From: Flavobacteriaceae bacterium
GTDB taxonomy: Bacteria; Bacteroidota; Bacteroidia; Flavobacteriales; Flavobacteriaceae
Reading direction: 5' to 3'
NCBI GenBank assembly: GCA_002719315.1
Contig: PBHD01000012.1
Coordinates: forward strand, 326,623 to 366,390
Length of the DNA: 39,768 bases
Shown: positions 1 through 39,768 of the stretch, piece by piece
How positions within the stretch are numbered: position 1 is the first letter of the stretch
Layout of the letters: each line of letters opens with the position of its first letter
Position numbers and translations under genes: made by a program
The notes under the pieces: generated by a model
The model's input: only the letters and a program-made list of their open reading frames with translations
Told to the model about the DNA's origin: nothing
Databases searched by the model: none

Positions 1-2
1 TC

Positions 3-1094
3 TTTATTTCAAATATTGATGGTGACCATTTTTCTGAAAATATAAATAAAATAGATCCAGAAACTACTCTCTTCATAATTGTTTCCAAAACCTTTACGAC
101 TCAAGAAACTATTAATAATGCTGAAAAAATAAAGAAATGGTTTTTAAAAAAGACTAAAGCCAGTGGCATTGAAAAAAACTTTATAGCTGTTTCAACAAAT
201 ATTAAAAAAGTTAAGTCTTTTGGAATTTCACAAAAAAATATTTTCCCAATGTATGATTGGATTGGTGGGAGATTTTCTTTATGGAGCTCTGTAGGAATTA
301 GCATTTGTCTTTCAATAGGAGTAAAAAATTTTAAAAAATTAATCAAAGGTGCAAGATCAATGGATAATCATTTTGAAAAGACACCATTTGACAAAAATCT
401 TCCGATTATTTTAGGCGTTTTAAGTATTTGGTACAATAATTTTCATAACTCAGAAAGTGAAGCTGTTATCCCTTATTGTGAATATTTAAAAAATCTTCCG
501 AAATATTTACAACAAAGTGTAATGGAAAGCAATGGAAAAAGCGTTGATAGAAATGGAGATAAAATTAACTATCAGACGGGAACTATTATATGGGGTTCAA
601 CTGGTACAAATGCTCAACATGCCTTTTTTCAATTAATTCATCAAGGAACTAAATTGATTCCTTTAGATTTTATAGGATTTAAAAAACCTTTACATAAAGA
701 TGAAAAAAGTCATAAAAAATTAATGTCAAACTTTATTGCTCAAAGCAAGGCTTTAATGCTAGGAAAAGACATTGGCTCAGTAATTAAAGAATTAAATTCT
801 AATAATATAGAATCTGTTGAGATAGATAAAATATCTCCTTTTAAAGTTTTTGAAGGTAATAAACCATCTAACTCTATTTTAATTGATAAATTAAATCCTT
901 ATAACTTAGGAGCTTTAATTTCAATGTACGAACACAAAATTTTTGTACAAGGAATTATATGGAATATATATAGTTTTGATCAATGGGGGGTTGAATTAGG
1001 AAAGAAATTAGCAGATGAAATATTTAAAGATTTTTACTCAAAATCAAAAGAACACGATATTTCAACTGAAAATTTAATTGCCAAATTAAAATAA
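3..1094 (+). CDS. pgi: Glucose-6-phosphate isomerase, 5'-truncated by the window edge
   Basis: Frame 3 is open from base 3 (FISNIDGDHFSENINKIDPETTLFIIVSKTFTTQET...) into the listed 249..1094 ORF; motifs KTFTTQET, GGRFSLWSSVG, QLIHQGTKLIPLDFI, NPYNLGALISMYEHKIFVQG, SFDQWGVELGK are typical of GPI. Confidence 0.95.
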   Translation, partial: FISNIDGDHFSENINKIDPETTLFIIVSKTFTTQETINNAEKIKKWFLKKTKASGIEKNFIAVSTNIKKVKSFGISQKNIFPMYDWIGGRFSLWSSVGISICLSIGVKNFKKLIKGARSMDNHFEKTPFDKNLPIILGVLSIWYNNFHNSESEAVIPYCEYLKNLPKYLQQSVMESNGKSVDRNGDKINYQTGTIIWGSTGTNAQHAFFQLIHQGTKLIPLDFIGFKKPLHKDEKSHKKLMSNFIAQSKALMLGKDIGSVIKELNSNNIESVEIDKISPFKVFEGNKPSNSILIDKLNPYNLGALISMYEHKIFVQGIIWNIYSFDQWGVELGKKLADEIFKDFYSKSKEHDISTENLIAKLK

Positions 1095-1101
1095 TTCTTT
1101 C

Positions 1102-1968
1102 CTATTTACTTACTTTAAGACTAATGTCAATTGGCTTTGCAGAATGAGTTAAGCATCCTAAGGAAATAAAATTCACCCCAGTTTTAGCAATAGCTAAAAT
1201 ATTAGATTTATCAATATTCCCAGAAGCTTCTGTTGGCTTTTTATTACCAATTAAACTTAGAGCTTTTTTAATTTCATTAATATCCATATTATCAAGTAAA
1301 ATTCTTGTTACAATATTATAATTTAAGACGTCTTTTACCTCTTTTAAATTTCTTGTTTCAACTATTAAATCATATTCTTTACCTAAACCTGATAAATACC
1401 TTTTTGTTTTTTCTAAAACTAGATTGACTCCTCCTCCAAAATCTATATGATTGTCTTTAATCATTAAAGCATCATATAATCCCATCCTATGATTATTTCC
1501 TCCTCCTATTAGGACTGCCCATTTTTCTGGATATCTAAAATTAGGGGTAGTTTTTCTTGTATCAAGTAATTTACAACTCGTTTTAGATATAATTTTTTTA
1601 TATCTACTTGTAAGACTTGCAATACCTGACATCCTTTGAATACAATTAAGTACTAATCTTTCCATAGCTAAAATAGATAGGGAATTTCCTTCAACAATAA
1701 AGCCTTTTGTTCCGGCATTTACTTTATCTCCATCATTAACTAAATATCTAAAATTAATTTTGCTATCATATTTTTTATAAATAATTTCAGCTAATTCTAA
1801 TCCAGCGATTACACAATTTTCTTTAACTATAAGAACTGCTATACCTTTATCATTTTTTGATAAAGATGCTTTACTAGAATGATCAATACTATTTAGATCT
1901 TCTTTGATGGCATTATTTATAAAAAAATTTATTTCTTTTTTATAATTTATATAAAAATCATTTTTCAT
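1102..1968 (-). CDS. nadC: Nicotinate-nucleotide pyrophosphorylase (quinolinate phosphoribosyltransferase)
   Basis: QRMSGIAS, LDTRKTTP, RYPEKWAVLIGGGNNHRMGLYDALMIKDNHI motifs; next to nadB and nadA. Confidence 0.96.
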   Translation of the reverse strand: MKNDFYINYKKEINFFINNAIKEDLNSIDHSSKASLSKNDKGIAVLIVKENCVIAGLELAEIIYKKYDSKINFRYLVNDGDKVNAGTKGFIVEGNSLSILAMERLVLNCIQRMSGIASLTSRYKKIISKTSCKLLDTRKTTPNFRYPEKWAVLIGGGNNHRMGLYDALMIKDNHIDFGGGVNLVLEKTKRYLSGLGKEYDLIVETRNLKEVKDVLNYNIVTRILLDNMDINEIKKALSLIGNKKPTEASGNIDKSNILAIAKTGVNFISLGCLTHSAKPIDISLKVSK

Positions 1969-3505
1969 TATCTATATTATAAAAAACTCCTTTATTAATT
2001 TTAATCTTTTGAGCTTGCTTAATTAATAAATATGAAATACTTACCATGTTTCTTAGTTCACTTAAACTCTGGGTAAGTTTATTTTTATTATATAAACGAG
2101 TTACCTGATTATAAATATTTAATACTATATTTTCAGCTTCATTTAGTCCTCCATTAAATTTAAAAATTCCAACTTTATTATTCATAGTTTTTTGCAACTC
2201 TTTTCTCAAAATATTCTCTTCTTTAATAATCTCACTACTTATAAATTTTTCTCCTTTCCAACTTGGAACATTAAAAGCTAAACTATTATTTGAACTAATA
2301 AATTTTGAAACATCAACAGCTGCTCTATGAGAAAAAACTAAAGATTCTAATAAAGAATTAGAAGCTAATCTATTAGCTCCATGAAGACCAGTAGATGAAC
2401 ACTCTCCAATAGCATATAAACTCTTCAAACTTGACTCACCATTTTCATTTACTTTTATACCTCCGCAAAAATAATGAGCTGCAGGAACAATTGGGATCAT
2501 ATCTGATGGCAATTTTATTCCAACTGATAAACAGTTGCTATATATTTTAGGAAAATACTTTTTCCACTTTTTTCTTTCAATTGAACTGCCATCAAGATAA
2601 ACATATTTACTGTTTAAATTATGCATTTCCATTTGGATAGCTCTTGCGACAATATCTCTTGGAGCTAATTCTCCTCTGGAATCATATTTTTTCATAAAAA
2701 GTTCTCCTTTTGAATTTCTTAAAAAAGCGCCTGCACCTCTTACCGCCTCAGAAATCAAAAAGGTTTTGTTATTTATTTTATGGTATAAAGCTGTAGGATG
2801 AAATTGAACAAATGGAAGATTTTCCATAAAAATTTTAGCTCTATATGCTGCTCCTAAACCATCGCCAGTTGCAATACTAGGATTTGTAGAGTGTGAATAT
2901 ATATTTCCTGCACCTCCAGTTGATAAAACCGTAACCCTAGCAGCTATTTTAATTATCTCTTCTTTTTCTTTTGAAATCACATAAGCACCATAACATTTAT
3001 TATGGTTAGTTTTAGTATGATGATCTGTAATTAAATCTACTAATGTATGATTTTCAAAAATTTCAATATTCTTGAATGATTTAACTTTTTCAATAAGTTT
3101 TTTTTGAATCTCCTCTCCAGTCTGATCTTTATGATGTAATATTCTATTTTCAGAATGCCCCCCTTCTCTGGCTAGATCTAATTTGTTATTGTGAGTATCA
3201 AATTTTGTCCCCCATAAAATTAATTCTCTTATTCTCTCACTTCCTTCTTTTATTACAAAATCTACAACCTTTTTATTACATTCTCCTGCTCCAGCTTTTA
3301 ATGTATCATCTATATGTTTTTTGAATGAATCTTTTTTGAAATTTGATACTACAGCTATACCACCTTGAGCATACCGAGTATTAGTTTCCATTATATTAGA
3401 TTTAGAAATTAAAGTAATTCTAATATTAGAATTGATTAAAGCTAACTTTATAGAAAATGTAATTCCTGAAATCCCCGATCCAATAACTAATACATCTGAA
3501 ACCAT
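1958..3505 (-). CDS. nadB: L-aspartate oxidase
   Basis: N-terminal FAD GSGISG motif; NTRYAQGGIAV, REGGHSENRILHHKDQTG, HFCGGI-like and GLHGANRLASNSLLE motifs. Confidence 0.96.
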   Translation of the reverse strand: MVSDVLVIGSGISGITFSIKLALINSNIRITLISKSNIMETNTRYAQGGIAVVSNFKKDSFKKHIDDTLKAGAGECNKKVVDFVIKEGSERIRELILWGTKFDTHNNKLDLAREGGHSENRILHHKDQTGEEIQKKLIEKVKSFKNIEIFENHTLVDLITDHHTKTNHNKCYGAYVISKEKEEIIKIAARVTVLSTGGAGNIYSHSTNPSIATGDGLGAAYRAKIFMENLPFVQFHPTALYHKINNKTFLISEAVRGAGAFLRNSKGELFMKKYDSRGELAPRDIVARAIQMEMHNLNSKYVYLDGSSIERKKWKKYFPKIYSNCLSVGIKLPSDMIPIVPAAHYFCGGIKVNENGESSLKSLYAIGECSSTGLHGANRLASNSLLESLVFSHRAAVDVSKFISSNNSLAFNVPSWKGEKFISSEIIKEENILRKELQKTMNNKVGIFKFNGGLNEAENIVLNIYNQVTRLYNKNKLTQSLSELRNMVSISYLLIKQAQKIKINKGVFYNIDNEK

Positions 3506-3508
3506 TGA

Positions 3509-4504
3509 TCAGCCTAATTCTAACATTCTCTCAATTGGCTTTTTTGCTTTTGAAATAATTTCTTTTGATAAATTAACTTCAGGTAATTCATATAATAAAC
3601 AATTATATAGTTTATCTAAAGTATTCATTTTCATATATGCACATTCACTACAAGCACATGAGTCATCTTGAACTGGAGCAGGAATAAAAATTTTATCAGG
3701 ACACTTTTTTTTCATCTCATGTAAAATTCCGACTTCAGTGGCTACAATATATTTTTTTGATAAATCTCTTTGAACAAAATTTAACAACCCAGTTGTGCTT
3801 CCCACAAAACTAGCGAAATCTAGTATTACAGAATCACTTTCAGGATGAGCAATAAATTTAGCATCAGGGTTCTCATTAGAAAGTTTTAAAATTTTATCAA
3901 ACGAAAATGCTTCATGAACAATACAAGATCCATTCCATAAAATCATATTTCTTCCTGTTTCTTTTATTAAGTACTTTCCTAAATTTTTATCAGGTGCAAA
4001 AATTATTTCTTTATCATTAGGAATTGACTCTATTACTTTTTTAGCATTACTAGAAGTACAAACTATATCACTTAAAGTTTTAATTTCTGCAGAACAATTA
4101 ATATAAGTCACTACAATCGCATTTGGATATTTTTTTTTAAATAATTTAAAATCTCTAGGGGGACAAGAATCTGCAAGTGAACATCCAGCCTTTAAATCTG
4201 GTAAAAGAACCTTTTTGCTTGGATTAACAATTTTAGCAGTTTCAGCCATAAAATGAACACCTGCCATAACTATCTTATCATTATTAATCTTTGAAGCCAT
4301 TTGAGCCAAATAAAGACTGTCCCCTAAATAATCAGCTAATTCTTGAATAAGAGGATCCTGATAATAATGAACTAAAAGAACAGCATTTTTTTCTTTTTTT
4401 AATTTTTTTATTTCTTTAATTAAATTAAGCTTCTTCGGGATAGGTATATCCAAAAAACCTTTATTAGTGACTTTTTTAACTAAATTATTCTCTTTCAAAC
4501 TCAT
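3509..4504 (-). CDS. nadA: Quinolinate synthase
   Basis: VHYYQDPLIQELADYLGDSL, GVHFMAETAKI, KAGCSLADSCP, AHPE, DDSCACSECAYMKMNTL motifs. Confidence 0.96.
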   Translation of the reverse strand: MSLKENNLVKKVTNKGFLDIPIPKKLNLIKEIKKLKKEKNAVLLVHYYQDPLIQELADYLGDSLYLAQMASKINNDKIVMAGVHFMAETAKIVNPSKKVLLPDLKAGCSLADSCPPRDFKLFKKKYPNAIVVTYINCSAEIKTLSDIVCTSSNAKKVIESIPNDKEIIFAPDKNLGKYLIKETGRNMILWNGSCIVHEAFSFDKILKLSNENPDAKFIAHPESDSVILDFASFVGSTTGLLNFVQRDLSKKYIVATEVGILHEMKKKCPDKIFIPAPVQDDSCACSECAYMKMNTLDKLYNCLLYELPEVNLSKEIISKAKKPIERMLELG

Positions 4505-4559
4505 TTATGTAGTTGTATTAGTATAAACTAAAAAGACAAATTTAACTTTACTTAATCAT

Positions 4560-6275
4560 TTAATCAAATCTAAAATCTTTTACATTTAATTCAATATTAT
4601 TTTTTCCATTAAATTCATTTCTATGAATGGAATAAAGTATGGAAAAAAAAATTTTTTTCTTTATTTCAGAAATGTAATTTCCTTTTGAAAATGCAATACC
4701 TGACATTATCCCTCCATGACTATCTATAACTTCAATTCTTAAATGATCTTTATCTTTTCCAACTAAACGAGATGCTCCTGTGTCTTGACATTTATGAGTA
4801 ACAAACAATGGTATGCTATTTTTAGGTCCAAAAGGAGCTAATTGATCTAATATTCTATAAAGTTTATTATTTATGTCATTAAATTTGATTTCTGAATCAT
4901 AATTAATTGATCTAATTCTTTGATCTTCGGAAATAGAACTTTTAACATTTTCCTCAAACATTTTTTTAAACTCATCTAATTTATTTTTTTTTAAAGTGAG
5001 TCCCGCGGCATATTTATGGCCTCCGAATTGAGTCAAAACATTTTTACACTTTTTTAAAACATTATAAATATCAAGCCCTTTTACAGATCTAACAGATCCA
5101 ACAATTAAATTCTCAGATTTTGTTAAAACAATTGTGGGTTTATAATAATAATCAACTAGTTTAGATGCAACTATTCCTATAATTCCCTTATGCCAATCTT
5201 CATTGTATACCGTAATTGAAAATGTATTTTTATCTTTTTTATTGCCTATCTCCTCGATCGCTTCATTAATCATTATTTCTTGTTTTATTCTTCTTTCGGT
5301 ATTGAAAAATTCAATTTTTTTAGATAAACCATTTATATACTTATCATTTTTCTGGATTAATAATTCAACTGATTTCATTGCTTTATCCATTCTACCTGAA
5401 GAATTAATTCTTGGAGCAATTCTAAAAATCAGATCATTTATTTTAATCTTTGAATTAACTGAATTAATCATTTCTCTCAGACCAACTCTAGGATTTTTAT
5501 TGATTTGTTCAATCCCATAAAAAGATAAAATTCTATTTTCATCAATTAAGGGAACTATATCTGCAGCAATCGCTATAGAAACTAAATCTAAATATAATTT
5601 TAAATCATCGAAAGGTCTATTATTTACAATATTTAATGCTTGAATTAGCTTAAAGCCAATTCCACATCCACATAATTCTTTAAATGGATAATTACAATCT
5701 TTTCTTTTTGGATCCAAAACTGCAACTGCATTTGGTATATTTTCTAACGGTATATGATGATCACAAATAATAAAATCAATTTCTAATTCATTGGCATAAT
5801 CAATTTTATCAAAAGCAGTTATTCCACAATCTAATGAAATAATTAATTTAACTTTTTCACTTCTAGCATAATCTATTCCTTCTATAGAAATTCCATACCC
5901 TTCTTTATATCTATCTGGAATATATTTAATGATATTAGAATAATTTTTGATTAAATATGAATATACAAGAGCTACTGATGTAACTCCATCAACATCGTAA
6001 TCACCATATATTAATATCTTTTCTTTTTTTGAAATCGCTTTTTGAATTCTGTCAACTGCAATGTTCATATCCTTCATTAAAAAAGGATCATATAAATCAT
6101 TAAGATTTGGCCTAAAAAATTTTTTTGCTTTATTAAAAGTATTAACTCCTCTTTGAATAAGAATTTTAGAAATTAATAAATCAACAGAAAGTTCTTTTGC
6201 TAATGAATCAATTTCATTTTGATTTGGAGTATTTATTTTAACCCAATTCATTAATACCCTATTTTTTGCCAGCAA
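4560..6275 (-). CDS. recJ: Single-stranded-DNA-specific exonuclease RecJ
   Basis: ILIYGDYDVDGVTSVAL, CDHHIP, APRINSSGRMDKA, GGHKYAAGLT motifs of the DHH/DHHA1 family. Confidence 0.95.
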   Translation of the reverse strand: MLAKNRVLMNWVKINTPNQNEIDSLAKELSVDLLISKILIQRGVNTFNKAKKFFRPNLNDLYDPFLMKDMNIAVDRIQKAISKKEKILIYGDYDVDGVTSVALVYSYLIKNYSNIIKYIPDRYKEGYGISIEGIDYARSEKVKLIISLDCGITAFDKIDYANELEIDFIICDHHIPLENIPNAVAVLDPKRKDCNYPFKELCGCGIGFKLIQALNIVNNRPFDDLKLYLDLVSIAIAADIVPLIDENRILSFYGIEQINKNPRVGLREMINSVNSKIKINDLIFRIAPRINSSGRMDKAMKSVELLIQKNDKYINGLSKKIEFFNTERRIKQEIMINEAIEEIGNKKDKNTFSITVYNEDWHKGIIGIVASKLVDYYYKPTIVLTKSENLIVGSVRSVKGLDIYNVLKKCKNVLTQFGGHKYAAGLTLKKNKLDEFKKMFEENVKSSISEDQRIRSINYDSEIKFNDINNKLYRILDQLAPFGPKNSIPLFVTHKCQDTGASRLVGKDKDHLRIEVIDSHGGIMSGIAFSKGNYISEIKKKIFFSILYSIHRNEFNGKNNIELNVKDFRFD

Positions 6276-6930
6276 TACAAATTACAAATTCTCCTTTAGG
6301 TTTTTTTCTTTCTATGAAAGATATGGCTTCCAATAAATTTCCTCTAAAATTTTCCTCATGTATTTTTGTCAACTCTCTAGATATAGATATTTTTCTTTCT
6401 CTTCCAAAAAAAGGAATCAAATCATTTAATGTTTTAATTATTCTGTGAGGTGACTCAAAAATAACAAGAGATCTTTTTTCCTCAGACAAAAATTCAAGTC
6501 TTTTTTTTCTAGATTTTTTTAATGGTAAAAACCCTTCAAAAACAAATTTATCAGTGGGAAATCCACTTTGAACAAGTGAAGGTATAATAGCAGTCGCTCC
6601 TGGAAGACATTCAATTAAATAATTATTACCAACTACTTCTCTAATTAAAAGGTATCCAGGATCAGATATTCCTGGAGTTCCTGCATCAGAAATTAACGCT
6701 AAAACCTTACCTGATTTTATTTTATCAATGAAATAATTTAATTTACTATGCTCATTATGTATATGAAAACTTTCGCAAGAAGTTTTTATTTCATAATATT
6801 TTAAAAGCTTAAGACTATTTCTCGTATCTTCTGCAAGAATTAAATCAACATTTTTCAAAACTTCTATTGCACGGTAAGTTATATCCTTTAGGTTTCCTAT
6901 AGGTGTTGGGACAATATATAAAGAGGTCAT
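6259..6930 (-). CDS. rsmI: 16S rRNA (cytidine(1402)-2'-O)-methyltransferase
   Basis: LYIVPTPIGNLKDITYRAIEVLKNVDLILAEDTRNS, SDAGTPGISDPG, FVFEGFLP, FESPHRI motifs. Confidence 0.96.
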   Translation of the reverse strand: MTSLYIVPTPIGNLKDITYRAIEVLKNVDLILAEDTRNSLKLLKYYEIKTSCESFHIHNEHSKLNYFIDKIKSGKVLALISDAGTPGISDPGYLLIREVVGNNYLIECLPGATAIIPSLVQSGFPTDKFVFEGFLPLKKSRKKRLEFLSEEKRSLVIFESPHRIIKTLNDLIPFFGRERKISISRELTKIHEENFRGNLLEAISFIERKKPKGEFVICIAGKK

Positions 6931-6939
6931 AATATAAAT

Positions 6940-7596
6940 CTACTGAAAAAGTTTAGACAAAACTTCTAAAAATCTTTTTTCATAATCTTCTTTTCCTTCC
7001 CAATTGTCATACTCAGGTTTAATCATTGTCAAGATAAAATTTTCAACTTCCTCAAAATTTGAAAAGGTAGCAATTTGGGAAATTACCCTTTGATATTCTG
7101 ATTTATTGTCCAAAAATAAATATTTTGTGAATGCTAATCTATCATTTAAGTCAATGTGAAGTCCCTTCATAAATTTATCGTTAACATTTTCTTTTAACTC
7201 CTTAGCAGAATCTTTATTTTTATATTTTTCAACAAATATTGGATCTTCAGAAACATTTAATAAAGGATTTTTTTCTTCAATTTTTTCAGGCATTTCAGTA
7301 ACAATATCTTTTATCTTTTCAATTAGAGGTTCAACTTCTAATTTAGAATTTTGATTTATTAAATCCTCTTCAGACTCTGAAATTCCAATTATTTCATTTA
7401 GTATTAAATTTAATTGATTCTCTTGAATTTCCCAATTCGTTATATTATTCTTCTTTAAAAAACGATAAACAGACAAAACTTCATTCAATTGTCCTACTTT
7501 ATGAAAAACATCTTCTTCATTGATTGATTTTTTGTTATCTAAATCAATTATTTCATTTGCAATTTTTACAAGTGCTTTTTTTATTTTTTTATTCAT
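6940..7596 (-). CDS. Hypothetical protein, acidic, 218 aa, just upstream of rsmI
   Basis: Complete ORF, same strand and 9 nt from rsmI; no family assigned by eye. Confidence 0.8.
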   Translation of the reverse strand: MNKKIKKALVKIANEIIDLDNKKSINEEDVFHKVGQLNEVLSVYRFLKKNNITNWEIQENQLNLILNEIIGISESEEDLINQNSKLEVEPLIEKIKDIVTEMPEKIEEKNPLLNVSEDPIFVEKYKNKDSAKELKENVNDKFMKGLHIDLNDRLAFTKYLFLDNKSEYQRVISQIATFSNFEEVENFILTMIKPEYDNWEGKEDYEKRFLEVLSKLFQ

Positions 7597-7750
7597 AATT
7601 TAAAAGACTAAATCTGATATAATTTTTGATATATTTACTTGGAATTTTTACTTAAAATGAAAAGTACAAAATGTTTTTGTAATATACTTTATCTTAAAAA
7701 TAATTTAAGTTCAAATAATTAATTTATTATATTTTTTAACCATTCATTAA

Positions 7751-8842
7751 TTGAATTCTTTAAATATTTTTCTAAAAAACCTAGACCACAATTTTTATAC
7801 AATAAAAAGTAAGCTTAAAAATTCTACAAAATTAATTGGTGTTGTTAAAGCAAATGCATACGGTAGCGACTCATTAATAATTGCAAAAAGATTAGAATCA
7901 CTTGGAATAGATATGATTGCTGTAGCTTATACTTCCGAAGGAATATATTTAAAAAAAAATAAAATAAATATCCCTATTCTTGTTTTTTATCCCCAAATAG
8001 AATCTTTAAAAGATCTTTATAAATATAGGCTTGAACCTGCAATATATTCTAAGTTAATTTTTAAAAAATTCAATGAGCTAATTGAAGAAAAATCCTACAA
8101 AAAGTATCCAATTCATATTAAATACAATACTGGTTTAAATCGAATTGGTTTTAACTCAAATGAAACCACTTGGATAATAAAATCTTTAAATAAAAGTTCA
8201 CTTGCTTTAAAAAGTGTTTATTCTCATCTTTCTATGAGTGAAGAAAAAAAACCTAGTAAAATTTCTGAAAAACAAATTAATGTTTTTAAAAATATCATTG
8301 AAAATTATCAAAATAATAAAAACATTAAACCTTTTTTTCATCTTCTTAACAGTTCTGGAATTTTTAATTATCCTAATCTCGAGTTAGATGCAGTTAGACC
8401 AGGTATATCTTTATATGGATATGCTAACAATTTTCATTGGGATAAAAAGCTTTTACCAATAAGTTCTTTAACAACTAAGATTTTTCAAATTCATAAAATT
8501 AAAAAAGGAGAAAGTGTTGGTTATAATAAAGGATGGTTTGCAAAAAGGAATTCCAAAATAGGAGTAATTCCAATAGGTCATGCAGACGGAATTCCAAGAT
8601 CATTTGGAATGCAAAAAGGATGGTTTACCATTAAAAATAAAAAAGCATATATAATTGGAAATGTTTGTATGGATATAATTATGATAGATATAACTGAAAT
8701 AAATTGTAAAGTGGGTGATAAAGCAATACTTTTTGGTAATAAAATCTCTGCTGCATCAATTGCTGAAAATTGTAATACTATTTCTTATGAATTGTTATCT
8801 AATATTTCAAATAGGATTCCTAGGAATTTCATTGAAAATTAA
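7751..8842 (+). CDS. alr: Alanine racemase
   Basis: GVVKANAYGSDS (PLP lysine), AVAYTSEG, NTGLNRIGF, DAVRPGISLYG, GYNKGW, IPIGHADG motifs; TTG start directly after an in-frame TAA. Confidence 0.95.
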   Translation: MNSLNIFLKNLDHNFYTIKSKLKNSTKLIGVVKANAYGSDSLIIAKRLESLGIDMIAVAYTSEGIYLKKNKINIPILVFYPQIESLKDLYKYRLEPAIYSKLIFKKFNELIEEKSYKKYPIHIKYNTGLNRIGFNSNETTWIIKSLNKSSLALKSVYSHLSMSEEKKPSKISEKQINVFKNIIENYQNNKNIKPFFHLLNSSGIFNYPNLELDAVRPGISLYGYANNFHWDKKLLPISSLTTKIFQIHKIKKGESVGYNKGWFAKRNSKIGVIPIGHADGIPRSFGMQKGWFTIKNKKAYIIGNVCMDIIMIDITEINCKVGDKAILFGNKISAASIAENCNTISYELLSNISNRIPRNFIEN

Positions 8843-8898
8843 ATATTGTTTTAATAATAACATTACCATGATTTTTTGATATAATAAAGTTGTAGTTT

Positions 8899-8928
8899 TT
8901 GAAGCATAAATTTTAAATCTTACTTTTG
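8899..8928 (+). promoter_or_regulatory. Putative Bacteroidota-type promoter for asd (TTG-N19-TAnnTTTG)
   Basis: TTG at 8899-8901, 19-nt spacer, TACTTTTG at 8921-8928; ATG at 8943. Confidence 0.55.
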
Positions 8929-8942
8929 GAAAAAATTTTTTT

Positions 8943-9929
8943 ATGAAAATAGCTGTCGTTGGAGCAACTGGCATGGTAGGTAAAGTAATGTTAGAAGTTC
9001 TAGCTGAAAGAAAAATTAGATTTGATGAATTAATTTTAGTAGCATCACAACGTTCTGTTGGAAAAAAAGTTTCATTTCAAGGCACTAATTATTCTGTTGT
9101 TGATCTTAATGAGGCCCTAAATTTAAACCCTGATATTGCACTTTTTTCAGCTGGAGCAAAAACCTCTCTTGAATGGAGTCCAAAATTTGCTGACAAGGGG
9201 ACAACTGTAATTGATAATTCCTCTGCTTGGAGAATGAACCCAAAAATCAAATTAATCGTTCCAGAAATTAATGCTTCCACATTAAATAGTAATGACAAAA
9301 TTATTGCAAATCCTAATTGTTCTACCATTCAATTAGTTATGGTTCTTCATCCTTTACATAATAATTTTAATATTAATAGAGTAGTCATTTCTACTTATCA
9401 ATCTGTAACTGGAACAGGAGTTAAAGCTTTAAATCAGTTAGAAAATGAATATCAAACAAAATCTGGAGAAATGGCTTATCCTTATCAAATCCATCAAAAT
9501 GCAATTCCTCATTGTGATATTTTTTTAGATAATGATTATACTAAGGAAGAGATGAAGTTGATTAATGAAACTCACAAAATTCTTAATGATACTAAAATAG
9601 GAATTAGTCCTACAGCCGTTAGAATCCCAGTAATTGGTGGACATAGTGAATCGGTTAATATTGAATTCAATAAAACTTTTCAAATAAATGAAATTAGAGA
9701 ACTTTTAAATAATACCAAAGGTGTTGTTGTAAAAGATAATCCCGAAACCAATATATATCCAATGCCTTTTTATGCTAAAGATAAAGATGACGTTTTCGTC
9801 GGAAGAATAAGAAAAGATGAGTCTAAATCCAATGCAATTAATCTTTGGATAGTTTCTGATAATCTAAGAAAAGGAGCTGCAACGAATACAGTTCAAATAG
9901 CAGAACATATAATTTCTAACATTTTATAG
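8943..9929 (+). CDS. asd: Aspartate-semialdehyde dehydrogenase
   Basis: VGATGMVGKVMLEVL, SAGAKTS, VPEINAS, IANPNCSTIQLV, VSTYQSVTGTG-like, VRIPVIGGHSE motifs. Confidence 0.96.
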   Translation: MKIAVVGATGMVGKVMLEVLAERKIRFDELILVASQRSVGKKVSFQGTNYSVVDLNEALNLNPDIALFSAGAKTSLEWSPKFADKGTTVIDNSSAWRMNPKIKLIVPEINASTLNSNDKIIANPNCSTIQLVMVLHPLHNNFNINRVVISTYQSVTGTGVKALNQLENEYQTKSGEMAYPYQIHQNAIPHCDIFLDNDYTKEEMKLINETHKILNDTKIGISPTAVRIPVIGGHSESVNIEFNKTFQINEIRELLNNTKGVVVKDNPETNIYPMPFYAKDKDDVFVGRIRKDESKSNAINLWIVSDNLRKGAATNTVQIAEHIISNIL

Positions 9930-10033
9930 ATAATTAAAATAAATCTTTAATTTTAAAAAAATATAGCCTTATTAAAAAAAATTAGAGGGTTATTACTTTT
10001 ATTATTGTAATTAATTTTAAGTAATTAATCTAA

Positions 10034-11011
10034 ATGAATATTAATTTAATTATAAATAAACTTTTTGTTTTTGCTTTCTTTTCATTTTACCTTTTTGGAC
10101 AAGAAAACTATACTCAAGAAATTCATGGCACTAAAGAAATGCTTAATTTTATTTTTATAGAAGGTGGTACATTTAATATGGGAAGTAAAAAATCAGAAAA
10201 AGGCCATTTTGGAGATGAAGGTCCAATTCATGAAGTAAAAATATCTCCATTTTGGATGAGTGAAATTGAAATTACATGGGATATCTACAATTATTTCATG
10301 TCCAGAGAAATTGATAACTCTAAAGTAGAATACAATAAAACTAACGAAGTAAATCTAGAAATTGATGCTGTTTCAAGTGCAACAACTCCTTATGTTGAAA
10401 TGAGTTTTGGAATGGGTGTTGAAAATTATCCTGCAATTTGTATGACACAACATGCGGCTGTAAAATTTTGCGAATGGCTTTCTGCTTTAACAGGAAAATT
10501 CTATAGATTACCAACAGAAGCCGAGTGGGAATATGCTTGTCGTGCTGGAACTAGTTCTTCTTATTCATTTGGAGATAATATCGAGGATTTATATCAGTAT
10601 GGTTGGTTTAAAACAAACAGCAATGACTCTTATAATAAAGTAAAACAAAAAAAACCTAACCCATGGGGTCTTTATGATATGCATGGAAATGTTTCTGAAT
10701 GGACTCTAGATCAATATATTCCTACAATATATAGAACTAGAAAACAACTTTCTGTTGACCCCTTCGAAGTTCCAAATAAAGTCTATCCAAAAACTGTAAG
10801 AGGAGGTTCATGGATGGATAACCCTTCAAGGCTAAGAAGTGCTTCACGAAGACCTTCTTCTAAAAAATGGAAAAAAAGAGATCCTCAAATACCAAAAAGT
10901 ATATGGTGGCATACTGATGCTCCTTTTGTAGGAATAAGAGTTGTAAGACCCTTAAATACCCCTAATATAGAAGAACAAAAAAAATATTGGAATAATTATA
11001 AAACTAAATAA
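10034..11011 (+). CDS. Secreted SUMF1/FGE-fold (formylglycine-generating-enzyme-like) protein
   Basis: Signal-like N terminus (LFVFAFFSFYLFGQ); FIEGGTFNMGS, RLPTEAEWEYACRAG, NPWGLYDMHGNVSEW, VRGGSWMDNPSRLRSASRR motifs. Confidence 0.9.
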   Translation: MNINLIINKLFVFAFFSFYLFGQENYTQEIHGTKEMLNFIFIEGGTFNMGSKKSEKGHFGDEGPIHEVKISPFWMSEIEITWDIYNYFMSREIDNSKVEYNKTNEVNLEIDAVSSATTPYVEMSFGMGVENYPAICMTQHAAVKFCEWLSALTGKFYRLPTEAEWEYACRAGTSSSYSFGDNIEDLYQYGWFKTNSNDSYNKVKQKKPNPWGLYDMHGNVSEWTLDQYIPTIYRTRKQLSVDPFEVPNKVYPKTVRGGSWMDNPSRLRSASRRPSSKKWKKRDPQIPKSIWWHTDAPFVGIRVVRPLNTPNIEEQKKYWNNYKTK

Positions 11012-11012
11012 A

Positions 11013-12338
11013 ATGAAAAATAAAAATATAAAGATTAAAAAGTCTAGAAGATCATTTTTAAAAAAGACTTCAACTATTGCTGGTGGTTTAATAGCCGCTC
11101 CTTTATCTCTTGATGGCATGGCCAATGTCTATGGTAATAAAAAATTAAAGCTTTCAGTGATTGGATGTGGAGGAAGAGGATCTGGAGCTGTTGTTCAAGC
11201 TCTCACAGCTGATGAAAATGTTGAATTAGTTGCCATGGCAGATGCCTTTAAAGATAGGATTGATTCAAGTTTAAAAGCAATTCAAGAACATTTTGATGGC
11301 GAAAAAAAAATATCTGTAAAAGAAAAGAATAAACTTGTTGGATTTGATGCCTATAAAAAAGCCATTGATTTATCTGATGTTGTAATTTTAACTACACCTC
11401 CTGGATTTAGACCATATCACTTTGAATATGCTATTAAAAATGAAAAACATGTTTTCATGGAAAAACCTTTAGCAACTGATCCTGTGGGAATAAGAAAAGT
11501 TTTAGAAATGGCTAAAATTGCTAAACAAAAAAAACTAAATGTAGTTGTTGGTCTACAAAGACATTATGAAAAAAAGTATATCGATTTGCACAAGAAAATC
11601 TTAGAAGGGGACATAGGTAAAATTAGAGCCGGTCAAGTTTATTGGAATGACGGAGGTGTATGGGTAAACAAAAGAAAACCTAATCAATCGGAATTAGAAT
11701 ATCAAATGAGGAATTGGTATTACTTTAATTGGCTATGTGGGGATCATATTTTAGAGCAACACATTCATAATATTGACGTTGCTAATTGGTTTATAGGAGA
11801 ATATCCTATATCAGCTCAAGGTATGGGTGGTAGAGAAGTCAGAAATGGTATTGATCATGGAGAAATTTTTGATCATCACTTTGTTGAATATACATATAAA
11901 AGTGGAGCTGTTGTTTCAAGTCAGTGTAGACATCAAAAAGGATGTATGAAAAGAGTTGATGAAGCGTTTCAAGGAACAAAAGGCTCTGTTGAAGTCGGCA
12001 AAGGTATTATAACTGATTTAGATGGTAATATTAAATATAAGTACCCTTACTCATTAGAAAACGAACCCAACCCATATCAAGTTGAACATGATAAACTATT
12101 TGCTTCTATCAGAAATGGTGATGTTATTTCAGATACAGAAAATGGAGCAAAGAGTACTTTAACTGCCATATTAGGTAGGATGGCTACTTACTCAGGAAAA
12201 AAATTAACTATGGAGGATGCTTTAAATTCAAATTTAAAATTGGTTCCTGAGGAAATGACTTGGAATAGTACTCCACCAACCTTACCCGATAAAAAAGGAA
12301 GATATAAAATTCCAATTCCTGGCAAAACTAAATTTTAA
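11013..12338 (+). CDS. Gfo/Idh/MocA-family oxidoreductase with Tat-type signal
   Basis: SRRSFLKKT twin-arginine motif; LSVIGCGGRGSGAV dinucleotide-binding motif; MEKPLATDPVGIRKV (EKP motif); GDHILEQHIHNIDVANWF. Confidence 0.92.
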   Translation: MKNKNIKIKKSRRSFLKKTSTIAGGLIAAPLSLDGMANVYGNKKLKLSVIGCGGRGSGAVVQALTADENVELVAMADAFKDRIDSSLKAIQEHFDGEKKISVKEKNKLVGFDAYKKAIDLSDVVILTTPPGFRPYHFEYAIKNEKHVFMEKPLATDPVGIRKVLEMAKIAKQKKLNVVVGLQRHYEKKYIDLHKKILEGDIGKIRAGQVYWNDGGVWVNKRKPNQSELEYQMRNWYYFNWLCGDHILEQHIHNIDVANWFIGEYPISAQGMGGREVRNGIDHGEIFDHHFVEYTYKSGAVVSSQCRHQKGCMKRVDEAFQGTKGSVEVGKGIITDLDGNIKYKYPYSLENEPNPYQVEHDKLFASIRNGDVISDTENGAKSTLTAILGRMATYSGKKLTMEDALNSNLKLVPEEMTWNSTPPTLPDKKGRYKIPIPGKTKF

Positions 12339-12341
12339 AAA

Positions 12342-13253
12342 ATGAACAGAAGATCTTTTACTAAAAATTCTATTTTGGCAGGATTAGGAATTGCTAATTT
12401 TCCAAATATAGGCATACATAACAATCCCAAAACTTATAAATATAATTTGAAATATGCTCCTCATCTTGGAATGTTTCGAAATTTAGCTGGGAATGATCCT
12501 ATTGATCAACTAAATTATATGGCAGATTTAGGGTTTAAAGCATTTGAAGATAATGGTATGAGAAACCGAGATAAAAAGCTTCAATTAAAAATGGCCTCTA
12601 CAATGAAAAAAAGAGGAATAGAAATGGGAGTATTTGTCGCGCATAAAATTTATTGGGATAAGCCTGTCCTTACAAGTGGAAACCAAAACTCAAGGGAGGA
12701 GTTTTTAGATGACATAAAAAAATCTATAGAAGTTGCTAAAAGAGTAGATGCAAAATGGATGACTGTGGTACCTGGTCATGTTGATTTGAAATTAAATTTT
12801 TCATATCAAACTGCAAATGTTATAGAAACTTTAAAAAGAGCTTCATCAATACTTGAACCACATGGCTTGACGATGGTTTTAGAGCCATTAAATTTTAGAG
12901 ATCACCCTGGATTATTTTTGTCTGAAAGTCCTCAAGCTTTCAATATATGTAAAGCTGTTGACTCTCCTTCATGTAAAATTTTATTTGATATATATCACCA
13001 ACAAATTCAAGAAGGTAATTTAATTCCTAACATTGAAAAATGTTGGGAAGAAATAGGCTACTTCCAAATTGGAGATAATCCAGGAAGAAAAGAACCTACA
13101 TCTGGTGAAATAAATTATAAAAATGTTTTTAAATATATACATTCAAAGGGGTTCAATGGAATTTTAGGCATGGAGCACGGAAACTTTTCTCCAGGTATTG
13201 AGGGAGAGAAAAAGTTAATTTTAGCCTATCAAGAAGTAGATAAATTTATTTAA
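12342..13253 (+). CDS. Sugar phosphate isomerase/epimerase (hydroxypyruvate isomerase-like TIM barrel) with Tat-like signal
   Basis: MNRRSFTKNSILAGLGIA N terminus; VLEPLNFRDHPG, ILFDIYHQQIQEGNLI, FQIGDNPGRKEPTSGEINY motifs of the AP-endonuclease-2-like barrel. Confidence 0.88.
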   Translation: MNRRSFTKNSILAGLGIANFPNIGIHNNPKTYKYNLKYAPHLGMFRNLAGNDPIDQLNYMADLGFKAFEDNGMRNRDKKLQLKMASTMKKRGIEMGVFVAHKIYWDKPVLTSGNQNSREEFLDDIKKSIEVAKRVDAKWMTVVPGHVDLKLNFSYQTANVIETLKRASSILEPHGLTMVLEPLNFRDHPGLFLSESPQAFNICKAVDSPSCKILFDIYHQQIQEGNLIPNIEKCWEEIGYFQIGDNPGRKEPTSGEINYKNVFKYIHSKGFNGILGMEHGNFSPGIEGEKKLILAYQEVDKFI

Positions 13254-14414
13254 ATGATAATTAATAAGAATTTTGTTTTAATTATAATTTCATTTTTTTT
13301 TCTAGGAAATTGTAAAAATCCAAAAAATGATAATAAAATGAGAAAAAATAAAGTCTCTATTACTAAAAGTTTTTATGGAGAAACTAAAGGCAATAAAAAA
13401 GTTGATTTATATAGCTTTAAAAATGAAAACGGAATGCAAGTAGATATAATAAATTATGGAGGGATAATTACATCTTTAAAAGTGCCTGACAAAAATGGTG
13501 AGACTGAAAATATTGTTTTAGGTTATAGTAAACTTAAGGATTATATTAATGAAAACCCTTATTTTGGATCAATTATTGGCCGTTATGGAAATAGAATAGC
13601 TAAAGGTAAATTTAATTTAAATGGTAATCAATATACCTTAGCAACTAACAATGATGAAAACCACCTTCATGGAGGTAATATTGGATTTGACAAGGTTATA
13701 TGGGATGCAGAAACTAAAATTAATTCAAATTCAAGTTCTTTGATTTTAAAATATTTAAGCAGAGATATGGAAGAAGGATATCCAGGAAATCTTTATACAA
13801 CTGTTACCTACAAAATAACAAATGATAATTCGGTTGAAATAAAATATGAAGCACAAACTGATAAAACAACCGTTATAAATTTAACTCAACATTCTTATTT
13901 TAATTTATCTGGTGATTTCAATCAATCCATTCTAAATCATAAGGTTAAAATAAATGCCAATCAATTTTTGCCTGTAAACAAATCATTAATCCCTACTGGT
14001 AATAAATTAAATGTTTCAATGACCCCTTTTGATTTTAGAGATTATAAAGAAATTAAAAAAGATATAAATGCTGATGATTTGCAATTAAATTATGGAAATG
14101 GTTATGATCATTGTTGGGTTTTAAATGATTATAAAAATGGATATAGGTTAGTAGCTTCTGCCTTTCATGAAGAAAGTGGTAGGTTAATGGAAGTCTATTC
14201 AGATCAACCTGGCCTTCAGTTTTATACTGGAAATTTTCTAGATGGAAGCCTTCCTCAAAAAGAAGAAGGTTTTTATAATTTTAGATCGGGGTTCTGTATG
14301 GAAACACAACATTTTCCTAATTCCCCCAATCAACCTGATTTTCCATCAGTAACTCTTAATCCAAATGAAAAGTATAATTCAAAAACAACTTATAAATTTA
14401 AAATTAAAGAATGA
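13254..14414 (+). CDS. galM: Aldose 1-epimerase, lipoprotein
   Basis: Lipobox-like FFFLGNC; NYGGIITSLKVPDKNG, IIGRYGNRIAKGKF, NHLHGGNIGFDK, LTQHSYFNL, GYDHCWVL, QPGLQFYTGNFLDG motifs. Confidence 0.94.
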   Translation: MIINKNFVLIIISFFFLGNCKNPKNDNKMRKNKVSITKSFYGETKGNKKVDLYSFKNENGMQVDIINYGGIITSLKVPDKNGETENIVLGYSKLKDYINENPYFGSIIGRYGNRIAKGKFNLNGNQYTLATNNDENHLHGGNIGFDKVIWDAETKINSNSSSLILKYLSRDMEEGYPGNLYTTVTYKITNDNSVEIKYEAQTDKTTVINLTQHSYFNLSGDFNQSILNHKVKINANQFLPVNKSLIPTGNKLNVSMTPFDFRDYKEIKKDINADDLQLNYGNGYDHCWVLNDYKNGYRLVASAFHEESGRLMEVYSDQPGLQFYTGNFLDGSLPQKEEGFYNFRSGFCMETQHFPNSPNQPDFPSVTLNPNEKYNSKTTYKFKIKE

Positions 14415-16531
14415 AAATAAAATACATTATATGGTCTTTTGTGTTGATTTTTTCATGTAAAAATGAATCATCAATCATTGATTATCCAAAAACAAAAAAA
14501 ATACCAATCATTGATAATTATTATCAAACTTCTGTAATTGATAATTATAGATGGTTAGAGGATGATAAAAGTAAAGAAACAAATGAATGGATAAAATCTC
14601 AAAATGAATATGCTTTTAATTATTTAAATAATATTCCATTTAAAGATGAAATAAAGAAAAAAATAAAAAGTCTATGGAATTATGAAAAAATAACAAGTCC
14701 ATTTAAAGAGGGTAAATATGATTATTATTATAAAAATGATGGCTTACAAAATCAATATATTTTATATAGAAAAAGTAAAAGTACTGAAGAAGAAGTTTTT
14801 TTGAATCCTAATAAATTCTCTGAAGACGGAACAACCTCTTTAAGAGGTGTAAGCTTTTCAAAAAATGGCAAATTCTGTGCTTATTCCATTTCTGAAGGGG
14901 GAAGCGATTGGAGAAAAATTATAATTATTGATGCTTTATCAAAAAAAATAATTGAAGATACCATAAGAAATGTAAAGTTTAGTGGAATTCAATGGAAAAA
15001 TAATGATGGTTTTTTCTACTCTAGTTATGATAAACCAAAGGGCAGTGAACTTTCAGAAATGACGGATCAACATAAACTCTATTATCATAAAATTGGAACC
15101 TCCCAAGATGAAGATTTATTAATTTTTGGAGAAAATAAAGATGAAAAACATCGATACGTTTCTGGAAATGTAACTGATGATGGAAAATATCTTTTTATAA
15201 GTGCTTCTAAATCAACTTCTGGAAATAAATTATACGTTAAAAAGCTTGATAAAGAAAATTCTCCTAAAGTAAATATTATTGATAATTATGATAATGATAC
15301 TTATTTACTTGAAAATGATGATGATGAATTCTACTTTGTTACGAATTTAAATGCTCCAAATAAAAAAGTGATAAAAACAAATTATAAAAATCCTCAAAGC
15401 AAATATTGGAAAGATTTTATTCCTGAAACAGAAAATGTATTATTTCCCTCTTCTGGTGGAGGTTATTTTTTTGCAAAGTATATGGTAAATGTTGTGAATA
15501 AAGTTTTTAAATACAACAAAAAAGGTGAAAATTTAGGAGAAATTAAACTTCCAAGTTTAGGGTCAGTTTATGGATTATCTGGAGAAAAAGAAGATTTAGA
15601 TCTATATTACACATTTACTAATTATCACTCTCCTGGTGTAATTTATAAGTATAATGTAAATTCAAAAAAATCAGAAATCTATTGGGAGCCAGAAATTGAT
15701 TTTAAATCTTCTGATTATATTTCTAATCAAGTTTTCTTTAAATCTTCAGACGGAACAAAGATTCCTATGATAATTACTCATAAAAAAGGAATTAAATATG
15801 ATGGTAAAAACCCTACCATACTATATGGATATGGTGGTTTTAATATAAGTCTAAATCCTTCATTTAGTGTCTTAAATGCTTTTTGGATGAATCAAGGTGG
15901 GGTATATGCTGTACCAAATCTTAGAGGTGGAGGAGAATTTGGTAAAGAATGGCATTTAGCTGGGACCAAATTGAACAAACAAAATGTTTTTGATGACTTT
16001 ATTTCAGCTGCTGAATATTTGTTTAAGCAAAACATTACTAGTAATAATTTCTTAGCTATTAGAGGAGGTTCAAATGGAGGGCTTTTAGTAGGTGCTGTTA
16101 TGACTAAGCGCCCTGATATAGCAAAAGTTGCTCTTCCAGCAGTTGGTGTTTTAGACATGCTTCGTTATCATAAATTTACTGCTGGTGCTGGATGGTCATA
16201 CGACTATGGAACTTCAGATGAATCAGAAGAAATGTTTAAATATTTAAAGAGCTATTCCCCTTTACATAATGTAAAAAAAGATGTTAACTACCCTTCTACT
16301 TTAATTACTACAGGAGATCACGATGATAGAGTTGTACCAGCTCATTCATATAAATTTGCCTCAGAACTACAAGAAAAAAACAAGGGATTAAATCCAATAT
16401 TTATAAGAATAGAGACTAAAGCTGGACATGGATCAGGAACTCCTGTTTCTAAAATAATAGATCTATATTCCGATATTTTTGGATTTACATTCTATAATAT
16501 GGGATACAATGTTTTACCTAAAACAAAATAA
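14411..16531 (+). CDS. Prolyl oligopeptidase family (S9A) peptidase, lipoprotein
   Basis: N-terminal SFVLIFSC lipobox; DNYRWLED, YGYGGFNISLNPSFS, AVPNLRGGGEFG, IRGGSNGGLLVGA (catalytic Ser), GDHDDRVVPAHS, GHGSGTP. Confidence 0.95.
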   Translation: MKIKYIIWSFVLIFSCKNESSIIDYPKTKKIPIIDNYYQTSVIDNYRWLEDDKSKETNEWIKSQNEYAFNYLNNIPFKDEIKKKIKSLWNYEKITSPFKEGKYDYYYKNDGLQNQYILYRKSKSTEEEVFLNPNKFSEDGTTSLRGVSFSKNGKFCAYSISEGGSDWRKIIIIDALSKKIIEDTIRNVKFSGIQWKNNDGFFYSSYDKPKGSELSEMTDQHKLYYHKIGTSQDEDLLIFGENKDEKHRYVSGNVTDDGKYLFISASKSTSGNKLYVKKLDKENSPKVNIIDNYDNDTYLLENDDDEFYFVTNLNAPNKKVIKTNYKNPQSKYWKDFIPETENVLFPSSGGGYFFAKYMVNVVNKVFKYNKKGENLGEIKLPSLGSVYGLSGEKEDLDLYYTFTNYHSPGVIYKYNVNSKKSEIYWEPEIDFKSSDYISNQVFFKSSDGTKIPMIITHKKGIKYDGKNPTILYGYGGFNISLNPSFSVLNAFWMNQGGVYAVPNLRGGGEFGKEWHLAGTKLNKQNVFDDFISAAEYLFKQNITSNNFLAIRGGSNGGLLVGAVMTKRPDIAKVALPAVGVLDMLRYHKFTAGAGWSYDYGTSDESEEMFKYLKSYSPLHNVKKDVNYPSTLITTGDHDDRVVPAHSYKFASELQEKNKGLNPIFIRIETKAGHGSGTPVSKIIDLYSDIFGFTFYNMGYNVLPKTK

Positions 16532-16538
16532 TTTATTA

Positions 16539-17879
16539 TTAGTCACTCATTATAAAGGACTCCATAAAACTGGTACTGTAATTACCAGAGATATAATCAG
16601 GATGATCCATTAACTTTCTATGAAAAGGAATAGTTGTTTTAATCCCTTCAATTAAGAATTCATCTAAGGCTCTTTTCATTTTGTTTATAGCTTCTTCTCT
16701 TGTTTGAGCTGTTGTTATTAGTTTAGCAATCATTGAATCATAATGAGGAGGGATAGAATATCCACTATAAACATGAGTGTCTAATCTTACTCCATGACCT
16801 CCCGGAAAATGAAGAGTTTCAATTTTACCTGGACTTGGTCTAAAATCATTAAAAGGATCTTCAGCGTTAATTCTGCATTCAATAGAATGCATTTTAGGAA
16901 AATAGTTTTTTCCAGAAATTTTTTCTCCTGAAGCTACTAATATTTGTTCCCTAATTAAATCAAAATCAATCACTTGCTCAGTAATAGGATGCTCAACTTG
17001 AATACGTGTATTCATTTCCATAAAATAAAATTTCTTGTGCTTATCAACTAAAAATTCAATAGTACCTGCGCCTTCATATTTAATGAACTTTGTTGCTTTG
17101 ACAGCTGCTTCTCCCATTTTTTTTCTTAATCTATCATCTAAAAAAGGTGATGGTGTTTCTTCAGTTAGCTTTTGATGTCGTCTTTGAATTGAACAATCTC
17201 TTTCAGAGAGATGACAAGCTCTACCTGAAGAATCACCAACTATCTGAATTTCAATATGTCTTGGCTCTTCAATTAACTTTTCTACATACATTCCATCATC
17301 TCCAAATGAGGCTTTTGCTTCTTTAGTAGCCGATCCCCAGGCCTTGCTAAACTCTTCTTTATTCCAAACTTCTCTCATTCCTTTACCTCCTCCTCCAGCT
17401 GTTGCCTTTAACATAATTGGATAACCAATTTTATTTCCAATTTTAAGAGCATCTTCAAAAGATTCTATAACACCTTCAGAACCAGGAATAGTTGGAATTC
17501 CGGCAGCTTTCATTGTTGCCTTAGCAGTTGCTTTATCACCCATTTTATTTATCATGTCAAATGAAGCTCCAATAAATTTTATATTATGCTCATCGCATAT
17601 TTTTGAGAATTTAGCATTTTCAGATAAAAAGCCATATCCAGGATGAATAGCATCAGCATTAGTTATTTCAGCTGCTGAAATTATATTTGAAGCTTTTAGA
17701 TAAGATTCAGAGCTAATAGCAGGGCCAATGCAAACTGCTTCATCTGCAAATCTAATATGAAGACTCTCTGCATCAGCACTAGAATAGACGGCAACAGTCT
17801 TTATTCCCATTTCTTTGCAAGTACGAATAATTCTCATTGCAATCTCTCCTCGATTAGCAATTAATATTTTATTAAACAT
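16539..17879 (-). CDS. accC: Acetyl-CoA carboxylase biotin carboxylase subunit
   Basis: [74 protein letters not shown]. Confidence 0.97.
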
Positions 17880-17890
17880 CTTCTATATTT

Positions 17891-18367
17891 TTAAGATGGA
17901 TCAACAATAAATAAAGGTTCATCAAACTCTACTGGATTTGCATCATCAACTAAAATCTTTACAATTTTACCAGAAACTTCCGATTCAATTTCATTAAATA
18001 ATTTCATAGCTTCAATAATACAAAGTACATCTCCTTCCTTAATAGTATCTCCAACATTAACAAATGGAGCTTTTTCTGGATCAGACTTTCGATAAAATGT
18101 CCCAATTATTGGAGACTTAATTGTAATAAATTTATCCTCAGTAGATAATTCATTATTATCATTTTTAACTTTTTCAGTTTTGTTTATTATATCATTTTTT
18201 GGTTCAGGTAAAACATTTGGCTCTGAAAATTCAATTTGTTGATGCCTAATTATTTTATCGTTTCCAGATTTTATAGTTAGCTTAACATCTTTCATTTCGA
18301 GTTTAACTTCCTGAACACCTGTTTTAGCTACAAATTTGATTAAATTTTGGATTGCTTTAAGATTCAT
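17891..18367 (-). CDS. accB: Biotin carboxyl carrier protein of acetyl-CoA carboxylase
   Basis: MNLKAIQNLIKFV start preferred over the longer ORF (18412), which would overlap fabH; EAMKL biotinylation motif. Confidence 0.93.
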   Translation of the reverse strand: MNLKAIQNLIKFVAKTGVQEVKLEMKDVKLTIKSGNDKIIRHQQIEFSEPNVLPEPKNDIINKTEKVKNDNNELSTEDKFITIKSPIIGTFYRKSDPEKAPFVNVGDTIKEGDVLCIIEAMKLFNEIESEVSGKIVKILVDDANPVEFDEPLFIVDPS

Positions 18368-18378
18368 TATTTTTATTT

Positions 18379-19398
18379 TTAATATGCCCATGTTAAATAG
18401 GATGATCCCCATGTAAAACCACCACCAAAAGCAGAAAAGACAAGGCTATCTCCTAATTTAAACTTAGATTCGTAATCATGCAGTAACAATGGAATTGTAG
18501 CTGCAGTTGTATTTCCATATTTTGAAATATTCATTAACACCTTTTCTTCGCTAAGGTTTATTCTTTTTATTGTTGCATCAATAATTCTTTTATTAGCTTG
18601 ATGAGGAACTAAAAAATTAACATTTTCATTATTTAAATTATTTCTTTTAAAGATTTGTTCTGTAACATATGACATCTCTGAAACTGCATATTTAAATACA
18701 GTTTTGCCATCTTGATATATATTATGCCATCCATTATTATAACTTTCAGAGGTTGTTGGAAATAGTGAACCCCCAGCCTTAATTTTCAAGGCCATTCTGT
18801 CTTCACCATTACTTCTAAAAAACTCATCCTCCCAACCAAAATTATTTTTGCTTTTTTCAAACAATACAGCACCTCCACCATCACCAAATAATACACATGT
18901 TGCTCTATCTTTGTAGTCAACAATAGATGACATTTTATCTGCACCTATTAATAAAACTTTTTTATACCTTCCAGAATTTATATAACTAACTGCAGAACTC
19001 ATTCCATATAGAAATCCTGAACAAGCCGCTTGAAGATCATACGCAAAAGCATTTTTTGCTCCAATTTGAGAAGCCACATAAGGAGCAGTAGCAGCTACAG
19101 GTAAATCAGGTGTTATAGTAGCAACAATAACCAAATCAATTGATTCAGGATTTAATTTTTTTTTATTTATTAAATTATTTGCTGCTTTGATAGCAAGGTA
19201 TGAAGTTGCTTTTCTTGAATTATTGAGAATTCTTCTTTCTTTTATTCCTGTTCTAGAAATGATCCATTCATCAGTTGTATCTATCATTTTTTCCAAATCC
19301 TTATTAGATAAAACATGATCTGGGACATACCCCCCTATTCCTGTTATTGCTGCTTTATTCATGATTTTTTTCAAGTTATTTTGACAACTCAGCTGCAA
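18379..19398 (-). CDS. fabH: 3-oxoacyl-ACP synthase III (true start may be an internal ATG, MNKAAITGIGGYVP)
   Basis: ITGIGGYVPDHVLSN, DTTDEWIISRTGIKER, DLQAACSGFLYG, VPHQANKRIIDA, GNTTAATIP, SAFGGGFTWG motifs. Confidence 0.95.
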   Translation of the reverse strand: MQLSCQNNLKKIMNKAAITGIGGYVPDHVLSNKDLEKMIDTTDEWIISRTGIKERRILNNSRKATSYLAIKAANNLINKKKLNPESIDLVIVATITPDLPVAATAPYVASQIGAKNAFAYDLQAACSGFLYGMSSAVSYINSGRYKKVLLIGADKMSSIVDYKDRATCVLFGDGGGAVLFEKSKNNFGWEDEFFRSNGEDRMALKIKAGGSLFPTTSESYNNGWHNIYQDGKTVFKYAVSEMSYVTEQIFKRNNLNNENVNFLVPHQANKRIIDATIKRINLSEEKVLMNISKYGNTTAATIPLLLHDYESKFKLGDSLVFSAFGGGFTWGSSYLTWAY

Positions 19399-19499
19399 TT
19401 CTAGTCATAAAATTTAATGGTGAAGATAGTTTTTTTTTAATGTAATAAAAATGTTTTTATAATAAAAAAGATGATCAATTTTAAGATATAATTTTAATC

Positions 19500-19697
19500 T
19501 TATGCTTGATTCTCATCAAGAGAGTCTATTAAAACTTTACCTCTATAGTAGAGCTTTCCCTCATGCCAATGAGCTCTGTGATATAAGTGATATTCTCCTG
19601 TTTGATTACATTTAGCAATTTGCTGGTCTCTAGCCTTTATATGAGTTCTTCTTTTATCTCTTCTTGTTTTTGAAATTTTCCTTTTAGGGTGTGCCAT
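19500..19697 (-). CDS. rpmF: 50S ribosomal protein L32
   Basis: [35 protein letters not shown]. Confidence 0.96.
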
Positions 19698-19712
19698 ATC
19701 AATTTTTTATTT

Positions 19713-20234
19713 CTATTTAAGGTCTTTTAGTTTATCCCACCTTGAATCATTTTCAAAGCTTTGCTTTTCTAATTTTGGTTCGAGTTCTCTTAATTTAATT
19801 GTTATTTCATTTTCTAATGTTCCATCTTTAACTTTTGGATGAACCTTTCTTATTGGTAAAGATAAAATGATTGTTTCATATAAATGATTAGTTACATCAA
19901 TTTCATGTGATCCGATTGGTAAAAAAATTATTTCATCTGAAAAATTTTCACTAGTATTACTGAATTTTACAATAAAATTTGATTCAGAATTTATTTCTAA
20001 ATCAAAAGGCTCAATAGAAACATCACAAAAAACATTAACTTTTCCTGAAATAAAAAAACTCAACTCAAGAAAAGATGTTTTTTTAAGAAGTTCAACGTTA
20101 GCGATTAATTTTACATTATTAAATTCATTATAGCCTAAACTTTTAAAGAACTTATTTTCAATTGAAAAAGAAAAGTTATGCCGACCTTGTTTTAATCCAG
20201 CGAATGGAATTATAAAAAAATCTTTACTTTTCAT
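19713..20234 (-). CDS. DUF177/YceD family protein
   Basis: Length, ISGKVNVFCDVSIEPF-type motif, and position directly upstream of rpmF. Confidence 0.85.
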   Translation of the reverse strand: MKSKDFFIIPFAGLKQGRHNFSFSIENKFFKSLGYNEFNNVKLIANVELLKKTSFLELSFFISGKVNVFCDVSIEPFDLEINSESNFIVKFSNTSENFSDEIIFLPIGSHEIDVTNHLYETIILSLPIRKVHPKVKDGTLENEITIKLRELEPKLEKQSFENDSRWDKLKDLK

Positions 20235-20283
20235 AGTCCAATATTTTGATCGGCAAATTTAAAAAAAATTTGACAGGTATTTT

Positions 20284-21285
20284 TTATTTTTTATTTCTGT
20301 TAAAATAAATTATTCTTGACTTAAATAAAGCCTCTTTAAATGAATTTATTTTTGCCAAGTCTTTTCCTGCAATATCAAAGGCTGTTCCATGATCTGGAGA
20401 AGTTCTAACATAATCGAGCCCAGCAGTAAAGTTTACTCCTTCTCCAAAGGATAATAACTTAAAAGGAATTAATCCTTGATCATGATAAATAGCAATTATT
20501 GCATCAAATCTTTTATATTCTTTATTTCCAAAAAATCCATCAGATGAAAATGGACCATAAATTAATTTTCCCCTCTCAAAATTACTTTTTATAACTGGAA
20601 CAATGACTTTTTGATCTTTATTCCCAATTACACCATCATCTCCACAATGAGGGTCACAACCTAATATAGCAATTTTGGGTTTTTTGATTAAAAAATCTTT
20701 TTTTAAGGATTCAATTACCAATTCAATTTTTTTGTTTAATAAAGTTTTAGTTATTGACTTGCTAATTGAACCAATAGGTATATGATCAGTAACTAACGCT
20801 AATTTTAGTTTATCATGAATCATAAACATAAGTGCTTCTCCTGAAAACTTTTTTGATAAAAAATCAGTGTGTCCTTTAAATTTGAAAATTTTGGATTGAA
20901 TAGCGCTTTTATTAATTGGAAGGGTTACAAGTGTATCTATCTTTTTTTCTTTAAGGGCTTCTGATGCAAATAATATTGATTTAGCTGATAACTCTCCACC
21001 CTTTTTATTCATCGAACCGTAATTTATTTCAAAATCTTCATCCCAGCAATTAAAAACATTTAAATTACAATCGGAAACATTTTTAATTTCTTTTATTTTT
21101 TTTATTCTAGTTTTTAATTTAAAATAATTCTTCTGCTCTTTTAAAATTTTTATGTTGCCAAAAACTATTGGAATAAAAAATTTAAAAATATTTTTATCTT
21201 CAAAAGTTTTCAAAATAACTTCAACACCTATGCCATTAGGATCACCAATTGAAATACCAACTTTAATTTTTTTAGGTTTTTCCAT
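20284..21285 (-). CDS. pdxA: 4-hydroxythreonine-4-phosphate dehydrogenase
   Basis: GISIGDPNGIGVEVILK, LPINKSA, GHTDFLS, LALVTDHIPI, GCDPHCGDDG, YHDQGLIPFK, RTSPDHGTAFDIAG. MEKPKK start preferred over 21315. Confidence 0.95.
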   Translation of the reverse strand: MEKPKKIKVGISIGDPNGIGVEVILKTFEDKNIFKFFIPIVFGNIKILKEQKNYFKLKTRIKKIKEIKNVSDCNLNVFNCWDEDFEINYGSMNKKGGELSAKSILFASEALKEKKIDTLVTLPINKSAIQSKIFKFKGHTDFLSKKFSGEALMFMIHDKLKLALVTDHIPIGSISKSITKTLLNKKIELVIESLKKDFLIKKPKIAILGCDPHCGDDGVIGNKDQKVIVPVIKSNFERGKLIYGPFSSDGFFGNKEYKRFDAIIAIYHDQGLIPFKLLSFGEGVNFTAGLDYVRTSPDHGTAFDIAGKDLAKINSFKEALFKSRIIYFNRNKK

Positions 21286-21336
21286 CTGAAGATTAATAAT
21301 TCTTATTTTTGGCATACAAATGTAATTAAAAAGTCC

Positions 21337-21927
21337 ATGTTTACAGGAATTATAGAAGCTTTTGGAAATGTAGAATCAATTGTTAAAGATCAGGGAAACT
21401 TAAATATTACCATAAAAAGTCCTATTTCATCTGAGTTAAAAGTTGATCAAAGTGTCTCACATAATGGAATATGCCTTACTGTTGTAGATTGTAATAATAA
21501 AAATCACACTGTAACCGCTATAAGTGAAACTTTAATTAAAACTAATTTAAAATATATAAAGAAAAATGATATAATAAATCTAGAAAGGGCTATGAAATTA
21601 GACACTAGACTTGATGGGCATATAGTTCAAGGACATATTGACCAAACTGCAGTGTGTACTTCATTCAAAAAATTAAATGGCAGCTGGATATATAGTTTTG
21701 AATATAATTTGATAAACAATAATATCACCATAGAAAAAGGCTCTATAACAATTAATGGTGTTAGTTTAACGGTAATAAATTCAAAAAAAAATTCATTTTC
21801 GGTTGCCGTTATTCCTTATACATTTAATAATACCAATTTTCATAAAATTAAAAAAGGATCTATTGTTAATCTAGAATTTGATATTATAGGAAAATACATT
21901 ACAAGGCTTTACAGCATGAACAATTAA
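21337..21927 (+). CDS. ribE: Riboflavin synthase (alpha subunit)
   Basis: MFTGIIEAFGNV; tandem lumazine-binding repeats; VSHNGICLTV, GHIVQGHID, ITINGVSLTV. Confidence 0.96.
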   Translation: MFTGIIEAFGNVESIVKDQGNLNITIKSPISSELKVDQSVSHNGICLTVVDCNNKNHTVTAISETLIKTNLKYIKKNDIINLERAMKLDTRLDGHIVQGHIDQTAVCTSFKKLNGSWIYSFEYNLINNNITIEKGSITINGVSLTVINSKKNSFSVAVIPYTFNNTNFHKIKKGSIVNLEFDIIGKYITRLYSMNN

Positions 21928-21954
21928 TTTAATTTGTTATATTGAAAAGAAAAA

Positions 21955-23226
21955 ATGGATATTCTTGAATTAACTACAATTCTCCTTTCTTTAGCATCGG
22001 TATTTTCAATTATTAATTTAAGATTGCTCAAATTACCACAGACTATTGGTCTAATGATCCTTGCGCTTATTCTTTCAATACTTGTAACAGCTGTAGGAAT
22101 TGTCTTTCCCAATGTTTTCGAAACTGTTGCTCAATTAACAAAAGAATTTGACTTTAGCTTAGTATTGATTAATGTAATGTTACCTTTCCTTTTATTTGCT
22201 GGAGCAATTAGTATTAATCTTCAAGATCTTCTTGAAGATAAATTAACTATTCTCCTTTTAGCAACTTTTGGAGTCTTTTTTTCAACTTTTGTAGTCGGAA
22301 GTGGTTTGTTCTGGCTTGTTCAACAACCTGTTTTTGAATTAAATCAAATTGGTTTAACTTTTGTAGACTGCTTATTATTCGGAGCCTTAATTGCTCCAAC
22401 AGACCCTATAGCTGTATTAGCTCTTCTCAAGAATATGAACCTTTCATCTAAAACCAAAACTGTAATTGCTGGTGAATCCTTATTTAATGATGGTATTGGT
22501 GTGGTTATATTTTTAACTCTATTAAATGTAAAGCTTGAAGGATATGAAAATATTACTGCAATGAGTGTTGGAACATTATTTGTTACTGAAGTTTTAGGTG
22601 GTCTTATTTTGGGTGCTTTTTTTGGATACTTTGGTCTAAAATTGCTTAAATATATAGAAAATGAATTTGTTGAGCTTGAGGTTTTAATAACACTATCTTT
22701 AGTATTAGTTGTCTCTCTAATTGCTTTTAAATTTCATCTTTCAGGTCCAATAGGTGTGGTTATTTTAGGTTTATTTCTTAATCAAAATGTTGACTCAGAT
22801 CGAGAAAAAGAAGGACTTCAAAAAGCGATGGGTGATTATGTATACAAATTTTGGCATCTTTTAGATGAAACTTTAAATGCTATACTATTTATTTTAATTG
22901 GTTTAGAAATAATTTTAATATTTGAATCATTTGATGTTTCATATTTATTCATCTCAATTTTGATTATATTAATTTGTGTTTTATCCAGATTTATTGGTGT
23001 AAAACTCCCAATTTTACTTCTTTCGATTAAAAAATCCTTTGAAAAAAATACTGCCTTAATAATTACTTGGGGTGGTTTAAGAGGTGGATTAAGTGTAGCT
23101 TTAGCTTTAAATTTGCCCGATTCAATTGGAGAAGGTAAATCCTTGATTCTATTTTTGACTTATGCAGTCGTTCTATTTACAATTTTAGGTCAAGGTTTAA
23201 CAATAAAAAAGCTTATTAAAGAGTAG
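21955..23226 (+). CDS. CPA1-family Na+/H+ antiporter
   Basis: Multi-TM; PFLLFAGAISI, GALIAPTDPIAVLALLK, GESLFNDGIGVVIF, WGGLRGGLSVALAL. Confidence 0.94.
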   Translation: MDILELTTILLSLASVFSIINLRLLKLPQTIGLMILALILSILVTAVGIVFPNVFETVAQLTKEFDFSLVLINVMLPFLLFAGAISINLQDLLEDKLTILLLATFGVFFSTFVVGSGLFWLVQQPVFELNQIGLTFVDCLLFGALIAPTDPIAVLALLKNMNLSSKTKTVIAGESLFNDGIGVVIFLTLLNVKLEGYENITAMSVGTLFVTEVLGGLILGAFFGYFGLKLLKYIENEFVELEVLITLSLVLVVSLIAFKFHLSGPIGVVILGLFLNQNVDSDREKEGLQKAMGDYVYKFWHLLDETLNAILFILIGLEIILIFESFDVSYLFISILIILICVLSRFIGVKLPILLLSIKKSFEKNTALIITWGGLRGGLSVALALNLPDSIGEGKSLILFLTYAVVLFTILGQGLTIKKLIKE

Positions 23227-23316
23227 AAATAATAAAACATTTTTTAAATTTACTTATTGAGTAGTTAGGTCTGTGACAACAGATAATGTTTAACTAATAT
23301 AGAGAGGAGGTGTCTT

Positions 23317-23379
23317 ATGTTTTATAAAATTTATTTAAGGAATTATAAACTAAAGAGACCAATGAGTTCTCTTTTGTAA
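23317..23379 (+). CDS. Possible 20-aa leader peptide or microprotein (MFYKIYLRNYKLKRPMSSLL)
   Basis: ATG 23317, TAA 23377-23379; AGGAGGTG at 23305-23312, 4 nt before the ATG. Confidence 0.5.
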   Translation: MFYKIYLRNYKLKRPMSSLL

Positions 23380-23400
23380 ATCCTTATCTATTAAAAGAAA

Positions 23401-23424
23401 AGCGAGTCGATGGGCTCGCTTTTT
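23401..23424 (+). terminator. Rho-independent-terminator-like hairpin
   Basis: AGCGAGTC-GATG-GGCTCGCT (8-bp stem with one T.G) followed by TTTT. Confidence 0.8.
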
Positions 23425-23436
23425 AATTAAAAAATC

Positions 23437-24369
23437 ATGATAAAAGTTCCAAAGGTAAACCTTCAAAATTTCATATCAGGATCTAAAAAAGAAAAAAACA
23501 AATTCATCAAAGATATAGGCTTAGCATTTGAAAAAATTGGATTTGTTTCTCTAAAAGGGCACTTTTTAAGTAAAAGTTTAATGAATAAGCTTTATACTGA
23601 AGTTAATTCATTTTTCAAATTACCACTTGAAATAAAATTAAAGTACGAAATTAAAGGACTAAATGGTCAAAGAGGTTATACTGCATTTGGAAAAGAACAT
23701 GCTAAAGGAAGAAAAGTTGGAGATTTAAAAGAATTTTGGCATTTTGGTCAAGAAGTAAATAAAAAATATCCTCCTAATATTAAAGTTCATGAAATTCCTA
23801 TGTTTAATAAAACTGGAATGATTTCTTATAAAATGCTTGAAAAAACAGGAAGAGAGATTCTAAGAGCATTAGCGATTTATTTAAATTTAGATGAATTTTA
23901 TTTTGATAAATATATTCTAAATGGAAATTCTATTTTAAGGGCTATACACTATCCTCCAATAAAAAATAAGCCTAAAAATGCCGAAAGAGCAGCTGCTCAT
24001 GGGGATATTAATCTAATAACTTTACTTATGGGAGCTCAAGGAAAAGGCCTTCAACTAAAAGCTAATGATGGTTCTTGGATAGATGCAATTGCAGATAATG
24101 ATGACTTAATGATCAATATTGGTGATATGTTATCTAGATTAACAAATAACAAATTAAAATCAACTATCCATCGTGTTATAAATCCTCCAAAAACAATGTG
24201 GGATAAATCAAGATTTTCAATCCCTTTCTTTATGCACCCTATTAATGAAATGCCTCTTAATTGTCTAAAATCTTGTATAAATGAGAAAAATCCTAAATCC
24301 TACGACGATATTAGTGCTGGAGAGTTTCTAAATGAGAGATTAGTAGAGATTGGTTTAATCAAAAGTTAA
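23437..24369 (+). CDS. 2-oxoglutarate-Fe(II) dioxygenase, isopenicillin N synthase-like family
   Basis: GQRGYTAFGKEHAKG, LRAIHYPPI, AAHGDINLITLL (HxD), GDMLSRLTNNKLKSTIHRVINP (distal His), RFSIPFFMHP. Confidence 0.93.
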   Translation: MIKVPKVNLQNFISGSKKEKNKFIKDIGLAFEKIGFVSLKGHFLSKSLMNKLYTEVNSFFKLPLEIKLKYEIKGLNGQRGYTAFGKEHAKGRKVGDLKEFWHFGQEVNKKYPPNIKVHEIPMFNKTGMISYKMLEKTGREILRALAIYLNLDEFYFDKYILNGNSILRAIHYPPIKNKPKNAERAAAHGDINLITLLMGAQGKGLQLKANDGSWIDAIADNDDLMINIGDMLSRLTNNKLKSTIHRVINPPKTMWDKSRFSIPFFMHPINEMPLNCLKSCINEKNPKSYDDISAGEFLNERLVEIGLIKS

Positions 24370-25548
24370 TTTGTTTCTTTCCAATTTTAATACTTGCCTT
24401 CCCAAAGCAGAAAGAAAAGGGATTCCTTTAGACTCATATTCATAAATATCATCATTAAAAGTCTTATTGTCATTAACTAAAATAGTAGCAGTAAGCATAA
24501 ATTCAATATTATTAATTTTATCTCTTACATATGCAACATCTGTTAATGTTCCATAGGCCATACCCACTTTATTTGATATTCTAATATTATCATTCATTTC
24601 TCCTTTTTTATCCCCATATATGAAAAATTTAGAATAGCTATCCCAATATTTATCTCGATTAACAATAGACGATTTATTGTCCTCAATAGACGTTCTGCTC
24701 ATCCAATATTTTAAGAAGTTATAATCACTTTGATGTAAATCAAAACGTTCTTCTTTTTTAAAATTCTCAGGAAAAATTATTCTTTTTAAAATATTATTTA
24801 AATCTGTTATAGAAATTTGATTTTTAAAACTAAAATCAAAGGGAGAATTAACTAATTTGCCTTTTAATAGGAATTTTTTTCCTTTTAAAACCGACTTTAA
24901 ATTAGTATTTGATTTATTTAAATTACTTTTTATTGAATTTTGTTTATATATAGTATCCCCATTAGAAATAAATAAAAATTCTGATGAATTTACATTGTCA
25001 GAATTGCTTAAAAATTTGTGATAAATTCTAGTATTATTTAAACCCTTTTTCTCTAATTGATAATTAATTTCATCTCTTCCCAAAAAATCAAAAAGATAAT
25101 TATAACATTCATTATCACTATATAAAAATATTTTTTTTATACAATTTGCAACTGATAAAACCTCATTTTGATTATTTGAATATTTTTCAAACATCATTAG
25201 ATCTTTCTCAAGATCAATAATAATAAAAGGAGTATTGATAGAAATTTCAAAACCTTTATCTATCAAATAATTTATTTTTTGAATTGCTAAAATTGCAATT
25301 GGAAGTTTAACAGTACTTGCAGGATAATAATAATAATTTTTATCAAGATTATAACTAAACTCTTTAAATGTTGGTTTTCCTAATGAATCTCTTTGTATTG
25401 ATGAATATAAAATTTGAATCTCATGATTAGAAAAATTATTTTTAATTTTTTTTATCTCGGGTATATTAGAATTTAAAATCAAATCAAGTGGATTATCTGA
25501 TTTTCTACATCCAAAAATTATAATTAAAAAAACTAATAATATTTTCAA
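24355..25548 (-). CDS. Serine hydrolase (class A beta-lactamase-like fold), lipoprotein
   Basis: YYPASTVKLPIAILAIQKI (SxxK); YGTLTDVAYV; a TTG start at 25548 gives a lipoprotein signal (KILLVFLIIIFGC) and removes the overlap with the upstream gene. Confidence 0.82.
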   Translation of the reverse strand: MKILLVFLIIIFGCRKSDNPLDLILNSNIPEIKKIKNNFSNHEIQILYSSIQRDSLGKPTFKEFSYNLDKNYYYYPASTVKLPIAILAIQKINYLIDKGFEISINTPFIIIDLEKDLMMFEKYSNNQNEVLSVANCIKKIFLYSDNECYNYLFDFLGRDEINYQLEKKGLNNTRIYHKFLSNSDNVNSSEFLFISNGDTIYKQNSIKSNLNKSNTNLKSVLKGKKFLLKGKLVNSPFDFSFKNQISITDLNNILKRIIFPENFKKEERFDLHQSDYNFLKYWMSRTSIEDNKSSIVNRDKYWDSYSKFFIYGDKKGEMNDNIRISNKVGMAYGTLTDVAYVRDKINNIEFMLTATILVNDNKTFNDDIYEYESKGIPFLSALGRQVLKLERNKLTFD

Positions 25549-25558
25549 TTTTATTAAA

Positions 25559-26395
25559 TTATTCCATGTCCTTAAAATTATCAATATCTGATGAACTGGT
25601 AAGATCTGGCAGGTGTTCAAATACTTTATAACAAATTGTTGAATTTGGATTTTCTCTTATTAGAATCCTTACAGCTTCTGGTAATTCTTTTTCATTTCTT
25701 ATTTTATTTAAAGGACAATTTTTCACATATGAATATATCTCTGAGCCTGTGAAACTAAAAATATTCATACTTAGACCAATCTCTCCAGATTTATCTTTAT
25801 AACTATCAATAATATTTAAATCAGGTTTTTCAACTATATCCTTTAAATTATTTTTTGAATCCATTGAAATTACTGCAAATTTTGAGATTCTTTCTTTTTC
25901 ATAATTAAAAGCTGACCAACTATAACTTATCAAAGCATGAGGATGATTTCTTTTTTCTTTAAGTAAATTTAGAGTATTTACTGAATAAAGATTATCCCCA
26001 TTACATACAGTAAAAATATTTTTCTTAAGTTCAGGGAATTGATCTAATGCTTGAACAACTGCGTCTGAGGTTCCTAGGGGCTTTTCTCTTTCTTTTGGAA
26101 TATATTGTTTTACAAATTGAATGTTTGTGTTCCTGAAAGATTGAGACATTATAAACTCCTTAAAATCATCATTATCCTCGCCAGTTATTATATATATATT
26201 ATTATAATTAGCTTTAATGGCATTCTTTATAAGATAATAAATTAAAGGCCTACCCTCTTTCCCCAAAGGAATTAAACTTTTATGAGAATTATTAGCAATT
26301 TTAAATACATTGCTGTTAACCATTTCCTTTTTTAATGATTTTTTCATTCTACTAGAGGCACCAGCAGCCATAATAATTAAATTATCTCTTTTCAT
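25559..26395 (-). CDS. Nucleotidyltransferase family protein (sugar-nucleotidyltransferase-like)
   Basis: LIIMAAGASSRMKKSLKKE, PLGKEGRPLIYYLIKNA, GTSDAVVQAL, TVCNGDNLY motifs. Confidence 0.88.
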   Translation of the reverse strand: MKRDNLIIMAAGASSRMKKSLKKEMVNSNVFKIANNSHKSLIPLGKEGRPLIYYLIKNAIKANYNNIYIITGEDNDDFKEFIMSQSFRNTNIQFVKQYIPKEREKPLGTSDAVVQALDQFPELKKNIFTVCNGDNLYSVNTLNLLKEKRNHPHALISYSWSAFNYEKERISKFAVISMDSKNNLKDIVEKPDLNIIDSYKDKSGEIGLSMNIFSFTGSEIYSYVKNCPLNKIRNEKELPEAVRILIRENPNSTICYKVFEHLPDLTSSSDIDNFKDME

Positions 26396-26513
26396 ATAAA
26401 AAATTTAATTTCAAAATTATAATTAAAATGCTTGTTATTTGAAAAATACTTTTTTTATTAATTAATAGTTATGAAATCTTTATATTAAATTGATTATTTT
26501 TAAGCAAAAAAAA

Positions 26514-26600
26514 ATGGGAGTTGGAGGAACAGTAATTGGAAGTTTAGTTTTATGCTTGGTAATTGCGATTATTATTGAAATAAAAGAAAGGTATCTGTAA
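26514..26600 (+). CDS. Possible 28-aa hydrophobic microprotein (MGVGGTVIGSLVLCLVIAIIIEIKERYL)
   Basis: ATG-to-TAA ORF with one predicted TM segment and a charged C-terminal tail, in an otherwise empty gap. Confidence 0.4.
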   Translation: MGVGGTVIGSLVLCLVIAIIIEIKERYL

Positions 26601-26609
26601 TTTTTAAAT

Positions 26610-26705
26610 TTGGCTTATTTTCTAAAAAATATAATAGTTTATAGTATTGTTATAGTACTTGTATTAATATTATATTTAGCTATAAGAGAGATGAAAAAAA
26701 AATAA
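26610..26705 (+). CDS. Possible 31-aa hydrophobic microprotein (TTG start; LAYFLKNIIVYSIVIVLVLILYLAIREMKKK)
   Basis: Same frame, 9 nt after the previous stop; one TM segment plus basic tail. Confidence 0.3.
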   Translation: MAYFLKNIIVYSIVIVLVLILYLAIREMKKK

Positions 26706-27068
26706 TTATTTAACTCTCTTACCTTCAATATCAAACATTCCCATAAATGTTCCTGTCAATTTATTTTTACTTATTTCTAATTCCATGAAAAGTTCATACT
26801 GTTGATACGTTGATTCTATTTCAAAAAATCCATTATTAACTTTAGATGAAATAACCTCAATAGACTCCTCTCCTTCAGGAAAATTAAAAGAAGATTCGTA
26901 ACCATTATTGGTCTTTGAAATAGATAACTCTAAAAATATATCTCCAATTTGATCTACATCAAAAATTGTCATATTATAATTTCCAACATAAGGATCAGAA
27001 TTAACATTTTTACTAATACCACATGAAAAAGTAAAAACTAAAAAAAATAAACAAATTGTTTTTTTCAT
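26706..27068 (-). CDS. Hypothetical lipoprotein
   Basis: MKKTICLFFLVFTFSC lipobox; no family recognised. Confidence 0.75.
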   Translation of the reverse strand: MKKTICLFFLVFTFSCGISKNVNSDPYVGNYNMTIFDVDQIGDIFLELSISKTNNGYESSFNFPEGEESIEVISSKVNNGFFEIESTYQQYELFMELEISKNKLTGTFMGMFDIEGKRVK

Positions 27069-27076
27069 AATGTTTA

Positions 27077-27553
27077 TTATTGTTCAATTTTATTCCAAAT
27101 AGTAATTGCTCCATCAAATTGATCAGTCCATGTCATTTGATTTCCAGAAACTGTAATGTTGTATATACTAACCTCAATCAAACCCTTAGTAAAAGTATAT
27201 TCATTTGAATCTTTAGTTCTTTCCCAAGTCCATATAGTAACTTCAGCCGCCTCACATGAATTAGAGTCATAATCAGGTAATACAATATTTGTAGTAACTA
27301 ATTCCTCGGTTATAGAAACTGTCCAAGCCATACAATCATACTCAGGAATTAAAGAAACTAAAGTTTCTTTAAGTTCATCCCATACTATTGTTTCTCCATC
27401 ACCTGAAATAGAATACACTTGCCAATTACCAAGTATAGGGTCAGGAGGTGAGGCTTCATCTTTTTTACACCCTAATACTAGACTGAATATTAAAAAATAT
27501 AATGATATTTTTATTATTAACTTCTTTACCATCATTATTGTATTATTTTTCAA
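27077..27553 (-). CDS. Hypothetical lipoprotein, lipocalin-like
   Basis: LIFSLVLGC lipobox; ILGNWQVYSISG start and W-rich beta-strand pattern. Confidence 0.75.
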   Translation of the reverse strand: MKNNTIMMVKKLIIKISLYFLIFSLVLGCKKDEASPPDPILGNWQVYSISGDGETIVWDELKETLVSLIPEYDCMAWTVSITEELVTTNIVLPDYDSNSCEAAEVTIWTWERTKDSNEYTFTKGLIEVSIYNITVSGNQMTWTDQFDGAITIWNKIEQ

Positions 27554-27598
27554 AAATAAACTTTAGATTATTAAAATGACTATTATCTTAATGTTTTT

Positions 27599-28534
27599 TT
27601 AATTAGATTCTTCTTCACTTTCTTGATTATCCTCTTCAATTTCCGTGTCAGATTCTTTAACTAAGTTCTCAAATTTAATTCTTAAAACTACTTCATGAGT
27701 TGTAAGGTTTAATCGTGAAAGTATATTTCCACTAGGTGTTTGATATGCATATCCCAAATCTATACCCTTTGAAATATTAATTAATGACATAACAGAAAAC
27801 GATGAGTTTAAAACTAAAGAAACTCCAATTTCATATTTATTTTTATATGCAAAAAAATTATTTATTTCTTTATTTAAAGGCAACCCCTTTACTTTTCTGA
27901 GCATAATTCCAGGTTTCATTTCAAAATCCTTTGATATATCAAAAGAATATCCCATACCTATATAATTATGAATTCTTTCTTTTGCACTTATCATCATATC
28001 CTTATCTCTTTTTACCTTGAAAAATCTTGGAATTGAAAGAGATAACCACAACTTTTCTCCCTTTAAATATAACCCAGCTCCAAAATTAGGGTTAAAACGA
28101 CTTAAACTAATTTTAGAAGGGTCTAAATAATTACTTGTAGAAATTAATTCTTCAGTATCTGCTTTGTAAAAATTTCCTCCTCCCTTAAGTCCAAGGAAAA
28201 GTTTAGTGGTTTCATTAATTTGCAATTTATAAGAAAAATCTATGTACATAAAAGTCTGGTTTTCAATGAAAACTTTATCGGACTCAATAGAAATTCCCAA
28301 TCCAAGATTTTTCTTTCGTTCAGATGAAAAAGACATAACTAGAGTTCTTGGAGCATTATCAATATTCATCCACTGATTTCTTGACGTTAAGGATAAAACA
28401 TCTTTTCCTTCTGCCCCAGCATAAGCAGGATTAATAATATTCATTTGATATCTATATAAAGTCAAATATGATTGCTGTTGAGAGTAAATCAACATGGGTA
28501 AAAAAATTACTATGATTTTAAAAAGTCTATTCAT
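27599..28534 (-). CDS. PorP/SprF family type IX secretion membrane protein
   Basis: LYRYQMNIINPAYAGAEGKDVLSLTSRNQWMNIDNAPRT signature; beta-barrel-like; downstream of a T9SS substrate. Confidence 0.92.
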   Translation of the reverse strand: MNRLFKIIVIFLPMLIYSQQQSYLTLYRYQMNIINPAYAGAEGKDVLSLTSRNQWMNIDNAPRTLVMSFSSERKKNLGLGISIESDKVFIENQTFMYIDFSYKLQINETTKLFLGLKGGGNFYKADTEELISTSNYLDPSKISLSRFNPNFGAGLYLKGEKLWLSLSIPRFFKVKRDKDMMISAKERIHNYIGMGYSFDISKDFEMKPGIMLRKVKGLPLNKEINNFFAYKNKYEIGVSLVLNSSFSVMSLINISKGIDLGYAYQTPSGNILSRLNLTTHEVVLRIKFENLVKESDTEIEEDNQESEEESN

Positions 28535-28537
28535 TTT

Positions 28538-31500
28538 TTACTTTGTTAAATAAAACCATCCTTTATAATCAATAACTTTGTCTCCATTTAAATCAATCAT
28601 ATATAAATAACTTGATTCGGGAGCTGGATTACCTTTATAATAACCATTCCAATCATTATTATATTGCTTTTTATTTAATAAAAGGTTCCCCGCTCGAGAA
28701 TAAATCCAAACTTCGTTATTGGGAAATCTTTCAATTGGAATAATTTCCCAATTATCATTAATTCCATCACCATTTGGAGAAATAAACTCTGAGATTAATA
28801 TTTCATCATAATTAAATGGATTTAAATCAATCAAATCTATAATCCCATCATTATCTTTATCATTGTCATCGCAATCTAAAATCCCATCATTATCATAATC
28901 AGGACTCATTGAATTTTCATCTAATGGATCAGATCCGCAATTTATTTCAGCTATATCACTTTGAGTATCATTGTCATCATCCAAATCAATACAATTTGGT
29001 AAGCCGTCATTATCATAATCCGGACTCAAAGAATTCTCATTAAGAGGATCTGAGTTACATTCAATTTCTACTATATCGGATTGACCATCATTATCATCAT
29101 CATCATCACAGGCATTACCAATTAAATCTAAATCATAATCTCTTTGATCGGGGTTAAAAATATTTATACAATTATCACATGCGTCTCCAAAAGTATCCTC
29201 ATCAGTATCCAATTGATCAGGATTAAAAACATTAAAACAATTATCTCTTTTTCCAGCAATTCCATCTCCATCATAATCTTGTGGAAAACTCTTTTTATCC
29301 TTTGGTAATGTCCCTTCAAAAATTTCTTCCTCATCTGAAAAACCATCATTATCATCATCTAAATCAATACAGTCTGGTAATCCATCTAAATCCGTATCCG
29401 TTGAAAAAAACATGAAATTAAGTGGATCTGAACCACATATATTTTCATACTCATCTAATTGACCATCATTATCATCATCATCATCATAAAAATTAATTAT
29501 TCCATCATTATCTGTGTCTAAAGGAAAATCATTATTATCATTAGGTGATGTGCCAACTAAATCCTCAATAATATCTGAAAATCCATCTCCATCATCATCT
29601 AAATCTTCGGGATTTATTAGCCCATCTCCATCTATATCAATTGGAATACTATTATCGTCTAAAGGATCACTATTATTAATAATTTCTATATCATCTGAAA
29701 ATCCATCTCCATCATCATCGTTATCAGAATTATTTCCAATATTATCTCCATCAGTATCTAGCCACTCAATAGGATCATTAGGAAAAGCATCTACACTGTC
29801 TAAAAATCCATCACCATCCGAATCTGGATCTGTAGTGGGAGTACTTGTAGTTGAAGTAGAACATAAAGAAGATGATAAAATAGTAACGTTAACTATAACT
29901 TCATCTGTATTTCCTGAACTATCTGTAGCTAACAAGGTAACTTGTTTTACACCAACATCATTACAACTAAAAGTAAGTATTCCACTTTTCAAAAAAGCTC
30001 CAGAATTCCTTTTAGCAGATAAATTAACAGGATCATTAGGATTGTTTGGGTTTTGAGATTGGTTATTATCAAATTTAGTAATCCCAAAAGACTCTAATAA
30101 ACAGTTGTCAGAACTACCTGCATTTATTTGATCTTTAGTTACAGTAGCTATACCGTTTCTATTTAACTCAATAACAATATCTCTTCCTCTAGCAACAGGT
30201 TTCTCGTCATCTATAACAGTTACTGTTTGCGTTGCAATTGCAATATTGCCAGAAGAATCTTCTACAGTCCAAGTCACAGTTGTTACACCAATCTGAAAAG
30301 TATCAGGAGCGTTATTTGTAACCGAGGCTACACTACAATCATCATTTGTGATTTCGGTTCCTAAATCAACAGCTGAGGCAGTGCATAACCCAGGATCAAC
30401 CCCAACTATTGGATTAGAATCAATCATAATAGTTGGATCAGTATTGTCATTAAAGAAAACATTTTGAGTAGCCGTAGATATGTTTCCTGATGAATCGCTA
30501 ACAGTCCATGTTACAATAGTATTTCCCGCAGGAAAAGTTGGAGGTGCATTATTAGAAATTGTATAAGTGCAATTATCATTTATTGTTGGATCTCCTAAAA
30601 CAATCACACAAGAATCTGAGTTAATATCAGCAGGTGGAGTAATAATAGGGATTGATAAATCTACAATTGTAACTGTCTGAACTAAAGTAGTTTGATTTCC
30701 TGTATCATCTGAAAAAACATAAGTTACCGAATGTATTCCCACATCAAATTGAGCAGGTATATTATCAGTTATACTTATAGATGATTGACAATTATCTGTT
30801 GGGTCTGCAGCATATTGCATTAAGATACCGCGATTAACAGTTTTAAAACATTTACCAACATCGGTTTCTAAAGTAATGGGAGTTACAGTTGCCGTTGGAG
30901 GAGTATTATCTGTAATAGTTATTAATTGTGTTTTTGATGTAATATTACTGGAAGAATCTTCTGCTTGCCATATAACAGCTGTTTGACCCGAGGGGAAAAT
31001 ATAACCATCGGGAATACTTTTTGTAATTGTTGGTGTTGGTCCACAATTATCAGCTGTATTTGCAGCCAAAAGAGCTAAACTACAATCAGTAGAATTGACA
31101 TCTACAGGAATTGTTAAATTAGGAAATTCATTATCTATTACTAAAATTGTTTGAGTTACAGTAGTTGAATTACTAGCATTATCTGTAACCATCCAATTTA
31201 TTGTGGTTAAGCCTTTACTATATTGGTTATTTAATGGCTTATCACTAACTATTGAAACTGAACAAGTTTCAAGAACTACTGGTAACCCAATATCTAAAAT
31301 AGTTGCAAAACAATCTCCAGGATCAGTATCAGCTGTTATACTTGCAGGCGCTGAAACTGAAGGAGGTATATTATCAGATAATGGCACAATAATAGTTTTC
31401 GTAACTGTAAATATCAAACCATTTGTAAGAACAGCAGTTAATGATATTGTTCTTGAATTATTCTGATTAGATGGTAAATAAAGATGAGTTAAACTTGTGG

Positions 31501-32317
31501 TAAGTGATGGAGTTGCTAGATTTATTGTTGTAGTTTCTCCATCTCCAAAATCTAAAATCCATTGACTAGCCGGTGGTGGAGCCGCTCTAACATCAATATT
31601 ATCTAATCCCCAATTATCATAATAATAATTAGATGAAAAAGGCTGACGCCATCTGAATTTAGTATTTGCAGATTTTGCTGCTTCCGGAATTGATACACTA
31701 TTTTTATTCCACCAATACCAATCACAATTTGGCTGACCATCTCCACATGTAGCCCAAGTCGTTATGTTAATCCAATTACCTCCATTTTTTGAATACTGTA
31801 AGTAAACTTGTTCAGACGGATTATCGGGTGTTTCACAATTTTGAGGAGCATCATCACCATTCCATACTGTTCTATTATCTGGATCATCAGAAGCATAACG
31901 AATATCAAAATCAATTATTCCTCCTGCATTAACATCCAATGAATTAGTTTCAACGTATCTTTCTCCTAAAGAATTATTAAAAAATCGATTGTTATCATTT
32001 TGACCACCAGAATTATATACCGTGGCCCAAAAATATGGACTTCCATCTGTAGGTGAGCCATCATTATAACTAGATGCTCTCTCTCCTGTACATGGTGTTC
32101 CGATAGTAAATGCAGTAGAGTCCCATCCTTCTGGAAGAGTTCCTGTATTAAAATCAAAACCTGTCAAACTAATTTCATTTGGCACTGACAAATCAAAACT
32201 TATTAACGTCCCACTGCAAGTAGTAGATAATAATGTATCCGTTATAGTTAAAGTCTGTGCAAAAGAAAAATTTACAACAAACAAAAAAAAATATTTTAAA
32301 TTATTTAATTTCAACAA
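28538..32317 (-). CDS. Large T9SS substrate: N-terminal jelly-roll/reelin-like region, PKD-like, HYR repeats, TSP3 repeats, gliding-motility-type C-terminal domain
   Basis: Signal peptide; WILDFGDGETT; repeated ...TVTWTVEDSSGNIAIATQTVTVID (HYR); DxDxDG repeats; C-terminal ISEFISPNGDGINDNWEI...WNGYYKG...YLYMIDLNGD. Confidence 0.93.
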   Translation of the reverse strand: MLKLNNLKYFFLFVVNFSFAQTLTITDTLLSTTCSGTLISFDLSVPNEISLTGFDFNTGTLPEGWDSTAFTIGTPCTGERASSYNDGSPTDGSPYFWATVYNSGGQNDNNRFFNNSLGERYVETNSLDVNAGGIIDFDIRYASDDPDNRTVWNGDDAPQNCETPDNPSEQVYLQYSKNGGNWINITTWATCGDGQPNCDWYWWNKNSVSIPEAAKSANTKFRWRQPFSSNYYYDNWGLDNIDVRAAPPPASQWILDFGDGETTTINLATPSLTTSLTHLYLPSNQNNSRTISLTAVLTNGLIFTVTKTIIVPLSDNIPPSVSAPASITADTDPGDCFATILDIGLPVVLETCSVSIVSDKPLNNQYSKGLTTINWMVTDNASNSTTVTQTILVIDNEFPNLTIPVDVNSTDCSLALLAANTADNCGPTPTITKSIPDGYIFPSGQTAVIWQAEDSSSNITSKTQLITITDNTPPTATVTPITLETDVGKCFKTVNRGILMQYAADPTDNCQSSISITDNIPAQFDVGIHSVTYVFSDDTGNQTTLVQTVTIVDLSIPIITPPADINSDSCVIVLGDPTINDNCTYTISNNAPPTFPAGNTIVTWTVSDSSGNISTATQNVFFNDNTDPTIMIDSNPIVGVDPGLCTASAVDLGTEITNDDCSVASVTNNAPDTFQIGVTTVTWTVEDSSGNIAIATQTVTVIDDEKPVARGRDIVIELNRNGIATVTKDQINAGSSDNCLLESFGITKFDNNQSQNPNNPNDPVNLSAKRNSGAFLKSGILTFSCNDVGVKQVTLLATDSSGNTDEVIVNVTILSSSLCSTSTTSTPTTDPDSDGDGFLDSVDAFPNDPIEWLDTDGDNIGNNSDNDDDGDGFSDDIEIINNSDPLDDNSIPIDIDGDGLINPEDLDDDGDGFSDIIEDLVGTSPNDNNDFPLDTDNDGIINFYDDDDDNDGQLDEYENICGSDPLNFMFFSTDTDLDGLPDCIDLDDDNDGFSDEEEIFEGTLPKDKKSFPQDYDGDGIAGKRDNCFNVFNPDQLDTDEDTFGDACDNCINIFNPDQRDYDLDLIGNACDDDDDNDGQSDIVEIECNSDPLNENSLSPDYDNDGLPNCIDLDDDNDTQSDIAEINCGSDPLDENSMSPDYDNDGILDCDDNDKDNDGIIDLIDLNPFNYDEILISEFISPNGDGINDNWEIIPIERFPNNEVWIYSRAGNLLLNKKQYNNDWNGYYKGNPAPESSYLYMIDLNGDKVIDYKGWFYLTK
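28830..29850 (-). repeat. Degenerate TSP3-type repeats encoding D-rich Ca2+-binding loops
   Basis: Recurring (c)catcattatcatcatc / ccatctccatcatcatc units on + strand; protein repeats such as DDDNDGQSD, DYDNDGLPNCIDLDDDND. Confidence 0.85.
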
Positions 32318-32702
32318 AATTTATACTTGATAATTTAAATTCTCTAGTAGTTAATTTTTTTTGGCTCATATTGTCAGAATAAAATAATTTTAGATTACTT
32401 TTTTTATCACATTTTCCTTCTTTGGATTCGCTTTTACCAAGAATAACAATTACTTTCTCTTCTTCTTTTTGTCTTGGATTTATAGGATCTCCTAAAACAA
32501 AATCTATAACTAAATTTTTATTTGTTTTATTGGAAGCTTTTATTAAATAGAAGCTAAAATCAAACCCATTTTTAATATCATTACATCTTTCTAATCTATA
32601 TGATATCATGAAATTATCATTTTCATAATAAGGTATCCATAAATCTTCTTGATTTGGTATGGATAATGTAAAAAAAATGAAAAAATAATTTAAAATTGAC
32701 AT
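32301..32702 (-). CDS. Hypothetical secreted protein, 133 aa
   Basis: Short hydrophobic N terminus; end overlaps the start of the large T9SS gene by 17 nt. Confidence 0.65.
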   Translation of the reverse strand: MSILNYFFIFFTLSIPNQEDLWIPYYENDNFMISYRLERCNDIKNGFDFSFYLIKASNKTNKNLVIDFVLGDPINPRQKEEEKVIVILGKSESKEGKCDKKSNLKLFYSDNMSQKKLTTREFKLSSINFVEIK

Positions 32703-32856
32703 TATATAACTACTTAATTAGTGCAAATCTAAATTACTAATTATTAAAACTAAAAAACAAAAAGATGAATTGATTTTTTTAAAATACTTATTATAGAAAA
32801 AATGGAGATTTTAAATTAGTAATATTACTAAAATCGAATTTATTTTGACTTAATTC

Positions 32857-34329
32857 TTACCAACCCGATTTATATTCATAAAGATTGTCCCATCTAGACA
32901 AAATAACTTTCTGCCTTGTATAAAATTGTACTCCCTCTCTACCTTGCATATGAAGATCTCCATAAAAAGAATCATTCCATCCAGAAAAGGGATATATAGA
33001 CATTGGCGCTGGAACACCAACATTTATTCCTACCATTCCACATTTAATGTTTTCTGAAAAGTATCTTGCAGTATTTCCACTACTTGTAAAAATAGTTGCG
33101 CCATTTCCATAATTTAATTTATTTAAAACCTCAACTGTCTCCTCAATCTCTTTAGGGTTTAAAATTGAAAGTACTGGTCCAAAAATTTCTTGACTAAAAA
33201 TATGCTGGCTTGAATCAACATTATCAACTAGGGTAGGGCCAACAAAAAATCCTTCTTTATTTCTAATCTCTCTTCCGTCTCTTATAACTTTGGCTCCTGT
33301 TCCAACTAGTCCATCTATAATACTAATTATTCTTTCTTTTGAATTTCCATCTATAACCGGACCCATTTCTGTGTTTTTATTTTTTAAAGGATCTCCAACA
33401 ACTAAATTATTACTTCTATCAATAAGTGTCTGCTTTAAAGAATCAATGTTTTTTCCAACTCCTACAAGTAATGATCCTGCCATGCACCTTTGACCTGCAC
33501 ATCCAAATGCAGAACTCATAATTGAATTCATAGTTGATTTGGGTTCAGCATCTGGCATTACAACCAATGCATTTTTTGCTGCTCCTCCTGCTTGAACCCT
33601 CTTACCGTGCTTTGCTCCCAATGTATAAACATGTTTAGCTATGTGTGATGAACCCACAAAACTTATAGCAGAGATATTAGGATGAATACATAATGCATCT
33701 ACAACCTCTTTCCCTCCATGAATAATATTTAAAACTCCATCAGGTAGTCCAGCTTCTTGAAATAATTCTGCAAGTTTAATTGCTGTTAATGGAACCTTTT
33801 CGCTAGGCTTTAAAATAAAGGAGTTTCCACATGCAATAGCAATAGGGAACATCCACATTGGAACCATTGCAGGAAAATTGAAAGGGCTTATTCCAGCACA
33901 AACTCCTAAAGGTTCTAAATTAGTTTTAGAATCTATATTTGGTGCTATTTCTGAAAGGCTTTCTCCCTTTGCTAGATGAAGAATCCCACAAGCAAAATCT
34001 ACAACCTCAAACCCCCTTTGAATATCGCCTCTAGCTTCAGGTAAAGTTTTTCCGTTTTCAAGAGAAATTATATTTGCTATTTCTTCCTTATTAATTTTTA
34101 TTAGTTCTCTGTAGTTAAATAAAATTTCAGCTCTCTTTGCATATGAAAATTTAGACCAAACCTTGAAGGCTTTTAATGAGGATTTAACTGCTCTTTCCAC
34201 ATCCTTTTTACCACAAAAAGGAGTCATAGAAATAACTTCCTCTGATGATGGATTAAAAACTTTACCAAACTCTGTAGTTTTAATTTTTTCCCACTTACCA
34301 TCAATAAAAACAGGTGCAACATTATTCAT
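32857..34329 (-). CDS. mmsA: CoA-acylating methylmalonate-semialdehyde dehydrogenase
   Basis: GISPFNFPAMVPMWMFPIAIACGNSFILKPSE, FGCAGQRCMA, MQGREGVQFYTRQKVILSRW motifs. Confidence 0.93.
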   Translation of the reverse strand: MNNVAPVFIDGKWEKIKTTEFGKVFNPSSEEVISMTPFCGKKDVERAVKSSLKAFKVWSKFSYAKRAEILFNYRELIKINKEEIANIISLENGKTLPEARGDIQRGFEVVDFACGILHLAKGESLSEIAPNIDSKTNLEPLGVCAGISPFNFPAMVPMWMFPIAIACGNSFILKPSEKVPLTAIKLAELFQEAGLPDGVLNIIHGGKEVVDALCIHPNISAISFVGSSHIAKHVYTLGAKHGKRVQAGGAAKNALVVMPDAEPKSTMNSIMSSAFGCAGQRCMAGSLLVGVGKNIDSLKQTLIDRSNNLVVGDPLKNKNTEMGPVIDGNSKERIISIIDGLVGTGAKVIRDGREIRNKEGFFVGPTLVDNVDSSQHIFSQEIFGPVLSILNPKEIEETVEVLNKLNYGNGATIFTSSGNTARYFSENIKCGMVGINVGVPAPMSIYPFSGWNDSFYGDLHMQGREGVQFYTRQKVILSRWDNLYEYKSGW

Positions 34330-34457
34330 TTTATGTCAAATAAATTTTGATTTCAAAAGTAATAATAATTTTAAGTCTAATCTTTTTATTGTAATTATTT
34401 TATTTAACAATGAATTTTTGATAGTTTTAAAAAAACATTAAATAAATAATTTAAATC

Positions 34458-36539
34458 ATGAGAGTTTTTATTTTGTTATTGCTATTAGTAAATTTTTCAC
34501 TTTATTCTCAAATTAATTTGGATGATAAAGAAAAAGAAGCTGAAAAATTATTTCTCAATTTGGTTAATCCTGATTCCTTTAAATCTCATTTAAAAGAACT
34601 TACAAAAAAACCTCATGTAAGTGGTAGTAAAGCTAGTAAAGAAGTACAAAAATATATCGAAAAAACCATGACAAATGCAGGTTTAGATGTAATACTTTAT
34701 CCTTATGATGTTTATATGAGTAAAGAGCCCGGTAACTCTTTAGTGGAAATAGTTCTTCCATCAAGAGAGCCTTTAAATCAACAAGAAGATATTTTAAAAG
34801 AAGACCCTTTTTCAAATGATCCTGGATTATGGAAAGGTTGGAATGCTTATTCTGGTAGTGGAGATGTAACAAGTGAGATAGTATATGCTAATTATGGAAG
34901 AAAAGAAGATTTTGAAAAGTTAAACACCCTTGGAGTCAGTATAAAAGGGAAAATTGTTATTGCTCGATATGGTGGAAATTTTAGAGGTTATAAAGCAAAG
35001 TTCGCTCAAGAAAATGGAGCAATAGGATTAATTATTTATACTGATCCAAAAGATAGTGGTTTCACAAAAGGTTTAGTCTATCCTGAAGGACCCTATTATA
35101 ATGAAAGTACTATTCAAAGAGGTAGTCTTAAAACTCAAAAATTTTCCGGAGATCCTCTGACGCCTTTTGAGCCTGCGCTTCCTTTAAATAATAGAAAAAA
35201 AATTAAAAGATTGAATCCAGAAAATGTAGAGCTCCATAAAATTCCAGTAACACCAATTTCATATGGAGCAGCTCAAAAAATATTAGAAAAAATGAAAGGA
35301 AGCCCAGTTCCTTCTTCTTGGCAAGGAGGACTTCCTTTTACTTATAGAATAGATGGTGGTTCTAGTCTTAAAGTGAGATTAAAAGTTGACCAAAAAAGAA
35401 ATTATGTTAGGATAAATAATGTAATTGGATCAATTAAAGGTGATAAATACCCAGATGAGTGGATCATTCTTGGTTGCCATCTTGATGCGTGGGGCTTTGG
35501 TGCAACAGATCCTAGTAGTGGAACGGCAATGCTTTTAAGTTTAAGTGAAAGTTTAGGAAAATTAATTAAAAAAGGTTATAGACCAAAAAGATCAATATTA
35601 ATTGGCCACTGGGATGCAGAAGAGCATGGTTTAATTGGATCAACGGAATGGGTAGAACAAATGAGAGAGGATCTTTCTGCCAAAGGAGTTGCTTATTTAA
35701 ATTTTGATGGAGCTGTTTCAGGTAAAAAGTTTGGGGCTTCTTCTGCTCCAAGTTTAAAAAAATTAATTGTAGATGCTACCAAAGAAGTAAAATATCCTTA
35801 TGCCGACGAAACTGTATTTTCCTTTTGGAAAAAAGAGGGACAAAATGAAGAACCTTCTATTGGAAATCTTGGCGGTGGTTCAGATCATGTAGCTTTTTAT
35901 ATGCATTTAGGAATTCCATCTATGTCAGGCGGAAGTGGAGGCACTACATTATATCACTCTAATTATGATAGTTTTCATTATTACAAAAATTTTGTGGATC
36001 CTGAATTTAAAATGGGGCCAACAATTGAAAAAATTGCAGGGATAATGACATTAAGATTAGCTAATAGTGAAATTATTTTGTATGATATTGAACGTTATGC
36101 CAAAGATTTAAAAATTCATTTTGAAAGAGTTGAAAATAAAATAAAAAAATATGATGCAAATTTTAAGGGTTTTAAACTATCAAAAAAATCTATATTAAAT
36201 CTTGAAAAACCTTCTTCTGAATTAGCTAATAAAATTGTATCGATTAATTCAGGAAAAAAAATCTCTAAAAAGAAAATAAAATCTATAAATAAGCAGATGA
36301 TTTTTCTTGAAAAAAGTTTTATTGATAACAAAGGAATGTATTACGGGAACTGGTACAGGTCTTTGTATGCTTCCTCAGATCCATTTAGTGGATATGGAGC
36401 TTGGATTTTACCAGGAATAGAATATGAAATCGCACTTAAATCTTCCACTAAATTAGATGAGTGGGATCAAAGGTATTCTAAATCAATTAATGATCTTACT
36501 CAAAAAATTAAAACACTAATTAAAGTTATAGAAAATTAA
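34458..36539 (+). CDS. M28 family metallopeptidase (glutamate carboxypeptidase II-like)
   Basis: Signal peptide; PA domain (GKIVIARYGGNFRGYKAKFAQENGAIGLIIYTDP); GCHLDAWGFGATDPSSGTAML, WDAEEHGLIGSTEW, LGGGSDHVAFYMHLGIPS, YHSNYDSFHYY. Confidence 0.95.
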   Translation: MRVFILLLLLVNFSLYSQINLDDKEKEAEKLFLNLVNPDSFKSHLKELTKKPHVSGSKASKEVQKYIEKTMTNAGLDVILYPYDVYMSKEPGNSLVEIVLPSREPLNQQEDILKEDPFSNDPGLWKGWNAYSGSGDVTSEIVYANYGRKEDFEKLNTLGVSIKGKIVIARYGGNFRGYKAKFAQENGAIGLIIYTDPKDSGFTKGLVYPEGPYYNESTIQRGSLKTQKFSGDPLTPFEPALPLNNRKKIKRLNPENVELHKIPVTPISYGAAQKILEKMKGSPVPSSWQGGLPFTYRIDGGSSLKVRLKVDQKRNYVRINNVIGSIKGDKYPDEWIILGCHLDAWGFGATDPSSGTAMLLSLSESLGKLIKKGYRPKRSILIGHWDAEEHGLIGSTEWVEQMREDLSAKGVAYLNFDGAVSGKKFGASSAPSLKKLIVDATKEVKYPYADETVFSFWKKEGQNEEPSIGNLGGGSDHVAFYMHLGIPSMSGGSGGTTLYHSNYDSFHYYKNFVDPEFKMGPTIEKIAGIMTLRLANSEIILYDIERYAKDLKIHFERVENKIKKYDANFKGFKLSKKSILNLEKPSSELANKIVSINSGKKISKKKIKSINKQMIFLEKSFIDNKGMYYGNWYRSLYASSDPFSGYGAWILPGIEYEIALKSSTKLDEWDQRYSKSINDLTQKIKTLIKVIEN

Positions 36540-36919
36540 AAGAAAACTTCTCTTACCGAATCTCTTAATATCTTGGTCTCTATAATATCTGATTCAATTC
36601 CCGCAATAGATATTATTGAAATTGTACCATTTTCTCTATAAACTAATGTGCCATTTTCTTGAATATTTATTTTCCCAAACTTTTCTTTATTATCTAGGAT
36701 ATTAACTATACCTCTTAAATCAAATTTAATAACATTTGTATTACAGCTTTTTAAATTTGAAGAGTCACAAAACTCAAAGAAAATATTTACATTAGAATTT
36801 CCTTTGTAAATTTTCAATTCTCTCTCGTTAATTGTTTTAATAGTTAAAGAATTATCTTGAGCTAACAAAAAATTGAAACTGCTTATAATAAAGAAAATAA
36901 ATAATACTAAATTTCTCAT
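36536..36919 (-). CDS. Hypothetical secreted protein, 127 aa
   Basis: Signal peptide LVLFIFFIISSFNFLLAQ; 16 nt downstream of the OmpA-family gene on the same strand. Confidence 0.7.
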   Translation of the reverse strand: MRNLVLFIFFIISSFNFLLAQDNSLTIKTINERELKIYKGNSNVNIFFEFCDSSNLKSCNTNVIKFDLRGIVNILDNKEKFGKINIQENGTLVYRENGTISIISIAGIESDIIETKILRDSVREVFF

Positions 36920-36935
36920 ATTTTAAAGTTTTAAA

Positions 36936-39768
36936 TTAATTCTCTCTAATTTTAAAAATTGATCTTCTATTCATTTGATGTTCTTGTTCTTGACAATTAA
37001 TATTATCCTCACAATAATTATCAAGATCCATTTCCCCTAATGCACTTGTGGATATTCTTTCTTCATTTATTCCTCTTTTAACTAACCATGATTTTGTAGA
37101 TCTTGCTCTATTATAAGAAAGAGCTAAATTATATCTATTTGATGCTCTTGAGTCAGTATGAGATTCAATATGAATTTTTATATTAGGATACCTAATCATA
37201 ACTGTATATACCTTTTTTAATTCTTTTGCTGCGTCTCTTCTAATGTAGTATTTGTCTAAATCAAAGTATATAGGGTTTATGTTAAAAAGACATTCTAAAT
37301 CATCTGGAATACAGTCTTTTGCCCAATCTAACTCAATATTTGTAAATATCTTTGTTGAAGATTCTGGAATACAAATATTCTTTTGAAAACTTGAATACCC
37401 TATACCTTTTCTAGCTTTTACAGTATAACATTTTGAACACTCAGCCTCATTACTAAAATCGTATTTTGCATCTTCTTTAACGATTTGTCTGGCTATCAAG
37501 TTTCCATAATTATCCTCTAATTCAACTTCTGCTCCGGGTAAAATTTGACCAGTATTCTTATCTCTAACTATACCACTTAAAACTGATCCACAAGGTGATG
37601 AGGCTAACATTTTAAATTGATATACCTCATCTGATTTACTACCATTGTATCCATTTCGATTAGAAGAAAAATAGCCGAAATTATTTTTGGAATTATAAAT
37701 AAATCCAAAATCGTCCATTCTACTATTTAAAGGTTTACCAAAGTTTATAGATTCATCTGGAAATCCATAAGAATCTAAATTACTATAATATATATCAAAT
37801 CCTCCTAAGCCCATTCTCCCGTCACTTGAAAAATACAAAATATTGTCACTACTTATAAAAGGGAAAGATTCTCTAAACTCTGTATTTATATTTGGGCCAA
37901 GATTTACAGGGTCCCCATATTCACCATCATCTAAAATATCAACATACCAAATATCAGAATAACCAAATGAACCAGGTCTATCTGAAGCAAAATATAATCT
38001 TTTTTCGTCAATACTAAATGCAGGATGAGCAGTTGAGAATTCATCGTCATTAAAAGGCAGCTCTTGAATATTTCCCCAAGTTTCTCCATCCTCACTTTCA
38101 GCTTTATAAATTTTCAAATTAACCTGTTTGTTTTTATCAAAGTCTAGGTCGCCTTTAAAAAAATTATTTCTAGTAAAATAAAGCGTCTTTTTATCTTTAG
38201 ATAAAATCGCTGAAGATTCATGATAAGGAGTATTTACATCTCCCGTAACCTGTTTTGGATCACTAAGATTTCCTAAACTATCTATATCTGATATAAATAA
38301 ATCTAAAAAAGGTTCATCAGTCCATTCATATAAGTCATTTCCTGTACTGCTAATTGTAGATGAATAAATTAATTTATTTTCTCCGTAAAACCCTGGTCCA
38401 AAATCAGAATTTTCACTATTAATATTTGTTTTTTTTATTTCAGCTAAAATTGAATTTTTTAATATTTGATCTAAATAATTTGGATTTTGATAATAATAGT
38501 TTTTTACAATCAAATTATTTGTTTTTTCTATATACTTTTCAAGTAATTGATTTGACACCCCATAAGCTCCCTGACTTTTAAAACTTAGGGATGCTCTGTA
38601 ATAATTTTCAGCTGTTATTTTTTTTGGATATTTGGAAATCAATTTATTAAACCATATTACAGCTTTATCATATTGACTATTATTATAATATGAATTTGAA
38701 ATATAATTCAAAATTTCATAATTTTCTTTTCCGGAATAAACTAGATTTAAATATTTTTCTAGTGCACTAGTGTATGCTTTTCTATCAAAATCTTGTAAAG
38801 CTGAAAAAATATTAAATCCAGATTTTTTTCTTTTATCTTTTCTCTTACTAGTTTGATTATTTTGAATTTCTATGTTTTGGGAAGTATTAATTTCTTGATC
38901 TAAATTAATGTTTTGCTCATTATCTAATATTTCATTAGATTTATTATCAGAGTCTATTTTTGTGTTATTAGTAAATGCAATTTTTTCAACATTCAGTTTT
39001 TCTTCAGAATTTTCTACTTCAATAAATTGATTAATAATAGAATTTTCTTCATTATAAATTATATTATTTGTTTTAACAATATCTTTATTTTTCTCCTTTT
39101 TATTTTCATCTAATTCTTCCTTTATTTGATTGGAGCCTTCATCTTTTGAGACTATTTTTTCTGATGATTCCTTAAAGTCAATTAAATCATCTTCTGGAAA
39201 AAATTTATTTTGAACTGTTTGACTTTTATTATCAAAATTTTCTATAATATTTTTATAATCAATTAATTCTTCTAAAAGTTCATTAGAATTAGTCTTGGAA
39301 ATTTTTAAAATATTAAATTCATTAATTTGATTTTCTTTTAATTCTAAATATAAATTTTGAAATTTATTTAAATTCTTGATTTGTTGAACAGAAACTCTAT
39401 AAAGGTTATTTTTCCTTTTTAAGATTTTAGAGGATTTAAACCCTTTCTTCTTTAATTCATTTACTTTATCCCAAGCATTAAATCCATTACTATAAGAGCC
39501 AACAACAATTTCATAACAATCATCTAAATTTTTAAATGTATTTTGAGACTTATTATTAGTCTCTTTTTCAATTTTTTCTATAGTACTGTCTTTTATTTTT
39601 TCTAGATTTTCAATCTTATCTAAAGAAACTTTGTTATTTTCTAGTATTTCATTCTCCTGATTATTAGAAACATCTGAATTATTATAATCAATAACATCAT
39701 TATTAAAATCATACTGTTCAATATTAGTATTATTAAATCCTTGTAGGACAATTTTTTTTTGAAATTGA
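36936..39768 (-). CDS. OmpA-family envelope protein with SPOR-like region, low-complexity linker, TPR, PD40 and CarboxypepD_reg-like domains; 5' end outside the window; interrupted near 39360-39420
   Basis: C-terminal IYFDLDKYYIRRDAAKEL...HIESHTDSRASNRYNLALSYNRA (OmpA_C); PD40 repeats (LYFSSDGRMGLGGFDIYYSN). By-hand translation shows the listed 38711 TTG start is not the real start: the same frame is open upstream to an in-frame TAA at 39369-39371 and again beyond it to the window edge. Confidence 0.85.
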   Translation of the reverse strand, partial: QFQKKIVLQGFNNTNIEQYDFNNDVIDYNNSDVSNNQENEILENNKVSLDKIENLEKIKDSTIEKIEKETNNKSQNTFKNLDDCYEIVVGSYSNGFNAWDKVNELKKKGFKSSKILKRKNNLYRVSVQQIKNLNKFQNLYLELKENQINEFNILKISKTNSNELLEELIDYKNIIENFDNKSQTVQNKFFPEDDLIDFKESSEKIVSKDEGSNQIKEELDENKKEKNKDIVKTNNIIYNEENSIINQFIEVENSEEKLNVEKIAFTNNTKIDSDNKSNEILDNEQNINLDQEINTSQNIEIQNNQTSKRKDKRKKSGFNIFSALQDFDRKAYTSALEKYLNLVYSGKENYEILNYISNSYYNNSQYDKAVIWFNKLISKYPKKITAENYYRASLSFKSQGAYGVSNQLLEKYIEKTNNLIVKNYYYQNPNYLDQILKNSILAEIKKTNINSENSDFGPGFYGENKLIYSSTISSTGNDLYEWTDEPFLDLFISDIDSLGNLSDPKQVTGDVNTPYHESSAILSKDKKTLYFTRNNFFKGDLDFDKNKQVNLKIYKAESEDGETWGNIQELPFNDDEFSTAHPAFSIDEKRLYFASDRPGSFGYSDIWYVDILDDGEYGDPVNLGPNINTEFRESFPFISSDNILYFSSDGRMGLGGFDIYYSNLDSYGFPDESINFGKPLNSRMDDFGFIYNSKNNFGYFSSNRNGYNGSKSDEVYQFKMLASSPCGSVLSGIVRDKNTGQILPGAEVELEDNYGNLIARQIVKEDAKYDFSNEAECSKCYTVKARKGIGYSSFQKNICIPESSTKIFTNIELDWAKDCIPDDLECLFNINPIYFDLDKYYIRRDAAKELKKVYTVMIRYPNIKIHIESHTDSRASNRYNLALSYNRARSTKSWLVKRGINEERISTSALGEMDLDNYCEDNINCQEQEHQMNRRSIFKIREN

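Follow-up and report, generated by a model that had tools for sequence, protein, structure and literature searches.

Between a Na+/H+ antiporter gene and a dioxygenase gene in the genome of a Flavobacteriaceae bacterium lies a conserved small gene of ~165 nt that was previously undescribed and unannotated. On balance, we favor the reading that this element is an independent, single-copy small mRNA, as opposed to an attenuator of the dioxygenase gene, and that its partly closed Shine-Dalgarno (SD) sequence is recognized preferentially by ribosomes whose anti-SD is exposed. The window, by which we mean the whole stretch of 39,768 nt that was analyzed, derives from a 2.1-Mb assembly (G000; 28% GC, 17 contigs, 89% complete, 6.9% contamination), and a same-genus relative (G001) was compared with it. 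The element and its flanking genes comprise the following features.

21955..23226, + strand: CPA1 Na+/H+ antiporter gene, upstream context (PF00999, E 3.2e-55); adjoins the element in 16/16 carriers
23245..23252, + strand: promoter -7 element TAAATTTA (consensus in Bacteroidota: TAnnTTTG); distance to the ORF ATG 72 nt
23259..23425, + strand: predicted ~165-nt transcript, matched by the covariance model; ends placed from the promoter and terminator positions
23269..23284, + strand: 5' hairpin NTCTGT-GACA-ACAGAN; two of its pairs show two-sided compensatory changes, in 8 and 7 sequences
23301..23313, + strand: extended SD AGAGAGGAGGTGT; anti-SD pairing -20.0 kcal/mol, GGAGG to ATG 6 nt
23309-23316 with 23353-23360, + strand: possible helix GGTGTCTT/AAGAGACC; 80% of cells paired, low thermodynamic probability
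23317..23379, + strand: 20-codon ORF MFYKIYLRNYKLKRPMSSLL, then stop; open, with 19-21 codons, in 16/16 homologs
23319-23322 with 23347-23350, + strand: possible helix GTTT/AAAC; 97% of cells paired, low thermodynamic probability
23381..23390, + strand: anti-SD-like motif TCCTTATCTA after the stop, complementary to TAGA.AAGGA of the SD
23398..23423, + strand: intrinsic terminator hairpin AAAAGCGAGTC-GATG-GGCTCGCTTTT; compensatory changes, 98.7% paired
23437..24369, + strand: 2OG-Fe(II) dioxygenase gene (DIOX_N/2OG-FeII_Oxy; PF14226, PF03171), downstream context outside the element; next gene in 8/16 carriers

The gene unit emerges from comparison of genomes. When 400 Flavobacteriaceae genomes were scanned for a long SD ahead of an ATG, the matches comprised rpsU, scattered sites and a recurring short ORF (AGAAAGGAGGTGTCTTATGTCTTATGA...). 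A covariance model built on nine sequences, the window and eight relatives from that scan, then identified 16 carriers among the 400 genomes, with a single copy in every carrier (E 2.5e-10 to 2e-38) and a match spanning all 170 positions. Five weaker matches near 1e-4 (G091, G165, G215, G228, G346) resembled unrelated loci, terminators for the most part, and were left out of the carrier set. The sample is accordingly one of 16 sequences from one family, mostly draft genomes, and the carrier genomes are mostly 1.7-2.2 Mb in size. An order-wide search of 228 genomes with the covariance model recovered the window alone, apart from an 82-nt match regarded as fortuitous, 199 genomes of relatives of carrier G163 yielded zero further carriers, and viral contigs gave no matches to the SD-start pattern. 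A direct DNA search with the intergenic region against 60 relatives found G001 alone, the others being AT-rich chance matches. In Rfam, the window has no match at gathering score, its weak matches lying far below gathering scores, and none of eight homologous loci matches at E<=0.1.

Additional evidence comes from the comparison with G001, which shows a single difference over the 166 sites of the element, whereas divergence is 4.0% elsewhere in intergenic DNA (P 0.010) and 6.0% at third codon positions (P 0.0005). The sole difference, G23269A, preserves a pair of the 5' hairpin by converting G.U to A-U. In folding, too, the element region surpasses shuffled versions of itself (z -3.55), and across the 16 homologs it qualifies, by compensatory changes above controls, as a conserved structured RNA. 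In the structure as a whole, 92.1% of cells are paired. The covariation score of 0.272 exceeds that of shuffles (0.157; 0/500) and of slid partners (0.149 or less), and the 37 two-sided cells exceed the 11.9 of shuffles (0/500); the signal is strongest in the 5' hairpin and the terminator. Both hairpins had been recognized in the preliminary description of this DNA, the first as TCTGT-GACA-ACAGA at 23270-23283, which is indeed present, its core almost invariant and two of its outer pairs covarying, and the second as a terminator-like stem ahead of the dioxygenase ATG at 23437. The latter carries compensatory changes in single pairs in up to 6 and 5 sequences, and its predicted probability of forming is at least 0.91 in 15/16 homologs. 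Two further pairings proposed at that time fared less well. A hairpin over the ORF end (AAAGAGA, 23352-23358, with TCTCTTT, 23368-23374) exists in the sequence but falls outside the conserved structure, and the complementarity of GGTGTCTT at the SD to AAGAGACC is real but shows no two-sided compensatory changes across the 16 homologs. In the GTTT/AAAC helix, U-A replaces C-G in 4 sequences. Upstream of these structures, TAnnTTT(G/A) is found 67-72 nt before the ATG in 15/16 homologs; in the window copy, A replaces the final G.

The most distinctive feature of the element is its SD. In the Flavobacteriales, the anti-SD is sequestered in a pocket formed by bS21/bS18/bS6 and becomes exposed in ribosomes without bS21 (PMC9976891); flavobacterial ribosomes normally ignore SDs and read well only an exceptionally long one, best when bS21 is missing (PMC9976891). 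Because the anti-SD is hidden unless bS21 is missing, extended SDs have been reported for rpsU, which encodes bS21, only (McNutt et al. 2023, PMC9976891), and rpsU is autoregulated via bS21-lacking ribosomes (PMC9976891), its preferential translation by anti-SD-exposed ribosomes having been established experimentally in F. johnsoniae. McNutt et al. concluded that SD-dependent control in the order is limited to rpsU (PMC9976891); their scan covered annotated genes of complete genomes (PMC9976891) and for that reason would overlook, in uncultured lineages, an ORF of 20 codons. In the window's genome, no site on either strand of the 375-kb contig complements the anti-SD more strongly than AGAGAGGAGGTGT, the next best intergenic site reaching -14.0 kcal/mol, and AGRRRGGAGGTG occurs a single time in the whole genome, at the element. 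SDs in general show no enrichment there, AGGAGGT-N3-9-ATG occurring 44 times vs 37 in a reversed control. With a flavobacterial 16S tail the window SD pairs at -22.2 kcal/mol; most carriers show about -22 kcal/mol, and the worst, a decayed copy in G297, -15.1. The SD of the element lies within the bounds of the rpsU type (stronger than -13 kcal/mol, 9-13 bp) as calculated with the anti-SD tail of relatives, which was borrowed because the 16S 3' end was not found in G000 or G001. A separate, orphan AGAGAGGAGGTGT was observed in non-coding DNA at locus L266 around position 2846 (G004:C90:238852), in the loop of a GATTTAG/CTAAATC hairpin and without a start codon after it.

The status of rpsU differs among the carriers. 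In the eight tested outside the window's genus (G351, G163, G161, G324, G349, G376, G203, G274), an extended SD precedes rpsU as well (-17.6 to -21.7 kcal/mol), and these genomes therefore hold two extended-SD genes. The SD of the element equals or exceeds that of rpsU in the same genomes; its GGAGG is separated from the ATG by 6 nt, that of the carrier rpsU genes measured by 9 nt. The SD of rpsU has been lost in the window's genus (-4.6; G000:C2:94903-95061 and G001:C1:22970-23128, loci L285 and L195), where the small ORF carries the only extended-SD site found and bS21 has His54 in place of Tyr54. Mutation of Tyr54 to Ala in F. johnsoniae bS21 leads to more use of strong SDs. The loss of the rpsU SD together with His54 suggests that bS21 control may be altered in this genus. 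The window assembly also contains a second rpsU (G000:C6:40354-40512, L197) with Tyr54 and without an SD, which may be contamination, estimated for this assembly at 6.9%.

The post-stop motif TCCTTATCTA is identical in 12/16 homologs and lies shortly past the stop where intact. Its helix with the SD has 90% of cells paired and one compensatory change, G-C to U-A (G306/G090). Thermodynamically the helix is likely in 8-9/16 sequences and weak in the window, G001, G349 and G274, and the four copies that have diverged most are predicted to lack it. It is also missing from the RNAalifold model computed on all 16 sequences. Given this omission and the uneven thermodynamic prediction, we regard the helix as moderately supported by the sequence comparison.

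From these features we envision that a TAnnTTTG-type promoter would give rise to an RNA of ~165 nt bearing the 5' hairpin, the extended SD, an ORF of 19-21 codons and the intrinsic terminator. Since flavobacterial ribosomes hide the anti-SD and read only long SDs, the ORF is most likely translated preferentially by anti-SD-exposed ribosomes; by analogy with rpsU in F. johnsoniae, these would presumably be ribosomes deficient in bS21. On the idle RNA, the TCCTTATCTA motif would close the SD, as the modeled helix suggests, and a terminating ribosome would cover the motif and could thereby keep the SD open.

What such translation would yield is a question on which the ORF itself is informative. 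The 20-codon frame at 23317-23379 had been described correctly, and its maintenance in relatives, put forward earlier as a check along with that of the stems, was borne out in 16 homologs, with covariation above controls and 19-21 codons throughout. The frame is kept open beyond chance, to judge from its sequence evolution: indels are multiples of three, and when neutral evolution was simulated on the element's own tree, all 16 copies kept 19-21 codons in 0/20000 runs, or in 5 of 20000 with branch lengths halved. The companion check, on selection, gave a divided answer, as the open frame is retained but pN/pS is about 1.3 (codons 2-9). The encoded peptides (M[SF]Y...LR...Q..P-like) are polar and basic by inspection. 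Similarity to rpsU stops at the SD stretch and peptide scores are at background, which dismisses an rpsU remnant; the ORF does not encode bS21.

A microprotein gene, in which the basic peptide of 19-21 residues is the active product, would account for the maintained ORF, the indels in multiples of three and the fact that frame 0, with a mild substitution bias, scores above the other frames. However, substitutions in the ORF show no third-position excess, the pN/pS ratio speaks for a weakly constrained peptide sequence, and five peptides tried against Pfam and NCBIfam gave zero matches; we therefore consider this explanation rather unlikely, if still deserving of attention. The weak constraint means that translation may matter more than its product, and on sequence grounds it favors translation or ribosome capture as the output over a sequence-specific peptide.

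Capture could in principle be the whole function. A non-coding decoy RNA would capture anti-SD-exposed 30S subunits, or compete for them with rpsU mRNA, and the ORF would merely cycle the captured ribosomes. The SD is longer than needed, ORF length is kept while the peptide is weakly constrained, and rpsU has a competable extended SD in all eight carriers tested outside the window's genus. Retention of the element in the window's genus, where rpsU has no SD, counts against this explanation, which we judge unlikely. More doubtful still is a regulator or 3'-UTR part of the antiporter gene. The antiporter precedes the element in every carrier at a near-constant distance (stop to ORF ATG 90-95 nt in 14 carriers and 110-111 nt in 2), but the element has its own promoter element, and the synteny may be inherited within one clade.

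The preliminary description had inclined to a translation-coupled attenuator, in which translation of the leader decides terminator formation and thereby transcription of the dioxygenase gene. In the window, the terminator stem ends 13 nt before the dioxygenase ATG and the gap shows no promoter consensus; likewise, in the window and in G001, G349, G161 and G351, the stem ends 13-22 nt before that ATG with no clear promoter between, and terminator read-through into the dioxygenase gene is possible in the window. Across the carriers, however, the dioxygenase is the next gene in only eight (G000, G001, G324, G349, G161, G351, G163, G021). In the other eight, the next gene is convergent in five, namely a beta-lactamase-like gene in G203 and G376, ETF alpha in G077 and G297, and an ORF of no assigned identity in G210, and codirectional in three, a glycosyltransferase gene in G274 and an ABA4-like gene in G306 and G090 (one of each like pair was Pfam-scanned and its partner read by eye). 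A dioxygenase search of G077 and G090 at E 1e-60 gave none. Moreover, the dioxygenases of 80 relatives have no leader ORF or strong SD upstream and mostly show their own TAnnTTTG promoter. Since the downstream gene varies or is convergent and the relatives' dioxygenases do without such a leader, the element is not there for the dioxygenase's sake. The earlier remark that no clear antiterminator is present also stands, no competing pairing having been found among the 16 homologs. The terminator stem begins 16-26 nt past the stop codon in most copies, those measured reliably, and with no competitor at hand translation should not relieve termination; nor do the 16 peptides have a common codon run or a regulatory amino acid run. 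The attenuator is therefore very improbable, and what survives is the fallback that the same description had mentioned, an independent small RNA or microprotein gene, as indicated by an own promoter element, ORF and terminator and a varying downstream gene. Leader-like architecture in one genome can thus mislead until the downstream neighbors are compared. Finally, a functionless chance combination of terminator and spacer, for which one could cite the decaying copy in G297 (L303, G297:C2:36788-36945; SD reduced to GGAAG, the 5' hairpin, promoter and terminator degraded, the ORF still open) and near relatives without the element (G123, G610), is barely credible, as sixteen homologs with covariation and ORF retention already contradict it.

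Several known systems share parts of this design. With rpsU mRNA the element has in common an extended SD pairing with the anti-SD at about -20 kcal/mol or below, a TAnnTTTG promoter close upstream and a monocistronic organization; unlike rpsU, it encodes a 19-21-residue peptide unrelated to bS21 and possesses a 5' hairpin, an SD-complementary motif past the stop and a position after the antiporter gene. Peptide-leader attenuators of the trp type likewise have a short ORF and then a terminator upstream of a gene, but the element has no regulatory codon run and no antiterminator, and its downstream gene is variable or convergent. Type I toxin mRNAs such as hok are small mRNAs whose SD is closed by a 3' segment and which encode a hydrophobic membrane peptide countered by an antisense RNA antitoxin. 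The element resembles these in its short ORF, own promoter and terminator and an SD complementary to a downstream segment; its peptides, in contrast, are polar and basic and not hydrophobic. Dual-function small RNAs that encode peptides are also a known kind, and the element is like them in being a small RNA that has its own terminator and a short ORF, its own defining feature being the extended SD.

Building on the favored reading of an independent small mRNA, we tentatively raise a broader possibility, one for which we claim limited confidence: the element may be a second target of bS21-deficient specialized ribosomes, acting as a dedicated sensor or decoy for the loss or exchange of bS21, whether through incomplete 30S assembly or through phages with their own bS21, by means of translating a 20-codon ORF whose sequence matters little and of competing for anti-SDs that are exposed. 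With a conserved gene whose SD is just as strong, bS21-free ribosomes would have another client, and the element would offer a convenient reporter with which to probe the role of such ribosomes.

Some observations concern the neighboring genes. In the window, a riboflavin synthase gene (Lum_binding, by Pfam) also neighbors the element. The dioxygenase gene that follows the element in G021 (G021:C31:12116-13051) contains one in-frame TAA. In many Flavobacteriaceae with larger genomes (L036, L037, L039 and similar loci), a codirectional ORF with an MDLQDQL start seems to follow the dioxygenase gene, and by eye it resembles a SUI1/YciH-type translation factor.
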